Of a stretch of DNA of 64,000 nucleotides, positions 1 through 64,000 are shown one piece after another (the stretch's first letter is position 1; the number at the start of each line of letters is the position of its first letter). The notes beneath the pieces are model-generated. The model saw nothing but the letters and a program-made list of their open reading frames with translations, ran no database searches and had not been told where the DNA came from. Origin of the DNA: Ilumatobacteraceae bacterium (GTDB taxonomy: Bacteria; Actinomycetota; Acidimicrobiia; Acidimicrobiales; Ilumatobacteraceae); assembly GCA_018401375.1 (NCBI GenBank), contig JAGYKR010000004.1, forward strand, positions 62,001 to 126,000, written 5' to 3'. A program made the position numbers and the translations under genes.

Positions 1-74
1 CGATCGACATCGTCGCAGCCATCGGCGACATGATCACCTTTAATGGTGGCCGCCCGCTGCGATGTCTGGCCTGA
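1..74 (+). CDS. C-terminal end of an unidentified protein (partial)
   Basis: An open frame enters from the left edge (codons in phase with base 3) and ends at a TGA at 72-74, giving a 23-residue tail ending in RPLRCLA. It stops 10 bases before the convergent ligase gene, the usual tight spacing here, so it is probably the end of a real gene. The fragment is too short for me to recognise a family, and a chance open frame cannot be excluded. Confidence 0.3.
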   Translation, partial: IDIVAAIGDMITFNGGRPLRCLA

Positions 75-83
75 GCCGAACGG

Positions 84-1769
84 TTAGTCCGTGACCGATG
101 CAACCGCCTGATCGCGCAGCTCGCGTTTAAACAGTTTCCCGGAACCGGTCCGCGGAAGTGGCCCGTCGTGGACGAAGATATATCTCGGAATTTCGTAGCG
201 GGCGAGATGGGCGCTCAGGAATTCGCGCAAAGTGTCCGGGTCCAGGTCGGGGCTCGCGTAGATCGTGGTGGCCACCTCCTCGCCGAGACGCTCATCAGGA
301 ACAGCGAACACCGCAGCCTCATAGACATCGGGGTGCATCAGCAGCGCTGCCTCCACTTGCCCACATCCAATGTTCTCGCCGCCACGGATGATCAGATCCT
401 TGATCCGATCCACGATGTACAAGTAGCCCTCTGTGTCAATGGTGGCGACGTCGCCGGTGCGAAACCAGTCCCCATCCACGAACACTTCAGCGTTAACTTC
501 TGGGCGATTCCAATATCCCGAGAACAGCGACGTCCCCCTGATCTGCAGTTCGCCGCGCTCTCCGGGCGGCACCGGCGTGTTGGTTTCGTCCACAATGCGC
601 ATTTCCAACACGGCGAGGCATCGGCCGGCGCTGTCGGGCCGAGCGAGATACTCAGCACCGTTGATCGTCGTGCCGATCGCGTTGGTTTCGGTCATCCCCC
701 AACCGGTGTTGGGGATCGCGTTGGCGAATACAGCATCGATCTGGCGGACTTGTTCGGGGGCACGGGCTGCGCCACCACCGCCGACTACCTGCAGGGAACG
801 GAGATCCCGGTTCGTGATTCGGGCCTCACGGACCATGTCCCCGGTCATCGCTGGCGGTCCAACGAAGCTCGCGATCTGCTCGCGTTCGATGATCGCAGCA
901 GCTTCGGCCGGATCCCATTTGTACATTGCGACGAGTTTGCGTTGGGCACGAAAACACATCAGATAGACCGCGTGCAGGCCGAGCACATGGAATAACGGCA
1001 CAGCGAGCAACACCGAGGGCTGAGGCGCCGGAGCAGCGGATGCCGGGATTTCGCCGTTGGCTTCGGCCGCCGTGACCTGCGACGCGATGTCTACTTCCCA
1101 AGACATCAATGCCGAGACGATATTGCGATGGGAGGAGACCACACCTTTGGGATGTCCCGTGGACCCCGAGGTGTACAAAATGGTGGCTGCATCAAAGGGG
1201 GCCACCTCCACCTCTGGCATGTCCACATCGGAGAGCGCTGCCATTGCAGTGGTCAAATCGAGCGCTCCGGGGATCATCCGGGTGGGGCGCACAGCCACCA
1301 ACTTCACGTCGGGGGATCCCGGACATTCGGCAAATCGATCGAGGCGTTCTTGGTCAGCGAACAAGACCTTGGTGCCGCTATTGGTCAGGCCGTATTCCAT
1401 TTCTTCAGCGGTCCACAGGGCATTCATCGCCACCGCGATCGCACCGATGGAGGTGATCGCAGCAAAGGCCAGCATCCATTCGGGGTAGTTGCGCATGGAG
1501 ATCGCCACCCGATCCCCGTGGCTCACGCCGAGGTCATTGACCAAGATATGGCCGATCTTGGCTGAGGCGGCGTAGGCCTCTGCGAAGCTCATACGTTCCT
1601 GCTCGTAGACGATGAAGGTTTGGTCGCTGATCGTGTCGGCGTAAAGCTCACGCAAGGTGGCTGGCCCGGTAGCGAACACCTTGAGCGGGCCGTGGACTCC
1701 GGCAGTGATCTGGAGTTCATACGGCCCTCCTGGAGCCGTTAACAACGCCAGTGCCTCATCTCTATTCAT
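84..1769 (-). CDS. AMP-forming acyl-CoA synthetase (long/medium-chain fatty acid-CoA ligase family)
   Basis: ANL-superfamily adenylate-forming ligase of about 561 residues; it should activate a carboxylic acid to an acyl-AMP and then an acyl-CoA in the cytoplasm. The P-loop-like LYTSGSTGHPKGV lies near residue 200, followed by GWGMTET, the hinge region WFRTGDVATIDTEGYLYIVDR, and the C-terminal PRTGSGKLFKR carrying the catalytic lysine, so the enzyme looks complete. The frame stays open 16 codons further upstream, but the ATG at 1767-1769 has an AGAGGA ribosome-binding sequence six bases before it, so I start there. Substrate cannot be read from the sequence; the neighbouring CoA-transferase III and other lipid genes suggest fatty-acid or aromatic-acid catabolism. 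Confidence 0.93.
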   Translation of the reverse strand: MNRDEALALLTAPGGPYELQITAGVHGPLKVFATGPATLRELYADTISDQTFIVYEQERMSFAEAYAASAKIGHILVNDLGVSHGDRVAISMRNYPEWMLAFAAITSIGAIAVAMNALWTAEEMEYGLTNSGTKVLFADQERLDRFAECPGSPDVKLVAVRPTRMIPGALDLTTAMAALSDVDMPEVEVAPFDAATILYTSGSTGHPKGVVSSHRNIVSALMSWEVDIASQVTAAEANGEIPASAAPAPQPSVLLAVPLFHVLGLHAVYLMCFRAQRKLVAMYKWDPAEAAAIIEREQIASFVGPPAMTGDMVREARITNRDLRSLQVVGGGGAARAPEQVRQIDAVFANAIPNTGWGMTETNAIGTTINGAEYLARPDSAGRCLAVLEMRIVDETNTPVPPGERGELQIRGTSLFSGYWNRPEVNAEVFVDGDWFRTGDVATIDTEGYLYIVDRIKDLIIRGGENIGCGQVEAALLMHPDVYEAAVFAVPDERLGEEVATTIYASPDLDPDTLREFLSAHLARYEIPRYIFVHDGPLPRTGSGKLFKRELRDQAVASVTD

Positions 1770-1974
1770 GTCGATTCCTCTGCGTCTCGTGCCATGCGTC
1801 GTGGCGCTGTCGTCCACTGATCACGGCAGGAGCGTAGTCGGGTGTGACCGTCGTCTCACTGATCGTTCCGTTGATGGTCGTGCAAACGATGCACATCCTT
1901 CTGTCATGATCGTGAGTGACCTGTGGCAGGCCGACGCTCGTGCCGCAGGAGAGCAGAAAAGGGAGAGTTTGATC

Positions 1975-2127
1975 ATGAGTATCGGAAAGACGCGCAGCGC
2001 TCTCTATAAGACAGCGAGAATCCTCGGAGACATCAACGCTGTCAAGAGGGGCACGGTCGGTAAACGGGTCGCGCGCCGGGTGGCGGGCCGGGCCACAGGG
2101 CGGGGGTTGGGCAAGTTGTTCAAATGA
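1975..2127 (+). CDS. Small basic protein, 50 aa
   Basis: Fifty-codon gene starting MSIGKTRSALYKTARILGD and ending GLGKLFK. It is rich in Lys and Arg with regularly spaced hydrophobics, which fits one or two amphipathic helices and possible nucleic-acid or membrane contact. The ATG is preceded by GGGAGAG at good spacing. The frame is open much further upstream, but that part is antisense to the ligase and reads as noise. I recall similar short conserved proteins of unknown function in Actinobacteria; no function is assigned. It stands alone between the divergent ligase and the convergent CoA-transferase. Confidence 0.6.
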   Translation: MSIGKTRSALYKTARILGDINAVKRGTVGKRVARRVAGRATGRGLGKLFK

Positions 2128-2149
2128 CTCTGATCTGGCGTTCGGGTGG

Positions 2150-2275
2150 ATGGTGATGCTCGGTGCGGTGTTGATGCTGACGGCGTGGCTGCTTATCGCT
2201 GGCTACATCGCTTCTCAGCCCCGGCGAGGGTGCCAACTGGGCTCCGATCTCAGGTGGCATCGAGCTCGGCGATGA
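2150..2275 (+). CDS. Possible 41-aa single-span membrane peptide
   Basis: An ATG at 2150 preceded by GGGTGG opens a 41-codon frame beginning MVMLGAVLMLTAWLLIAGYI, a good transmembrane segment, followed by a short Arg-rich tail (positive-inside). It lies 22 bases after the small basic protein in the same direction and overlaps the 3' end of the convergent CoA-transferase gene by 26 bases. The hydrophobic run could be chance, since the last third is antisense to a real gene. Confidence 0.3.
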   Translation: MVMLGAVLMLTAWLLIAGYIASQPRRGCQLGSDLRWHRARR

Positions 2276-3494
2276 CCTCTGCAGTATGTTCGCCGAGGGA
2301 AGGTACTGGCCTGCGTGGCAGGAAAACCTGTCCATCGAAGGTCGCCGGACTGGCCACAGTGCGCACCTTTGGTGGTACCCGCTCTGCTGCATCCCAAGCC
2401 GAGTCATCGGTATCGATGAACATCCCGAGCGCAAGAGCCTGAGGGTCAGCGGCGACATCGGCCATCGTTTGACATGGGGCCCACCACACATCGTTGGCTT
2501 CAAACAGAGGCGCCCAATGGCTCATCGGGTGCTCAGAGAAAATCTCGTCCAGCACCGTGATCAAGGCCTCAGCGTTGGCAAAGATGCTCTTGGCTGAACC
2601 GAAGCGATCATCTTCGGCAAGTTCAGGTCGACCGATCGCATTCGCAAGGCCCGGGAAGTGGCGTCCAGCCTCGAGACCGATCAAAAAGAACCATTTGTCG
2701 TCAGCGCTGCGGTAACTGTTGACCATCGGAGTCTGAGACTTGGTCCGCGACCGCATCGAGGAGAGGCGGCCCATGGTCAACTGAACGCTCAAGTCCCATC
2801 CGGCGGTGTACATCCCGGTTGCGAACAGCGAGGTTTCCACGATCCGACCCTTACCGGTGCGGGTCCGCTCATAGAGGGCTGCCATCACGCCCATGGCAGT
2901 GGCCATCCCCGTGATGTGGTCACCCACGCCGCTGCGGATGAACAATGGCGGGTCCTCCCGAGGGCTATTGGTGCGAGCGAGCCCCGATCGCGACCAGAAC
3001 GCACCAGCGTCATAACCGGGAACATCACGAGCCGGTCCCACCGAGCCATAACCCGATAGTGACGCGATGATCAGCTCGGGATGTCGGGCACTCACAGCAG
3101 CAGGATCAAGCTGTAACCGTTGGAGAGCGTCGGGCCGGAGGTTGGTGATGAACACATCGGACTGCGCAAGTAACTGCTCGCAACGTGCGAGTCCCTCAGG
3201 CGTCTGAAGGTCAAAGACCACGCTGCGCTTACCGCGGTTGTCTTGAGCAAAGGCCGGATTCGGGAGTTCTTTTTCGATCCCTACCGCTGCGAATACGCCC
3301 CGCTGTGGATCCCCGGCCGGCGCCTCCAGTTTGATCACCTCCGCACCCCAGTCAGCCATGATCCCTGCAGCGGCCGGCCCGGCCACCCACTGGCTGATCT
3401 CAAGGACCTTGATCCCGTCTAAGGGCCGATGGTCTGCCGTGGAGGGCGCAGTGTTGCTCGAGTCGGAGGGGGTGGACGACGAAGAAGTGTTCAT
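2250..3494 (-). CDS. CoA-transferase family III (CaiB/BaiF-type)
   Basis: Class III CoA-transferase of 414 residues, moving CoA between an acyl-CoA donor and a free acid in the cytoplasm. The N-terminal DGIKVLEISQWVAGPAAA and GAEVIKLEAPAGDPQRG (CoA-binding fold), FITNLRPD, and the PGYD segment holding the expected catalytic aspartate are all present, and the length matches the family. The first 24 residues are a Ser/Thr-rich extension before the conserved domain; the start is the first ATG and has no strong ribosome site, so a later start is possible. Substrate unknown; close analogues include succinyl-benzylsuccinate, carnitine, formyl and alpha-methylacyl-CoA (racemase) enzymes. Confidence 0.9.
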   Translation of the reverse strand: MNTSSSSTPSDSSNTAPSTADHRPLDGIKVLEISQWVAGPAAAGIMADWGAEVIKLEAPAGDPQRGVFAAVGIEKELPNPAFAQDNRGKRSVVFDLQTPEGLARCEQLLAQSDVFITNLRPDALQRLQLDPAAVSARHPELIIASLSGYGSVGPARDVPGYDAGAFWSRSGLARTNSPREDPPLFIRSGVGDHITGMATAMGVMAALYERTRTGKGRIVETSLFATGMYTAGWDLSVQLTMGRLSSMRSRTKSQTPMVNSYRSADDKWFFLIGLEAGRHFPGLANAIGRPELAEDDRFGSAKSIFANAEALITVLDEIFSEHPMSHWAPLFEANDVWWAPCQTMADVAADPQALALGMFIDTDDSAWDAAERVPPKVRTVASPATFDGQVFLPRRPVPSLGEHTAEVIAELDAT

Positions 3495-3559
3495 AGCCGA
3501 AATGTAATGAACCGCCTCCGAGCCCCGGTCATCAGAGCCCGGTGATCAGATCCCGGTCA

Positions 3560-5959
3560 TCAACTCACGAACTGATAGGTGGTGTTGCGTTGACGCAACG
3601 GACGGCCGAGCGGGTAGGTCAATGCAGCGAACCCGTCCTCGGACATGGACTGACCGTGACTCGCTCCGGCAGCCCGCGAGATGTTTTCGTTGACAAGGGT
3701 CCCGCCCACATCGTTACAGCCGGCCTGCAACAACTGACGAGCACCGTCCACCCCGATCTTGACCCAACTGGCCTGGATGTTGTCGATCAGGCCGTGGTAA
3801 GCGATTCGGGCAATCGCATGCATCAACACAGTCTCTCTAAACGTGGGGCCCCTGCGGGAGCGGCGCTGCAGATAAATCGGCGATGCCATATGCACGAAGG
3901 GCAGGCCGACAAACTCGGTAAACCCGCCCGTCTCACGTTGAAGATCACGGGTGGCCACGATGTGGCGGGCCCAACTGATCGGCTGTTCGATGGAGCCAAA
4001 CATGATCGTGATGTTGGATCGCAATCCCACCTCATGGGCGGTGCGATGGCAATCGAGCCATTCTTGAGTGTTGATCTTGTCGGGGCACAAAACGGCGCGC
4101 ACCCGATCATCGAGGATCTCGGCCGCAGTACCCGGCAGCGATGCGAGACCTGCATCTTTGATCCGCAGTAGATAGTCGCGCAGATCTTCGCCGTTGCGGC
4201 GCGCTCCCTCAGTCACTTCGAGTGCAGTGAATCCGTGGACATGCATTTCGGGCACGGCGTCTTTCACCGCCCGGGTGACATCGATGTAGTAATCCCCATC
4301 GAAGTCGGGGTGGATTCCACCTTGGAGAGTGACTTCGGTTGCACCCATGTTTGCTGCTTCACGCACTCGTTGGGCGATGTCCTCGAGGGTCAGCAAGTAC
4401 GGGGTCCCTCGCAGATTCAGTGACAGTGGGCCCTTGGAAAAGCCGCAGAACCGGCACTTAAACGTGCAGACGTTCGTGTAGTTGATATTGCGATTGTTGA
4501 CCCAGGTGACCTCGTCTCCAACCACCTCTCGGCGCAGGTCGTCGGCCAGAGCGGCGATCATTGCTACCTCGGGACCTCGAGCCCGAAAGAGATCCACGAT
4601 CTCTTGTTCCTCCACGATCTGGCCCGCCCGGACCCCATCGAGGATCTCGGTGACCCGGGTCCGTCCTGCGAGGTGAGTGGCTCCAGGGATAAGGATCGGC
4701 GCCGGACTCGTGGCTCCTGAATACCACTGGGTGCTGCGGTGCCCAACGAGGACCACCTCGGCGCCATCATGAACCACATCGGCGGCGGTGACCTTTTCTG
4801 GCCACAGGGCACCCGGATCGTCACGGCCAAGTCCTTCGGCATCGCTGCGGTCCAGTACTGCAAACTCCAAGGACGCATCGAGCCAACGCTCTGGCTCCAG
4901 AGCGAACTCCGGATAGATCGTCAGACGGGGCGCGAGCACATGACCGCGACTTTCAGTGATCTCACGCAGGCGTTCGAGATCCGGCCATGGCCGTTCGGGG
5001 TTGACATGGTCGGCGGTGACCGGCGAAACGCCACCCCAGTCATCGATACCAGCATCGAGCAACATCCCGAAGTCCTCTGACAAATTTGGAGGGGCTTGGA
5101 GGTGGATCTCAGGCGGCAAAATCAGGCGGGCCGCAGCGATGGACCACAAGAACTCATCTGTCGGACAGGCCGGAGCGTTCTGCATGCCGGTCCGTTCTTT
5201 TGGCAAAAAGTTTTGAACGATCACCTCTTGGACATGCCCGTGACGGAGATGAGAGGCAGCGATCGCCTCCAGCGCCGCGATTCGGTCCGCTCGATCCTCG
5301 CCGATTCCCACCAGAATCCCCGTTGTGAACGGGATCTGAAGTTCGCCGGCAATCTCCAATGTGGCGAGACGGCGCTCCGGGGTTTTATCGGGAGCACCAC
5401 GATGGCAGGCCAGATCGCTGCGCAGGGACTCGACCATCATCCCTTGGCTCGGGCTGAACTTTCGCAAGCGAGCGAGATCATTGTGATCGAGCGCACCGGC
5501 GTTGGCATGAGGTAGCAGACCGGTTTCCTCGAGCACCATCTGAGCCATCGCCGCCAGATAGTCCACAGTGGAGGTGTAACCGTGATCGCTGAGCCATTCG
5601 CGAGCGATCGGGTAGCGCTCCTCGGGGGCCTCTCCGAGGGTGAACAATGCCTCGTGGCACCCGTTGCGGGCCCCCTGAGCGGCAATCGATTTCACCTCGG
5701 CGGGAGAGAGAAATGGCGACTCCAATCGCGCCGGCGGCTGTGCGAAAGTGCAGTAGCCACAGGTGTCCCGGCACAACATCGTCAGCGGGATAAACACCTT
5801 TGGGGAGTATGTGATCCGATGGCCGTGGTGGCGGTCACGCAGAGACCGAGCCTCCGCCATGATCTCAGCCAGAGGTGTGGAGATCAATGCTGCGTTCTTT
5901 TCAGAGATCGAGAAGGAAGGAGAGGTACTGGACACGGGAATGGAGCGCTGGCGCGACAT
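3560..5959 (-). CDS. fbiC: FO synthase, fused CofG-CofH (7,8-didemethyl-8-hydroxy-5-deazariboflavin synthase)
   Basis: A 799-residue bifunctional radical-SAM protein that makes the F420 chromophore FO from tyrosine and 5-amino-6-ribitylaminouracil. Two CxxxCxxC iron-sulfur motifs are visible: CRDTCGYC at residues 63-70 (CofG half) and CTFKCRFC near 498-505 (CofH half), the latter followed by ATEVTLQGGIHPD. The single-chain fusion is the actinobacterial form; archaea and cyanobacteria use separate CofG and CofH. It appears monocistronic, with about 200 bases before the divergent gene at 6165. The three LLM-type oxidoreductases in this window are the expected consumers of F420. Confidence 0.97.
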   Translation of the reverse strand: MSRQRSIPVSSTSPSFSISEKNAALISTPLAEIMAEARSLRDRHHGHRITYSPKVFIPLTMLCRDTCGYCTFAQPPARLESPFLSPAEVKSIAAQGARNGCHEALFTLGEAPEERYPIAREWLSDHGYTSTVDYLAAMAQMVLEETGLLPHANAGALDHNDLARLRKFSPSQGMMVESLRSDLACHRGAPDKTPERRLATLEIAGELQIPFTTGILVGIGEDRADRIAALEAIAASHLRHGHVQEVIVQNFLPKERTGMQNAPACPTDEFLWSIAAARLILPPEIHLQAPPNLSEDFGMLLDAGIDDWGGVSPVTADHVNPERPWPDLERLREITESRGHVLAPRLTIYPEFALEPERWLDASLEFAVLDRSDAEGLGRDDPGALWPEKVTAADVVHDGAEVVLVGHRSTQWYSGATSPAPILIPGATHLAGRTRVTEILDGVRAGQIVEEQEIVDLFRARGPEVAMIAALADDLRREVVGDEVTWVNNRNINYTNVCTFKCRFCGFSKGPLSLNLRGTPYLLTLEDIAQRVREAANMGATEVTLQGGIHPDFDGDYYIDVTRAVKDAVPEMHVHGFTALEVTEGARRNGEDLRDYLLRIKDAGLASLPGTAAEILDDRVRAVLCPDKINTQEWLDCHRTAHEVGLRSNITIMFGSIEQPISWARHIVATRDLQRETGGFTEFVGLPFVHMASPIYLQRRSRRGPTFRETVLMHAIARIAYHGLIDNIQASWVKIGVDGARQLLQAGCNDVGGTLVNENISRAAGASHGQSMSEDGFAALTYPLGRPLRQRNTTYQFVS

Positions 5960-6164
5960 GTAAGCCTTTCATGGGACACTTTTTACAGTGAACGGATCGG
6001 TTGTTGCCAGCGCAGAACAAGTTCGCCGCAGTTGTGAGACTCCACGGCATGACTCATTTCGTCCTGCCCAAGTCAAGTTAGCGAACCGACAGCTGATCAG
6101 CCCCATTGGGAAGCAGATCAAGCGATGCACGGGCAGGTTCGGGCGACACCGTTAACATGCGGGT

Positions 6165-6923
6165 GTGATCTCTCGCCGATTGCTTCTGGGCCTTGGGGCC
6201 GCACTAGGAGTGCTCGGTTGTGCCGCCGTTGGGGTATGGGGCGTGCAAGAGTTCTCTATCGGGCGGGGGGAGTCCTCAACGGTGGCTGCTGCGCCATCTG
6301 ATTACGGGTCTGATTTCGGGTCTGATTCTGTTTCTGACCCGATTCCGGATCCGGTTAGTCCTGAGCAAGTTCTTCCTGAGCCTGGTCTTCCGGTGCCAGT
6401 GGATCCACAAATAACTGCAGCTCATGAGTCCGGATCGGTGGTGGACCTCGGTGGACTGTTCTTCGATAGTGCCGGCACCGATCCTTTGGAGTGGCGGCCA
6501 AACCCTCAGAGTTGTCTCGGTTTGGACCGCGGCGTGATCGTGGATCGTGAGGTTCAACGCGGTTGGTTCTGCTCGGCAGAAGAAGTGGGCGATCATTTCG
6601 TGTTGACGAGCTCCGACCTGCAACCTGATCCGGGTGAGTACTCGGTGTATGCCAAAGACATCCAGGCCTGGTCTTGGGAGTTCGGCCCGCCCTCTACGAT
6701 GACCCATTTTGTGGCGTTCACTCGCGGCAAGTTCCAAGGTGCGAGAATCGCATTCCACAGCGTCCCGAAATATTCCGACGGATCTTGGGCCCAACCCCTC
6801 GACAGCGTCGGGACGCTCGAGCATTTTGGTGATTCATCGGGATGCATACGCCTGCTACCAGAGGACGCTGTGGCCGTCTGGGATTTCTTGGACCTTGGCG
6901 GCACCGTTCGCGTGGTCACCTGA
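6165..6923 (+). CDS. Exported L,D-transpeptidase-like (YkuD-fold) protein
   Basis: A 252-residue envelope protein. GTG start, then ISRR and a hydrophobic segment (about residues 5-27) that serves as signal or membrane anchor, then an Asp/Pro-rich linker (about 40-80), then a YkuD-like domain ending GDSSGCIRLLPEDAVAVWDFL. The Cys in SGCIR is the expected nucleophile of L,D-transpeptidases, which make 3-3 peptidoglycan cross-links or attach proteins to peptides; the usual SHGC is here SSGC. FHSVPKYSDGSW could supply the upstream conserved His. Possible alternatives are an L,D-carboxypeptidase-like or inactive relative. It stands alone between fbiC and a pseudogene. Confidence 0.75.
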   Translation: MISRRLLLGLGAALGVLGCAAVGVWGVQEFSIGRGESSTVAAAPSDYGSDFGSDSVSDPIPDPVSPEQVLPEPGLPVPVDPQITAAHESGSVVDLGGLFFDSAGTDPLEWRPNPQSCLGLDRGVIVDREVQRGWFCSAEEVGDHFVLTSSDLQPDPGEYSVYAKDIQAWSWEFGPPSTMTHFVAFTRGKFQGARIAFHSVPKYSDGSWAQPLDSVGTLEHFGDSSGCIRLLPEDAVAVWDFLDLGGTVRVVT

Positions 6924-6944
6924 CCGGGGGTTGATCTCGGCGGA

Positions 6945-7390
6945 TCAATCGGTCCGGTAACGCCCGAGGATGCGCTTGCCTAAAGAGGTTTTGTGGACCT
7001 CATCGGCGCCGTCGTAGATCCGAGCGGCGCGCTCGTGGCGATACCAGTAGGACAAGATCGTGTCGTCGGTAACTCCGAGAGCGCCGTGGACTTGGATCGC
7101 GGTGTCCACGGTTTTAGCGTCGTGTTCGGCGGCCCAGATCTGAATGATCTGACGGTCCGCCAGAGTTTCACCCTATGGGGTGATCTGTCGCTCATTTGCG
7201 TGGGCACACATGAGATCGAAGGAACGTTGTGCAACACCGAGCCAGCGCATGCAGTGATGGATACGTCCGGGCCCAAGACGCTCCTGGGCGATTGCGAAAC
7301 CGGCACCTTGGGGACCCGAGCAGGTTTGCTGCGGGGACCCGACATGACTGGTAGATGATCTCGCCATGGCTCGCATGTCCCGAACCGGCA
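6945..7390 (-). pseudogene. Acyl-CoA dehydrogenase remnant (frameshift, in-frame stop, internal deletion, no N-terminal half)
   Basis: Reading leftwards, one frame gives [18 protein letters not shown] (about 7390-7315), the next gives [18 protein letters not shown] and [16 protein letters not shown] up to an in-frame TAG at 7173-7175, then GETLADRQIIQIW and QVHGALGVTDDTILSYWYR, ending KTSLGKRILGRYRTD with stop at 6945-6947. These are collinear pieces of one acyl-CoA dehydrogenase C-terminal half. A one-base insertion near 7308-7318 shifts the frame, the TAG cuts it, and roughly 45 residues are missing between IQIW and QVHG (the stretch that normally spans the helical C-terminal domain). The FAD- and substrate-binding N-terminal half is absent. 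Confidence 0.85.
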
Positions 7391-7606
7391 TGCCCCATCA
7401 CCGACCCCACTCCGCTCATGGCTAACTCACCCCCAACGAGTTCGCCCTACAAAGGACCACGACCCACCAACCCCAAGCCGCGTATCAACTGGACCGCTAA
7501 ACGGGGCCCCCTCATTTTCAAATCCGATGAGAGCGGGTTATTGGGCCACAGCCTGCCGATGACGCCACCCGAGCCGCTAGGGCCGAAGGTCACCGGGGGG
7601 ACTACG

Positions 7607-8470
7607 GTGATTTCGGTGAGCGATGAACCAAGAATCTACGGAGGCGGCGAGGGAGCAGATCCTGCTCTGAAACGGGTTCGGGTCCGTCATTTCGGCCAAG
7701 CCAAAGCCAACGGAATCAAGATCACAGGTCTCACCAGCTATGACTTTTTGTCGGCCCGGATCTTTGATGATGCTGGAATCGATTTCCTGCTGGTTGGTGA
7801 TTCTGCAGGTAACGCAGTGTTCGGTTACGACACGACATTGCCGGTCACGATCGATGAGTTGGTTCCGCTCTGTGCCGCAGTGGTGCGTGCCGTTCGCCGC
7901 GCCCTAGTAGTCGCCGATATGCCCTTCGGTTCATACGAGAACGGCCCGGAAGAGGCGCTGCACACGGCGATCCGCTTCATGAAAGAAGCCGGGGCTCACG
8001 CTGTGAAACTCGAAGGTGGGTACCGCAGCGCCAAACAGATCCGACGGATCGTGCGGGCGGGAATCCCTGTCATGGCTCACATCGGGTTCACCCCGCAGAG
8101 CGAGCACGGTCTCGGAGGGCACATCATCCAAGGCCGTGGGGAAGGCGGGGCCAAAGAACTGATGGATGATGCTTTGGCCGTCCAAGAAGCGGGTGCATTC
8201 GCAGTGGTGCTTGAGATGGTGCCATCTGAGGCGGCAGCGGAAGTGACGGCAGCGCTGCAGATCCCAACGATCAGCGTCGGGGCGGGGCCGAGTTGTGATG
8301 GACAGCTGATGGTGTGGACCGATTGGGCCGGTTTCACCCGCGGTCGGATCCCACGATTCGTCAAGCAGTACGCCCAGATCGGCCAGACCCTTCACGACGC
8401 TGCGGTGACCTTCCGTGAAGAAGTGGAGGCGGGCGTCTACCCGGCTTCAGAACACGAATACCGGGACTGA
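7607..8470 (+). CDS. panB: 3-methyl-2-oxobutanoate hydroxymethyltransferase
   Basis: First committed enzyme of pantothenate synthesis: transfers a hydroxymethyl group from 5,10-methylene-THF to 2-ketoisovalerate to give ketopantoate. Visible family signatures are [30 protein letters not shown] (Asp as Mg ligand), [24 protein letters not shown] and VVLEMVP, covering a whole TIM barrel. The frame is open back to 7355, but the upstream codons run antisense to the acyl-CoA dehydrogenase remnant; the GTG at 7607 has GGGGGG six bases upstream and gives 287 residues, the normal length. An ATG at 7418 would add a Pro-rich 63-residue extension with no good ribosome site. Confidence 0.93.
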
Positions 8471-8502
8471 CAGGGTTCGCGATCGCTGTACGGACGCGAA
8501 AA

Positions 8503-8634
8503 GGTCCGTGAGGTGAGTCCCGACAGCAGGGACAGGCTTTGGATCAGGAGCCCCTCCACAATGGACATCGGAGACTTTCGTCCCAAACGAACCTCATAAA
8601 GAGGACTGGATCCCTTTTGGTCACCTCACGGACC
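8503..8634 (-). ncRNA. Candidate structured small RNA of unknown class
   Basis: A perfect 14-base inverted repeat (8503-8516 with 8621-8634) closes a 132-base unit. Inside, further perfect stems nest cleanly: 8517-8521/8529-8533 (7-base loop), 8541-8545/8609-8613, and within that 8554-8557/8570-8573, 8577-8580/8588-8591 (7-base loop) and 8592-8595/8601-8604 (5-base loop). It lies in the 234-base gap between convergent panB and leuS and is not coding. The minus strand is preferred because an AT-rich TTAATTACT sits just before the stem and four Ts follow the closing stem; the fold works on either strand. A miniature inverted-repeat element or a bidirectional terminator are alternatives. Confidence 0.4.
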
Positions 8635-8704
8635 AGTAATTAATGATCGCGCCGGGCCCGCTCGAGCAATAGAGGCAAAGGTCCCGATCGCTGTGAACAC
8701 GTAT

Positions 8705-11566
8705 TCACAAGACGATGTTGACCATTCGCCCGGGCACCACAATCACTTTGCGGATGCTTGCTCCATCGAGGACTTCGATCACTCGGGGGTCAGCCAATGT
8801 CGCTGCTTCCACCGCTGCAGCATCCGCCTCTGCGGACACCGTCACCCGGCTGCGAACCTTGCCGTTGATTTGCACAGGGTATTCCACCGTGTCGTCCACG
8901 AGCAGCGCCGGGTCAGCGTTCGGGAAGGCTTCATAGGTGATGGTTTCGGTGTGTCCAAGACGCTGCCACAGTTCTTCGGCCACGTGCGGTACCAACGGGG
9001 CCAGCATCAGCACCATTGGCTCGGCCACCTCACGGCAGGTGGCGTTGAGGCGAGTCACGTGATTGTTCAGTTCGATCAGTTTGGCGATCGCGGTGTTGAA
9101 GCGCAGGGCGTCCATCTCGGTGCGGACCGCATCGATAGTGCGATGTAGCAACTGGCGGGTGTTGGGGTCGGCTGGCGCGTCCACCACGGTCACTGCCCCG
9201 GTGGACTCGTCGACCATATTGCGCCACAGTCGCTGCAAGAAGCGGTACATGCCCACCACGTCGCGGGTTTCCCAGGGACGGGAGGCATCGAGGGGGCCCA
9301 TAGCCATCTCGTAGAGCCGCAAGGTGTCGGCCCCGTAGGCCTCATACATCTCATCGGGAGAGACGGCGTTTTTCAGGCTTTTGCCCATTTTGCCCCACTC
9401 CCTGGTGACCGGTTGGCCGTCATGGACGAAGCCGTCGGGGGTGCTCGCCACCTCGGTGGCTTCCACGTACATGCCCCGTTCGTCGGTGTACGCGTCAGCG
9501 AGGATGTAGCCCTGGTTGAACAACCGGGTGTACGGCTCTTTGGAGGACAAATGGCCGAGGTCATACAGCACCTTGTGCCAGAACCGGGCGTATAAAAGGT
9601 GCAGTACAGCGTGTTCCACGCCACCTACGTACAAGTCCACGCCGCCGGGATGATCGGGGCGCTGATCGGTCCGCGGACCCATCCAGTAGCGCTCCACCTC
9701 GGGATCCACAAACACCTGGTCGTTATGGGGATCGAGATAGCGCAATTCATACCAACACGATCCCGCCCATTGCGGCATGACGTTGGTGTCACGACGATAG
9801 GTCTGAAGCCCGTCACCGAGATCGAGTTCCACTTCCACCCAATCGGTCAAACGATCGAGGGGGCTCTCGGGATCGCTGAACTCATCATCGGCCGCAAAGG
9901 TGCGGGGGGCGAAACTGTCGGTCTCAGGCAGGGCGACCGGCAACATTTCGGCGGGAATGACATGGGCGATGCCGTCGGAGTCGTACACGATGGGGAATGG
10001 CTCTCCCCAATAGCGTTGCCGAGAGAACAACCAATCGCGCAACTTGTAGGTGATCGTGCCGTTGCCGTGGCTGTTGGCTTCCAGCCAGGCGGTCATCTTC
10101 GATACGCCTTCAGCCACATCGCTGATCGTGTTCAGATCCACCGAGCTATTCGACGAGTTCACATAGGGGGCGTTACCCACGTAGGCCTCGGGCCAGGCAG
10201 CGGTATCGAGACTGGGTTCGATGCCATGCTCAGCAAACCATTCTGCCGGCGGGTTCTGAATGGCAGGGATCGGGAGATCGAACATCCGGGCGAACTCAAA
10301 GTCGCGTTGATCCCCGCAGGGCACCGCCATGATGGCCCCGGTGCCGTAACCCATCAGCACATAATCTGCGATCCAGATCGGGATCTCGGTGCCGGTCACT
10401 GGATTGGTCGCAAATGATCCGGTGGAAACCCCGGTTTTGGTCCGTGTCGCATCTTGACGGTCCACATCTTTTTTGGCTCCGGCCTCGCTCCGGTAGGTGG
10501 CCACCGCTGCGGCCTGATCGGAGGTGGTCACAGCGTCGACGAGCGGATGTTCAGGAGCGAGCACCATGAACGACGCGCCAAACAGCGTGTCGGGCCGGGT
10601 GGTGAACACGGTGATCGGGCCGGCCGGGGAGTCAAAGTGAACGTTTGCTCCATGGCTGCGGCCGATCCAGTTGCGCTGCATGGAAATGATCGCAGGCGAC
10701 CACTCCAAGAGATCCAGATCGTCGATCAGCCGGTCCGCATAGGAGGTGATCCGCATCATCCATTGGCGCATCCGGCGCTTGAACACCGGGTAGTTCCCGC
10801 GGTCGCTGCGTCCGTCAGCAGTCACTTCCTCGTTAGCCACCACGGTCCCGAGCCCCGGACACCAGTTGACCGGTGCTTCGCTGAGATACGCAAGGCGGTG
10901 GTCGTCGATGATCTGGCGTTGTTCGATCCGGCTGAGAGCGGACCAGGCCCGTCCGCCGGGAGTTGGGCGTGCACCGGCGGCATACAGATCTTCGAGCTCA
11001 CTGATCGGTCGGGCTCGAGCCTGATCTCGGTCGTACCAAGAGTTGAAGATCTGAGAGAAAATCCACTGGGTCCAGCGGTAGTACTCCGGGTCTGTGGTGG
11101 AGATCGAACGGCGAGGGTCATGGGACAGCCCGAGACGGCGCAACTGCCGACGCATGTTGGCGATGTTCGCATTCGTGGTGATCGCTGGGTGTTGGCCGGT
11201 CTGCACGGCGTACTGCTCTGCGGGTAGGCCGAACGCATCGAAGCCCATCGTGTACAACACATTGCGTCCCGACATGCGTTGGAAACGGCTGTAGACATCG
11301 GTGCCGATATAGCCGAGGGGATGCCCAACGTGGAGTCCGGCCCCTGAGGGATACGGGAACATGTCAAGCACGAACAGTTTCTCGCCACGGGCCGCCACAG
11401 CAGTTGGATCAGCGAGAGATCCGGCTGGGTTCGGGGTGGCAAAGGTGCCCTCTGCATCCCAGTACTCCTGCCAGCGGGTCTCGATATCCCCGGCCATCAC
11501 CGAGGTGTATCGATACTCGGGAGTCTCCGAACTTACGGGCTGGTCGTTGCTGCTCTGGTCGCTCAT
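8705..11566 (-). CDS. leuS: Leucyl-tRNA synthetase
   Basis: Class I aminoacyl-tRNA synthetase of about 953 residues, charging tRNA-Leu. The HIGH-type motif appears as [17 protein letters not shown] and the KMSKS motif as GKMGKSLKN, the KMGKS variant being the form I know from actinobacterial LeuRS. Between them lie a CP1 editing domain ([22 protein letters not shown] carries the conserved editing threonines) and a normal leucine-specific region; the C-terminal end [14 protein letters not shown] is intact. The frame is open to 11626, but the ATG at 11564-11566 (MSDQSS) is the more likely start because the upstream 20 codons precede any conserved sequence. No T-box is visible in the short leader. 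Confidence 0.97.
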
Positions 11567-11675
11567 AGCGTCCGTCAGCCTATGGGCCTGAAGCGATAGG
11601 AAATCGATCTGGCTCCGGCACACCATCAGCGGTAAGAATGCACCAGTTCCATTCGCCGCATAGGAGATGACCTAC

Positions 11676-13238
11676 ATGTACGCCCCACAGATCGCCGCCA
11701 CCGACCCGGATCGCTCCTGTTTCATTATGGGATCCACCGGAGCCACGGTGTCCTACGGCGAGTTCGAGGCCCGCTCCAACCGTTTGGCCCACCTGCTGCG
11801 GGCCGAGGGGCTCGGTCGGCTGGATCACTATTCGGTGTTCATGGAGAACAACGAGCACTATCTCGAAACCAATGGGGCGGGGGAGCGTTCGGGGATCTAC
11901 TACACCTGCATTAACTCCTACCTCACTCCCGAAGAGGTGTCCTATCTCCTCAATAACTCCCAGTCACAGATCCTGATCACCTCGAAGGCAAAGTTTGAGG
12001 TGGCCAAGGCTGCCATGGAGCAGGCCCCGAATGTGCACACCTGTCTGGTGGTAGGCGGAGCCGAGATCGGTCTGGGTACCGAGGGACGATTTGTGGATTA
12101 TGACGCCGCGTTGGCGGGTTACCCGACAACTCCGATCGCTGATGAGAGCCTCGGCTCAGCGATGCTCTACTCCTCGGGAACTACCGGGCAGCCCAAAGGG
12201 ATCTTGCGGCCCTTGCCGGAACAGCCGCCCGCCCAGCAGTTGCCAATGTTCGATTTCTTAACCCAACTGTGGCGCTATCGAGACAAGATGATCTACCTGT
12301 CCCCGGCGCCGCTCTACCATTCGGCCCCGCACGCCGCCGTGAACCTCACCATTCGTAACGGTGGTACTGCGATCATCATGGAGCGCTTTGATCCCGAGCA
12401 CTACCTCCAACTGCTCGAGAAGTACAAAGTCAGCCACTCGCAGTTGGTGCCGACGATGTTCTCACGGATGCTGAAACTGCCTGAGGCAGACCGTCTTCGC
12501 TACGACACCTCCTCACTCGAGATTGCGATTCACGCTGCTGCTCCGTGCCCGGTGCCGGTCAAGCGTCAGATGATTGAGTGGTGGGGGCCGATCATCCACG
12601 AGTATTACGGAGCCACCGAAGGCCTTGGGTTCACAGCGTGTGACTCCGAAGAATGGCTGGCCCACCCGGGCACGGTTGGGCGCCCGCTGTTCGGTGTTCT
12701 GCACATCCTCGATGACGATCTGAACGATGTGCCCAAGGGTGAGCGCGGCACGATCTGGTTTGAGACCGGCTCGGCATTTGAGTATTTCGATGATCCAGAC
12801 AAGACATCCTCGGTGAAATCACCGGACGGAAAGATGGCCACGGTCGGTGACGTGGGCTACGTGGACGCCGACGGCTTCTTACATCTCACGGACCGAACCA
12901 CGTTCATGATCATTTCTGGTGGAGTGAACATCTATCCCCAAGAATGCGAGAACCTGCTTATCACCCACCCCAAAGTGGCTGATGCGGCGGTGTTCGGGGT
13001 GCCGAATGTGGATCTCGGTGAGGAGGTCAAAGCGGTGGTGCAGGCGATGCCTGGGGTGGAGGCCGGCGCTGCACTCGAAGCTGAGTTGATGGCGTTTTGT
13101 CATGAGAATCTGTCCCGCCAAAAGTGCCCACGCTCTATTGACTTCGATGCGGAACTACCCCGGCTCCCTACAGGCAAGCTTTATAAGCGGGTCCTGCGGG
13201 ATCGATACTGGGGTGACGGCGACAGCCGCATCCTGTGA
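11676..13238 (+). CDS. AMP-forming acyl-CoA synthetase
   Basis: ANL-superfamily ligase of about 520 residues: LYSSGTTGQPKGILRPL (ATP loop), YYGATEGLGFTACDS, TVGDVGYVDADGFLHLTDR and RLPTGKLYKRVLRD with the catalytic Lys. The short N-terminus begins directly in the adenylation domain. Two in-frame ATGs (11667 and 11676) follow an AGGAG at 11662-11666; the first is too close to it, so the second is chosen. I recognise the family as the actinobacterial FadD4/acyl-CoA synthetase type but not the substrate. It is divergent from leuS with about 110 bases between, and precedes a second ligase of different subtype. Confidence 0.92.
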   Translation: MYAPQIAATDPDRSCFIMGSTGATVSYGEFEARSNRLAHLLRAEGLGRLDHYSVFMENNEHYLETNGAGERSGIYYTCINSYLTPEEVSYLLNNSQSQILITSKAKFEVAKAAMEQAPNVHTCLVVGGAEIGLGTEGRFVDYDAALAGYPTTPIADESLGSAMLYSSGTTGQPKGILRPLPEQPPAQQLPMFDFLTQLWRYRDKMIYLSPAPLYHSAPHAAVNLTIRNGGTAIIMERFDPEHYLQLLEKYKVSHSQLVPTMFSRMLKLPEADRLRYDTSSLEIAIHAAAPCPVPVKRQMIEWWGPIIHEYYGATEGLGFTACDSEEWLAHPGTVGRPLFGVLHILDDDLNDVPKGERGTIWFETGSAFEYFDDPDKTSSVKSPDGKMATVGDVGYVDADGFLHLTDRTTFMIISGGVNIYPQECENLLITHPKVADAAVFGVPNVDLGEEVKAVVQAMPGVEAGAALEAELMAFCHENLSRQKCPRSIDFDAELPRLPTGKLYKRVLRDRYWGDGDSRIL

Positions 13239-13308
13239 ACCCAATGCCGAAACACCATGTGGCCGCCCTGTCCGGTGAGTCAAGTCGCGCTCGCGCGATC
13301 CCACTACG

Positions 13309-15027
13309 GTGACAGACGTGAGCGTGAACATCGCAAGTTCTTCTTTGTCCACGGTCCGACGCTTGGAACTCGCCGCTGATTCAGGCACTGGGGTGCGGTT
13401 CGTGGGCGCCTCGATGATCGGTTCGGACGGTCCGATCTACGTGTCGTGGCGTCAGATCCACGATGAGGCTCGAGCGGTGGGCGCAGCCTTACAGGCTCGC
13501 GGCCTCGGCCCAGGAGACCATGTCGCAGTGCTCGGGCCGACCAGTCGCGAGCTGATGACCATCGTGCGTGGCTGTTGGATGGCGGGGATTGCGTCGATGA
13601 TCCTGCCCTTACCGATGCGGATGGGTTCCCTCGAAGCATTCATTGAGGGCACGCGGGCACGGATTCGGCACGGGGACGCCAAACTCGTGCTGATCGATGA
13701 CCAACTCGCTGCGTTCTACGAATCAGTGGAGGGTGATCCACCGATCGACGCCATGCGCAGTGTGCTGCCAGGCAGTCCGGGAGTGCCCTCGCCCGACGCG
13801 CTTGAGGTCCCGGCCGACGATCCTGAGCGCCTTGTGATCTTGCAGTACACGAGCGGTTCTACCAGCGAACCCAAGGGTGTCATGATCCCGGACCGGGTGC
13901 TGTCGGCAAACGTGGACGCATGCTGTCTCGCGGCCTCCATGACCGAAGCTGAGGTGCTGGTCTCGTGGTTACCGCTCTATCACGACATGGGGCTCGTGGG
14001 ATTCCTCGCTCTTCCGATGACGAAGGGTGTGGACCTCGTCCAAGCCGCCCCGCAGGATTTCTTGGCGAGACCTGGGCATTGGATGGAGTGGATCTCCACC
14101 TGGCGCGGCACGGCCACTGCGGGACCCAACTTTTCGTGGGTGCTTGCCACCCGGGCACTGCGTCGCGCCCAAGGTCTTGATCTATCCAGTTTGACCCTCG
14201 CCCTCAGCGGGGCTGAGCCGGTAGACCCCAAGGCCGTGGATGCGTTCGTGGAAGCGGCAGCCCCGTTCGGGTTTGCGGCGGGCAGTGTGTTTCCGGCCTT
14301 CGGGATGGCCGAGGTAGCGATCGGGGGGACTTTCCCGGTGCGAGGTGCTGGCCTGCAATGCGACGTGGTGGACCGTGCGGTCCTCGAACGGGACCGAGTA
14401 GCCAAACCGGTGGAAGTTACCGACCCAGACGATCTGAACCTGATCGCTCGCCGTTTGCCGCTGCTTGGCACTGCAGTCCCGGGGCTTGAGATGAAAGTGG
14501 TGTCACCCGACACCCGTGAGGAACTGCCCGAGCGTCACGTGGGCGAGTTGTTGTTGCGCGGTACCTCGGTGACCCCTGGCTATTACAAGCGTCCGGAGGC
14601 CACCGCAGCGTTGTTCCACGAAGGCTGGCTGTGCACCGGGGATCTTGCGTATCTGCTCGATGGGCAGCTGGTGCTGTGCGGTCGGATCAAAGATGTGATC
14701 ATCGTCGGGGGTCGCAACGTGTTCCCCGAAGACATTGAACGTGCCGTCGGCACCCTCGAAGGTGTTCGAGCCGGCAACGTGATCGCCTTCGGTATGGAGG
14801 GCTATAAGGGTAAAGAGAGCGTGGTTGTGGTGGCTGAAGTGCGCTCCGAGGACCCGGATGCCGTTCGTTCCGAGATCCACCATCGAACCCTTGAGGTATG
14901 CGGGATTCCCCCACGCGACGTGATGTTGGTCCGGCCGGGGACGCTTCCCAAGACATCCTCGGGCAAGTTGCAGCGCGCCAAATGCCGTGAGGAATATCTC
15001 GCAGAGGAACTCGCGCTGATCGACTGA
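13309..15027 (+). CDS. Fatty-acyl-AMP ligase-like enzyme (FAAL/FadD type)
   Basis: A 572-residue adenylate-forming enzyme with the features of fatty-acyl-AMP ligases: LQYTSGSTSEPKGVM, SWLPLYHDMGLVGFL, a long GPNFSWVLATRA segment, ALSGAEPV, and the C-terminal GRIKDVIIVGGRNVFPEDIER with SGKLQRAK. In FAALs the acyl-AMP is passed to an acyl carrier protein or polyketide synthase rather than to CoA; whether that holds here depends on the family insertion, which I cannot verify without an alignment. No acyl carrier protein or synthase is nearby. GTG start at 13309. It follows the previous ligase by 70 bases on the same strand. Confidence 0.87.
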   Translation: MTDVSVNIASSSLSTVRRLELAADSGTGVRFVGASMIGSDGPIYVSWRQIHDEARAVGAALQARGLGPGDHVAVLGPTSRELMTIVRGCWMAGIASMILPLPMRMGSLEAFIEGTRARIRHGDAKLVLIDDQLAAFYESVEGDPPIDAMRSVLPGSPGVPSPDALEVPADDPERLVILQYTSGSTSEPKGVMIPDRVLSANVDACCLAASMTEAEVLVSWLPLYHDMGLVGFLALPMTKGVDLVQAAPQDFLARPGHWMEWISTWRGTATAGPNFSWVLATRALRRAQGLDLSSLTLALSGAEPVDPKAVDAFVEAAAPFGFAAGSVFPAFGMAEVAIGGTFPVRGAGLQCDVVDRAVLERDRVAKPVEVTDPDDLNLIARRLPLLGTAVPGLEMKVVSPDTREELPERHVGELLLRGTSVTPGYYKRPEATAALFHEGWLCTGDLAYLLDGQLVLCGRIKDVIIVGGRNVFPEDIERAVGTLEGVRAGNVIAFGMEGYKGKESVVVVAEVRSEDPDAVRSEIHHRTLEVCGIPPRDVMLVRPGTLPKTSSGKLQRAKCREEYLAEELALID

Positions 15028-15041
15028 TCAGCGGGTGTTCG

Positions 15042-16025
15042 TCAGCGGGTGTTCATCAGCGGAGCGAGCGCGTCGCCGAGCAATGTGACCCGTCCGGGGA
15101 TGTGGCCGTTGGCCGGCATGTTGATGGTGAAACCATCGATTCCCGGGACCCGTAGGTCAAGGAACTTCTCCGCCACGGTTTCTGGGTCACCGACCACGAA
15201 GTTGGCGGTCATCGCCGCCCGATCGCTGTCGCCCATCGCCGAAAGGTTGATCCCACGGCGAGCGAAATATGCGGTGAGGTCCGTGAGGGCCTCATCCATG
15301 GTGGGGGCGATACAAGCGCTGCGCTGCCAAGACACCGTGATCTCTGAGCGATCCCTCCCGATGGTGCCGCAATGTTCCTCGAGGGCGTCAAGTTTGCGGG
15401 GGATGTCATCGGGAGCGCAGATGAGATTGGATTCGTCCGCGTACTGAGCGACCATCCGAAGGGTTTTGCGCTCGCCGCCACCGCCGATCATTACCGGGAT
15501 CCGACCGATAGCCGGCGGCTCATTCATCGCATCGGTGACTTGATAATGCGTGCCCTTCAGGCTCGGTCGCTCCCCACGCAGCATCGGGATAATGATCTGG
15601 AGGGCTTCCTCGAGTTTTTCGAAGCGATCGGTAAACGTGCCGAACTCGATACCAAAGGCGGTGTGTTCGAGCTCAAACCATCCCGCCCCGATCCCGAGTT
15701 GGGCCCGACCTCCCGACACGATGTCCAATGTGGTGACGGTCTTCGCAAGCACCGCCGGATTCCGGTAGGTGTTGCCGGTCACGAGCGCACCGAGGCGGAC
15801 CCGTGAGGTCTCCCTAGCGAGAGCGGATAACAGTCCGTAGCACTCAAGCATGAACTGATCTGGGGTTCCGAGCATTGGGAGTTGGTAAAAGTGGTCCATC
15901 ACCAACACGGTGTCAAAACCGCTCTGGTCCGCCTCACGAGCTTGGGCAGCGATCACATCAAAGAGTTGTGCGGCACCCACATCGGGATAGCTGAAGTTGG
16001 GAATCTGATAGCCAAGAACGGTCAT
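15042..16025 (-). CDS. LLM-class F420-dependent oxidoreductase
   Basis: A 327-residue luciferase-like (TIM barrel) oxidoreductase. Family signatures are VLVMDHFYQ, LECYGLLSALA, RVRLGALVTGNTYRNPAVLAKT, GRAQLGIGAGWFE, RFEKLEEAL and IPVMIGGGGERKTL. Such enzymes use F420H2 (or FMN) for hydride transfer to varied substrates. The frame is open to 16325, but GGAGG five bases before the ATG at 16025 fixes the start; the longer reading would overlap the divergent gene at 16080. Together with fbiC and the LLM genes at 17144 and 48524 it supports F420 use by this organism. Confidence 0.92.
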   Translation of the reverse strand: MTVLGYQIPNFSYPDVGAAQLFDVIAAQAREADQSGFDTVLVMDHFYQLPMLGTPDQFMLECYGLLSALARETSRVRLGALVTGNTYRNPAVLAKTVTTLDIVSGGRAQLGIGAGWFELEHTAFGIEFGTFTDRFEKLEEALQIIIPMLRGERPSLKGTHYQVTDAMNEPPAIGRIPVMIGGGGERKTLRMVAQYADESNLICAPDDIPRKLDALEEHCGTIGRDRSEITVSWQRSACIAPTMDEALTDLTAYFARRGINLSAMGDSDRAAMTANFVVGDPETVAEKFLDLRVPGIDGFTINMPANGHIPGRVTLLGDALAPLMNTR

Positions 16026-16079
16026 TGCGCCTCCGGTTGGGCTTGGGCGTGAGAAGATGCCTGAGGAAAGGATGGGGTT

Positions 16080-17138
16080 ATGAAAGTGGTCTACACGCTG
16101 CGGCATCGTTTGCACCACCCCGAACAGGAATTCGAGCATTCCCGGTTCCAGAAGCCTTTTGAAACTCCTGAACGGGTGGAGATCATCCAAGCCGCCTTGA
16201 TGGCGGATCCTCGCTATGAGTTTGTGGCACCCGACGAGTGGGGGACAGGGCCTATCGCAGCGGTGCATGATCCCGGTCTGATCCGCTTTCTCGAGACTGC
16301 ATGGCAGGAATATCAGGCCACCCACCCCTACACCCGTGATGTGGTCCCCGATGTGTTTGCGCTGCCCGGTCTGCGCTTCGGGATCGGCGATCCCATTGAG
16401 CCGACCTCAATCGATGCTCGTCTCGGTCACTGGTGTTATGAGACCACCACCCCGTTGACCCACGGTTCCTATGACGCGGCACGATCCTCGGTAGATGTGG
16501 CCCTGTCTGCCGCCGAGGCCGTGCTCAGCGGGGAGCGCTGGGCCTACGGGTTATGCCGGCCTCCAGGGCATCATGCGGCTCGGTCGGTGTATGGGGGATA
16601 TTGCTTCTTCAACAATGCCGCCGTGGTAGCCGAACGCTTGGCCACGAGCACAGGATCGCGGGTGACCGTGTTGGATCTGGATTACCACCACGGCAACGGC
16701 ACCCAGCAGATCTTCTATGACCGCGCCGACGTGCAGTTCGTCTCTCTGCATGGCGACCCGGCGCGTTCTTACCCTTATCACACCGGTTTTGCTGAAGAGT
16801 GTGGCACCGGTCCGGGATTAGGCAGCACGATGAATCTGCCGCTCGCCGCCGGGGTGGAAGACACCGAATACCTCAGGGTGCTCGATCAGGCGTTGAGTGC
16901 AGTGTCCGCCTTTGCGCCTGAGATGCTCGTAATTTCGCTTGGTCTCGATACGCATCTCGAGGATCCGATCTCTGATCTCGCGCTCTCTACTGGCGGCCTG
17001 AGAGCCGCTGGGGCGGCCGTAGCCACGTTGGGGCTACCGACCGTGGTGCTCCAAGAGGGTGGGTATGCAATCGACCTGCTCGGGGAGAACGCCCGGGCCT
17101 GGCTTGACGGGCTCGCCGGATACGAACAGCGAACCTGA
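16080..17138 (+). CDS. Histone deacetylase-fold amidohydrolase (acetylpolyamine amidohydrolase-like)
   Basis: A 352-residue zinc hydrolase of the arginase/HDAC superfamily. The catalytic His pair is in RPPGHHA, the zinc ligands in DLDYHHGNGTQQIF (Asp, His) and LGLDTH (Asp), and the transition-state Tyr in QEGGYAID, so it should be active. Bacterial members remove acetyl or acyl groups from polyamines or other small amides, since there are no histones. The N-terminal LRHRLHHPEQEFEHSRFQKPFETPERVE fits the acetylpolyamine amidohydrolase subgroup. It sits between two LLM oxidoreductases facing away and towards it, with only 5 bases to the convergent one. Confidence 0.9.
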   Translation: MKVVYTLRHRLHHPEQEFEHSRFQKPFETPERVEIIQAALMADPRYEFVAPDEWGTGPIAAVHDPGLIRFLETAWQEYQATHPYTRDVVPDVFALPGLRFGIGDPIEPTSIDARLGHWCYETTTPLTHGSYDAARSSVDVALSAAEAVLSGERWAYGLCRPPGHHAARSVYGGYCFFNNAAVVAERLATSTGSRVTVLDLDYHHGNGTQQIFYDRADVQFVSLHGDPARSYPYHTGFAEECGTGPGLGSTMNLPLAAGVEDTEYLRVLDQALSAVSAFAPEMLVISLGLDTHLEDPISDLALSTGGLRAAGAAVATLGLPTVVLQEGGYAIDLLGENARAWLDGLAGYEQRT

Positions 17139-17143
17139 TCGCC

Positions 17144-18163
17144 TCAGGCGGCAGCGATGTCGTCCATCACTTTGCGCCAACGCTCCGGGTCATTTGCGTA
17201 CGGGGCGTAAAAACTGATCCGTTGGATCACGTCTCCATAGCGGCGATTCAGTTCGGATCCGATCTGTTCGGGGGCGCCGACCACCGCAAATGTGTTGAGA
17301 ACCTCATCGTCGATCAACGTTCCCATCTCCACCCACTGACCGCGCTTGGACAGCGCATTCAACTCGTCTTGGAGACCGCCCCAGCCGTGGATCTCGAGCA
17401 CATTGCGATAGGCCGGAGTGGAACCGTAGAACGCGATCTGCTGCCGGGTACCGGCCATCGCCATCTCCATCTGCTCATCGGTGGTGCCGGTGACCACGAA
17501 AGAAGGTCCAACGATTTCGAACCCTTCCATCGTCTTTCCCGCCTTCGCGCGACCGCGCTCTAGAGCGGGGATGGTCACTTCCCGTAGGTACTTCTCGGTG
17601 GTGAACCCGTGACACAAGAAGCCGTCACAGACCTCGCCGGCCACTTCGGTCATCAGTTCGCCCACGCCGGCCAAGAAGATCTTGGGGACACCGAAGTCGC
17701 CCAGATCTGCTGGGTCTGGGGTGAAGAACGGGGTCATCAGTGTGTGGGTATAGAACTCTCCACGGAACTCAAGGGGTGTGCCGTTGTGCCAGGTATCCCA
17801 AATCGCGCGGATCGCGAGGATCATCTCGCGCATCCGGGCTGCAGGCTTGGACCATTCCATCGAGAAGCGCTTGGTGATGTGTGGTTTGATCTGAGAGCCG
17901 AGCCCGAGCACGAACCGCCCCTCGGAAAAGGCCTGCAAGTCCCAGCCGAGGTTCGCGAGCGTCATCGGATTCCGGGCGAAGGCCACAGCAATGGAGGTGC
18001 CGATCTCGAGTTTCTCGGTGTGCTCAGCGGCCAAAAGCAGCGGGAGGAACGGGTCGTGCGCCGTTTCGGCTGTCCACACCCCGGAGTAGCCCTGCTGTTC
18101 GGCCTCCCGGGCTTTTGTTCCGGCGGTCTTTAGATCTGTCCCAAGTGAGCCATCGATTTTCAT
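17144..18163 (-). CDS. LLM-class F420-dependent oxidoreductase (TIGR03617-like)
   Basis: A 339-residue luciferase-like oxidoreductase beginning MKIDGSLGTDLKTAGTKARE. Signatures are GYSGVWTAETAHDPFLPL, LEIGTSIAVAFARNPM, RFVLGLGSQIKPHITKRF, GVPKIFLAGVG and CDGFLCHGFTT. I recognise it as the TIGR03617 subfamily of predicted F420-dependent enzymes. It is only distantly similar to the LLM proteins at 15042 and 48524, so the three are not recent duplicates. It lies 20 bases downstream of the PAC2 gene on the same strand (19101 to 18184), so may be co-transcribed with it and the APH-fold kinase. Confidence 0.92.
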   Translation of the reverse strand: MKIDGSLGTDLKTAGTKAREAEQQGYSGVWTAETAHDPFLPLLLAAEHTEKLEIGTSIAVAFARNPMTLANLGWDLQAFSEGRFVLGLGSQIKPHITKRFSMEWSKPAARMREMILAIRAIWDTWHNGTPLEFRGEFYTHTLMTPFFTPDPADLGDFGVPKIFLAGVGELMTEVAGEVCDGFLCHGFTTEKYLREVTIPALERGRAKAGKTMEGFEIVGPSFVVTGTTDEQMEMAMAGTRQQIAFYGSTPAYRNVLEIHGWGGLQDELNALSKRGQWVEMGTLIDDEVLNTFAVVGAPEQIGSELNRRYGDVIQRISFYAPYANDPERWRKVMDDIAAA

Positions 18164-18183
18164 GGGACGAAACTAGCGCGCCG

Positions 18184-19101
18184 TCAGGGCTGATCTCGCA
18201 GGAAGCGTTCCAGTTCAGCGGCGATCTCTTCACCTGAGCGCATCTCAAGCCCCGGGCCGGGAAGGGTCCCTGGCACCGAGCCGCGCAGGTCGCCTTCCCA
18301 CAGGTCAGGACTGGCATCGTGAAGTTGCTCGAGTTGCGTCAGCATGCGCAGGTGGTCGTCATTGGCAGCCACGAGTTGTTCGAGACGCTCGCTCTCCACG
18401 ACCGCTGCTTTGCGCAGTTCGCTGCCATCCACCACCACATCGGTGTACTCGCGCAGGGCCTCAAGGAGAGCGACACTGGCTGCCGGGTACGGGGTGGCAG
18501 CCACATAATGGGGGACCTGCACCCAGATGGACAACGTGGGGATATTGCGGTCGTGTAGGGCGAGTTCAAGTACGCCAGCCATGCCTGCGGGCACATCCAC
18601 CGAACTCCGCAAGAACGGCACGGCGGACAACACATCGGCCGATGGGGTGGTCACCGACAGTCGACAGGGCCGAGTGTGAGGCGATGTAAACGGGTAGGCG
18701 CCAAGGCCAACCATGCGCTCCACTTTCAGCTCGGTGGCGACCGTGGCGATCGAATCGCGAAACCGGTTCCAGCACATGTCGGGTTCAGGTCCGTGGAGCA
18801 GTAACAGGTCATGGCCAGCGAGATCCCGGCCCACGCTGAGCGTGATGTGTTCCCAGGTCAACGCGGTGTTGAGGCCGTTACGGACCTGCATGATCGGGCG
18901 GCGGGCCCGAAAGTCAATGTAAGGATCATCAGCAAACACGGCGACTGGTCGAGCTCCAGATTCCTCGAGGATTGCTTCCATGGCCCCCGCTGCGCCGAGG
19001 CCGGCGTCAATCCAGCCGGTCAGCATCACGATCAGCGTGGGTCGATGCAGCTCGGGAATCGGCTCATCAGCCCACACCAGATCGGGTAGAGAGTGCATCA
19101 T
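18184..19101 (-). CDS. PAC2-family protein
   Basis: A 305-residue protein of the PAC2 (proteasome assembly chaperone 2-like) family, common in Actinobacteria and of uncertain function there. Visible are TLIVMLTGWIDAGLGAAGAM, FADDPYIDFRARRP, LLLLHGPEPDMCW, VGLGAYPFTSPHTRP and the conserved WVQVPHYVA. The start ATG overlaps the stop of the kinase gene upstream (ATGA at 19098-19101), so the two are translationally coupled. No proteasome or Pup genes are in the window. Confidence 0.9.
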   Translation of the reverse strand: MMHSLPDLVWADEPIPELHRPTLIVMLTGWIDAGLGAAGAMEAILEESGARPVAVFADDPYIDFRARRPIMQVRNGLNTALTWEHITLSVGRDLAGHDLLLLHGPEPDMCWNRFRDSIATVATELKVERMVGLGAYPFTSPHTRPCRLSVTTPSADVLSAVPFLRSSVDVPAGMAGVLELALHDRNIPTLSIWVQVPHYVAATPYPAASVALLEALREYTDVVVDGSELRKAAVVESERLEQLVAANDDHLRMLTQLEQLHDASPDLWEGDLRGSVPGTLPGPGLEMRSGEEIAAELERFLRDQP

Positions 19102-20198
19102 CTCATTTGTTCCAGCGTCTGCTCGGCCATTCGCGCGGCGGCCTCTACTTGATCGGAGAACTCGCGCAGTTCCTCAGGGTCGCGTTCACCGAGTGCACCT
19201 CCCAGATACCGGGCGTACACGCCTTCGAGAATGCAGGCCAACTTCCAAAAGGCAAAGGCCACATAGAAATCCAGATCGCGCAAATCTCGACCCGTCACCT
19301 CGCCATAGCGATGCGCTAACTGCTGACGATCCCAAAAGCCTTCCACGGCAGTGGAACGTCCGGCCCACGCCGAGCCTTCATCTCCGGGGCCAGTCCAATA
19401 GACCATCAACAAACCAAGATCAGCCAACGGGTCACCGAGGGTGCAGATCTCCCAGTCGAGAACCGCCACGACCTGACCGGAGGAATCCACCATGCAGTTA
19501 TCGAGCCGATAATCCCCATGCACGATGGTGGCGGGACCCTGAGCGGGAATCCGGGCGGCCAAAAGATCATGGACCCGGTCCACGGCCGGGAGATCCCGGG
19601 TCTTTTGGGAGTTCCACTGGCCATACCACCGCTTCAACTGCCGGGCGATGTAGCCCTCGTGACGTCCGAGGTCGCTGAGGCCGACCGCTTCTAGGTCCAC
19701 TGCATGAATTGCAGCCATCGTGTCCACCAACGACTGTGAAGCAGCAGCTCGGGCGGGGGCGTCGAGCAGTGTGGCAGCCTCAGTGTCGTCTCGGAGCACA
19801 TGGCCATCCACGTAGCCCATCACGTAAAAAGGTGCGCCGGTCACGGCGGTATCGGTGCACATGCCAAGGACCGGCGGAACCGGGACATCGCTCGCCCCGA
19901 GTGCGGAGATGATGCGGTGTTCGCGTCCCATGTCGTGGGCGCTGGCCAACACATGTCCCATGGGGGGGCGGCGAAGCACGTAACGGGACCCATCAGAACC
20001 CTGAACCCGGTACGTCAGGTTGCTGTGGCCGCCAGCGATCACATCCCAGCGAAAGGGCCCCGTGGCTCCAGCGACGTTGTTCTCCAACCAGTCAGCAACC
20101 CGGGACACCTGCAGTCCAGGGACTGCGTCATCCGGGATCGGTGCCAGACCAGATGCGAATTCAGACGTGGGGTCGATGGTGAGATCATCGTCGGACAT
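19098..20198 (-). CDS. APH-fold phosphotransferase family protein (ACAD10/11-like kinase domain)
   Basis: A 366-residue protein-kinase-like phosphotransferase. Visible are GGHSNLTYRV (nucleotide loop), YVLRRPP (ATP-binding Lys region), IVHGDYRLDNCM (catalytic Asp) and VLDWEICTLGDPLADLG (metal ligand), all in order. The family includes aminoglycoside kinases, but in actinobacteria this subgroup usually travels with acyl-CoA dehydrogenases and probably phosphorylates hydroxyacyl-CoA or a related metabolite, as in human ACAD10/11; that is inference. The ATG at 20196-20198 lacks a clear ribosome site; the frame is open to 20558 without conserved sequence and would overlap the divergent gene. Confidence 0.9.
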   Translation of the reverse strand: MSDDDLTIDPTSEFASGLAPIPDDAVPGLQVSRVADWLENNVAGATGPFRWDVIAGGHSNLTYRVQGSDGSRYVLRRPPMGHVLASAHDMGREHRIISALGASDVPVPPVLGMCTDTAVTGAPFYVMGYVDGHVLRDDTEAATLLDAPARAAASQSLVDTMAAIHAVDLEAVGLSDLGRHEGYIARQLKRWYGQWNSQKTRDLPAVDRVHDLLAARIPAQGPATIVHGDYRLDNCMVDSSGQVVAVLDWEICTLGDPLADLGLLMVYWTGPGDEGSAWAGRSTAVEGFWDRQQLAHRYGEVTGRDLRDLDFYVAFAFWKLACILEGVYARYLGGALGERDPEELREFSDQVEAAARMAEQTLEQMR

Positions 20199-20288
20199 GA
20201 GGAGGAGGGTACCTGTCCGTAACGATCTGGTCTCGGCTCCTTGCGCAGGAATCGCCATTTGTGGTCGCAGGTCGGTAGTTCTAGGGGA

Positions 20289-22046
20289 GTGACTCTGGCC
20301 CGAGATGTGACCTGTTTGAGCGAGCCCTTTGATCTGGCGGTCATCGGCGGCGGGATCACCGGTATCCAAGTGGCGCGTGAGGCGGCAGGTCGGGGTCTGC
20401 GCACAGTCCTCCTCGAACGCAATGACTTCGGGGCGGGAACCTCGGCCGCGACCTCCAAACTGATCCACGGAGGGATTAGGTACCTCGAAAATCGACAGTT
20501 CCAGGTAGTGCGCGAATCCCTGCGCGAGCGCCGGATCTTGGCTCTCGGAGCGCCTCACCTCGTGGAACAGAGACGGTTCGTGATGCCCGCTTGGAGATGG
20601 TCAACACCACCCACTGCCCTACTCGGTGCCGGGGTTGGTCTGTATTCACTGCTCGGTTTCGATAGCAATCGTTCCGCTCCCGATTCGCTGCGGATCCCGT
20701 TGCCGCGCTGGTTGTCGCGTCGACAGGTCCTGTCGGCCGTGCCGTGGATCGATCCCGATGGACTGCAGGGAGGATTCGCTTACCACGACACCCTCAACGT
20801 TCATCCTGAGCGGTTGCTTTTGGCCTACGCCCGGTCCGCCGCCGCAGATGGCGCGCAGTTGTTTAATCACATGGAGGTCACCGGTTTCATCCGCGACGGC
20901 TCCACGGTGCGTGGGGTGACTGCCCGTGACGGACTCACGGGTATCTCCTATGAAGTTTCGGCCGCTGCGGTGGTCAACGCCGCAGGCCCGTGGCTGGATC
21001 TGGTGCTTCGGCCGAGCGGCGCAGCCACGAAGATGTCCCTGCTGCGATCAAAGGGTGTGCATCTGCTGACGCCGCCAGTGGGTGGCCATTCACAGGTCAC
21101 CGACACCGTGTTTGCCCGGACTCGTAATGGTCGCCATGTGATCGTGACCCCTTGGCAACACATGTCGTTTATCGGTCCGACCGACACAGCGATGGCGCAA
21201 CACCCTGATGATCTGGCCGCATCCCCGGAGGATGTCGAGCAGATCCTTGGCACCGTCAACGACACGATGGCGCCGAATGCTCGCCGGATGCGAGCCGATG
21301 ACGTGATTGACACCACGGTGGGGATCCGGCCGTTACTTGTGCCCGATGCCGGAGATCCTGAAGGTGATGATCCGGACTCACAGGAGGCGGCCGCCGATAC
21401 CTACACCGCATCGCGGGGCCATGAGATCTATGACCACTCCTCCCACGGTGCGGGGAACCTCTGGAGCATCGGTGGCGGCAAATGGACCACCGGGAGAGCC
21501 ACAGCGGTGGCGATGGTGGATCGTTTGCTAGCGAGTTCGGCCTTGGGAGCGGCTCCACAGTTACCGATGTCGGATTCGGGGTTCCGGTCAGATCGAGCGC
21601 CGGTGTGGGGTGCATTCGATTGGGCCAAAGACGCTGAGCCGTTCCTGCGCGAGGCGGTGCAGATCGGAGCCGAACTCGGCCTCGATCCTGCGGTGCGGCT
21701 CCACCTCGCGCGGCTCTACGGCACCGACTACCACCGGATCTTCGATCTGGTGCGCGATCGCCCTGATCTAGCCGCCCGAGTTTCGATGCGCGCTGGTCGC
21801 CATGACATCAGCGCCCAGGTGGTCCATGGAATCGATGCCGAGGGCGCCCGAACCTTGGCAGATCTGCTGGATCGACGCCTCGTGATCGGGACCCTCGGAC
21901 CGGTTCTGGCCGAGGAGATCCGGGCCGTGGCGCTAGTTGCGGGCCCTCTGTGGGGATGGGATGCGGCACGGATTGACCATGAAGCCGTGCGTGAAGACGA
22001 GCGTCGCAGAGCGCGTCGGATGACCTGGCAGCCGGTACCCGCCTAG
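20289..22046 (+). CDS. FAD-dependent glycerol-3-phosphate dehydrogenase homologue (GlpD paralogue 1)
   Basis: A 585-residue flavoprotein: FDLAVIGGGITGIQVAREAAGRG (FAD dinucleotide fold), TSAATSKLIHGGIRYLEN, and a C-terminal GlpD-type cap domain. GlpD oxidises glycerol-3-phosphate to DHAP at the membrane and passes electrons to quinone. The second paralogue (60763-62478) sits in a glp cluster, so this one may have another substrate or condition of use. The insertion PEGDDPDSQEAAADTY near residue 370 is longer than usual. GTG at 20289 is chosen, but the GGGGAG is immediately adjacent, so a start a few codons later is possible. Confidence 0.85.
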   Translation: MTLARDVTCLSEPFDLAVIGGGITGIQVAREAAGRGLRTVLLERNDFGAGTSAATSKLIHGGIRYLENRQFQVVRESLRERRILALGAPHLVEQRRFVMPAWRWSTPPTALLGAGVGLYSLLGFDSNRSAPDSLRIPLPRWLSRRQVLSAVPWIDPDGLQGGFAYHDTLNVHPERLLLAYARSAAADGAQLFNHMEVTGFIRDGSTVRGVTARDGLTGISYEVSAAAVVNAAGPWLDLVLRPSGAATKMSLLRSKGVHLLTPPVGGHSQVTDTVFARTRNGRHVIVTPWQHMSFIGPTDTAMAQHPDDLAASPEDVEQILGTVNDTMAPNARRMRADDVIDTTVGIRPLLVPDAGDPEGDDPDSQEAAADTYTASRGHEIYDHSSHGAGNLWSIGGGKWTTGRATAVAMVDRLLASSALGAAPQLPMSDSGFRSDRAPVWGAFDWAKDAEPFLREAVQIGAELGLDPAVRLHLARLYGTDYHRIFDLVRDRPDLAARVSMRAGRHDISAQVVHGIDAEGARTLADLLDRRLVIGTLGPVLAEEIRAVALVAGPLWGWDAARIDHEAVREDERRRARRMTWQPVPA

Positions 22047-22090
22047 CGCGACCGCGATGGGTTGGGGCCAAGAGTTCGGCTCCGGCTGAT

Positions 22091-22132
22091 CGGCCCTGGT
22101 TCACCGGCCCTGGCTCACCGGCCCTGGGAATC
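22091..22132. repeat. Three tandem 14-base units
   Basis: Three head-to-tail copies of a unit starting CGGCCCTGG (22091-22104, 22105-22118, 22119-22132), near-identical except at the end. They lie in the short gap between the convergent glpD paralogue and the universal stress gene. Each contains a CCGG/GGCC core but I see no terminator hairpin with a T run. Probably a slippage product. Confidence 0.7.
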
Positions 22133-22161
22133 CGGGATCACGCCCGTTCGTGCAGCAGGTG

Positions 22162-22989
22162 TTATTGCAGATGCGGCGGGCGGTTGAGGATCACTGGGCA
22201 CGGGGCATGGCGCACGATGCTCATGGCCACGCTGCCGGCGCGGATCCTGGCCAGACCGGTTCGGCCGTGGGTGCTGGCAAGGATCAGCGATGCATTGAGC
22301 GCTGCGGCCTGCTCAACGACCGCCCGATCCGGATGCTTGCCGTGGAGCACCTCATAAGACACCTCGCGGTGGGACTGCTCAGAAAGTCTCTGTGCCAGGT
22401 TGGCGACGTACGCACTCTCACTGACATCGGTCCCTTGTGGGGCGGGAGATTCAGTAACCGTGACGACCCACACCCGTGCAGTGAGGGCGATGCCGATCGC
22501 TCCCGCCAGACCGAGGACACTTTCAGAGGCCTCGGAGCCGTCAACCGGCACGATCATTTCGCCCCGGAAGTCGGTCTGATCGATACGGGAGTCGGGCCCG
22601 ACCACCATGACCGGGCCAAAGAGGGCGCCGAGCAGTTCCTCGGCGATGCTGCCGATCATCGCAGCGGACCGTCCACGGCCAACGCTACTCATCACAGTGA
22701 TCGCCCCAGGCACAGACTCCACATGGCCAGCCACCGCAGCAGCGACCGTCTCACCCATCACAATGACCGTGATGGTGGCTGATCCGAGCGATGAGATCAT
22801 GGAGTCAGCCGCCTTGGCGGCGAGGGTCTCGCGGAGCAGATCTTGGGCCGGCCCGATGTCGTCAGGAAGGGTGACCACCTGCAGGATCTCAAGATCCGCC
22901 GAACATTGATCGGCGAGGGCGCTGGCTGGCCCTAGGGCCCGCCATGAAAAATCAGAACCATCAACTGGCATGATCACGCGTGAATACAT
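22162..22989 (-). CDS. Universal stress protein, tandem UspA domains
   Basis: A 275-residue protein with two UspA domains: SRVIMPVDGSDFSWRALGPA (first) and GEMIVPVDGSEASESVLGLA (second, near residue 140). The second ends with the ATP-binding ASTHGRTGLARIRAGSVAMSIVRHAPCPVI, matching the GX2GX9G(S/T) signature, while the first has the looser SSVGRGRSAAMIGSIAEELLG. Likely a cytoplasmic ATP-binding stress protein. It is divergent from another tandem Usp at 23132, and the intergenic region carries a perfect 17-base tandem repeat. Confidence 0.92.
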   Translation of the reverse strand: MYSRVIMPVDGSDFSWRALGPASALADQCSADLEILQVVTLPDDIGPAQDLLRETLAAKAADSMISSLGSATITVIVMGETVAAAVAGHVESVPGAITVMSSVGRGRSAAMIGSIAEELLGALFGPVMVVGPDSRIDQTDFRGEMIVPVDGSEASESVLGLAGAIGIALTARVWVVTVTESPAPQGTDVSESAYVANLAQRLSEQSHREVSYEVLHGKHPDRAVVEQAAALNASLILASTHGRTGLARIRAGSVAMSIVRHAPCPVILNRPPHLQ

Positions 22990-23002
22990 GGTGCTCTCCT
23001 CA

Positions 23003-23036
23003 GACTGTCGGTGAAAGTCGACTGTCGGTGAAAGTC
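23003..23036. repeat. Perfect 17-base direct repeat in the promoter region of two divergent usp genes
   Basis: GACTGTCGGTGAAAGTC occurs at 23003-23019 and again immediately at 23020-23036. The unit itself is an imperfect palindrome (GACT...AGTC). It sits 14 bases upstream of the minus-strand usp start and about 95 bases upstream of the plus-strand one, a place where a shared operator would be expected. Regulator unknown. Confidence 0.65.
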
Positions 23037-23131
23037 AGGGTAGATCGCCATAACGCGGCTGGGCAGGGTAGGAAGTCCTTTCCCTGCAGCCTCGTCATTG
23101 ACATCTCCGCAGGTCAGGGCAGACTTGGTCA

Positions 23132-24106
23132 ATGGAACCCACCGAATCATCTGACCAACATGCCCAGGCTACCGAGCGGGCTGAAGGGCGGATCTGGGTA
23201 GTCGGAGTGGACTCGTCTGCTGATGCTGGTCGAGCGTTGACCTGGGCGATTAACCGAGCAGCCGCTGCGAAAGGGAACGGTCACGAGATCCATATCAAAG
23301 CCGTATCGGCCTGGTCGGTGCCGGTGGACTCCTCGATTGGTTTGGCCGGAGCAGGCCTGAGGATCGATTGGAATACCGACTGGGACGAGGTCGGCCGAGC
23401 CAACGCCACTCGGCTCGCCGAGATAGTTAATTCGCTGGATCATCGGGGAGTTTCGGTGACCCCGGTTACCGTGCAAGGCAACACGGTGCAGGTGCTCTTC
23501 GCTGAGGCGATCGGAGCGGAACTGCTGGTGGTTGGCCGACGGGGAATGTCAGCATTGAAAGAACTCGTCCTCGGCTCGGTGAGCCGGCACCTCGTCACAC
23601 ACGCCTCGATCCCGACCGTAGTAGTACCACCAGAGGCTGACCCGTCTGCCCCGCTTCGCCGTGTTGTGGTGGGTTTCGACGGCTCCTCTAATGCCGCAGC
23701 GGCGGTGCAGTGGGTGCAGTCGATGGCGATGAATCTTGCCGAGGATCCCTCTACCTTGGAACTCGATGTGATCTGTGCCGAGGAGATTTCACCCCTCACA
23801 GATGAATCGACCACCCGGGAGCGTTTCCCCGACGAGGTGGCCCGGGTTGAGTCAGAGTTTGAGGCTGAGGTTCAGCGGCTCGATCCCGAAGGTCACCTGC
23901 ATTGGCAATTCGTGTTAGCGGCGGCGCGACGAGCCCTCATCGAACATTCCGAGGCTGCCGACGTGACGGTTCTTGGTGCCCGCGGGCGCGGTGCGGTGGG
24001 CTCAGCGGTCCTCGGGTCGGTGGCCACGTGGATGTTGCATCACTGCACGAGCCCTCTCATCGTTGTTCCTGATAGCAGCGGTTCCCGATGGGCCTTTTCG
24101 CTCTAG
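23132..24106 (+). CDS. Universal stress protein, tandem UspA domains
   Basis: A 324-residue protein with two UspA domains. The first (about 15-170) has WVVGVDSSADAGRALTWAINR and ends VVGRRGMSALKELVLGSVSRHLVTHASIPTVVVP; the second (about 180-320) has RRVVVGFDGSSNAAAAVQWV and LGARGRGAVGSAVLGSVATWMLHH. Both keep the G-2X-G-9X-G(S) ATP-binding pattern. The actinobacterial tandem form is typically ATP-binding and induced by hypoxia or stress. It is followed after 20 bases by a thioredoxin-TPR gene, so a stress operon is plausible. Confidence 0.92.
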   Translation: MEPTESSDQHAQATERAEGRIWVVGVDSSADAGRALTWAINRAAAAKGNGHEIHIKAVSAWSVPVDSSIGLAGAGLRIDWNTDWDEVGRANATRLAEIVNSLDHRGVSVTPVTVQGNTVQVLFAEAIGAELLVVGRRGMSALKELVLGSVSRHLVTHASIPTVVVPPEADPSAPLRRVVVGFDGSSNAAAAVQWVQSMAMNLAEDPSTLELDVICAEEISPLTDESTTRERFPDEVARVESEFEAEVQRLDPEGHLHWQFVLAAARRALIEHSEAADVTVLGARGRGAVGSAVLGSVATWMLHHCTSPLIVVPDSSGSRWAFSL

Positions 24107-24126
24107 ATGCGTGCCGGTAGGGTGCG

Positions 24127-24834
24127 ATGATGGCCATCGACGTCACAGACGCAACCTTTGAAGTTGAGGTGCTGAACCGCTCTCAGACCACCCCGGTAGT
24201 GATCGATCTGTGGGCGCAATGGTGCGGACCCTGTCGCACCCTCGGGCCGATCCTTGAAGAAGTCATCGGTGCTACCGACGGGGCAGTTGTGCTCGCCAAA
24301 GTTGACGTGGACACTAACCCCGCCATTGCCCAAGCATTCAGAGCACAGTCCATTCCGGCTGTGTTTGCGATGCATAAGGGCCAGATCGTGGACGGATTCG
24401 TGGGCGCCCAACCGGCCCATATGGTGAAGGAGTTCGTTGCGCGGTTGGTTCCGAGTGAATCGGAGACTGTGATCTCTGCGTTGGTGACTGCCGGAGATGA
24501 AACCAGTCTGCGCCGTGCCTTGGAACTTGATCCCGGCCACGAGCCAGCGATCGTGGCTTTAGCGGAGATATTGGTGGAACGCGGTGACACCGAAGATGCT
24601 TTGGCGCTCCTCGCTCGGATTCCCGAGTCCGATCAGACTCGTCGGATCGCAGCCGCAGCCCGCCTTGGAGGTACCCCTCCAGATGACCACGATGCCACGC
24701 TGACCGAACTCCTCAGTCAGGTCAAGACCGATGAGGAGGCCCGGCAACGGTTTGTGGACATCTTGGATCTCATGGGTCCCGATGATCCCCGGACCAGCGC
24801 ATATCGTCGCCGTTTGACGGCTCACCTTTTCTAA
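24127..24834 (+). CDS. Thioredoxin-TPR chaperedoxin (CnoX/YbbN-like)
   Basis: A 235-residue cytoplasmic protein with an N-terminal thioredoxin domain (VVIDLWAQWCGPCRTLGPILEE) and a C-terminal helical tetratricopeptide-like half (residues about 115-235, with ALELDPGHEPAIVALAEILVERGD). The arrangement matches CnoX chaperedoxins, which hold unfolded proteins and hand them to chaperones. Unlike E. coli CnoX, the active site is a full WCGPC, so disulfide reductase activity is expected. It starts with tandem ATG codons, just downstream of the usp gene. Confidence 0.9.
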   Translation: MMAIDVTDATFEVEVLNRSQTTPVVIDLWAQWCGPCRTLGPILEEVIGATDGAVVLAKVDVDTNPAIAQAFRAQSIPAVFAMHKGQIVDGFVGAQPAHMVKEFVARLVPSESETVISALVTAGDETSLRRALELDPGHEPAIVALAEILVERGDTEDALALLARIPESDQTRRIAAAARLGGTPPDDHDATLTELLSQVKTDEEARQRFVDILDLMGPDDPRTSAYRRRLTAHLF

Positions 24835-24950
24835 ACGCTGAACCTCTGTTTTCGGGATCCCCTTGAGAACACCGGCGACATTTTTGGCTTCGGTGATGTG
24901 ACTTTCCGGGTGGTCGGCTGTGCCCATGACGTGGAGCCGAGGAGGAAGTC

Positions 24951-25781
24951 ATGGTCGTTGTGCCCCCACGCCCCACACCGTCGCAATCTTTGCGCTCTCG
25001 ACTAGCGGGTGGCCACGCCTCAGGCGCTCTGGCGGACATGTGGTCGCATTTCGCGGCGTGGCTGCGTTGGGTGGGAGTCGGGCGGATCGTGATCACAGCG
25101 GTGGCGGTGGTCGTCACCGTGATCGGCGGGATCTGGCTCATTCGCACCCCTGATCCGGACTCGGTCCACGAGGCTGCACTCGCCGAGGCGAGATCTGCCA
25201 CCTATGAACCGGTGACCCCTACCGAGTACACGTTGATCACGGTCCCAACATTGCCGGTCGCCGTCGAAAAGAATCACGAGGATCCGCGACACACCGAGCC
25301 TCAGGTGATCGTCCATGTCGTTGGCGCAGTGCTGGCGCCAGGGGTCTACACGCTGGTGATTGATGCTCGGGTCATCGATGCGGTGAGCGCTGCCGGCGGC
25401 CCGACCGATCAGGCCCAACTCGATGCGATGAATCTGGCCGCGCCGATTTCAGATGGGCAGCGACTTGTGGTGCCCACCCTCGCAGAGGTGCGCAGCGGCG
25501 CCTATCAGGCTCCCGCTGCGGTCAGAGCACCCGACTCGCCGACGTCTTCTCACAGCACTGATACTCCGGCGGGTTCTTCCTCCGGTGACAACCGGATCGA
25601 TATCAACACCGCCGGCGAAGAGGAGCTCACCCGACTGCCCGGTATCGGACCAGCGATAGCGGCGGCAATCGTCGCCGACCGCGCCCAGCGCGGGCCATTT
25701 GCCAGTGTGGAGGAACTGATCAGAGTCCGCGGGATCGGGCCAGCCAAATTGAGCGCCCTACGTCCGCAAGCTCGCGTATGA
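24951..25781 (+). CDS. comEA: ComEA-type DNA receptor: membrane anchor, SLBB domain, helix-hairpin-helix
   Basis: A 276-residue membrane-anchored DNA-binding protein for natural competence. One transmembrane helix around residues 45-65 (IVITAVAVVVTVIGGIWLI), then an SLBB domain (VIVHVVGAVLAPGVYTLV, DAVSAAGGPT), a Ser/Pro linker and a C-terminal double helix-hairpin-helix starting IDINTAGEEELTRLPGIGPAIAAAI. AGGAGGAAGTC before the ATG is one of the strongest ribosome sites in the window. It should capture double-stranded DNA outside the membrane and pass it to ComEC, encoded 460 bases downstream on the same strand. Confidence 0.92.
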   Translation: MVVVPPRPTPSQSLRSRLAGGHASGALADMWSHFAAWLRWVGVGRIVITAVAVVVTVIGGIWLIRTPDPDSVHEAALAEARSATYEPVTPTEYTLITVPTLPVAVEKNHEDPRHTEPQVIVHVVGAVLAPGVYTLVIDARVIDAVSAAGGPTDQAQLDAMNLAAPISDGQRLVVPTLAEVRSGAYQAPAAVRAPDSPTSSHSTDTPAGSSSGDNRIDINTAGEEELTRLPGIGPAIAAAIVADRAQRGPFASVEELIRVRGIGPAKLSALRPQARV

Positions 25782-25837
25782 CCGTCACGGGTCCAAACGA
25801 GATGATTCATCGGTGTCATGTGGTGGCGAGGTGACAC

Positions 25838-26149
25838 TCACCAAAACGCCTCGCCGTAGAGAAGCGAGACCGTTCCGACAGCCATCAGCACCCCGAAAAT
25901 CACGCCGAGGGCAAGCCATGTGTACTCGCGCCAAAACTCAGGCCAGCCGGCCACCGACACCCGTGTGGCTCGGCGGGCGGCCCACCACCCGAGTCCAGCC
26001 CACACCGCAACGCTGGCACCCACTGCCAGCGGGTAACGACCTTCATCACCGAACGGAGCGCCAACCACGAGCAGTACCGGGGCGCTGCTCATCACGCCGA
26101 TCAAACCGATGGCTGAGGTCAAGCGATCCGACAGCGCCCACAGCATCAC
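25838..26149 (-). CDS. Small multi-span membrane protein of unknown function, antisense within the com locus
   Basis: A 103-residue hydrophobic protein with three predicted membrane helices (TSAIGLIGVMSSAPVLLVVG, YPLAVGASVAVWAGLGWW, WLALGVIFGVLMAVGTVSLL). It fills the gap between comEA and comEC on the opposite strand. Starts are GTG at 26149 or ATG at 26146. The hydrophobic reading continues upstream (LVALGPPLVWGTISW) into sequence that overlaps comEC's N-terminus, so the annotated start may be too late or the upstream helix accidental. No family recognised. Confidence 0.55.
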   Translation of the reverse strand: MMLWALSDRLTSAIGLIGVMSSAPVLLVVGAPFGDEGRYPLAVGASVAVWAGLGWWAARRATRVSVAGWPEFWREYTWLALGVIFGVLMAVGTVSLLYGEAFW

Positions 26150-26243
26150 CCACGAAATCGTCCCCCAGACCAGCGGCGGTCCGAGCGCTACTAAGGGCCC
26201 AAGCGTGCGCAGACGGACCCGATACCAACGGGGTCCTTCGATA

Positions 26244-27770
26244 ATGAGCGGAGCGCCGGCTGCTGAGATGCCCTCATCTTATGACTCGGCCCTACTGCGA
26301 GGTGGGTTCCGCTCGCTCCCCGGGATCACGATCACGGCGTGGGTGACCGTGATCGTGACCGCTGCGCTATCGAGATCGATCGGTGTCATCCTGATTCAAC
26401 TCGCGGCGATAGCTGTGATCCTTATGGCCTGGCAGGGACGTGATCCGGTGGAGGATCGAAGTCTCGGCCCGGTGTACTGGGCGATTGCCGTGTCCATTGT
26501 GTTTGCTGGCCTGACCCTGTGGAGGGTCAATGCGGAGATTCCGCCACCTGAGTTCGGTCTTCATCAGGGCTGGGCGCAGGTGGTGAGCGAACCCCGGCCG
26601 CAGATTCGCGGGGTGCGCGTGGTGCTGCGGATAGACGGGGAGCGCTTCGAATCCTTTCCCACCGACCCCGATCTGCTCACCGAAATCCGCCGGTGGCAAG
26701 GAGGCCAACAGGTCCATGTGGTCGGGGAAAAACGTCCCCTCAGCCAGCAGCGTGGATCGCGAGTGGCCTGGCAACACATTCGCGGCTCGTATCGGATTGA
26801 TGCGATTCGTGGTGACCGCGAGGGAAGCCGGCTCTCGGTGTTGTCCAATCGTTTTCGGGCCAGCATTTCGCGTGGGGCAGAGGTGTTGCCACCCACCGAT
26901 GCGGCATTGTTCCAAGGTCTCGTCATCGGTGACCGCAGCGGCCAAACCCCAGAAATGCAGGAGCGATATGCCGTGAGCGGGCTCTCTCATTTGACGGTGG
27001 TGTCAGGACTCAATGTGAGTTTGTTGATGGTGGCGGTGGCTCCATTGCTGCGCCGTACCCGTCCGCTATTGCGATGGCTGATCACGCTTGCGCTGTTGGG
27101 CTGGTTCGTCAGCCTGACGCGTTACGAACCCTCGATCCTGCGTGCTGCGACGATGGCGGCCCTCGTCGCGACAGCAACCTTGCGTGGCGATGACCGCGGG
27201 GCTTGGCGGGTGTTGTGGGTGGCGGTGGGGCTTCTCGTCCTTCACGATCCGTTGCTCGTGCATTCGGTGGGGTTTTGGTTGTCTGTTGGAGCGACGGCGG
27301 GTGTAGCGGTCCTCGGGCCGCGCCTTGCGGTGGGTCTGAGAGTGCTTGGGCCGTTGGCTCGACCGCTCGGAATCTCGCTCGGAGCGCAGATCGGTGTGGC
27401 CCCACCGATGCTGATGCTGATGGATGGGATTCCGCTGTGGAGCGTGCCAGCGAACTTGTTAGCTGTGCCGGTGGCATCGGTAGTCAAACTGTATGGACTG
27501 CCGGCCGCAGCACTGGCTGGAGCCATCCCGACGCTTGCGGAACCGTTGATGTTCCCGACCCGTGCCGGGGTGCGATGGGTGGACCTCGTGGCCCGTGTCG
27601 CAGCCACTGTGGAAGTCAGCTCTAGGGTTGCGGCCTTGGTGTGGGTCCTGTGGATCGCGCTCAGCATCGGTTCTTTGGCCGTTTGGGTGGTCAGTATCTG
27701 GTCGATACGAGCTCAGCCTGATAAGAATCGAGGTGATCATGACAGTGCACCTACTCAAAGGCGACGATGA
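26244..27770 (+). CDS. comEC: ComEC/Rec2 competence channel, lacking the metallo-beta-lactamase domain
   Basis: A roughly 508-residue polytopic membrane protein, the predicted channel that carries single-stranded DNA into the cytoplasm. N-terminal helices and a DUF4131-like extracellular OB region (GWAQVVSEPRPQIRGVRVVL) precede the competence domain with LFQGLVIGDRSG, YAVSGLSHLTVVSGLNVSLL and RAATMAALVATATLRG, then several C-terminal helices. It ends with a basic tail and no C-terminal nuclease domain, a shortened form common in actinobacteria. ATG at 26244 or 26268 are both possible; the frame is open further upstream. Its last 32 bases overlap holA. Confidence 0.88.
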   Translation: MSGAPAAEMPSSYDSALLRGGFRSLPGITITAWVTVIVTAALSRSIGVILIQLAAIAVILMAWQGRDPVEDRSLGPVYWAIAVSIVFAGLTLWRVNAEIPPPEFGLHQGWAQVVSEPRPQIRGVRVVLRIDGERFESFPTDPDLLTEIRRWQGGQQVHVVGEKRPLSQQRGSRVAWQHIRGSYRIDAIRGDREGSRLSVLSNRFRASISRGAEVLPPTDAALFQGLVIGDRSGQTPEMQERYAVSGLSHLTVVSGLNVSLLMVAVAPLLRRTRPLLRWLITLALLGWFVSLTRYEPSILRAATMAALVATATLRGDDRGAWRVLWVAVGLLVLHDPLLVHSVGFWLSVGATAGVAVLGPRLAVGLRVLGPLARPLGISLGAQIGVAPPMLMLMDGIPLWSVPANLLAVPVASVVKLYGLPAAALAGAIPTLAEPLMFPTRAGVRWVDLVARVAATVEVSSRVAALVWVLWIALSIGSLAVWVVSIWSIRAQPDKNRGDHDSAPTQRRR

Positions 27771-28743
27771 ATCCATCATCCGTGCCGCCGTATCGGAGAT
27801 GATCCATCAGCTTCTCGGTGACGGGGATCGCAGCTTGATGGTGGACGATTTCGACACTGAGGATTTCAGCCTCGGTGCGGCGATGGATGCGGCCCGCACG
27901 CCGCCGTTCCTCACCGATTCACGGATCGTTGTGGTGCGCTCCCTCGATCGCTTTAACGCCGATGAACTGGGGCCTTTATGGAGCTACCTCGCAGATCCGG
28001 CTCCTGAGACTCACCTCGTGATGTCGATCACCGGTGGTCGGATGAACAAAAAGATCACTGATGCTGTGAACGCTGCTTCGGGCACGGTGATCGCTACCGC
28101 ACCGCCGCAAAGAGCCAATGATCGAGCCGCCTGGATTACTGAACGTCTCGAAGCCCATTCGGTGAGTTTGGACCGCTCCGCAGCGAGTCATTTGGCGGAC
28201 TGGTTAGGGGAGGATCTGAGCCGGGTTGACGGGATAGCGGCCACCATTGCTTCTACCTATGGGGCAGGGGTGCGAGTGGGGCTGGCTGAACTGGAACCCT
28301 TTCTTGGCGATGCCGGGGGAGTGACCCCGTGGGCTCTCACCGATGCGATCGACCAGGGTCAGACCGCTGAGGCTTTGGCGCTGGTGCGTCGCATGATGGA
28401 AGCGGGAACACGTCATCCCCTGCAGGTGATGTCCACCCTGCACACCCATTACGCCCGGTTAGCTCGCCTCGATGGGGTGGACGCCCGCAGCGAGGCCGAA
28501 GCGGCTGCGGCCACCGGTCTCAAGCCCGGCTTTCCCGCTCGCAAGGCTCTCGATAACTACCGCCGACTTGGCGGCGAAGGAGTGGGGCGAGCGATAGCAC
28601 TGCTCGCTACAGCAGATCTGCATCTCCGAGGAGGAATAGATCTCGAGAACGAGTTAGTGATGGAGCTCTTAGTGGCCAGGTTGTCGCGGCTCAGCCCCCG
28701 ATCGGGGCGAGCCCGCACGACAGCGGTCAGCTCCCGGCGTTGA
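27739..28743 (+). CDS. holA: DNA polymerase III subunit delta
   Basis: A 334-residue clamp-loader subunit that opens the beta clamp. Signatures: VHLLKGDDESIIRAAVSEMI at the start, AARTPPFLTDSRIVVVRSLDRF, DWLGEDLSRVDG, ALTDAIDQGQTAEALALVRRM and the C-terminal HTHYARLARLDG. GAGGTG precedes the ATG at 27739, which overlaps the comEC end, so it is coupled to it. Its 3' end overlaps the convergent rpsT by 17 bases. The comEA-comEC-holA-rpsT order is the classic actinobacterial one. Confidence 0.93.
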   Translation: MTVHLLKGDDESIIRAAVSEMIHQLLGDGDRSLMVDDFDTEDFSLGAAMDAARTPPFLTDSRIVVVRSLDRFNADELGPLWSYLADPAPETHLVMSITGGRMNKKITDAVNAASGTVIATAPPQRANDRAAWITERLEAHSVSLDRSAASHLADWLGEDLSRVDGIAATIASTYGAGVRVGLAELEPFLGDAGGVTPWALTDAIDQGQTAEALALVRRMMEAGTRHPLQVMSTLHTHYARLARLDGVDARSEAEAAAATGLKPGFPARKALDNYRRLGGEGVGRAIALLATADLHLRGGIDLENELVMELLVARLSRLSPRSGRARTTAVSSRR

Positions 28744-28981
28744 TCCGCTTCATCAGACGGCTCTTTTTGCGAGCCGCCGTGTTCGGATGCAGCACGCCTT
28801 TTGTGGCGGCTTTGTCGATGCGCTTGACGGCGAGACGCAAAGCTTCGCCGTTCTCCTCGGTGCCGATAGTGGCGAGGGCGTTCTTGGTGCGCGTCTTGAC
28901 TTCACTGCGGACAGCCTTGTTGCGCTCAGCACGCTTGAGGTTAGTGATGTTGCGCTTTTTCTGGCTTTTGATGTTCGCCAC
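28727..28981 (-). CDS. rpsT: 30S ribosomal protein S20
   Basis: An 84-residue basic ribosomal protein beginning MANIKSQKKRNITNLKRAE, with NALATIGTEENGEALRLAVKR and KGVLHPNTAARKKSRLMKRIN, the full-length S20 pattern binding 16S rRNA helices. The GAGAAGGTC before the ATG is a good ribosome site. It faces holA and overlaps its end by 17 bases, and is divergent from lepA with 172 bases between, which must hold both promoters. Confidence 0.97.
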   Translation of the reverse strand: MANIKSQKKRNITNLKRAERNKAVRSEVKTRTKNALATIGTEENGEALRLAVKRIDKAATKGVLHPNTAARKKSRLMKRINAGS

Positions 28982-29153
28982 GGGTTATGACCTTCTCTCG
29001 ACGAGTAGCACTGGAACGCTATCGGTCGCCCGACGTGACTGGCAACGTGGCGGCCGGTTCACTTTGGGGTCGCTGCAGGCCAACGAGAGATCACAGTCGG
29101 TCCTGTCACGCACCACTTCTGGCTTGAGATGAAGGCGGTAGCCTCAAAGCGTC

Positions 29154-30938
29154 ATGGATCTGTCCCGCATCCGCAATTTTTCGATCATCGCTCATATCGA
29201 TCACGGGAAATCCACTCTCTCGGACCGCATTCTCGAAGTGACGGGAGCGGTCAACGCTCGAGACATGCGAGCTCAGTACTTGGACTCGATGGACCTCGAG
29301 CGCGAGCGGGGCATCACGATCAAAGCCCAAAATGTTCGGGTCAATTGGAAGAACTTCGTGTTCCACCTGATCGACACACCCGGTCACGTGGATTTCGGCT
29401 ACGAGGTCTCTCGGTCGTTAGCGGCCTGTGAAGGCGTGGTACTGATCGTGGACGCTGCTCAAGGGATCGAGGCCCAGACCCTCGCCAACTGTTACTTGGC
29501 GTTGGAGAATGATCTCGAGATTGTCGCTGCCTTGAACAAGATTGATCTGCCGGCCGCGGATCCAGATCGCTACGCAATGGAAATTGAAACCGTGCTCGGG
29601 ATCGCCGCGGAGGATGTGTTGCGGATCTCGGCGAAAACCGGTGAGGGAGTCCCCGAGTTGCTCGACGCGATCGCCGAGCGGATCCCGCCGCCCAAAGGTG
29701 ATCCAGAGGGACCTTTACAGGCGTTGATCTTCGATTCCCAGTTCGATCAGTACCGCGGCGTGGTGTCGAGTATCCGAGTAGTCAATGGCACACTCAACTC
29801 GGGTTCGCGCCTGACGTTTATGAATACTCGTGCCCAGCATGAGGCAATCGAAATTGGAGTGCGTAGTCCGGGTACTACCCCGGTTCGTTCCCTCGGGCCC
29901 GGTGAGGTCGGGTACCTGATCGCCGGAATCAAAGATGTGGGCGAAGCCAAATCCGGTGAGACGGTGACCACCACATCTCACGGCTCTACCGAAGCGCTTC
30001 CCGGCTATCGCGACCCCAAGCCGATGGTGTTTTCTGGTTTGTTCCCGATCGACGGGGATGATTTTGAGTTGTTGCGAGAATCCCTCGAAAAACTGAAACT
30101 GAACGACGCATCGATCACCTACAGTCCCGAATCCTCAGGTGCCCTCGGGTTTGGATTTCGTTGCGGGTTCCTCGGCTTGCTCCATATGGAGATCGTCAAG
30201 GAACGTCTCGAGCGGGAGTTTGGCCTTGCTCTCATCGCGACCGCCCCGAGCGTGGAGTACCGTGTGATGCGCACCGACGGCCACATGGTCGTGGTGGATA
30301 ATCCAGCTGATCTGCCCGAACAGCAAAAAATCGATTACATCGAAGAACCCTTCTTCAAAGTCATGATCATCACCCCCAAGGAGTACACCGGGACGCTGAT
30401 GGACCTGTGCCAGACCCGCCGGGGCGAGATGATCAAGATGGAGTATCTCTCCCCGGAGCGCGTGGAACTGCATTACGAGGTGCCCCTCGCTGAGGTGGTG
30501 GTGGATTTCTTCGATCAGATGAAAAGCCGCACCCAGGGCTACGCGAGTCTCGACTACGAACTCGCCGGATACCGCCGTTCCCAACTGGTCAAAGTGGACT
30601 TGTTATTAAACGCGGTGCCCGCCGATGCATTCTCCACCATCGTGCACCGTGATCGGGCTTTTGATTACGGCCGACGGATGTGTGAAAAGTTGAAGGAACT
30701 GATCCCACGCCAAATGTTTGACGTGCCGATTCAAGCTGCCATCGGGGGCAAGGTGATCGCCCGTGAGACCGTCAAGGCCAAACGTAAAGACGTGTTGGCT
30801 AAGTGCTACGGCGGAGACATCTCCCGGAAGCGCAAACTCTTGGAGAAGCAGAAAGAGGGCAAGAAAAAGATGAAGTCCATCGGCCGGGTGGAAGTGCCCG
30901 GGGATGTGTTCATCTCCGCTCTCAAACTGGACGACTGA
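29154..30938 (+). CDS. lepA: Elongation factor 4 (LepA), ribosome back-translocase GTPase
   Basis: A 594-residue translational GTPase. G1 AHIDHGKST, the G2 region [13 protein letters not shown]3 [13 protein letters not shown]4 NKIDLPAAD, followed by domain II, the EF-G-like domains and the LepA-specific C-terminal domain with [31 protein letters not shown], which reaches the peptidyl-transferase centre. It heads a run of plus-strand genes ending at hemW; the MFS start codon overlaps its stop by one base (TGATG). Confidence 0.97.
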
Positions 30939-32188
30939 TGGCGGGGTCGTTGACATTCAGATCGTTAACGGAACGCAATGCGCGCCTGTTTTTCGCAGGT
31001 CTCCTCGTCTCCAATGTTGGTACGTGGATCCAACTGACAGCGATGTCACTGTTGGTGTACCGCCTGACCGGGCGGGCCACCGATCTCGGGATCACCATCG
31101 CCTTGCAATTCATTCCGATGCTGGTGCTCGGCGCGTGGGCCGGAGCGGTCGCAGACCGGCACAACAAGCGACGTTTAACCCTGTACTCCCAGATCGCGCT
31201 TGCCGTTCAGGCACTCAGCCTCGGGATCATGGATTTGACCGGGATCATCAACTTGCCGTTGGTCTTCGTCTCGGCTTTCGTGCTCGGGATCATCAACGCC
31301 TTTGACAATCCGGCGCGGCGCGGTTTTGTGACCGAGCTGGTCGCGCCAGAAAACATCACAAACGCAATCTCGCTGAATACTGCGGTAATGACCGGATCCC
31401 GGATTTTCGGTCCCGCACTCGCCGCGCTCTTGATTGGGCCGCTCGGGACCGGGTGGTTGTTCACTCTCAATGGACTGTCGTTTGCTGCCATTGTTGTTTC
31501 ATTGCTGATGATTGACGTCAGTCGTTTACGAACCCCACCGATGGCGCCCCGGGGTGGCACGCCGGTGCGCGATGCCTTGCGCTATGTGGCCGGCCAACGC
31601 ACGCTGTTGGTTTTGTTTGTGGTGTTCACGGTGATCTCCACCTTCGCCTTTAACTACAACGTTGCAATCCCTAAAATCGCGGATGAGTTCTGGGGCGGAG
31701 ACCATCTTTTTGGATGGCTGTTGACGGTGGTCAGCGTGGGCAGTCTCACAGGATCGTTGTTAACAGCGCGATTGCAGCGGGTGTCGGTGTGGTGGATGGT
31801 GATGAACGGCGCAGTGCTCAGCGCCGGCGGATTGGCGGTGGCTTGGGCGCCGAATCTGGCTCTCGTCATGCTCGCTGCGATCCCGCTCGGGATTGGCGGT
31901 GCGGGGTTTATCACCGGCATGAATGCGATCGCCCAGCAGGAGTGCCCTCCGGAAATGCGCGGTCGAGTCCTGGCTCTGACGGCGGTTGCTTTCCTTGGCT
32001 CCACGCCGATCGGCGGTCCGATCACCGGGTGGGTCGGCGACAACATTGGGACCCGCTGGGCGCTCGGTTACGGAGCGGTGATTTCAGTGATTGCGGTGAT
32101 CGGATTGCTGTTGTGGGTGCTGATGCAGCACAGTGGGGAACGTGACAGCACCCGTGGTGATGTGGTTCCGGCGCGATCTGCGCATTGA
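30938..32188 (+). CDS. Major facilitator superfamily transporter (12-helix, DHA-like)
   Basis: A 416-residue integral membrane transporter starting [21 protein letters not shown]. Twelve hydrophobic segments are visible; the loop-2 motif appears as GAWAGAVADRHNKRR and the C-terminal half has GMNAIAQQECPPEMRGRVLAL. This is the EntS/ Rv1258c-like group associated with efflux or siderophore export; substrate unknown. The start codon overlaps the lepA stop, and the next gene (photolyase) overlaps its 3' end by about 56 bases, so these are co-transcribed. Confidence 0.88.
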   Translation: MAGSLTFRSLTERNARLFFAGLLVSNVGTWIQLTAMSLLVYRLTGRATDLGITIALQFIPMLVLGAWAGAVADRHNKRRLTLYSQIALAVQALSLGIMDLTGIINLPLVFVSAFVLGIINAFDNPARRGFVTELVAPENITNAISLNTAVMTGSRIFGPALAALLIGPLGTGWLFTLNGLSFAAIVVSLLMIDVSRLRTPPMAPRGGTPVRDALRYVAGQRTLLVLFVVFTVISTFAFNYNVAIPKIADEFWGGDHLFGWLLTVVSVGSLTGSLLTARLQRVSVWWMVMNGAVLSAGGLAVAWAPNLALVMLAAIPLGIGGAGFITGMNAIAQQECPPEMRGRVLALTAVAFLGSTPIGGPITGWVGDNIGTRWALGYGAVISVIAVIGLLLWVLMQHSGERDSTRGDVVPARSAH

Positions 32189-33503
32189 TGATCATGCGGC
32201 CCTTGCGGCTGCGGCCTCCGAAGGAGATGTCATCGGGCTGTTCGTGGTGGATCCGGCCTTTGCCGGGGCGTTCGGAACAGGGCGCGAACGGTTCATGCGT
32301 GAAGCCGTAGCGTCCTTGTCGGCCCAGATGGGTGGATCGCTGCTAATCAAAGTGGGCGACCCGATCACGGTGCTCACCGAACTCGTGGCGCAGACCGGGG
32401 CCCACACGGTGTATGTGACTCGGGAGTACACCCCCTACGGGCGCGATCGCGACGCTCGAGTAGCAGAAGCCCTCAGCGCTGTGGGAGCCCGGCTGCGTGG
32501 GGTGGGCAGTAACTACATCGTTGATCCCGGCAGGGTCCTGAAAGGGTCGGGGGACCCGTACGCCGTGTTCACCCCGTTCTCCAAGGTGTGGCGCACATTA
32601 GCTACAGCCCCCGTAGTGGACACCCCGAAAAATATCTCGTGGATGATTGTGCCGAGCGATCCGTGGCCGGTGATTTCGGATCGGCCCACCGGGGCGAATG
32701 ACGCAGAGAGTTCTGCAGCACTACCGCAGCCATGGTTTAGTGCCGAGCCAGATGCGGTGCAGACCCGATGGGAACAATTTTGTGGATCGGGGGTGCAGCG
32801 CTACCACGAAAACCGAGATCTGGCCGCGATCGATGGCACGAGCCGTCTATCGGTAGCTATGCGGTGGGGTCTCGTGCACCCGCGCAGTCTGATGGCCGAC
32901 CTCGCCGAGGTCGATGCCGCTTCCGACGAGCAAGCACGAGAAGGAATCCGAGTGTTCACCTCCGAACTCGCCTGGCGGGAGTTCTACGCCGATGTGTTGT
33001 TTCATAAACCGCATACCGCATGGCGGAATCTCAACCAGAAAATGGATCCAATCGCTGTGGATACCGATGCCGCAGCTCGGGAGAAGTTCGGTCGGTGGAC
33101 CCGTGGTGAAACGGGATTCGGGATCGTGGATGCCGGGATGCGCCAACTTCTCGCTACCGGGTGGATGCACAATCGGGTGCGGATGATCGTGGCCAGTTTC
33201 CTCGTTAAAGATCTGCACCTTCCCTGGCAGTGGGGGGCACGCCACTTTATGAACCACCTGCTCGACGGGGATCTCGCCTCTAACCAACACGGCTGGCAGT
33301 GGGCGGCAGGCACCGGCACCGACGCCGCCCCCTATTTCCGGGTGTTTAACCCTCACACTCAGATGGAACGCTACGACCCGACTGGCGCCTACTGCGCACA
33401 GTGGATCTCAGAATGGGGAACGACGCAGTACCTTGCGCCAATGGTGGACCACAGTGCGGAACGTATTGAGGCTCTCGCCCGCTATTCAGCGATCCGGGGC
33501 TGA
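32133..33503 (+). CDS. phr: Deoxyribodipyrimidine photolyase (cryptochrome/photolyase family, class I CPD type)
   Basis: A 456-residue FAD light-dependent DNA repair enzyme that splits cyclobutane pyrimidine dimers. VVMWFRRDLRIDDHAAL is the antenna-domain start; the FAD domain has ELAWREFYADVLFHKP, RGETGFGIVDAGMRQLLATGWMHNRVRM, DGDLASNQHGWQWAAGTGTDAAPYFRVFNP and the Trp positions of the electron-transfer triad within it. The C-terminus is typical. GTG at 32133 or 32142 are possible starts, both within the preceding MFS gene. Light exposure of the host, for example surface water or soil, is implied. Confidence 0.93.
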   Translation: MGNVTAPVVMWFRRDLRIDDHAALAAAASEGDVIGLFVVDPAFAGAFGTGRERFMREAVASLSAQMGGSLLIKVGDPITVLTELVAQTGAHTVYVTREYTPYGRDRDARVAEALSAVGARLRGVGSNYIVDPGRVLKGSGDPYAVFTPFSKVWRTLATAPVVDTPKNISWMIVPSDPWPVISDRPTGANDAESSAALPQPWFSAEPDAVQTRWEQFCGSGVQRYHENRDLAAIDGTSRLSVAMRWGLVHPRSLMADLAEVDAASDEQAREGIRVFTSELAWREFYADVLFHKPHTAWRNLNQKMDPIAVDTDAAAREKFGRWTRGETGFGIVDAGMRQLLATGWMHNRVRMIVASFLVKDLHLPWQWGARHFMNHLLDGDLASNQHGWQWAAGTGTDAAPYFRVFNPHTQMERYDPTGAYCAQWISEWGTTQYLAPMVDHSAERIEALARYSAIRG

Positions 33504-33511
33504 TCCTTAGG

Positions 33512-33517
33512 TACAAT
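33512..33517 (+). promoter_or_regulatory. Possible -10 element for hrcA (TACAAT)
   Basis: TACAAT at 33512-33517 differs from the sigma-70 consensus at one base and lies 11 bases before the hrcA ATG, which would make the transcript leaderless or nearly so. The -35 region is poor. It would be an internal promoter separating hrcA-dnaJ from the upstream lepA-MFS-photolyase genes. Confidence 0.3.
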
Positions 33518-33528
33518 TGGCAGCCATC

Positions 33529-34524
33529 ATGCTCGACGATCGCAAGACCGCAATCCTTGGCGCCGTCGTCCAGGAGTACATCGCGACCGCACTGCCCGTG
33601 GGTTCCACCCACATCGCTAACGCGCCCGGGGTGAAAGTGTCCTCGGCCACGGTGCGCAACGAGATGGCGGTACTCGAACAAGAGGGCTATCTGATGCAGC
33701 CCCATACCTCAGCGGGCAGAATCCCCACCGATAAGGGATATCGGTTCTTTGTGGACCATCTGACGATGCCTGGCCGACTCGATGACGTGGCTACCGCTCA
33801 GGTCGGAGATTTCTTCTCCGCTGCCCATGGACGCCTCGAAGAGATGTTGCATCGGACCTCTAACCTGCTGAGCCACCTCACGACCTATGCCTCGGTGGTG
33901 GTCGGCCCAACAGCATCAACAACCACGGTGCGCAATGTCCAACTTGTTGGGTTGTCGCCTACTGTTGCGACCCTCGTGGTGGTGCTGGCTAACGGGACGG
34001 TGGAAAGTCAGATCATCGAGTTTGTCGAGGAAGTTTCTGAGGCCCGTTTATCAGCGGCTGCAGTCCACCTCGCCAAAGTGCTGTGCGGGTCGAGTATCAG
34101 TTCCTTGATCGCGATGCCCGTCAGCGGTGACGAGCAGGTGGACCAGATCTGTGCTCGTTCGCTCGAGTCCTTGCGCAGATCTTCGAGCGATGATCACGTC
34201 TATCTCGGCGGAACCTCCTCGGTGGTCTCTTCTTTTGACGCGGTGGAAGTGGTCCGCGATGTGCTCGAGGCACTCGAGCAGCAGTTCATCGTGGTGTCGT
34301 TGGTTAAAGACATTTTGGACCGTGGCATGTCCGTGGCAATCGGTCTTGAACACGGTGTGGCTCCGCTTTCTGCCTGCTCTGTCGTTGTGGCCCCTGTGGT
34401 CGTGGATGGCGAACATGTAGGTTCGGTTGGAGTGCTCGGACCTACCCGGATGAACTACCCCCAAGCCTTGGCCACCGTCGATGTGGTCAGCGCCCGATTG
34501 AGTAGACACCTCGGAGAGAGCTGA
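33529..34524 (+). CDS. hrcA: Heat-inducible transcription repressor HrcA
   Basis: A 331-residue repressor of chaperone genes through the CIRCE operator. The N-terminal winged helix has [38 protein letters not shown] and [22 protein letters not shown], and the C-terminal part has [20 protein letters not shown]. The frame can start at a TTG at 33517, but ATG 33529 is preferred. No CIRCE inverted repeat is visible immediately upstream. Its stop is followed by dnaJ after one base. Confidence 0.95.
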
Positions 34525-34525
34525 T

Positions 34526-35665
34526 ATGGCAGCAGATTTCTATGAACTGCTGGGCGTGGCGCGCTCGGCTAGCGCCGATGAATTGAAAAAGGCATACCGC
34601 GTGAAGGCCCGTCAGCTACACCCTGACGCTAACCCTGATGATCCCTCCGCTGGCGAACGGTTTAAAGAGGTTGCTCGGGCCTATGAGGTGTTGTCAGATC
34701 CTGAGCAGCGATCTCGCTATGACCGTTTTGGCGAGGCCGGTGTGGGCGGATCAGGTGCTGGCCCCTCAGCCGAGGATGTATTTGGTGGCGGCCTCGGAGA
34801 TCTCTTTGATGCGTTCTTCGGTGGTGGTGGAGGCTCACCGTTTGGTGGAGGCGGTGGTCGACGCAGTCCGGGCGGCCCGCCACGCGGTCAGGACATGGAA
34901 GTCATCTGTGACTTGAGTTTTGAACAGGCCGTATTTGGAGCGACGGTGGGCGTGAGCTTGAAGCTCCCTCAAAAATGTGATGTCTGTGAAGGCTCCGGTG
35001 CCGAGAAAGGCACCCGTCCAGTCACATGCCAGGAGTGTTCGGGTGCCGGTCAGGTGCGTCGAGTCCGCCAAAGTGTGCTCGGACAAATGGTCACATCTTC
35101 CACCTGTGGAAGATGCTCCGGTCTCGGTGAGATGATCGCTACCCCGTGTGAGCGTTGTCGGGGTGAGGGTCGGATCACCGAAGACAAGACCTATCAGGTG
35201 GATGTGCCGGCGGGAGTGGACACCGGTTCCACTCTGCGACTGACCGGACGAGGCGCAGCAGGCCCACGCGGTGGTCGGGCCGGAGACCTTTATGTTCACA
35301 TCAGGGTCGCTGCTCATGAGCGATACCGGCGAGAGGGGGAGGACCTCGTCACCGAGGTCCCGATCTCGATCGCGCAGGCTGCTCTCGGTACCCGGATGAC
35401 CTTACCCACCCTGGACGGGGACGAAGATCTGTCGATCCCTGCGGGTACCCAACCAGGACACGAGTTCGTCTCTCGCGGCCGCGGCGTGCCCCGTCTCCAA
35501 GGCCGTGGGCGAGGAGATCTGCGGGTAGTGGTCACTGTGGCGATCCCCCAAGCGTTGACCGAGACGGAGACCGAACTGTTGACGAAGTTTGCTGCTGGTC
35601 GCGGCGAGCAGGTGGGGGAGGGTTCTACCGGACTGTTCTCTCGGATCAAGTCGGCATTCTCCTGA
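34526..35665 (+). CDS. dnaJ: Chaperone protein DnaJ
   Basis: A 379-residue Hsp40 co-chaperone stimulating DnaK. J domain with HPD ([16 protein letters not shown]), Gly/Phe-rich stretch (about 80-115), four zinc-finger repeats [32 protein letters not shown], and the C-terminal substrate-binding domains ending SRIKSAFS. Full-length type I DnaJ. GGAGAG precedes the ATG. Located right behind hrcA as is usual for the actinobacterial dnaJ2. Confidence 0.97.
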
Positions 35666-35699
35666 CGAGGTACCCGGTGTTGAGGCTGGTAGGTGGGTT

Positions 35700-36383
35700 G
35701 TGATCGCTGAACTGCGATCCAGTGTGGCCCATCTTCTGGCGGTGGATCTGGCTACCGGAGAGATCTCCGAAGAGGACGAACATCACCTATTTCGGGTGTT
35801 GCGCGCTCGCGACGGAGAGGCGGTGAGCCTTACTGACGGCCGCGGACAGTGGAGATTGGCGCGGGTGATCTCCGGGGCCGTCATGCCCGAAGGGGAGATC
35901 TCTTTCATCGAGGCACCAGCGCCGTTGGAAATCTTCATCGCGATACCCAAAGCGGATCGTCCGGAGTGGATCGTGCAGAAATTGACGGAGATTGGTGTCA
36001 CCCGGATCTGTTGGTTACACACCGAGCGCAGCGTGGTGCGTTGGACAAGTGATCGAGCCGCAAAGCAATTAGAACGACTGAGGAAGGTTGCATTGGCGGC
36101 AGCGATGCAATCGCGGCGCGTGTGGTTGCCGCTGATTGAGGGGCCAGTTGCCGCTGCATCCGTGCTCGCCGATATCGCAATATGTGAACCGGGGGGCCGG
36201 TCTTTGGTGGCTGGTGATCAGCGCCTCGGCATCGGGCCCGAGGGCGGATGGTCGCCCGACGAGATCGCTCTCAGTGCGCAACAGATTGCTTTGGGTCCGG
36301 GGATCTTGAGGGTGGAAACCGCAGCGGTGGTTGCGGCCTCGGTGCTCGGACACCTTCGCAACACGAACCGGCCAGAATCATGA
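35700..36383 (+). CDS. rsmE: 16S rRNA m3U1498 methyltransferase (RsmE)
   Basis: A 227-residue SPOUT-fold methyltransferase modifying U1498 of 16S rRNA with SAM. Visible are DEHHLFRVLRARDGEAVSLTDG (PUA-like N-domain), AIPKADRPEWIVQKLTEIGVTRICW, LGIGPEGGWSPDE and the knot region ALGPGILRVETAAV. GTG at 35700 behind AGGTGG is the likely start, because no conserved sequence precedes it. The stop overlaps the hemW start (ATGA), so they are coupled. Confidence 0.93.
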   Translation: MIAELRSSVAHLLAVDLATGEISEEDEHHLFRVLRARDGEAVSLTDGRGQWRLARVISGAVMPEGEISFIEAPAPLEIFIAIPKADRPEWIVQKLTEIGVTRICWLHTERSVVRWTSDRAAKQLERLRKVALAAAMQSRRVWLPLIEGPVAAASVLADIAICEPGGRSLVAGDQRLGIGPEGGWSPDEIALSAQQIALGPGILRVETAAVVAASVLGHLRNTNRPES

Positions 36384-37486
36384 ACCCTGCTGAATTCACG
36401 AACCCTGCTGATCACGAGGCATTCGGGGTCTATGTCCATATCCCGTTCTGCGCTTCAAAATGTGATTATTGCGATTTTGCGACCTGGACCGATCGGCACC
36501 ACCTGACCGACGCGTATCTCGAGGCGGTACGCATCGACATTGCGCAAGAGGTAGCAGCCGAGATGGCGGTGGCCACCTCAATCTTCGTGGGCGGAGGGAC
36601 ACCTTCGATGGTGCCGGCAGCGGATCTGGCTCGGGTGATCACAGCGATCCCGGTCACCGATGATGCCGAGATCACTGTGGAATGCAATCCCGACGATGTC
36701 ACCGAGGAGTTGTTGCGGATCTATCGCGACGCCGGGGTGAATCGGATCAGTTTGGGGGTGCAATCAATGGTGCCAGAGACCTTGATTGCGCTCGGCCGCC
36801 GGCATCAACGCGCCAATGTGATCTCGGCGGTGGAAGCGGCCCGCAAGGTAGGGATCTCACAGGTCAATCTCGACATCATCTATGGCGGCGCCGGCGAACG
36901 ACTGTCGGATTGGGAATCGACCGTTGCTTCGGTGCTCGCCCTCGGCCCTGATCACATCTCGGCCTACGCACTCACCGTTGAGGCGGGCACCGCCCTCGCC
37001 AATGACCCTGCTCGGCATCCAGATGACGACGATCAGGCGGAGAAATACGAACTCGCCGATGCGATGCTCTCCGATGCAGGCTTTGAGAACTACGAGATCT
37101 CTAACTGGGCCCGCCCCGGCAGCGAATGTCGCCACAACATGATCTACTGGCGCCAACAGGACTACTTCGGTTTTGGTTGTGCTGCACATTCTCATCGTCA
37201 GGGTCGACGCTGGTGGAATCTGCGGACGCCGCAGCGCTATATCGATGCGGTAGTTGCCGGTGCCACTGTGGTGGCCTCGGAGGAATATCTGAACGACGAA
37301 GGGCGCCGCCTCGAAGGGCTGCAGTTGCGTCTGCGCACCACAGAGGGGGTGCCCGCCGAGGCATTGAGCACCGCTGATGCCGAGGAACTCTGCGAGATCG
37401 GCCTGATCCAAGCCACGGTGTCTGGATGGCAACTCAGCCCTGCCGGACGGCTCTTGGCCAATGAGGTGGCGATGCGACTGCAGTGA
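36380..37486 (+). CDS. hemW: HemW, radical-SAM heme chaperone
   Basis: A 368-residue radical-SAM protein of the HemN family. CASKCDYCDF near residue 25 gives the 4Fe-4S triad with Phe rather than Cys in the next position, which distinguishes HemW from true coproporphyrinogen dehydrogenase HemN. Also FVGGGTPSM, VNRISLGVQSM, NLDIIYG, HISAYALTVE, YEISNWARPGSECRHN, and the C-terminal winged-helix-like region. HemW binds heme and delivers it to target proteins. The start overlaps the rsmE stop. Confidence 0.94.
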   Translation: MNPAEFTNPADHEAFGVYVHIPFCASKCDYCDFATWTDRHHLTDAYLEAVRIDIAQEVAAEMAVATSIFVGGGTPSMVPAADLARVITAIPVTDDAEITVECNPDDVTEELLRIYRDAGVNRISLGVQSMVPETLIALGRRHQRANVISAVEAARKVGISQVNLDIIYGGAGERLSDWESTVASVLALGPDHISAYALTVEAGTALANDPARHPDDDDQAEKYELADAMLSDAGFENYEISNWARPGSECRHNMIYWRQQDYFGFGCAAHSHRQGRRWWNLRTPQRYIDAVVAGATVVASEEYLNDEGRRLEGLQLRLRTTEGVPAEALSTADAEELCEIGLIQATVSGWQLSPAGRLLANEVAMRLQ

Positions 37487-37544
37487 TGGACCCAGCGCCG
37501 CAATCTGAGCGGCTCGGGAAGGTGGCGTGCTGCAGTGGTGGTGG

Positions 37545-37550
37545 TATCTT
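37545..37550 (+). promoter_or_regulatory. Possible -10 element for tRNA-Val(GAC)
   Basis: TATCTT at 37545-37550 matches the sigma-70 -10 pattern at four or five of six positions and lies 13 bases upstream of the tRNA 5' end. The -35 region (about 37522-37527) is weak, so the assignment is tentative. Confidence 0.3.
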
Positions 37551-37563
37551 AAGGCGTTGCTAC

Positions 37564-37640
37564 GGGCGCGTAGCTCAGTTGGTTAGAGCGCTACCATGAC
37601 ACGGTAGAGGTCCCGGGTTCGAGCCCCGTCGTGCCCACCA
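37564..37640 (+). tRNA. tRNA-Val(GAC)
   Basis: Cloverleaf: acceptor GGGCGCG/CGTGCCC (one G-T pair), D arm GCTC/GAGC, anticodon stem CTACC/GGTAG with loop ATGACAC giving anticodon GAC, T loop TTCGAGC, discriminator A, and an encoded CCA. The T stem has a mismatched outer pair (C49-T65), otherwise all stems pair. It decodes the GUC codon of valine. It lies between hemW and the convergent MFS gene. Confidence 0.95.
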
Positions 37641-37649
37641 GATTCCGTT

Positions 37650-38846
37650 TTAGGCGGGCAGGCCTGCAGTGTTTTTCGTGGCATTTCGCAGCCACAGCGT
37701 CAAGGTGATCCCCGCCAAGGTGTACACCGCAAGGACCGGGCTGTACCCGACGAGTCGTCCGGCGCTGGCCACGAAAAATGGCATCGTCATCCCGAGATAC
37801 GTCACTGCGTAAAATGAGCCTGTTAGCGCGCCCCGGTCTTTGGGATCGGCGATGTGGTCGATCATTCGCAGACCTGATGTCATGCACATCCCGGACGCAC
37901 CGCCAACGAGGATCGAAGCCACAAAGAGCAAAGGCCACGCACCCGTAGCGAAAGCCGCTGTGCCGATTGCGCAGCCGATCGTGCCCGAGGTTGCGCCCAG
38001 AGGAGCAGCCCGTACGGGACCCCAGCGGGCTACGAGGGCTTGGGCCGGGATGATTGCAAACATCGCCAACATTCCAACCACCCCGGTCACGAAGATCGCC
38101 ACCGATCCCATTGCGGGACGCAACAGGACCGGGAACAGACCAAGCGCCAGCGAGGGAAACCCGAACACGCACAGCGCAGTCGGCGCGATGACCCGGACAA
38201 AGGTGCGCCGGGCCTCTCTCGGGATACCGAGGTTTGGGCGGATCTGCCGATCCCGCTCCCTGATGACGGTCTCGGGTGCTTTGGAGATCACGAACCCACC
38301 GAGGATCACAAGGGCGATGTGCACCACATACGGCAGGGTCAGCGGCCATCGGACCCATTCGCCGAGAGCTCCGGCCACGAGCGGCCCGAGTCCGAAACCG
38401 ATGTAGAGCACGAGACCCGTCATCCGTGCTGCCCATAACGGCCGATCGGCGATTAACTCGCGCATCCAGGCGCTCGCGACCACAAAGACGAGTCCAGACA
38501 CTGCGCCGAGTAGGAACCGGCCAAAGAACAGCAGCGGCACCGAGTTGTGTCCGAAGATCAGAATGATCGAGGCGACAGCCGACAACACGAGACCCGGGAT
38601 GACGATCGGTCGCCGCCCGAGCACATCAGAGGCAGGCCCCGAGTACACCAGGGCCGGGGCCAGACCGAGCGGGTAGACCGCAAACAATGCGGCAACTGTC
38701 AACGTGCTTAAACCCATCTCGCGGTCGTAGATGAGGAGCAACGGGGTGGAGACATTCGTCCCGTAGGCCACTGCGAATAGTGCAATCCCAAGGGCCCACA
38801 CTCCTCTGCGATTGGTGAGGGCCTTGGTTTGTGTGTCACTGAGCAC
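37650..38846 (-). CDS. Major facilitator superfamily transporter
   Basis: A 398-residue membrane transporter with about twelve hydrophobic segments: VWALGIALFAVAYGTNVSTPLLL, the motif PASDVLGRRPIVIPGL in loop 2-3, LLFFGRFLLGAVSGLVFV, GLVLYIGFGLGPLVAGAL and matching second-half helices. GTG start at 38846 (VLSDTQTK). Substrate unknown; the motif matches drug/sugar-efflux MFS proteins. It starts 23 bases downstream of the hydrolase stop (38870) on the same strand, so both may be in one unit with the acyl-CoA dehydrogenase further upstream. Confidence 0.88.
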   Translation of the reverse strand: MLSDTQTKALTNRRGVWALGIALFAVAYGTNVSTPLLLIYDREMGLSTLTVAALFAVYPLGLAPALVYSGPASDVLGRRPIVIPGLVLSAVASIILIFGHNSVPLLFFGRFLLGAVSGLVFVVASAWMRELIADRPLWAARMTGLVLYIGFGLGPLVAGALGEWVRWPLTLPYVVHIALVILGGFVISKAPETVIRERDRQIRPNLGIPREARRTFVRVIAPTALCVFGFPSLALGLFPVLLRPAMGSVAIFVTGVVGMLAMFAIIPAQALVARWGPVRAAPLGATSGTIGCAIGTAAFATGAWPLLFVASILVGGASGMCMTSGLRMIDHIADPKDRGALTGSFYAVTYLGMTMPFFVASAGRLVGYSPVLAVYTLAGITLTLWLRNATKNTAGLPA

Positions 38847-38869
38847 GAGTGACCACCGTAGTTGTTCGG

Positions 38870-39766
38870 TTAGTCCAGTCCCGCAGCCCGCATCGCAGCC
38901 ATTGCGGTGGCTCTCGCTCCGGCCTCACCCATCAAGACGTCGTAATGGTTAGAACCCGGGATCGTTATCCAGGTGTGCTGGGGGTAGAGGGCCATCTGTT
39001 CAGCAGGAATGAATGGGATCGGACCGGCCAAGATGCCCAGTTCGGCTCGAATCATGGTGATTGGATGGGTCTGACGTTCGAGACTGGTGCGTACCTTCTC
39101 GTCGAGCAGCAACTCGGCGCCGTCTTGGCGCACGGCCGGCTCGTGGACCTTGCTGCGATATCCCTCAGGGCAGGTGATGAGGTCGTCCATGATGTAGCGC
39201 TCTACCGCCGGGGAAATCCCCGAGGCAAAGGCCGGATGAGACTCCCACATCTGGCGGTATGCATCAGGAGATTCCCAGGTCTGGCGAAGTCGAGCCAACG
39301 AGGGCCCGAGGACCTGATCGAGCTGGGCCTGCGGGTCTCTGCCCGGGGGCAGGGGGAGCGATACCGCCCCATCGACGAGGATCATTTCGGAGATCAACTC
39401 GGGGTGGTGTTCGGCGCACAACAATGCGACATAGGTGCCCATCGAATGGCCAGAGACCACCACGGGACCACCGCCGATCTCGCCGGTGATCTGAGTGATG
39501 ACGGCGGCAATGTCTTGCGCATGGCGCCGGATTCCGTAGGGCGCAGGGGCGCTGGAACTCGCACCGCGCCCACGCAGATCCACAGACACCACGCGCATCG
39601 CACCGTTGATGAACTCAGCCACCGGACCGTAGGTCCACGCATTAGCGGTGATCCCGTGTACGGCCAGCAACACAGGGGCTCCCGGTTCGCACGGCCATTC
39701 GAGCGCCCCGATTTCGGCGTCCCCGACAGTGAACGAGATCCGGCGTGGTTCTGATTTTTGAGACAT
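38870..39766 (-). CDS. Alpha/beta-fold hydrolase
   Basis: A 298-residue alpha/beta hydrolase. LLAVHGITANAWTYGP gives the oxyanion region, VVVSGHSMGTYVALLCAEHHPE the nucleophile elbow (Ser), and SNHYDVLMG the catalytic His; an acid residue in the strand before the cap is likely Asp in LVDGAV. Substrate cannot be inferred; esterases, lactonases, haloperoxidase-like and ring-cleavage hydrolases share this fold. Two short imperfect direct repeats of TGTTCGTAA lie just upstream of the start. Confidence 0.87.
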   Translation of the reverse strand: MSQKSEPRRISFTVGDAEIGALEWPCEPGAPVLLAVHGITANAWTYGPVAEFINGAMRVVSVDLRGRGASSSAPAPYGIRRHAQDIAAVITQITGEIGGGPVVVSGHSMGTYVALLCAEHHPELISEMILVDGAVSLPLPPGRDPQAQLDQVLGPSLARLRQTWESPDAYRQMWESHPAFASGISPAVERYIMDDLITCPEGYRSKVHEPAVRQDGAELLLDEKVRTSLERQTHPITMIRAELGILAGPIPFIPAEQMALYPQHTWITIPGSNHYDVLMGEAGARATAMAAMRAAGLD

Positions 39767-39814
39767 GTTCCTGTTCGTAATGGTCTTGTTCGTAACGGTG
39801 GTGTTCGAAGAAGA

Positions 39815-40921
39815 TCAGCGCGGCTCACGGGGGAGCGCAAGGACCCGCTCGCCGAGGATGTTGCGCATCACATTGGAGGTGCCACCCATGATCGTGTAGC
39901 CGGGGGCATAGGTGAGGCCATGCACCACGTCATTCCACAGCATTGCCTCGGCGCCAAACACCTTGGCCACGAACTCAGAAACCCGCCACTCATGTTCGGT
40001 GCAGAAACATTTGGTCGCAGCCGAAAAGCCACCGGGAGCCTGGCCGAGCACTTCACGGGTGACGAGGATCCGTCCGATTCGATAGCCCGTTTCCAAAGCA
40101 GCGATCTCTTGGCGGATCACGGGATCGCTGGTGTCGGCTCGCTCTTTGGCCATCTCGTAGAGCGCTTGATTGGAGACCAAGCGATCGATCCCGCCACGCT
40201 CATGTTCGAGCTGGCGCATGGTCTGCTTAAACGCCCCGCCCTCAAGGCCCACGAGGTTCTTCGCCGGCACCCGCACATCGGTGAACCAGACCTCGGAGAA
40301 ATGACGGTTGGTGGTCATGTCGGTGATCGGGCGAACCTCAATCCCAGGGGTGTTCATCGGGACGATGATTTCGGAGATGCCAGCGTGGGGTGGGCCGTCC
40401 TCGGAGGTCCGACAGATCAGGTAGCAGTAGTCAGCAACTGCCCCGAAACTGGTCCAAATCTTTTGGCCGTTGATCACAAACTCATCGCCATCGCGCACCG
40501 CACGGGTCTTCAATGACGCAAGATCTGATCCGGCATCGGGCTCAGACATGCCGATACACCAAGTGGTCTCTCCTGCCAAGATTGCTGGCAAAAACTCTTC
40601 TTGCTGATCGGGACGCCCGTAAGCAATCAAGGTCGGACCCATCTGCCGATCGGCGAACCATGCGGCCGCGATCGGTGCGCCCGCTGCGATGAGTTCTTCG
40701 CCCACGATCAGTCGGTCGATAGCGGGTCGTCCACCACCCCCGAACTCCACCGGCCAGGTCATGCCGATCCACCCGTGGGCCGCCATTTCACGGGCGAAGT
40801 CCTTGGAGTAGCCGTTAATCCACGAGTCGTTGGATCGTCCGTAGCGGGCTACCGCTTCGAGAGCCACCTTGCGCGCATGGGTGCGCAGTTCAATCTGTTC
40901 GGGGGTCCAAGCGAAGTCCAT
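39815..40921 (-). CDS. Acyl-CoA dehydrogenase
   Basis: A 368-residue flavoprotein of beta-oxidation or related desaturation. MDFAWTPEQIELR, GWIGMTWPVEFGGGG, WCIGMSEPDAGSDLASLKTRA, VINGQKIWTSFGAVADYCYL, and YTIMGGTSNVMRNILGERVLALPR are all present. The C-terminal segment has Gly where classical short-chain enzymes have the catalytic Glu, as in many actinobacterial FadE proteins that need a partner subunit or use a Glu elsewhere. Intact, in contrast to the decayed copy at 6945-7390. Confidence 0.93.
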   Translation of the reverse strand: MDFAWTPEQIELRTHARKVALEAVARYGRSNDSWINGYSKDFAREMAAHGWIGMTWPVEFGGGGRPAIDRLIVGEELIAAGAPIAAAWFADRQMGPTLIAYGRPDQQEEFLPAILAGETTWCIGMSEPDAGSDLASLKTRAVRDGDEFVINGQKIWTSFGAVADYCYLICRTSEDGPPHAGISEIIVPMNTPGIEVRPITDMTTNRHFSEVWFTDVRVPAKNLVGLEGGAFKQTMRQLEHERGGIDRLVSNQALYEMAKERADTSDPVIRQEIAALETGYRIGRILVTREVLGQAPGGFSAATKCFCTEHEWRVSEFVAKVFGAEAMLWNDVVHGLTYAPGYTIMGGTSNVMRNILGERVLALPREPR

Positions 40922-41007
40922 GGGACCATCGTAAACCGCGGACTACCTTCCACGCAGACCCGAGACAGCGATATTGATGAAACCGCCCCGGCGCCGGCGC
41001 GGATAAC

Positions 41008-42273
41008 TCACCGAGCGGAGAGATCCACGTAATCGCGTTCGCCGGGGCCGGTGTACCACTGGCGCGGACGGGAGATTTTCTGCTCCTTGTCGAGCAGCAA
41101 CTCTTCCCAGTGGGCCAGCCATCCCGAAATCCGGGGGATCGCGAACAGCACGGTAAACATCTCCACCGGGAAGTTCATCGCCTGATAGATCAGGCCTGAG
41201 TAGAAGTCCACGTTGGGGTAGAGACGCCGATCCACGAAATACGGATCCTTGAGGGCCGTCTCTTCAAGTTTGAGGGCGATGTCGAGCAACGGGTTCTTGC
41301 CGGTGACCTCAAAGACGTCGTAGGCCGACTTCTTGATGATCGCTGCCCGTGGGTCGTAGTTCTTGTAGACCCGGTGACCAAAGCCCATCAGTTTGCCTTC
41401 GCCACGCTTTACCGATTCCACGAACTCGGCCACGTTGTCGATCGAGCCGATATCGGTCAGCATTCGGACCACAGCCTCGTTAGCTCCGCCGTGCAGCGGG
41501 CCGTAAAGGGCTGATGCCGCTGCTGCGGCCGAGGAATAGGGATCTGCTTCGCTGGAGCCGACCACCCGCATCGCAGTGGTGCCGCAGTTCTGCTCGTGGT
41601 CGGCATGCAAGATGAACAAGATGTCCATCGCCCGCTCCAAGACGGGATCCACCTCGTAGTCGCCCACCTTCCACATCATGTTAAGGAAGTTGGCGGGATA
41701 GGACAGGTCGTTGTCGGGGTAGTTAAAGGGCAGACCAACGCTGAAGCGATAGCACATGGCTGCCAAGGTCGGAGTCTTTGCGATCAACCGAATAAACGAG
41801 TTGTGGCGACTCTGGGGGTCTTTGATGTTCTTGGCGTCGTCATAGAACGTGCCGAGCGCTGCTACCGAGGACACGAACATGCCCATCGGGTGAGCGTCGT
41901 AATGGAAGCCGTCCACGAACCGTTTACGCATGTTCTCGTGAATGAACGTGTGATGGGTGATCTCGTTGCGCCAGGTCTCAAACTGGGCGGGGGTGGGCAG
42001 GTCGCCGTGGCGCAGGAGGTAGGCCACTTCAAGGTAAGTGGACTTCTCGGCGAGTTGCTCGATCGGGTATCCCCGATACCGCAGGACTCCGTTGTCCCCG
42101 TCCAGATATGTGATCTCCGAGCGACACGAGGCCGTGGACAAGTAGGCCGGATCGTAGAAGTACAAGTTCGGATCAAGTTCGCGGATCGCCGCCGAGGAAA
42201 ACACTCCGTCGGTGATCGGGACCGTCACGGTCTTGCCGGTGCGGTCATCGGTGATGGTAATTGTGTCGGGCAC
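41008..42273 (-). CDS. gltA: Citrate synthase (type II)
   Basis: A 421-residue TCA-cycle enzyme condensing acetyl-CoA and oxaloacetate. LHADHEQNCGTTAMRVVGSS, YGPLHGGANEAVVRML and GFGHRVYKNYDPRA hold the catalytic His residues, and NVDFYSGLIYQAM the catalytic Asp. The N-terminal beta domain (ITITDDRTGKTVTVPITDG) marks the allosteric, hexameric type. GTG start preceded by GAAGGAAGAG. It stands alone on the minus strand. Confidence 0.97.
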   Translation of the reverse strand: MPDTITITDDRTGKTVTVPITDGVFSSAAIRELDPNLYFYDPAYLSTASCRSEITYLDGDNGVLRYRGYPIEQLAEKSTYLEVAYLLRHGDLPTPAQFETWRNEITHHTFIHENMRKRFVDGFHYDAHPMGMFVSSVAALGTFYDDAKNIKDPQSRHNSFIRLIAKTPTLAAMCYRFSVGLPFNYPDNDLSYPANFLNMMWKVGDYEVDPVLERAMDILFILHADHEQNCGTTAMRVVGSSEADPYSSAAAAASALYGPLHGGANEAVVRMLTDIGSIDNVAEFVESVKRGEGKLMGFGHRVYKNYDPRAAIIKKSAYDVFEVTGKNPLLDIALKLEETALKDPYFVDRRLYPNVDFYSGLIYQAMNFPVEMFTVLFAIPRISGWLAHWEELLLDKEQKISRPRQWYTGPGERDYVDLSAR

Positions 42274-42379
42274 GTCTCTTCCTTCGTGTCACGAGTGGTC
42301 GGGGCTTACTCCCCGGCGATGAACTTAGTAGGCGGAGGGGTCACGCTTCCAACGTGACCGCCGTCGCACCAGATCAGAG

Positions 42380-42649
42380 TCAGGCGTGGTCGTCTTTGAC
42401 GATGGTCTCAGTCTCGATTTCAATGGCGTCGAGAAAGGCCTCCACATCGGATTCCTCACCACCGATCAGCCAGGCAGAAGACTCCGGGCCGTCTTCGGTC
42501 TCCTCGTCCCATGGCATAACGCCGTCGAGTACGTATCGGTCAACAGCGATGTCCTCTTCGGTGTCCTTGTCCGGAGCCACGATCGCTAACTCCACCTCCA
42601 TGTCAGGTGGATAGTCACTCAAGATGTCGATCAATTCAGAAACTCTCAT
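42380..42649 (-). CDS. Small acidic protein of unknown function
   Basis: An 89-residue, very acidic protein (MRVSELIDILSDYPPDMEVELAIV...; about a third of the residues Asp or Glu), without membrane segment or Cys. MRVSELIDILSDYP resembles a short conserved start seen in uncharacterised bacterial proteins. It lies between citrate synthase and an uncharacterised gene, all on the minus strand. Confidence 0.65.
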   Translation of the reverse strand: MRVSELIDILSDYPPDMEVELAIVAPDKDTEEDIAVDRYVLDGVMPWDEETEDGPESSAWLIGGEESDVEAFLDAIEIETETIVKDDHA

Positions 42650-42722
42650 CGTGACCCCCGTAAAAGTATGGATATGCGATTGCTGATCGCATGTTTGCTG
42701 CTAACGCTGGGATTTTTGCTCA

Positions 42723-43430
42723 TCACTCGTCGAGCCAAGCCTCAGCTCGTTCGAGCAAAAACAGGCTGACATGCTTACAGCGCTCGAGGCTGTTGGACAC
42801 TGAGGCATCGTTGTTCAGGTACACATCGGCCAGATCCACCGACATTCGGGCCACGATGCTCAAGGAGCGTTCAGGGGCGTCGGTGACACTCGGGAATGAG
42901 TCGATGGCGGACACTTCGAGAGGAAGCTCAATTCCGCCGATCCCGGCAAGTTCCGTCGCTAGGACGAGTAGATCAGGGGGAGCAGGTAGTGGGGGAAGTG
43001 TCCACGTGAACAGCAACGGAAAACTGAAGCCGGTAGGTGGGTCGGCATCCACATCATCGATTTTGATGATTTCGTCCTCAAAGCCAAGGAGAGCGCGTGG
43101 ATCCACATCGAGGGACAGATGGAGATCGATCGGTCCACTGCAAGCCTCCTCAGGGTGGAGGTCCACCTCCCACAGTTGCCGTAGCGAGTAGGTCTCCACA
43201 AAGTGTCGCTCGTCATGGACATGAAATCCATGATCGATGGCCTGACTTTTGATGTCGGCCACGAAGCCTGCTACGTCGATGACGGCCACGCCAACCCCCT
43301 CAATCCGGTCGGCTCCTGAAGAGTTGCGGAGATCCGCACCACTGCTCTTCGGACCGACGGTTGCTGGATGCGAAGTCCGTGAAACCTCTGTCTGAGCGCT
43401 GTTCGCCTGAGAACCATTCGCCGCTGACAC
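42723..43430 (-). CDS. Uncharacterised 235-aa protein
   Basis: Open frame with clear protein-like C-terminal two thirds (GVGVAVIDVAGFVADIK, HFVETYSLRQLWEVDLHP, LHLSLDVDPRALLGFEDE, NSLERCKHVSLFLLERAEAWL). I recognise no family; it is acidic, soluble and without signal peptide. The frame runs up to 43730, but everything above 43459 is antisense to the inositol-monophosphatase gene; GTG at 43430 is the first start outside it. A start near residue 50 of the longer reading is also possible. Confidence 0.55.
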   Translation of the reverse strand: MSAANGSQANSAQTEVSRTSHPATVGPKSSGADLRNSSGADRIEGVGVAVIDVAGFVADIKSQAIDHGFHVHDERHFVETYSLRQLWEVDLHPEEACSGPIDLHLSLDVDPRALLGFEDEIIKIDDVDADPPTGFSFPLLFTWTLPPLPAPPDLLVLATELAGIGGIELPLEVSAIDSFPSVTDAPERSLSIVARMSVDLADVYLNNDASVSNSLERCKHVSLFLLERAEAWLDE

Positions 43431-43467
43431 TATCGCCGCCGCACATAGCGGCGCTACCGTGCCAGCG

Positions 43468-44229
43468 ATGAGTGCAGCCAAGGACGTGGAGTTGTTCTGG
43501 GAGGCGGCCTCTCGGGCGACGACCAACGTCCGGGCCGTACTAGATGCCACATCGGACTGGACCGAATCCGGTCTGCGCGACGGCCAATATCGAGTGGACC
43601 TGGTGACTGACCAGGTCTGCGTGGAGCCCCTGATGGAAGCTGGCTTTGCCGTGTTGTCCGAGGAGAGCGGGCGACGCGGACCGTCATCGGCCTGCATTGT
43701 CGTGGTGGATCCTTTAGATGGTTCCACCAATGCAGCGCGGGGTGTTCGGTGGTTTGCGACAGCGATGTGTCTCGTTGACGAACGAGGTCCACTCGCAGCA
43801 TGGGTGGTGAACCATGCAGACGGGGACGTCTTTAGTGCGCTGCGCGGCCACGGGGCACGCCATAACGGTCACCTGATCTCGGTGAACCCTCAAGTCGACC
43901 TCGCCGAGGCCTTTATCGGCGTATCCGGTTTGCCAACACACCACTACGGATGGGCCCAGTTCCGCGCCCTCGGGGCAGCGGCCCTCGACATCTCAGCGGT
44001 GGCCAACGGCGTCTACGACGGATGGTGCGACATGAGTCATGATGCCCACGGAGTCTGGGACTATCTCGCAGCCGTTTTGATCTGCACGGAAGCCGGCGGT
44101 GTGGCGGCCGATGCCATGGGACGAGACCTCGTAGTGCTCGATCCCTCGGCCCGTCGTACCCCGGTGGTGGCCAATCATCCGAGCCTGCTGACAGCATTAC
44201 TCAAGGAACGCAACCGATCTGCCCGATAA
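43468..44229 (+). CDS. Inositol-monophosphatase family phosphatase
   Basis: A 253-residue Mg-dependent phosphatase. VLSEESG and DPLDGSTN carry the first metal site, and DAHGVWDYLAAVLICTEAGG the third, matching the IMPase/SuhB/CysQ superfamily. Candidate substrates are inositol-1-phosphate, histidinol phosphate, or 3'-phosphoadenosine phosphate; the sequence does not decide. The start is GTG 43459 or ATG 43468, with no clear ribosome site. Followed by tRNA-Val(UAC). Confidence 0.9.
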   Translation: MSAAKDVELFWEAASRATTNVRAVLDATSDWTESGLRDGQYRVDLVTDQVCVEPLMEAGFAVLSEESGRRGPSSACIVVVDPLDGSTNAARGVRWFATAMCLVDERGPLAAWVVNHADGDVFSALRGHGARHNGHLISVNPQVDLAEAFIGVSGLPTHHYGWAQFRALGAAALDISAVANGVYDGWCDMSHDAHGVWDYLAAVLICTEAGGVAADAMGRDLVVLDPSARRTPVVANHPSLLTALLKERNRSAR

Positions 44230-44254
44230 CATCGGCGGTCCGCAATCGATTCGC

Positions 44255-44328
44255 GGGCGTATAGCTCAGTTGGTTAGAGCGCTGCCCTTACAAGGCAGAT
44301 GTCGGGGGTTCGAGTCCCTCTACGCCCA
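44255..44328 (+). tRNA. tRNA-Val(UAC)
   Basis: Cloverleaf with acceptor GGGCGTA/TACGCCC, D arm GCTC/GAGC, anticodon stem CTGCC/GGCAG with loop CTTACAA giving anticodon UAC, and T loop TTCGAGT. Discriminator A is followed by CGC rather than CCA, so the 3' end must be added by CCA-transferase. A second valine isoacceptor in the same window as tRNA-Val(GAC). Confidence 0.95.
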
Positions 44329-44357
44329 CGCTTTGTGGAGAGTTCTTGATTCCAGCG

Positions 44358-44386
44358 TTGGAGTGGCCCGTGCTAGTGAGTAGTGT
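44358..44386 (+). promoter_or_regulatory. Possible promoter of the cold-shock gene (TTGGAG-17-TAGTGT)
   Basis: TTGGAG (44358-44363), a 17-base spacer and TAGTGT (44381-44386, fitting the actinobacterial TANNNT -10) lie between tRNA-Val and the cold-shock start, giving a leader of about 45 bases. Confidence 0.35.
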
Positions 44387-44439
44387 GTATCAATCGCCGT
44401 CACCACAGACGTGCGAATTTCAAGTGGAGTAATAGAAAA

Positions 44440-44640
44440 ATGGCTACAGGCACCGTGAAGTTCTTCAACGACGAGAAGGGCTTCGGTTTCATCAGCCGCC
44501 CTGATGGAGATGACGTCTTCGTTCACTTCTCCAATATCGAGGGCACTGGTCGTCGCACCCTGCATGACGGACAGGATGTGGAATTCGAGATCGCACCAGG
44601 CCGTAAAGGTCCTGAAGCGGTCAACGTCCGGGCGATCTGA
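44440..44640 (+). CDS. Cold-shock domain protein (CspA family)
   Basis: A 66-residue single cold-shock domain: [20 protein letters not shown] (RNP1-like) and [12 protein letters not shown] (RNP2) with an OB fold, binding single-stranded RNA/DNA as an RNA chaperone. GTGGAG precedes the ATG by ten bases. The stop is immediately followed by the GTG of a small basic protein, so both are co-translated. Confidence 0.96.
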
Positions 44641-44895
44641 GTGGCGTCAAGCCCTCAATCGTTTAACAAGCGTCAGCGCGAACGCGCAAAAAAGGAAAAG
44701 GCGGCTCTCAAAAGGGAGCGGCGCCAATCCAAGCCTGAGGACGGCGAGGACACAGAAGGACCCCTCGATGAGGACGCCCTGCTGGAGCGCTTCCGCGTCC
44801 TCAACGAACGACATGCAGCCGGCACCGTGACAGCCGAAGATTTTGAGGCCGAGCGCCAAGAGATCTTCGGACTGCTCGGTCTCGGTGAAGCCTGA
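44641..44895 (+). CDS. Small charged protein co-transcribed with the cold-shock gene
   Basis: An 84-residue protein: a Lys/Arg-rich N-terminal half (FNKRQRERAKKEKAALKRER) that should form a charged helix, followed by an acidic linker and a short helical end (DALLERFRVLNERHAAGTVT, then a DFEAERQEIF helix) resembling the SHOCT-type C-terminal fold. GTG begins at the base after the csp stop codon, showing tight coupling. The basic helix suggests nucleic-acid or ribosome association; function unknown. Confidence 0.65.
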   Translation: MASSPQSFNKRQRERAKKEKAALKRERRQSKPEDGEDTEGPLDEDALLERFRVLNERHAAGTVTAEDFEAERQEIFGLLGLGEA

Positions 44896-44947
44896 CCCAA
44901 CGTTGCTCTAGGAGCGAAGCATCTCTCGGGGTGCGAGGATGGGCGGT

Positions 44948-46330
44948 ATGCGCATTGTCTTTGCTACTGCAGAACTGAGCCCGATCGCCACCGTTGGTGG
45001 TCTGGCCGCGGCCGCTGCTGGGCTTGTGCGTGAACTGCGTATTCAAGGCCACCAAGTAGATTTACTTCTTCCCGACTACGGGGGGGTGGAGCTCGTTGAT
45101 GAGCGCATCTCTACCCTTGAGGTTCCCTCATGGGTAGGCCCCGCCCGGGTGCGGTCAGGGCGCCATGCAGTGGTGGGCGACATTCATTTAATCGCAGTCG
45201 CCGGTATCGAACGTAGTCACCCCTACCTCCGTCCTGACGGTGAGGGGTGGCCTGATAACACCGAGCGGTTCTTGGGCTTCTCGCGTGCCGTTGCAGCCTT
45301 CGTTGAGGCCAATCGCCCCGATGTCGTCCATGTCAATGACTGGCACACAGCCACGACCCTGGCGGCCCTCGACGGTTCGATTCCTTCGGTGCTGTCTCTC
45401 CATAACCTTGCCTACCAGGGCACTGCCGCGGCTGACTGGATCCCCAAGATCGGGCCTCGTGGTCTCCATTACGAGTGGTGGGGTGGTCTGAACCCGTTGA
45501 CCGGCGCGATTGCGTTGGCGGATCGCATCATTGCGGTGTCCCCTAACTATTCCCGTGAGATCCGAACCCCAGAGGGTGGGTTCGGGATTGATGAGGCCCT
45601 CGGCTTTCGGGGCGACGCTGTGGTGGGGATTTTGAACGGCATCGATACGGAGATTTGGGACCCTGCCACGGACCCGTTGCTCGTGAGTACATTTTCGGCA
45701 TTGGATCTCACAGGTCGTGAAGCGAACCGTCGTGCCTTATCTGAACGGATGGGATTCGCCTCTGATCATGTTCCTTTGGCCACTGTGGTCACACGACTGA
45801 CGGAGCAAAAGGGCATCGATTTGTTGCTGCCGATCATCCCGGTGCTTGCCGAGGTGCCAGTGCGTCTCGCCGTGCTTGGCTCTGGAGATGCGTCGCTGAG
45901 CGCTCAACTTCACGCTGCGGCGCGCTCGCACCCCGAGTCCTTTGCGTTTGTGGAGGGTTACGACGAGGCGTTGTCGCATCAGATGTTTGCTGGGGCTGAC
46001 ATGTTTGTCATGCCCAGCAGGTTTGAACCCTGCGGTCTGACCCAGATGCAAGCGATGCGGTACGGCGCAATCCCGGTGGTGACAGCGGTGGGTGGTCTCG
46101 TGGATACCGTTATCGATCTCGACCTTGATCCACGCCAGGGCACCGGCGTCGTCGCGAACGCCGCCGATCCGGTCGCAGTGATGGCGGCATTGTTCCGATT
46201 GGCACGGAGGATCACCGACACCCGTCGGCGCGAGCGCATTCAACGCCGGATCATGTCCATCGACTGGTCATGGGCGGAGCCCGCTCGGAAATATGTGACC
46301 ATTTATCGTGACCTCGTCACTACCGATTGA
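44948..46330 (+). CDS. glgA: Glycogen synthase-like GT5 glycosyltransferase
   Basis: A 460-residue GT-B glycosyltransferase of the starch/glycogen synthase family, elongating alpha-1,4-glucan from ADP-glucose. MRIVFATAELSPIATVGG, VVHVNDWHTATTLAAL, SPNYSREIRTPEGGFGIDEAL, GILNGIDTEIWDPATD, and PSRFEPCGLTQMQAMRYGAIPVV are typical. The nucleotide-binding KTGGL motif is TVGGL here, so the canonical lysine is missing. The ATG at 44948 is preferred over 44939, with GAGG nine bases upstream. It is 15 bases before glgC, the enzyme that makes its donor. Confidence 0.9.
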   Translation: MRIVFATAELSPIATVGGLAAAAAGLVRELRIQGHQVDLLLPDYGGVELVDERISTLEVPSWVGPARVRSGRHAVVGDIHLIAVAGIERSHPYLRPDGEGWPDNTERFLGFSRAVAAFVEANRPDVVHVNDWHTATTLAALDGSIPSVLSLHNLAYQGTAAADWIPKIGPRGLHYEWWGGLNPLTGAIALADRIIAVSPNYSREIRTPEGGFGIDEALGFRGDAVVGILNGIDTEIWDPATDPLLVSTFSALDLTGREANRRALSERMGFASDHVPLATVVTRLTEQKGIDLLLPIIPVLAEVPVRLAVLGSGDASLSAQLHAAARSHPESFAFVEGYDEALSHQMFAGADMFVMPSRFEPCGLTQMQAMRYGAIPVVTAVGGLVDTVIDLDLDPRQGTGVVANAADPVAVMAALFRLARRITDTRRRERIQRRIMSIDWSWAEPARKYVTIYRDLVTTD

Positions 46331-46345
46331 GTACTCTGCTCACCA

Positions 46346-47584
46346 ATGGCTGTTGACCCGCACGTACTCGTGATCGTGTTGGCGGGAGGGGAGGGCAAAC
46401 GACTCCTGCCGTTGACCAATGACCGGGCTAAGCCCGCAGTGCCCTTTGGTGGTACTTACCGATTGATTGACTTCGCGCTCTCCAATTTTGCAAACGCCAG
46501 ATACCTGAAGATCGTGGTGCTCACCCAATACAAGAGCCACAGCCTCGACCGTCACATCAGCCAGACCTGGCGTTTCTCCCAGTTGCTCGATAACTACGTG
46601 ACCCCGGTTCCAGCGCAAATGCGTCGAGGGCCGCAGTGGTTCCAAGGCTCAGCCGACGCGATCTACCAAAACCTGAACCTGATCTACGACGAGAATCCCG
46701 ATGTGGTGTGTGTGTTCGGCGCTGACCACATCTACCGGATGGATCCCCGCCAGATGGTTGCCCAGCACATGGAGACCGATGCCGGTGTGACGGTGGCGGC
46801 CATTCCGGTCCCGCGCCATGAGGCGGTGGATTTTGGTGTGATCGAATCTGATGAGGCCGGCAAAATCATCCAATTCCACGAGAAATCCCTGAATCCGCCG
46901 ACCATGGATGGAGACCCCACCCGTTGTTTGGCGAGCATGGGCAACTACGTGTTTGATACGCAGACTCTGATCGATGTGGTCACCCCACATGAGCACCGTT
47001 ACACGGACCTCGGAAGCCATGTGATCCCGGCACTCACCGACGCCGGGGTGGCCCACGTGTACGACTTCAGCACCAATGAGGTGCCGGGACAAGATGAGCG
47101 CGAACGCGGCTATTGGCGCGATGTGGGCTCAATCGACTCCTACTTTTCGGCCAACATGGATCTGATCGCCCCTGTGCCGGTCTTTAACCTCTACAACGAC
47201 AAATGGCCGGTCTACACGAACCGGCGGGCTCTGCCCCCGGCCAAGGTCTCACGCGGGGTCGGGGGCGAACCGTCCTTTGTGGATGGGAGTCTGCTGTGCC
47301 AAGGATCGATCGTTTCCGGGGCCCACGTAGAGCGCTCAATCATCGGAACGGGGGCGTTTATCGACCACGATGCCCACGTCACCGAATCGATCATCTTCCC
47401 AGGTGTCCATGTCGGGCCGGGTGCGCGCCTGCACCGATGCATCATTGACAAAAACGTCATGGTGCCCGAGTGGTATCGCATCGGTCTCGATCGTGAGCAC
47501 GACGCTGCGAACTACACCATCAGCGAACAGGGGGTGGTGGTCATCGAAAAGGACCGCCGCCTCCCGCCGATGCCCAAGCGCTGA
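46346..47584 (+). CDS. glgC: Glucose-1-phosphate adenylyltransferase
   Basis: A 412-residue ADP-glucose pyrophosphorylase, the control step of glycogen synthesis. VLAGGEGKRLLPLTNDRAKPAVPFGG (nucleotide binding, catalytic Lys/Arg), YRLIDFALSNFANA, GSADAIYQNL, GADHIYRMD, HEAVDFGVIESD and a C-terminal left-handed beta-helix (GTGAFIDHDAHVTES, ERSIIG). Complete. It directly follows glgA; its last 44 bases overlap the convergent gene at 47541. Confidence 0.95.
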   Translation: MAVDPHVLVIVLAGGEGKRLLPLTNDRAKPAVPFGGTYRLIDFALSNFANARYLKIVVLTQYKSHSLDRHISQTWRFSQLLDNYVTPVPAQMRRGPQWFQGSADAIYQNLNLIYDENPDVVCVFGADHIYRMDPRQMVAQHMETDAGVTVAAIPVPRHEAVDFGVIESDEAGKIIQFHEKSLNPPTMDGDPTRCLASMGNYVFDTQTLIDVVTPHEHRYTDLGSHVIPALTDAGVAHVYDFSTNEVPGQDERERGYWRDVGSIDSYFSANMDLIAPVPVFNLYNDKWPVYTNRRALPPAKVSRGVGGEPSFVDGSLLCQGSIVSGAHVERSIIGTGAFIDHDAHVTESIIFPGVHVGPGARLHRCIIDKNVMVPEWYRIGLDREHDAANYTISEQGVVVIEKDRRLPPMPKR

Positions 47585-48494
47585 GCCGTAGCGCCTCGGC
47601 GAATAGACCGGCTCCGGTGAGTGGCTGGCTGCGTTGGGCAACGGCCCGACGCAGCAAAGACAGCATTGAAATCATCCCGAACCACTCGAGTTGGGCGGGA
47701 CTGTGAGTGGCCGGTGGAATCAAAACTGGTTCGCCATTGACTTCGATGCTCGGGGTCGGCATGAGTTCGGCCCGCACCACGCCAGAAGAGGAAGACATCT
47801 GCAGATCGTGGATCGTGGAGCGTCCCAGATGGCTGCCAACCACAACGCTGAGATGGGCGGTCCGGACACCTGCAGCGTTGAGCACCCCACCCCGCCACGT
47901 GGCTGTGGTCCCCGAACCACCCTGATCGGTGATGAGCGCTGAGTCCCAAGTGATCTGAGTTGTGTTGTCGAGAATCCGCAGGCTGAGAAGGGCTCGCATG
48001 AGGACCGCTGGAGCGAGCGACGCGATGACATTGCGCTCAGTGTGGGAGTCAAAAGGATGCAGACCGCGGGTTTCGAAACTGCTGAGTTGGCCGATCTCTC
48101 CCGCCTCGGTGAGCGCACCGGCAAAAACGGGTGCGTGAAGGAGTTCATCACCGTGGACAAGAGGTTGGCGGTGCTGATGGGCGATTCGTGCCACCTCATC
48201 TACTTCGTCTGGGTCCTCGGACCAGTTCCCGTCGGCGATGACGCCGTGACCCGCACTCAGCCAATCGCTGATTTCTGAGGCGGTGGCCCCGATGAGGACC
48301 ACCGCATCGACGATGTCGTTACCGAGACCTTCTCGCACGGGTGTCTCGAGGTCCAATGGCTGCACCCGCCAGCCAGCGAGCCGGGCTGCGGCGTCATAAG
48401 CCTGAGCCCGAGCGATGCTGAGAGGTCGCGCCCGTGCAGAAGGAGCAATGCGAATCGTCAAGGTCTCGGTGGCGGGTTCTGGCATCGTGCTCAC
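47541..48494 (-). CDS. Gfo/Idh/MocA-like protein without the usual catalytic lysine region
   Basis: A 317-residue protein whose N-terminal half looks like a Rossmann fold (IRIAPSARARPLSIARAQAY, DAVVLIGATASEISDWLSAGH) and whose second half resembles the Gfo/Idh C-terminal sheet (GEIGQLSSFETRG, THERNVI...SLAPAVLM, VNGEPVLIPP). The EKP motif with the catalytic Lys seems to be replaced by ADGNWSEDP, and the glycine-rich NAD loop is absent, so it may be a non-catalytic relative. Assignment rests on overall pattern. It follows the LLM gene (48524-49492) by 29 bases on the same strand. Confidence 0.55.
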   Translation of the reverse strand: MSTMPEPATETLTIRIAPSARARPLSIARAQAYDAAARLAGWRVQPLDLETPVREGLGNDIVDAVVLIGATASEISDWLSAGHGVIADGNWSEDPDEVDEVARIAHQHRQPLVHGDELLHAPVFAGALTEAGEIGQLSSFETRGLHPFDSHTERNVIASLAPAVLMRALLSLRILDNTTQITWDSALITDQGGSGTTATWRGGVLNAAGVRTAHLSVVVGSHLGRSTIHDLQMSSSSGVVRAELMPTPSIEVNGEPVLIPPATHSPAQLEWFGMISMLSLLRRAVAQRSQPLTGAGLFAEALRLSAWASAGGGGPFR

Positions 48495-48523
48495 CTGAAG
48501 GGTCGGGCCCGCATCTGAACTGC

Positions 48524-49492
48524 TCAGGTGCCGGTGAGTCGGGAGACCACCGGCGCGAAGTCGTCGATGTTCTCCTCACCAATGATCACGTAGCTCAAGC
48601 CCCACTGTTCGCGACGCTCCTGCAGTTTGTCGATGATGTGGTCCACGCTGCCGATGAGAGCGAACGGCGAGCTCTCGATCATCTCGGTGTCCACTGCAAG
48701 CATTTGGGCAAGGCCGGAAATCGTGCCGGCGGCATCATCGGTGATCGTGGCCATGAACACCCGGATGTTCATCTCTATCTCATCGATCCGGTGGCCGGCT
48801 GCTGAGCGTACGATCTGCACCTTGTCGTCTACCGCTTGAGCGGTCATCGTGGCAAAGGCCGCCGGCCCGACCTCGCCGGCAGTCAAGGTGGCGTTGATGC
48901 CAATGATGTCAGCCTCCCGGGCCGCGATCGACAGCACGCGCCGGCCGCCGCCGCCGATCAGTAGCGGGGGTCCGGGCTGTTGGACCGGGGCGGGGGTCGC
49001 GTCGTAGTTCGAGATCTGGTAGTGAGTGCCGTCGAAACTGAATGGTCCGGGTGCAAAACATCCCCGAAGGACGCTGATCGCCTCCTCGAATCGATCCACG
49101 CGAACCTTCGGGGAGTCGTAGGGGATTCCGGATTGCTGGTAGTCGGTGGCCATCCATCCGGCACCGAGCCCAACCTCAACGCGACCATCGCTGAGGAGGT
49201 CCATTGTCGCTAGTTCTTTGGCCAGCACCACGGGGTGTTTGTAGTCGTTGTCGAATACCAGTGCGCCCACTCGCAAGGTGGTGGTGGCGTCAGCGATCGC
49301 CTGCAGAGCTGGCATCGGAGCTAACTGCGGGGTGAAATGGTCAGGCATGGTCGCGGTGGAGTAGCCGAGGTCCTCGATACGGCGCGCCGTCGCCCGCCAG
49401 TGCACTGCGCTTGACAGCCCGGAAAGTTGTACCCCAAACCGAAACGGTCGGGTTCGCGAAGGTCCTGTGGGAGGTTGCTGCTCGGTGGACAT
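48524..49492 (-). CDS. LLM-class F420-dependent oxidoreductase (TIGR03621-like)
   Basis: A 322-residue luciferase-like oxidoreductase: RFGVQLSGLSSAVHWRATAR, DLGYSTATMPDHFTPQLAPMPAL, LRVGALVFDNDYKHPVVLAKEL, GRVEVGLGAGWMATDYQQSGI and GPPLLIGGGGRRVLSIAAREAD. The frame runs to 49621, but the ATG at 49490-49492 starts at conserved sequence and leaves 46 bases to the divergent penicillin-binding protein gene. Third LLM enzyme of the window and a likely user of FbiC-derived F420. Confidence 0.9.
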   Translation of the reverse strand: MSTEQQPPTGPSRTRPFRFGVQLSGLSSAVHWRATARRIEDLGYSTATMPDHFTPQLAPMPALQAIADATTTLRVGALVFDNDYKHPVVLAKELATMDLLSDGRVEVGLGAGWMATDYQQSGIPYDSPKVRVDRFEEAISVLRGCFAPGPFSFDGTHYQISNYDATPAPVQQPGPPLLIGGGGRRVLSIAAREADIIGINATLTAGEVGPAAFATMTAQAVDDKVQIVRSAAGHRIDEIEMNIRVFMATITDDAAGTISGLAQMLAVDTEMIESSPFALIGSVDHIIDKLQERREQWGLSYVIIGEENIDDFAPVVSRLTGT

Positions 49493-49538
49493 CGCCTGAC
49501 ACCGTAGCGCTACCCCTCCTCGGTAGGATGCGAACGTC

Positions 49539-51890
49539 GTGAAACCCGTTGGTTGGACCCTCCGAATGGCGCTGGTGATCCTGGCGGGTGCGCTGTTGAT
49601 CAGTTCGTCTTCGGTGGCCATCGCCCCACGGATCTGGCGGGTCGCTAACGCCCATCAGCAGGACCCGATTGTGCTCCCTGAGTTCCAGTCATTGGCTCAA
49701 CGGACCTATGTCTATGACATCGAGGGCAATGAAATCGGTGTCTTTGAACTGGAGAACTCCCAACCCATCAACCTGGCCGATGTGCCTGCAGATGTGATCC
49801 AAGCCTTCTTGTCGGTGGAGGACAACGAGTTCTGGACCCACCGTGGGGTCAATGTTCGCAGCCTGTTTCGAGCCACGCTGTCAAACTTCGCCTCCGATGC
49901 GCCCCAGCAAGGTGCCTCCACGATCACCATGCAGGTGGCAAAAAACGACTACTTGGCCGGCCTTGAGCGCGATGGTCGTTATAAGGCCTTGCAGATCGTT
50001 TACGCGATGCGTCTCGAACGTGAAATGACCAAAGAAGAAATCCTTGAGCGATATTTGAACACCGTCTACTTCGGTAACAACGCCTACGGGATCGCCGCCG
50101 CTGCGGAAACCTACTTTGGGAAGCGAGTGGCTGATTTGAGCCTCATCGAGGCGGCATTTTTGGCAGGTCTCGTGCGGTCGCCATCTGGATATGACCCGAT
50201 CTCCAACCCGGATCGCAGTCGGGCTCGGTTCCTGCAGGTGCTCGTCCGACTGCAATCAGATGGTCTGATCACCGAGGCGCAATCCGACGCTCTGGCCGAG
50301 GGACCCCAAGCCTTTGTGATCCCGGAACGGACCCAGTCGCTTCCGCAGCGTCAGGTAAACCGCACCTACTTCACCGAGGCGGTTCGTGATTACCTTTTGA
50401 ATCGTTCGAGCATCTTGGGTACGAGTTATCAAGAACGGTACAACCGATTGTTCCGGGGGGGGTTGCGGATCCACACCACCTTGGATCCCTACCTCCAACT
50501 CCATGCTTCGGACGCCCGCGATCTCTTACCGGACACTTTGCAAGGCTTTGATGCGGCACTGATTTCGCTCGATACGAGGACAGCGGCCGTTCGGGCGATG
50601 GTCGGAGGCCGTGGCTTCATTCCCGGCCAGCGCGAACTTAACCTCGCCCTCGCCCCGAGCCAAACCGGGTCATCGATCAAGATCTTTGTGCTCGCTGCGG
50701 CGATCTTGGCGGGGGCCGAGGACTATGACACGATCGACGGCCTGCGGGGGTGCGTACTGCCGAATCCGGGCAATGTGGACGAACCTACCTTCACCATCGA
50801 CGGGGGAGTGGAAGGCGGAGTCTTCACCCTGCGTGAACATTCGGCGCGCTCAATCAACTGCGCCTTCGCTCGACTCTCCCAAATCGTCGGTTTACACCGG
50901 GTGGTGGATCTGACCTATCGGATGTCGCAGTCCCCGTACCTCTATCGCGGTCAGCCGCGTTCCGAACGCCGACCGATTGAGCCCTTTGCGAGTTATGCCA
51001 CCGGTGCCAACGAGATGAGCACCATGGACATGGCCGCTGGGATGCAAACCATCGCCAATCGGGGTGAACATCACGATCCGTATTACATCGACTACATCGA
51101 AGACGCCGATGGCCGTCGGATTTATACCCATGTGGCAACAGGTACTCGGGTGCTGCCTGAAGGGGTGGCCGATCTGACCTTGAACATTTTGAAAGACACT
51201 TTGACCGACGGCACCGGCCGCGCCGAACTTGGCCGTTTCGCTCAGCAACGTCCCGCTGCGGGTAAGACGGGAACTCAGCAAGACAACACGGTGGCTACAT
51301 TCGTTGGTTCCACCCCCTACCTGACCACCGCAGTACTCGTCCGAGATCCGGCGCGCTACACCCCGATGCGCAACATCGCCGAGTTCCAAGCCGATGGTGT
51401 GCCCCGAGTCCAGGGTGGTACCTATCCAGCAAAGATCTGGGGTGCGTTCATGGAAAAGGCTCACCTCTTTGAGCCAGTAACCGACTGGAGTGCTCCACCG
51501 GGGCAACGGCGACCGCCTGCAGTGTTGTATCTCCCGGGCGTGGAATGTCTGTACGAACTCGTTCCGGTGGTGGAGGAGATCGATGATCCACTCGCCGGCC
51601 CGCCACGGGGAGGTCGACCCATCTCAACGACCACCACGATCCCTGATGGAACGGGTGACGGAAACGGTGACGCGCCCCCGTCGGCGACCACTTCGACGTC
51701 AACGACGTCAACTACGTCAACTACGTCAACTACGACTACCACCACCTTGCCGCCGCCCCAACTATCCTTGCTCCCTAGTGGCACAACCATCCCTCCCGAG
51801 ATCACCGATCCACGGGCTCCGCTACCTTCGGCCCCGGCTGGAACGACTGTCGGGCCCTGTCAGACCTCAGAGGAGCCTGTAAATGAATGA
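49539..51890 (+). CDS. Class A penicillin-binding protein (glycosyltransferase GT51 plus transpeptidase)
   Basis: A 783-residue bifunctional peptidoglycan synthase. Membrane anchor near residues 5-25, GT51 domain with SVEDNEFWTHRGVNVRSLFR (catalytic Glu near 93) and QGASTITMQVAKN, then transpeptidase with SSIK (near residue 378), SIN (about 437) and KTGT (about 574). The C-terminal tail (about residue 690 on) is Thr/Pro-rich low-complexity from a 9-base repeat, probably a wall-spanning linker. GTG start, divergent from the LLM gene. It overlaps the next gene by 8 bases. Confidence 0.95.
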   Translation: MKPVGWTLRMALVILAGALLISSSSVAIAPRIWRVANAHQQDPIVLPEFQSLAQRTYVYDIEGNEIGVFELENSQPINLADVPADVIQAFLSVEDNEFWTHRGVNVRSLFRATLSNFASDAPQQGASTITMQVAKNDYLAGLERDGRYKALQIVYAMRLEREMTKEEILERYLNTVYFGNNAYGIAAAAETYFGKRVADLSLIEAAFLAGLVRSPSGYDPISNPDRSRARFLQVLVRLQSDGLITEAQSDALAEGPQAFVIPERTQSLPQRQVNRTYFTEAVRDYLLNRSSILGTSYQERYNRLFRGGLRIHTTLDPYLQLHASDARDLLPDTLQGFDAALISLDTRTAAVRAMVGGRGFIPGQRELNLALAPSQTGSSIKIFVLAAAILAGAEDYDTIDGLRGCVLPNPGNVDEPTFTIDGGVEGGVFTLREHSARSINCAFARLSQIVGLHRVVDLTYRMSQSPYLYRGQPRSERRPIEPFASYATGANEMSTMDMAAGMQTIANRGEHHDPYYIDYIEDADGRRIYTHVATGTRVLPEGVADLTLNILKDTLTDGTGRAELGRFAQQRPAAGKTGTQQDNTVATFVGSTPYLTTAVLVRDPARYTPMRNIAEFQADGVPRVQGGTYPAKIWGAFMEKAHLFEPVTDWSAPPGQRRPPAVLYLPGVECLYELVPVVEEIDDPLAGPPRGGRPISTTTTIPDGTGDGNGDAPPSATTSTSTTSTTSTTSTTTTTTLPPPQLSLLPSGTTIPPEITDPRAPLPSAPAGTTVGPCQTSEEPVNE
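51695..51730 (+). repeat. Four tandem 9-base units in the PBP tail
   Basis: ACGTCAAC-type units (51695-51703, 51704-51712, 51713-51721, 51722-51730) encode a Ser/Thr run in the linker near the protein C-terminus. Length variation by slippage between strains would be expected. Confidence 0.8.
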
Positions 51891-52587
51891 GTTGTTGCTC
51901 GCCGTGCAAAGCGTGGACACCCAGATTGACCAGTTAACACATCGATTAGGGGTCTTGCCCGAACTCGTTGCGGCCAAACACAACCGACAGCAATTGCTGG
52001 TCTGGGAAGCTGAACAGCAACGGATGATGACCCGCACCGCAGAGTTGGAATCACAGGTGGAGTCCGCTGAGCAACAAGCGGCCGAACTCGATATGCACAA
52101 AATGCGGCTGTCGGGCCAACTCCGAACAGTGATCGCCCCGCGCGAGGCAGAAGCGCTTCAATCGGAGATGAAGACCCTGTCCGAGCGCCGCGATGCGCTC
52201 GACGAGCAGGAGCTTGACGCGATGGAGGAACTGAGCGAGCTTGAGATTCAGATGGCCGAACATGGCGAGCAGGAACCGGCCTTGCGCGAGATGATGGGTC
52301 TCGGCGATGAAGCTCTCGATCAGGTCCAAGCGGAAATCAAGGCCGAGGTGGAGACGCTGGCCGCACGGCGCACAGAACTGCGCGCCGAACTCCCCGCTGA
52401 GATCCTCGCTCGATACGACCATCTGCGCAGCAACCTCGGGGTGGCGGTGGCTCCATTGATCGGCCGACGCTGCGAGGGGTGCCATATGGATTTGTCGCCG
52501 GTGGAGGTGGACATCGTGAAGGCGGTGCCTGAAGGCCAACTGACCGAATGCCCTCAGTGCACCCGGATTCTGGTGCGCAAAGCCTGA
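51883..52587 (+). CDS. Coiled-coil zinc-ribbon protein (DUF164/HP0958-like)
   Basis: A 234-residue protein: a long coiled-coil hairpin (about residues 10-180, heptads such as LDEQELDAMEELSELEIQMA) and a C-terminal C4 zinc ribbon (CEGCHMDL ... CPQC). Actinobacterial members sit beside RNase H/phosphatase genes and have been linked to RNA or ribosome functions; exact role unsettled. Start overlaps the PBP stop by 8 bases, so translation is coupled. Confidence 0.88.
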   Translation: MNELLLAVQSVDTQIDQLTHRLGVLPELVAAKHNRQQLLVWEAEQQRMMTRTAELESQVESAEQQAAELDMHKMRLSGQLRTVIAPREAEALQSEMKTLSERRDALDEQELDAMEELSELEIQMAEHGEQEPALREMMGLGDEALDQVQAEIKAEVETLAARRTELRAELPAEILARYDHLRSNLGVAVAPLIGRRCEGCHMDLSPVEVDIVKAVPEGQLTECPQCTRILVRKA

Positions 52588-53090
52588 TGATCCTGTGGTC
52601 GGTTGGTACTGCTGTTGTGACGATCTGGTTCGTCTTTGGTGACCCCCGGTTTGATTACCGCTGGCTAGTCCTCGGCTCATTGGCACCTTTGGCCATTGAT
52701 ATGTGGACCGGAGGAGCATGGGTGATGCACAGCGTGATCATGAGCGTGGTGTTAATGACGGCGGTGATGCTTGGCACGATCGGTAGGCGCGCCGTGCGAA
52801 GATCCTTGCTCGGCCTGCCCCTCGGCACCTTTTTGTATCTTGTGTTCTCGGGGGCTTGGGCTGATCAAAACGTTTTCTGGTGGCCATTCAGTGGATGGGC
52901 CTCGGACTGGGGATCGTTGCCGATCATGGAGCGCGGTTGGTGGAATCTGCCTCTTGAGGTTGCCGGTGCTGCGATGCTGCTGTGGATTGCTCGGACCACG
53001 AAGTTGTCGGTGCGTTCCCAGCGCCTCGAGTTCTGGCGGACCGGACAGTTGCGTCTGCCGGTGAGCGTTAACGAGGACAGCAGATGCTGA
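52587..53090 (+). CDS. Integral membrane protein, possibly YdjM-like
   Basis: A 167-residue protein with about four membrane helices (ILWSVGTAVVTIWFVF, WLVLGSLAPLAIDMW, WVMHSVIMSVVLMTAVML, LLGLPLGTFLYLVFSGAWAD). GSLAPLAID and a conserved-looking WVMHS resemble the metal-dependent membrane hydrolase-like YdjM family, but the match is weak. The ATG overlaps the preceding stop by one base and the next gene by 7, in a four-gene unit. Confidence 0.7.
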   Translation: MILWSVGTAVVTIWFVFGDPRFDYRWLVLGSLAPLAIDMWTGGAWVMHSVIMSVVLMTAVMLGTIGRRAVRRSLLGLPLGTFLYLVFSGAWADQNVFWWPFSGWASDWGSLPIMERGWWNLPLEVAGAAMLLWIARTTKLSVRSQRLEFWRTGQLRLPVSVNEDSRC

Positions 53091-53668
53091 TTCTGGTGCG
53101 TCACGGACGAACCCCGGCGAATGCTGCAGGACTTTTGCAGGGCAGGCTCAATCAATCTCTTGATGAGGTGGGATATGAGCAGGCCGAACGGGTGGCGTCG
53201 GCGGTTCGCTCCTCGTTGGCTTCGGTGGACAAGGTGATTGCGAGCCCGCTCACCAGAGCGCAACAGACTGCATCGGCGTTCGGGTTACCGGTGCACACCG
53301 ATGAGCGCTGGCTCGAGATTTCCTACGGGGTCTACGAGGGAGTGGCGATGTCCAAGGTGCCCCGAGATGTCTGGCAGAACTGGCGTCAGGACCCGTACTT
53401 CGAACCCGAAGGTGGCGAGTCGATGTGGGCCATGGACCAAAGAGTGCGGGATGCCTGCCACGACCTGATGGAGGAAGCCAAAGAGGCCAATGTCGTGGTG
53501 GTCAGTCATGTCTCGCCGATGAAGTCCGCTGTTGCGTGGGCACTCGGAGTTGATCTCGGCATCTCGTGGCGAACGCATCTCGCCCAGGCCGCGGTGTGTC
53601 GGATCGAGGTCCGCGACTCAGGCCCAGTCCTTGTCTCGTTCAACGAGACTCCAGCCGCCGGAATGTGA
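53084..53668 (+). CDS. Histidine phosphatase family protein (phosphoglycerate-mutase-like)
   Basis: A 194-residue enzyme with the phosphohistidine motif LILVRHGRTPANAAG, the second conserved Arg in SPLTRAQQTA, the acid residue in WLEISYGVYEG, and the second His in VVVSHVSPMKSAVA. Members dephosphorylate small molecules such as alpha-ribazole phosphate, phosphoglycerate or glucosyl-phosphoglycerate; substrate unknown here. Neighbouring zinc-ribbon and phosphatase genes are commonly adjacent in actinobacteria. Ends inside the 3' end of the convergent gene. Confidence 0.9.
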   Translation: MLILVRHGRTPANAAGLLQGRLNQSLDEVGYEQAERVASAVRSSLASVDKVIASPLTRAQQTASAFGLPVHTDERWLEISYGVYEGVAMSKVPRDVWQNWRQDPYFEPEGGESMWAMDQRVRDACHDLMEEAKEANVVVVSHVSPMKSAVAWALGVDLGISWRTHLAQAAVCRIEVRDSGPVLVSFNETPAAGM

Positions 53669-53932
53669 CAGGGGCCTCACGGCCGTCTCAGAGTTTGGGC
53701 CATCAGGTGCGCGCACCACCCGGTTATAGGCCGTCATCATCCAAAAGACAGTGATTGCGATCGGTACCAAGTTGACCTCTCCACAGGGGATCGCCACGAT
53801 CGGCATGATCACACTCTCGACAAGGGCGTTGATTGTGCTCGTGACCGCAGCCCCGATGACGAAGGCCACTGCGAGGGCCAAAAGATTGTCGCGGCTGATG
53901 AAAACTTTGAACTCGGCGATGAAAGATCGCAT
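53618..53932 (-). CDS. Shortened MscL-family channel-like protein
   Basis: A 104-residue protein starting MRSFIAEFKVFISRDNLLAL, followed by AVAFVIGAAVTSTINALVESVIMPIV, the first helix and pore-lining part of the large mechanosensitive channel. The usual extracellular loop and first part of TM2 are missing: IPCGEVNLVPIAITVFWMM follows almost at once. The C-terminal tail (from about 75) has no MscL helix bundle and is antisense to the phosphatase 3' end. No frame change is needed to read it. A working minimal channel or decaying gene are both possible. Confidence 0.6.
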   Translation of the reverse strand: MRSFIAEFKVFISRDNLLALAVAFVIGAAVTSTINALVESVIMPIVAIPCGEVNLVPIAITVFWMMTAYNRVVRAPDGPNSETAVRPLSHSGGWSLVERDKDWA

Positions 53933-54052
53933 ATGGATCTGCTTTTCTGACGGGGTCCCCTCAGGGGTGGTTCGGACATGTCCCCGTGAACATGTCTAAT
54001 CTCGAGTCATGTCTACTCTTGCGACTCCCTCGATAAAGCGGATTTCGCAACG

Positions 54053-55360
54053 GTGACCTCGCTCCAACCGGTGAAGTGGGTCAAGGCGCCGTTGTTCGGC
54101 GTTCCCCGTGGAGCCTGGATCTTAGGGGTCATGTTTTTTCTGATCCTGCTTGGTGCGGCATCCTCACCGGACTCAGAGACCACTGATCTTCCCCAAAACG
54201 AACCCTCGGGATCTGTTGTGGTCGGCGGCCAAGATTCAGGCCAAGATTCAGGCCAAGAGTCAGAAGACGTGTCGGGGGACTCCGAATCGCCTGATTCGAG
54301 TGTCGGCTCTGGTTCGATTTCTGGGAGCACAGTTCCTGGGGAGACGCAACCTTCAACTCAAGCGCCCTCAGCCACAACGAGCCCGAGCATCTCCACTCCT
54401 GCGACGAGTCCAGTGATGCCCGGGAGTTCCACGATCCCGGGTACTTCGCCTCCGCGGCCGGTGGCTCCGCTGCCCACCACCACCGCTCCACCAGCGACCT
54501 CGGCTCCCGTAGGGTCATCAGATCTTGAGATGTTGAGAGTGGAGTCAGAACCGGCGCGGCAGGGATACAGCAGGTCACTCTTCCCGCATTGGAATGACGT
54601 GAATGGTTCGGGATGCACCGCTCGACAAGACGTCTTGCTAGCCCAAGTCGTCGGACTGCCACAGGTAGATCTCTTTGACCGTTGTGTGATCGTTGAAGCG
54701 GACTGGTATTCCCTCTTCGACGCAATCACACACTCGGGATCACCTTCAGAACTCGATGTTGACCACGTGGTGTCGCTGGCCGAGGCATGGGACTCTGGTG
54801 CGTGGGCGTGGGATCGCGCTCAGCGTCAGCGATTTGCCAATGATCCGATCAATCTTTTGGCTGTCACGGCGTCATCTAATCGCTCCAAGAGTGACCGCGA
54901 CGCAGGGGAGTGGACGCCGCCGCAGAGATCGGCCTGGTGTATGACCGCCCAAATCATGGTGCAGACAAAACTGGTGTACGACTTGAGTGTTGATCCGCAA
55001 GAGAAGCGGGGACTATCAGCGATGCTTGCGACATGCGGGCAAGCTGGGCAGCGGGTGGTGTCTGGAGTGCCACTCCTCCCCGTCCGGTCCACTGTTCCCA
55101 TCGCACCGGCACCCAGCGCACCGGCACCCAGCGTCACCACCACAACAGCGGCACCCTCGACCGTTCCGGTGACAGCGTGTGTGAACGTCAATACGGCCGC
55201 AGTGGAGGACCTCGTGCGCATCATCCACATCGGTCTCGCTCGGGCCGAGGCGATGCTGCGTTTGCGTCCGTTCCGATCAGTCGAGGACCTCGTGCGGGTA
55301 GACGGCATTGGCTCAGCGCGTCTCCAAGACATTGTCTCTCAGGGGTTGGCCTGCGTCTGA
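54053..55360 (+). CDS. Membrane-tethered HNH (DUF1524/GmrSD-type) nuclease with C-terminal ComEA-like HhH
   Basis: A 435-residue protein in four parts: a transmembrane helix near residues 22-36 (GAWILGVMFFLILLGAAS), a Ser/Pro/Thr linker (about 40-155), a HNH domain with ELDVDHVVSLAEAWDSGAW (catalytic pattern, His near 236), NDPINLLAVTASSNRSKSDRD and SAWCMTAQIMV, and after a second linker a ComEA-type helix-hairpin-helix (CVNVNTAAVEDLVRIIHIGL). The HNH part matches DUF1524, used as secreted nuclease in actinobacteria. The domain arrangement puts a nuclease and DNA-binding tail outside the membrane, so DNA degradation, nutrient uptake or competence processing are conceivable. GTG start. Confidence 0.85.
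   Translation: MTSLQPVKWVKAPLFGVPRGAWILGVMFFLILLGAASSPDSETTDLPQNEPSGSVVVGGQDSGQDSGQESEDVSGDSESPDSSVGSGSISGSTVPGETQPSTQAPSATTSPSISTPATSPVMPGSSTIPGTSPPRPVAPLPTTTAPPATSAPVGSSDLEMLRVESEPARQGYSRSLFPHWNDVNGSGCTARQDVLLAQVVGLPQVDLFDRCVIVEADWYSLFDAITHSGSPSELDVDHVVSLAEAWDSGAWAWDRAQRQRFANDPINLLAVTASSNRSKSDRDAGEWTPPQRSAWCMTAQIMVQTKLVYDLSVDPQEKRGLSAMLATCGQAGQRVVSGVPLLPVRSTVPIAPAPSAPAPSVTTTTAAPSTVPVTACVNVNTAAVEDLVRIIHIGLARAEAMLRLRPFRSVEDLVRVDGIGSARLQDIVSQGLACV
54227..54262 (+). repeat. Three 12-base units in the HNH protein linker
   Basis: GGCCAAGATTCA at 54227-54238 and 54239-54250, and a variant with one change at 54251-54262. They encode GQDS, GQDS, GQES in the low-complexity linker. Confidence 0.8.
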
Positions 55361-55382
55361 GATCACCGACGTGCCAGCAGGT

Positions 55383-55755
<373 letters not shown>

Positions 55756-55799
55756 GGCGAGAAGTGTACGAGGGAACCGTACGAACCGGAGTCAGAAGA

Positions 55800-56639
55800 T
55801 CAGCAGTTCATGAACTCGTAGACGTAGGAGTTTTCTGCTGGAGTCTGCAAGCCAATAGTCAAACGGGCGCCGTCGGCGTCACGGGCCCCAACCACGAGAT
55901 CCTGTGCGCCCAACCGGCCAAAGGTCGAAGCGATGGCGTACGGGATCGGGAAACCAGCATCGGTTCTTGGAAGTTCTTCGCCAAACAGGGCGGGACTGAC
56001 ATATCCGGCAGGGGTACCGGTGATCGCCATCGCCAAGGTGGCTGCATGGCGTTGTTCCTCGGCGCCGATGGTCATCGCTGCCTTGCGAAGTTGCGGATCC
56101 GACAGCATCCCCGTGAACAACTGGTACGTGGCGCCGGCTAAAGATTCGAGGGCGTGGGCAGTGGCCAAGACATCGCGCGTCGGATCGTCACTGCTTTGGA
56201 TCCGCTCAAGAATCGGCTCAATGGTGCGCTCCATGATCCATGGGTTCGCGCAGTTAAAGACCTCGCCCCCGAGGCCAGAGATCAAGCGGCCGATCGCCGC
56301 GGAATGTTCGCCGTGATCGGCGATGAAGCGACGCACTACAGCAGTGGCCGTGGCATCGAGAACGCCGAGACCAAGAGCCGTTTCGTAGACATCGATCGCT
56401 GTGTGCTCGAGCGATTGAGCAGTGCGCAGGTAGGTCAGGTCGTCGATGGGACCCTCGAGCAAGGAGGTGCCGGGGGTGGCCGTGCCGACTCGGCCAGGCT
56501 CCTCGAGTCCGCTTCTGCCTTCGCCACATGCAGCCAAGATCGCACCGAGTGACACGGTGATCCCGCCGGCACGTAGCATCGAGCGCCGGTCGAATCGGCG
56601 AGCGGATTCAGAAGAAGTGGTGGGGGTTGTTTCGTTCAT
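55800..56639 (-). CDS. Exported ferritin-like lipoprotein
   Basis: A 279-residue protein: Tat-like RRSMLRAGG followed by hydrophobic ITVSLGAILAAC with a lipobox Cys near residue 39, then a ferritin-like four-helix bundle. SLEHTAIDVYETAL, DHGEHSAAIGRL, ALESLAGATYQLF and AEEQRHAATLAMAI carry the Glu and ExxH ligands of a diiron site. Start at 56637-56639; it overlaps the stop of the upstream ferritin-like gene by one base (TGATG). Likely lipid-anchored on the outer face; metal storage or oxidase role unknown. Confidence 0.85.
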   Translation of the reverse strand: MNETTPTTSSESARRFDRRSMLRAGGITVSLGAILAACGEGRSGLEEPGRVGTATPGTSLLEGPIDDLTYLRTAQSLEHTAIDVYETALGLGVLDATATAVVRRFIADHGEHSAAIGRLISGLGGEVFNCANPWIMERTIEPILERIQSSDDPTRDVLATAHALESLAGATYQLFTGMLSDPQLRKAAMTIGAEEQRHAATLAMAITGTPAGYVSPALFGEELPRTDAGFPIPYAIASTFGRLGAQDLVVGARDADGARLTIGLQTPAENSYVYEFMNC

Positions 56640-57286
56640 CACTGGTCCTCGAAGGAGATCGGGTCGGCGGTATTCACGAGTAGGGCATCGAGGTTGTTGC
56701 CGAGACCTGCGAGATCGGCGAGTACCGCACAATGGCGAGCTTCCACCGAGATGATCGATGCGATCAAGCGGGCCGATGATGCCTCCGACAACAAGCCGAG
56801 CAACTCGGTGTGAGTGGCGACGGCGGCGGACTCGAGGTCATAGGCCACACGAGCTACCGCTGAGGTATCAGCGGAGGAGAAGCCGCTCCGGAACTGACTG
56901 AACACGGCCTCGTTACGTGTACTTGCCGAGCCACCAGAGGTTCCAGCGAGGGCTTGGGCGTACGACTCGTGCTGTTCACGCATGGCCAAGGTGACCACCG
57001 GGTCGGCGCCTGCAGCCCCTGCAAGGTCGTAGAGGTCGCGGGCGGTGAGTTCGAGGCCCATTGCTAACTTCATGATTTCACGGTCCTCCTCAATGCCTGA
57101 GGAGGGCTGGAGGGCGCTGGCTGAGCGGCCGGTCAGAGCGGAGAAAGCGGTAGCGAGAATGCTGGCACCGAACCCGGCGGTCAACAAGGAGCGACGCGAG
57201 GCGTGGATCTGCGGTGCAAGATCCCCTGGGGCAATCTGGGTCACGGGGGAAGGTCCTTTCACATACATTCGGTTCACAGCATTCAC
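56639..57286 (-). CDS. Exported ferritin-like protein
   Basis: A 215-residue protein (or 201 from GTG 57244): Tat-type signal HASRRSLLTAGFGASILATAF, then a ferritin-like domain with GLELTARDLYDLAG, AMREQHESYAQAL, YDLESAAVATHTELL and ISVEARHCAVLADL, which give a Glu and ExxH set. No lipobox. The GTG at 57244 has AAAGGA nine bases before it and places the Tat signal near the N-terminus; ATG at 57286 or 57268 are alternatives. Coupled to the following lipoprotein. Confidence 0.8.
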   Translation of the reverse strand: MNAVNRMYVKGPSPVTQIAPGDLAPQIHASRRSLLTAGFGASILATAFSALTGRSASALQPSSGIEEDREIMKLAMGLELTARDLYDLAGAAGADPVVTLAMREQHESYAQALAGTSGGSASTRNEAVFSQFRSGFSSADTSAVARVAYDLESAAVATHTELLGLLSEASSARLIASIISVEARHCAVLADLAGLGNNLDALLVNTADPISFEDQ

Positions 57287-57309
57287 GGCGGAGGGGTCTC
57301 AGAGCAACT

Positions 57310-58767
57310 TTAGAAGTCCAGCGCAGACAACTCGGGGATCCAACCTGCCGCTCGCGCCGACGCCCTCAACCATAATTCACGGTCGAGCGGTTGCGCAGGT
57401 TCGAGGCGTACTAGTGGCTGCCAGGTCTCGGTGGCTTCATCGAGAGCACGCCACACACCGTGGGCTGAACCGGCGAGAAATGCTGCTCCGAGGAGAGTGG
57501 ATTCGCTAATGAGGGAAATCTCCACGGGCCGTCTCGAAGCATCGGCAAGGGCTTGAGCAAACAGGCGATTGCGGCTCATCCCGCCGTCGATGCGCACCAC
57601 AGGAATCTCAAAGCCTGTTGCGGCTTCGGCGGCTTCGATCAGATCCACGCCACGGTGAGCGACCCCTTCAAGCACGGCGCGCACCACATGGGCGCGAGTG
57701 CTCCCACGGGTTAGTCCGATCAACGTGCCGCGAGCGCCGTAGTCCCAGGTCGGTGTGCCGAGTCCGAGCAGGGCCGGAACGTAGACCAACCCTGCGCTAT
57801 CAGAAACTGAGGCCGCCAACGCCTCACTATCAGCGGGGGTGTCGATCAGACCCATGTCCTGGACGAGCCATTCGATGTTGGTCCCGGCCGACAACATGAT
57901 CGCCTCTTCACCCCAAACCCGGCGACCGGCTTCCGACCACGCAACGATCGGGAAGGTGCCAGTTGGGCTGCGGTGACCACCGACCGGCGCGAGATCGCCA
58001 CGGCACATATCCAGCATTCCGCCGGTACCGAAGGTGATCTTGGCCATTCCCGGTCGGATACACCCTTGGCCGATCAGCGAGCTTTGTTGATCACCGAGGA
58101 TCGCCGTGATCGGAGGCGATCCGGGCAATCGTGTTGCCAGAGCAACGACACCAGCGGAATCAACAATCTCTGGAAGCCACTGCGGGTCCACACCGAGGGA
58201 CTCGCAAAGTCGCAAGCTCCACTGTCCTGTGGAAACGTCATACAGCCCGGTGAGTCCGGCATGAGTGTGGTCGGTCACAAAAGATGTTCCGCCGCTGAGA
58301 GTCCACACCAACCAAGAATCCACGGTGCCAGCACATATCGGAGAGGGCTGCAGCGATCCTTGTGCCCCGGCACCATGGGCTGCAGCCAGCCAGGCGAACT
58401 TGGTAGCGGACTGGTTGGGCGCAACCGAGATGCCATGCTCAGCCTGCGCCACCAGACATTCGCCCAAGGTCCGCAGATCCTGCCAACCGAGACCGGGTCC
58501 GAGGGGGAGACCGGTGGAACGATCCCACATAACCGAACTGGCCCGTTGGGCGGTCACGCCCACACAGGAGACCGCACCCACCGCCTCGATGACGGCGCCA
58601 GCCATGTCTAGGACGGCACCCCCGAGAGCCGCTGGGTCAAACTCCACGAGGCCGGGGGCGGGAGAATGAGGGGGAAATGAGCGTTGTTCAATGTGGCGTA
58701 CAGATCCGTCGGGGTCCACAGCGGCTGCCCGGATACTTGAGGTCCCCACATCGATAACGAGGATCAT
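57310..58767 (-). CDS. glpK: Glycerol kinase (FGGY family)
   Basis: A 485-residue ATP-dependent sugar kinase: MILVIDVGTSSIRAAAVDPDG (phosphate loop), CVGVTAQRASSVMWDR, LGDQQSSLIGQGC, ITFGTGGMLDM and IDGGMSRNRLFAQALAD. The arrangement matches glycerol kinase, but the FGGY family also has xylulose, ribulose and other kinases; the neighbouring glpD supports glycerol. The ATG at 58765-58767 overlaps the stop of the membrane protein upstream by four bases, so translation is coupled. GGGAA seven bases before it. Confidence 0.88.
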   Translation of the reverse strand: MILVIDVGTSSIRAAAVDPDGSVRHIEQRSFPPHSPAPGLVEFDPAALGGAVLDMAGAVIEAVGAVSCVGVTAQRASSVMWDRSTGLPLGPGLGWQDLRTLGECLVAQAEHGISVAPNQSATKFAWLAAAHGAGAQGSLQPSPICAGTVDSWLVWTLSGGTSFVTDHTHAGLTGLYDVSTGQWSLRLCESLGVDPQWLPEIVDSAGVVALATRLPGSPPITAILGDQQSSLIGQGCIRPGMAKITFGTGGMLDMCRGDLAPVGGHRSPTGTFPIVAWSEAGRRVWGEEAIMLSAGTNIEWLVQDMGLIDTPADSEALAASVSDSAGLVYVPALLGLGTPTWDYGARGTLIGLTRGSTRAHVVRAVLEGVAHRGVDLIEAAEAATGFEIPVVRIDGGMSRNRLFAQALADASRRPVEISLISESTLLGAAFLAGSAHGVWRALDEATETWQPLVRLEPAQPLDRELWLRASARAAGWIPELSALDF

Positions 58768-59219
58768 GGAGAATTCCCATCTAACGGACCTTGGCCCGTT
58801 CGTTCGCGCGAGGGCAGCATCCCGGTCTGTCGCATCCTCATCCCGAGGAAACCGCCGATCAGGCCGGCCCCGGCGGCCACGGTAACGAAGAACACGATCC
58901 GGAACCAGTCGATGCTTGACCCAGTGGTGAGACGGTAAACCGACACCACCAACTGCACGAGCAGGTAGGTTCCGACAGCGGTGACGAGTCCGTGGGCGAG
59001 AGGTAAGCCGCGTCGTTGTGACCAGGCTGCACCAGCTGCTCCAAACACGAAACCGAACAGCGCGCCGAAAGTCAGAATCAGAGTCAGCCCGGATCGGCCA
59101 GCGCCCTGAGCCCAACTCGCGGCGATCCACAGAGGCACCGCTATCAGTAGTGACAGCAGACCTCCGGCTCGGATAGCTGAGGCATCCCAGTTGGGAAGGC
59201 GACGATCCGTGTTACTCAT
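58764..59219 (-). CDS. Four-helix membrane protein of unknown function
   Basis: A 151-residue protein with four predicted membrane helices (AGGLLSLLIAVPLWIAA, LTLILTFGALFGFVFGAAG, HGLVTAVGTYLLVQLVVSVY, IVFFVTVAAGAGLIGGFLG) and basic loops. Start overlaps the stop of the FAD oxidoreductase by four bases; end overlaps the glpK start. No family recognised; the position in the glp cluster raises glycerol or lipid transport or a small regulatory role as possibilities. Confidence 0.8.
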   Translation of the reverse strand: MSNTDRRLPNWDASAIRAGGLLSLLIAVPLWIAASWAQGAGRSGLTLILTFGALFGFVFGAAGAAWSQRRGLPLAHGLVTAVGTYLLVQLVVSVYRLTTGSSIDWFRIVFFVTVAAGAGLIGGFLGMRMRQTGMLPSRERTGQGPLDGNSP

Positions 59220-60715
59220 GGCGTGTCACTCGCAGCCGCTCGGGGCCACTGCGCCGGGCCGAAAGCGGACCTCAACCCCAACTTGCCGGGATTGAGGATT
59301 CCGTTCGGATCAAGGGCGTCTTTGATCGATTGGATCACTGCGAGTCCTTCCCCGAGGGCTTCTGACATGAATCGTTGCCTGTTCACACCGACTCCGTGAT
59401 GATGCGAGAGATTGCCGCCATTGTTGAGGACGGCCCGCTGCCCAGCATCCCACATCGCAATGTATGTGGCCTCGAGTTGGTCCGGTGCCGGGGAAGCGGC
59501 GAATGAGAAATACAGGCAGGCCCCATCGGGATAACTGTGCGACAGATGAGCAGACGCGGCTCGAGCGGAGGGCACCGAACTGAATGCCTCACAGGTTGCC
59601 GTGTAGATCGCTGCGAGGCGCGACCAGGGGGCGGCGATCTCCATCGTGTCCACCACGAACCCTTTGTGGGTCAGCGTTTGAAGGGCCGAGGTGTCGTTGC
59701 GGTGGGCGAGCCATGCATCCACCAACCCCGGATCGGCCAAGGTGGCTCCGGCACAGGCGGTGAGGACGAGAGCCATCGTTGCTTCGACCATCTCCGGTTC
59801 GCCCTCGTCGAGCACCAAAAGCACACAATCGGTACCGTTGCCACCGCGACCACGGGTGGATTCGATGGCGTCGTACAAGCGCAACACCGCTGGGGTGGCG
59901 CCCGAACGCAGAACCGTTCGGCAGGCTTCGATTCCCTCGATGAAAGATTCGAATCGGTAGGCGGCGGTAGCCCGGTGGACGGCCACCCGGTGGGCCCGCA
60001 ACCAGACCCGGGTGATGACGCCGAGGGTGCCTTCGCTGCCGATAATCAACTGGGTCAGATCCGGACCGCTCGCGGCGGCCGGTGCTCCGCCGGTGCGCAG
60101 CACCTTTCCTGATGCGAGGACCACCTCGAGGCCCACCACCATGTCTTCGATCTTGCCGTAGCGAGTGGAGAACTGTCCTGCCCCGCGAGCGGCCACCCAT
60201 CCGCCTACCGTGGAGATCTCGAAGCTTTGGGGGAAATGACCGATACTCAGTCCATAACGGCTCGAGATCTCGGCTTCGAGATCGGGTCCGAAGGTGCCTG
60301 CTGCTACCTCGACGATGCCGGAGATTTCGTCCACCTCGCCGATCCCGTGCAGGCCGGTCATGTCCAACAGCACGCCACCGTGGAGTGGCAGGCTCGCACC
60401 GCTGACTCCGCTGCGACCGCCGGCAGGAGTCACCGGGACCCGGTGGGTGGTAGCGAGGGCGCAGATCGCAGCTACCTCGTCGGTGCTGCGGGGTCGGGCC
60501 ACCACTGCGGCACGGCGGGGAACCGCCCCCGCTAACGACCAGTGCAACGCAAGGGGCCACCAGTCGCGGCTCGCCTCGGCTGTGGCCTCGAGATCGGTGG
60601 TGATCTCACACAAGGCCGCGAGGGCCCGCAGAAACTCTTCAGGTACAGGTGCCGGTTGGCCGGCGAGATGGTCATCGGTGCCGTTCAGTTCGATGGGTGA
60701 GACGTGATGGCGCAA
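59216..60715 (-). CDS. FAD-linked oxidase, alkyl-DHAP-synthase-like
   Basis: A 499-residue flavoprotein of the VAO/PCMH family. VVARPRSTDEVAAICALATTH, PAGGRSGVSGASLPLHGG, HFPQSFEISTVGGWVAARGAG, GKIEDMVVGLEVVLASGK and HHHGVGVNRQRFM with DPNGILNPGKLG match alkyldihydroxyacetonephosphate synthase-like enzymes; D-lactate and glycolate dehydrogenases are related. AGPS makes the ether bond of ether lipids from acyl-DHAP. Its partners here are glpK and glpD, giving DHAP as a shared metabolite. Ends in a four-base overlap with the membrane protein. Confidence 0.85.
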   Translation of the reverse strand: MRHHVSPIELNGTDDHLAGQPAPVPEEFLRALAALCEITTDLEATAEASRDWWPLALHWSLAGAVPRRAAVVARPRSTDEVAAICALATTHRVPVTPAGGRSGVSGASLPLHGGVLLDMTGLHGIGEVDEISGIVEVAAGTFGPDLEAEISSRYGLSIGHFPQSFEISTVGGWVAARGAGQFSTRYGKIEDMVVGLEVVLASGKVLRTGGAPAAASGPDLTQLIIGSEGTLGVITRVWLRAHRVAVHRATAAYRFESFIEGIEACRTVLRSGATPAVLRLYDAIESTRGRGGNGTDCVLLVLDEGEPEMVEATMALVLTACAGATLADPGLVDAWLAHRNDTSALQTLTHKGFVVDTMEIAAPWSRLAAIYTATCEAFSSVPSARAASAHLSHSYPDGACLYFSFAASPAPDQLEATYIAMWDAGQRAVLNNGGNLSHHHGVGVNRQRFMSEALGEGLAVIQSIKDALDPNGILNPGKLGLRSAFGPAQWPRAAASDTP

Positions 60716-60762
60716 AGTGATACTCCGGTTGACAGAGGTGGTTGACAGAGGTGGTTGACAGG

Positions 60763-62478
60763 TCAGAATTGTGCCGCGAGGCGTTCGTTCTCACAGATCT
60801 GCATGTAGGCGTCTAAGGAACCCTGCTTCTCGGCGGCAGTCCACCCGAGTTCGGTTCCCATGATGTCGGCCACCTTGGGGGCCATCTGCTCGCTGGCAGC
60901 CCGGTCAAAGATGTGGGTCCGGAACCGGCGTTCGCAGACATCGGCCACGGTGAGGGCCATCTCGTGGCGCACCGCGAACACCACCTCGGCGGCGAGGTGG
61001 GTGGATCCAGGAATCAGCGGTGATCCCAGCTCGGGCTGAGTAGCGATGATCTCGGTGAGGCGCGAGGCCTCGGTGCCGTAACGGCCCCACAAATGTGCGC
61101 CATGGACCTGAGGGGCGTCTCCTAGGCGCAACGGAGCCCCGATTAAGCGCAGACGGCGAGTGCGGCTGCGCCGGGTGAGTGCGATCTTCCAGGAGGATGT
61201 GCCCATCGATCGCAGCACCGCATCTACGGTGTCGGCGGCCATCAGTCGATACGTCGTGAGTTTGCCTCCGGTAATGGAGACGACCCCACCAGCGGAGACC
61301 TCTATCGCATGGTTACGTGAGAGGTCTGCGGTTCGGCCGTCATGAGAGGCGTCATCTCTAACGAGAGGCCGCAGACCGGACCACACCCCGAGCACATCGG
61401 CAGCCGTGATGTGGGAGTTGACAGCGGCATTCACTGCGTGGAGCACATAATCGAGATCTGCCGCATCGCACTGAGGGGCGTCAACGGATCCCTGATAGTC
61501 GGTGTCGGTGGTACCGATGTAGGCGTAGTCGAAGCCCCCTTGGGAGCGTGGACCCCACGGGACGATGAAAAGGCTGCGCTTGTCCTGAGGGACGGGAATC
61601 ACGACGGCGATGTCGTTGCGAATTTTGTCCCATGGCACAGTGACATGGATTCCTTTGGCCGGACGCACCCGGGGGGCCACTGCGGGATTTTCGATCGCAG
61701 CGATGTGGTCTGCCCAGACCCCGGTGGCATTGACCACACTGCGGGTCCGGATGGCGAACTGCTCGGTGTTGCCATGGCTATCGGTGGCCGATACTTCAAC
61801 GGCGTTCACCCGTGTGTCGGTGCCACGAGAAAGACCGGTGACCGCACAGTGATTGAGGGCTACTGCGCCCTGAGCAATGGCGGTGCGGGCTACCGCCAAG
61901 GTGAGTCGGGCGTCATCTGCTGCGGCATCGAAATAAAGAAATCCACCCGAAAGTCGTTCGGGGTCAGCGGTTGGGAAATGGGCCTGAGCAGCTGTCGCAT
62001 CAAGACGGCGATGGCGTTTACCAATCCGCCAGCCACCCGTCAGGTCGTACATCCACATCGCCGATCCGAGCGCCTTGGCGATCCGGGCCGAGATCACCCC
62101 GTCCCGAGTGAGGATCGGAATCAAGAACGGCAACACTTGGACGAGGTGCGGTGCGTTGCGCAGCAGACGTTGACGTTCTCGTAAGGCCTCGTACACGAGT
62201 CGAATTTCGCCGTTTTGGAGGTAGCGCAGACCGCCATGCACCAGTTTGGAGCTTTTGGAGGATGTACCGCTGGCGAAGTCCTCCCGCTCGATCAAGGCCG
62301 TGGTCATCCCTCGGCTGGCGGCATCTAAGGCCACCCCGACCCCAGTAATCCCGCCCCCGATCACCACGAGGTCAAACTCGGTGTGTCGCAGCCTCTCGAT
62401 GGTTTCAGATCTCGTCAGTGCAGACACCCCGATCAGCGTAGACAATTGGCGTAGATGGGCCGCGACCGCCTCGGTCAT
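60763..62478 (-). CDS. glpD: FAD-dependent glycerol-3-phosphate dehydrogenase
   Basis: A 571-residue membrane-associated dehydrogenase, oxidising glycerol-3-phosphate to DHAP. FDLVVIGGGITGVGVALDAASRG, EREDFASGTSSKSSKLVHGG, RYLQNGEIRLVYEALRER, TDTDYQGSVDAPQC and SGLRPLVRD are the expected motifs, with the C-terminal helical domain. Full length. It lies 47 bases upstream of the FAD oxidase on the minus strand and is divergent from the Fe-S protein with 54 bases between. Second GlpD paralogue of the window. Confidence 0.94.
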   Translation of the reverse strand: MTEAVAAHLRQLSTLIGVSALTRSETIERLRHTEFDLVVIGGGITGVGVALDAASRGMTTALIEREDFASGTSSKSSKLVHGGLRYLQNGEIRLVYEALRERQRLLRNAPHLVQVLPFLIPILTRDGVISARIAKALGSAMWMYDLTGGWRIGKRHRRLDATAAQAHFPTADPERLSGGFLYFDAAADDARLTLAVARTAIAQGAVALNHCAVTGLSRGTDTRVNAVEVSATDSHGNTEQFAIRTRSVVNATGVWADHIAAIENPAVAPRVRPAKGIHVTVPWDKIRNDIAVVIPVPQDKRSLFIVPWGPRSQGGFDYAYIGTTDTDYQGSVDAPQCDAADLDYVLHAVNAAVNSHITAADVLGVWSGLRPLVRDDASHDGRTADLSRNHAIEVSAGGVVSITGGKLTTYRLMAADTVDAVLRSMGTSSWKIALTRRSRTRRLRLIGAPLRLGDAPQVHGAHLWGRYGTEASRLTEIIATQPELGSPLIPGSTHLAAEVVFAVRHEMALTVADVCERRFRTHIFDRAASEQMAPKVADIMGTELGWTAAEKQGSLDAYMQICENERLAAQF

Positions 62479-62532
62479 CTGGTTGCAGGCTCAGAGTCCA
62501 ACCCGGCTACCCGACGTAGAGTTCCAAGGGAT

Positions 62533-63888
62533 ATGACCGTGACCTATCAACCTGGGGATCCCGCCTATTTTGACGAGGCCGACGCCCGGCGGGAGATGGC
62601 GCGAAGCTTTGATGTCTGCAACGGCTGCCAACGTTGTAGCGACCTGTGCGGTGTCTTTCCCAGTCTCTTCGAACGGCTGGCTCAGATCCCAGAGGGCCGT
62701 GCCGATCACATGACGCCGGCCGATCAGGACGCGATTGCTGAGCAGTGCTTCCATTGCTCACTGTGTTCAATCGGCTGTCCGTACTTCTCAGGCGTTTCGC
62801 CCACCGGTGTGGACCCCGACACTCTGGTGGACTTCCCACGTCTCATGGTGCGGGCCGCAGCGATTCGCCATCGCGGTGGGCACCTTGCTCCCACTGAGCG
62901 GTTCACGTCTTCAGTGATCAATCGCACGGCATTGCTCGGTGGGCTCGGTGTGCGGGCCTCAGGGGTAGTGAATCGGATCATCGGGTCACAGCCAGAATCG
63001 ATGACACGGCGCACGGTGGCCAAGGTGACGGGCATTTCGGCGGTACGACTTATCCCGCCCTATGCGCGTCAACGTTTCTCTACCTGGTTTGCGAAGCGGG
63101 GTGGCCCTGCGGAGCGTCGCACTAGCGGAACCCGTCGCCAGGTCACGGTGTTTCCCACCTGCACCGTTGAGTACCTGCAGCCCGAAATCGGCCACGACCT
63201 CGTCAAGGTTTACGAGCGCAACGGGATCGATTGTTCGCTCAGTACGGCCGGCTGCTGCGGGGCTCCGTGGCTTCATTCAGGTGATCTCGATCGCTTCGGC
63301 GCGATCGCTGCGAAGAACGTCAAAATTTTGGCCGAGGAGATTCGTGCGGGGACAGAGATCGTGGTGCCGCAACCGACCTGTGGGATGATCCTCAAACAGG
63401 CCTATCTGGACTATGTAGGTGGGGATGATGCCGATCTTGTGGCCGCCCACAGCTTCGATGCGACAGAGTATTTATGGCGGATCGCCCAGACTGAAAACAC
63501 TGAAATTGATGGTGAATCAAAAGGTGGTTTGGATCTGCGGTTTGAGGGGAGGATCCCCGCTCAGGTGACTTACCACTCCGCGTGTCATCTGCGTGCGCAA
63601 GGACTTGCACGAACTAGTGCCGATCTGCTCGCGCTCACCGGCGCAAAGGTGTCCGTGGTGGAGCAATGCTCTGGCACCGATGGACTTTGGGGGCTGCGGA
63701 GAGGAAACGAGGGGACTGCGATAGCGATGGCGAAGGCCCTTGGCGCGGCTCTCGAAGCGACGGGTGGGGAGATCCTCAGCGGGGATTGTCATCTGGCCAA
63801 CACTGCGATTACCGAGGTGACCTCCCAGGTTCCACAGCATCCACTGCAGGTTCTGGCCCGGGCCTATGGGATACATCCCGAGCCGTAG
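62533..63888 (+). CDS. GlpC-like Fe-S protein (CCG-domain, heterodisulfide-reductase-like)
   Basis: A 451-residue protein with two 4Fe-4S ferredoxin motifs (CNGCQRCSDLCGVFPS at about residue 34; CFHCSLCSIGCPYF near 75) and two CCG-type domains (CTVEYLQPEIG ... STAGCCGAPWLHSGD; TYHSACHLRAQGLARTS ... EQCSGTDG). This is the build of GlpC, the electron-transfer subunit of anaerobic glycerol-3-phosphate dehydrogenase, and of LutA-type relatives. Divergent from glpD, so a partner role in electron transfer from glycerol-3-phosphate is inferred. ATG 62533 or GTG 62539 (better spaced to AAGGG). Confidence 0.88.
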   Translation: MTVTYQPGDPAYFDEADARREMARSFDVCNGCQRCSDLCGVFPSLFERLAQIPEGRADHMTPADQDAIAEQCFHCSLCSIGCPYFSGVSPTGVDPDTLVDFPRLMVRAAAIRHRGGHLAPTERFTSSVINRTALLGGLGVRASGVVNRIIGSQPESMTRRTVAKVTGISAVRLIPPYARQRFSTWFAKRGGPAERRTSGTRRQVTVFPTCTVEYLQPEIGHDLVKVYERNGIDCSLSTAGCCGAPWLHSGDLDRFGAIAAKNVKILAEEIRAGTEIVVPQPTCGMILKQAYLDYVGGDDADLVAAHSFDATEYLWRIAQTENTEIDGESKGGLDLRFEGRIPAQVTYHSACHLRAQGLARTSADLLALTGAKVSVVEQCSGTDGLWGLRRGNEGTAIAMAKALGAALEATGGEILSGDCHLANTAITEVTSQVPQHPLQVLARAYGIHPEP

Positions 63889-63936
63889 CGTTCTTCGCTG
63901 AGCGACTCGGCGTTCGTTACCTGCTGGTATCACCGT

Positions 63937-63963
63937 AAAACAGAACAATTTAAAACAGAACAA
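63937..63963. repeat. Two copies of AAAACAGAACAA
   Basis: The 12-base unit occurs at 63937-63948 and 63952-63963 in the short AT-rich region after the GlpC-like gene. AT content rises here relative to the rest of the window, as in a promoter region; the next gene lies outside the window. Confidence 0.6.
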
Positions 63964-64000
63964 GTTTCGTATTTTTTCCACTGGCATTGCCGGTCAAACG

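What the first reader, a model, noticed from the sequence alone, without database searches (positions are those of the whole stretch)
8503..8634. Highly structured 132-base element between converging panB and leuS
A perfect 14-base inverted repeat encloses a nested set of shorter perfect stems (8517-8521/8529-8533; 8541-8545/8609-8613; 8554-8557/8570-8573; 8577-8580/8588-8591; 8592-8595/8601-8604). Such a nested, multi-branched layout without a coding frame is what a stable small RNA would look like. It matches none of the riboswitch, SRP, tmRNA or RNase P signatures I know. It sits in an otherwise dispensable gap, and a 10-base direct repeat (8480-8489 and 8685-8694) flanks it, so a mobile miniature element is the main rival.
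Basis: partly seen in the sequence, partly recalled or inferred. Interest (0 to 1): 0.7.

Follow-up and report, generated by a model that had tools for sequence, protein, structure and literature searches.

The report
DosR-type-controlled structured small RNA
The gap between leuS and panB holds the gene of a previously undescribed, strongly folded small RNA, found in scattered members of one actinobacterial family (Ilumatobacteraceae), whose promoter carries the binding box of a DosR-type regulator, the kind that switches on the low-oxygen dormancy genes of the tuberculosis bacterium.

Summary
The RNA lies on the minus strand, from about 8634 down to 8503, with a conserved tail to about 8491. 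Covariance searches found 19 copies in 17 Ilumatobacteraceae genomes (89-132 nt), usually just downstream of leuS, and none outside the family, though coverage was limited. All share one fold: a 14-bp closing stem, a long variable arm and a short hairpin, with heavy compensatory change. No Rfam family matches. Upstream is a rigid promoter: -35 TTGnnn, 17 nt, -10 GAnnnT, then 7-9 nt (14-15 in one subgroup) to the stem. Directly 5' of the -35 sits a 14-bp box GGGACCWWNGGTCCC, the DosR/DevR palindrome. The host encodes a DosR-like regulator. A matrix built only from the RNA boxes finds near-perfect boxes 49-74 nt 5' of dosR in most relatives, as autoregulation predicts. Best reading: a stand-alone sRNA of a DosR-type regulon, regulated like mycobacterial DrrS but with a different fold. 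Transcription, inducing signal and targets are not shown.

The parts
8503..8634 (-). Structured small RNA (predicted 5' end at about 8634)
   Evidence: covariance model hits in 17 genomes; fold z -5.7; covariation
8621..8634 (-). P1 closing stem, 5' strand GGUCCGUGAGGUGA
   Evidence: pairs with 8503-8516; 10 of 14 pairs change on both sides in homologs
8503..8516 (-). P1 closing stem, 3' strand UCACCUCACGGACC
8541..8613 (-). P2 long arm; conserved base (GGGAUCCAG at 8606-8614, CUGAUCC at 8541-8547), apex of variable length (longer here than in most homologs)
8517..8533 (-). P3 short hairpin GUCCC(UGCUGUC)GGGAC
   Evidence: 3 of 4 modelled pairs change on both sides, 100% of cells paired
8491..8502 (-). 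Conserved 3' tail UUUUCGCGUCCG (consensus YCGCGYCCGG right after P1)
   Evidence: most copies match 8 or more of 10 consensus positions, chance about 5% each; only partly unpaired in folds
8643..8648 (-). -10 element GATCAT (consensus GAnnnT)
   Evidence: same position and 17-nt spacing in homologs; register of the window copy assigned by comparison, the automatic pick being 1 nt wider (coordinates)
8664..8669 (-). -35 element TTGCTC (consensus TTGnnn)
8672..8685 (-). DosR/DevR-type box GGGACCTTTGCCTC (10 of 12 core positions)
8705..11626 (-). leuS, upstream co-directional neighbour (leucyl-tRNA synthetase)
   Evidence: Pfam PF13603 and others; neighbourhood kept
7355..8470 (+). panB, convergent neighbour (ORF bounds; true start probably internal)
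   Evidence: Pfam PF02548 E 6e-103

Best explanation
The element is the gene of a stand-alone, highly structured sRNA read from the minus strand. Step 1 (inferred from sequence): a DosR/DevR-type response regulator binds the 14-bp box at 8672-8685 and recruits sigma70-type RNA polymerase at the adjacent -35. Step 2 (inferred): transcription starts at about the first base of P1, so the 5' end lies in a 14-bp stem that protects the RNA, as the 5' stem does for DrrS. Step 3 (fold shown by covariation): the RNA folds into a three-way junction of P1, P2 and P3 with a conserved 3' tail. Step 4 (pure inference): it acts in trans as the post-transcriptional branch of the DosR-type response, most likely by pairing with mRNAs through the conserved tail or the junction. 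The hypoxia/NO signal is extrapolated from M. tuberculosis. Rough confidence by step: real minus-strand RNA 0.93; DosR-type control 0.85; trans-acting base-pairing regulator 0.5. The overall figure given is for the first two together.
For: RNA: 19 copies, one fold, covariation score 0.40 against 0.15 for shuffles and at most 0.07 for slid partners; P1 covariation also on a plain MAFFT alignment not fitted to a model; G-U pairs fit the minus strand. Stand-alone: leuS side conserved, downstream genes differ and are often convergent. Promoter: a 17-nt spacer was picked in 17 of 19 copies (search over 16-18, with a small bonus for 17). Box: 16 of 19 copies match 8 or more of 12 DosR core positions, 13 match 10 or more (chance 0.0005 each). 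Regulator: own-genome protein C43:42610-43266 hits DevR 3c3w at E 4e-76 (258 bits, next VraR 141) and keeps the EKT.KNY helix with the residues equivalent to K179, K182 and N183, the core DNA-binding residues of DosR (PMC5999986). A matrix built without the window copy has the dosR/kinase intergenic box and a box 5' of a neighbouring multicopper oxidase gene among its 11 best hits in 1.63 Mb, and finds boxes 49-74 nt 5' of dosR in 22 of 27 testable relatives, 21 of them at scores reached by at most 0.3% of 600 control windows. Box-to-start distance of about 36-39 nt agrees with DrrS (DosR site 34 bp upstream, overlapping -35; PMC5360333) and with DevR promoters in general (PMC3029386).
Against: No transcript data. 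Found in only 17 genomes of a family of 221 searched, so not essential. No close DosR ortholog was found in G016 and G181 although their RNA boxes are good; across copies, box quality against DosR presence is only a trend (p 0.08). The palindrome GGGACNNNNGTCCC is not enriched genome-wide over its reversed control. The kinase next to dosR has PAS domains, not the GAF heme sensor known from DosS (general knowledge). The window's own box is one of the weaker ones (10 of 12). No target is known.
Confidence: 0.8

Rival explanations
1. A cis-acting leader or riboswitch: the fold sits in the 5' UTR of a downstream gene and senses a ligand.
For: In G043/G025 (AurF-like diiron gene), G034/G135 (SDR), G016 (P450-like) and G181 (AMP-ligase-like) a gene follows on the same strand within roughly 85-200 nt; a three-way junction is a common riboswitch fold.
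Against: The downstream genes differ between genomes and are convergent in the window (panB), G180, G179, G018, G037 and G053. No single regulated pathway is evident.
Confidence: 0.08
2. A 6S-like RNA that binds RNA polymerase: closing stem, bubble with a 3'-side hairpin, distal arm.
For: Overall layout recalls 6S RNA; RF00013 finds no 6S in 61 relatives, so the slot looks empty.
Against: No Rfam 6S match even at permissive thresholds; no large open bubble; too short; patchy presence does not fit a housekeeping RNA.
Confidence: 0.05
3. A mobile miniature element (MITE or REP-like) whose ends are the 14-bp inverted repeat.
For: Perfect ends; a 10-base direct repeat nearby; two copies in G018 and in G805.
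Against: Single copy in its own genome; repeat asymmetric, not a target duplication; conserved locus, own promoter and covarying interior helices.
Confidence: 0.02
4. The RNA is real but the GGGAC box belongs to another NarL-family regulator, and control by hypoxia or nitric oxide does not apply.
For: Close DosR orthologs not found in some RNA-bearing genomes (G016, G181); many NarL-type regulators in the larger genomes.
Against: The same box sits 5' of dosR itself in most relatives, and the own genome has only four GerE proteins.
Confidence: 0.1

Closest known systems
DrrS / MTS1338 / ncRv11733, the DosR-regulated sRNA of Mycobacterium tuberculosis
   Same: Single DosR-type site at the -35, about the same box-to-start distance, about 109 nt, 5' end inside a stem, no obvious intrinsic terminator (PMC5360333)
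   Different: DrrS is described as a short 5-bp 5' hairpin plus a long imperfect stem; this RNA is a three-way junction closed by its own 5' and 3' ends. Sequence relationship not tested.
6S RNA (RF00013)
   Same: Closing stem with distal arm and a hairpin on the 3' side
   Different: No model match, no large bubble, short, patchy
Candidate structured RNAs of Actinobacteria in Rfam 15
   Same: Conserved intergenic structured RNA
   Different: No family reaches its gathering score in the window element or in the ten homologous loci scanned; L003 and L004 gave only chance-level matches

Membership tests
DosR/DevR-regulated promoter | Palindromic box GGGACnWWnGTCCC overlapping or adjoining the -35 | tested here: met
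   16 of 19 copies match 8 or more of 12, 13 match 10 or more; window 10 of 12
DosR/DevR-regulated promoter | Host encodes a DosR-type regulator that reads this box | tested here: met
   own genome yes; same box 5' of dosR in most relatives; close ortholog not found in G016, G181, G034 or G015
DosR/DevR-regulated promoter | Loss of expression in a dosR mutant; binding in vitro | not testable with these tools
   needs experiment
DrrS (MTS1338) | Length about 109 nt, start at the first base of a stem, DosR site at -35 | tested here: met
   89-132 nt; predicted start at or near P1 (14-15 nt gap in one subgroup); prediction only
DrrS (MTS1338) | Short 5' hairpin plus long imperfect stem | tested here: not met
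   three-way junction closed by 5' and 3' ends
DrrS (MTS1338) | Sequence homology to DrrS | not tested
   DrrS sequence was not fetched; fold differs
6S RNA RF00013 | Match to the covariance model | tested here: not met
   none in 61 relatives
Riboswitch / cis leader | Conserved downstream gene on the same strand | tested here: not met
MITE | Multiple copies with target-site duplications | tested here: not met

The most novel reading that the evidence does not exclude
A DosR-type-induced three-way-junction RNA that acts not by ordinary base pairing but through a bound protein or ligand. For instance it could tie up the ribosome or RNA polymerase during oxygen limitation: the P1 strands carry a Shine-Dalgarno-like GAGGUG and an anti-Shine-Dalgarno-like CACCUC core in most copies. 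That would be a new RNA component of dormancy outside mycobacteria.
Probability: 0.15. Interest if true: 0.8.

Novelty: new variant of a known kind. Interest (0 to 1): 0.58.

Why it matters
The DosR-regulated sRNA that the literature search turned up is DrrS of M. tuberculosis. A conserved, covarying RNA under a DosR-type box in free-living Ilumatobacteraceae would suggest that DosR-type systems recruited stable sRNAs more than once. It also gives a harmless system in which to ask what such RNAs do.

Tried and rejected
Plus-strand RNA: worse z-score, G-U pairs fit minus, and the conserved promoter reads the minus strand. Outer stem P0 between upstream GCGCGA and tail TCGCG: rejected, because G034 and G135 keep the tail but lack GCGCGA. 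L005 (G049) and L143 (G050) hits are coding false positives. Terminator: hairpins after the tail differ between genomes, none conserved. Genome-wide palindrome count: no enrichment over the reversed control. Searching order and class: no hits outside the family, but only 9-13 candidates per genome were scored.

Full report
Observation. The 14-base inverted repeat, the inner stems and the direct repeat are all present at the stated coordinates, and no other perfect 14-mer inverted repeat with arms within 150 nt exists in the window. The minus strand folds at -65.5 kcal/mol (z -5.7), the plus strand at -58.1 (z -3.9). Rfam gives nothing meaningful at gathering or permissive thresholds. The own genome (2.23 Mb, 47 contigs) has one copy.

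Homologs. A DNA search of 100 relatives found two true orthologs, G025 and G043; a third hit (G049) is coding. A covariance model from three sequences found 15 copies in 14 of 221 family genomes. A second model from 15 sequences added G037, G053 and two copies in Ilumatobacter sp. MO_167.B34, handle G805. That makes 19 copies in 17 genomes. Named leuS neighbours place the group in Ilumatobacteraceae. No hit appeared outside the family among 397 order and 296 class genomes, but first-look scoring was limited there. The leuS-downstream gap of many relatives plainly lacks the RNA, so presence is patchy.

Structure. The copies fold into the same three-way junction: P1 of about 14 bp closing the ends, P2 with a conserved GGGA..CAG/CUG.UCC base and a variable apex, and P3 a short hairpin. 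On the 18-sequence model-fitted alignment 91% of cells pair, 29 of 40 pairs change on both sides, and the covariation score is 0.40 against 0.15 for shuffles and at most 0.07 for slid partners. That alignment leans toward the model, but P1 shows the same on a plain MAFFT alignment. G-U intermediates fit the minus strand.

Context. The RNA usually lies 54-154 nt downstream of leuS on the same strand, within 2-4 kb of it in G018 and G015, and with a BldD-like gene inserted in G025/G043. Downstream genes vary: convergent panB, a class-V aminotransferase or ABC-transporter genes; co-directional AurF-like diiron, SDR, P450-like or AMP-ligase-like genes (P450-like, SDR and ligase names are by eye). 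This argues against a cis leader.

Promoter. Upstream of P1, in RNA sense, 17 of 19 copies gave a 17-nt spacer in an automatic search over 16-18 nt (small bonus for 17), with -35 mostly TTGnnn and -10 mostly GAnnnT, 7-9 nt (14-15 in one subgroup) before P1. For the window copy the automatic pick used an 18-nt spacer; the register shared with the homologs is -35 at 8664-8669 and -10 at 8643-8648 (coordinates). Just 5' of the -35 sits a 14-bp box; 16 of 19 copies match at least 8, and 13 at least 10, of 12 DosR core positions. The DosR core used here is from general knowledge of the published motif; the papers read confirm a 20-bp consensus and the overlap of the promoter-proximal site with the -35.

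Regulator. Of four GerE proteins in the own genome, the one at C43:42610-43266 matches M. tuberculosis DevR far better than anything else in the PDB (E 4e-76). It is divergent from a PAS-HisKA_3 kinase. A matrix from the other genomes' RNA boxes, scanned over 1.63 Mb of the own genome, has the dosR/kinase box and a box 5' of a neighbouring multicopper oxidase gene among its 11 best hits; that oxidase is not clearly a nitrite reductase. In 30 relatives' dosR-like loci (three clipped by contig ends) the same matrix found boxes 49-74 nt 5' of the gene in 22 of 27, 21 of them at scores reached by at most 0.3% of 600 random 250-nt windows. This cross-prediction from RNA promoter to dosR promoter is the strongest evidence for control by the DosR-type regulator.

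Mechanism. By analogy with DrrS, whose single DosR site overlaps the -35 and whose 5' stem gives long life (PMC5360333), I infer a stable RNA made when the DosR-type system is active. Its action is unknown. The best guess is trans pairing through the conserved tail YCGCGYCCGG or the junction. The inducing signal is inferred from mycobacteria; the PAS kinase may sense something else.

Verdict. A new structured sRNA family of a known functional kind; transcription and targets remain to be shown.

Noticed in passing
L086 3482-3609 and 4800-4921: Two copies of the RNA in the same direction flank a class-V aminotransferase gene in Ilumatobacter sp. MO_167.B34; only the first has a good DosR-type box.
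   Followed up: partly
L028 1501-1610 (G018 second copy): A second RNA copy far from leuS in a complete genome of the family, with a variant box GGGCCATTGGTCCC.
   Followed up: partly
L206 1439-1452 and 2559-2572 (own genome C43): Strong DosR-type boxes between dosR and a PAS histidine kinase and 5' of a multicopper oxidase gene: a likely DosR-type regulon core.
   Followed up: yes
L224 15432-15445 (own genome C44): Perfect GGGACCAAGGTCCC between an AMP-ligase-like gene and a 220-aa protein without Pfam match.
   Followed up: partly
window 8491-8502: Conserved tail YCGCGYCCGG right after P1 in nearly all copies; purpose unknown.
   Followed up: partly
window 55384-55750: Bacterial RNase P class A RNA on the minus strand (ordinary).
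   Followed up: no
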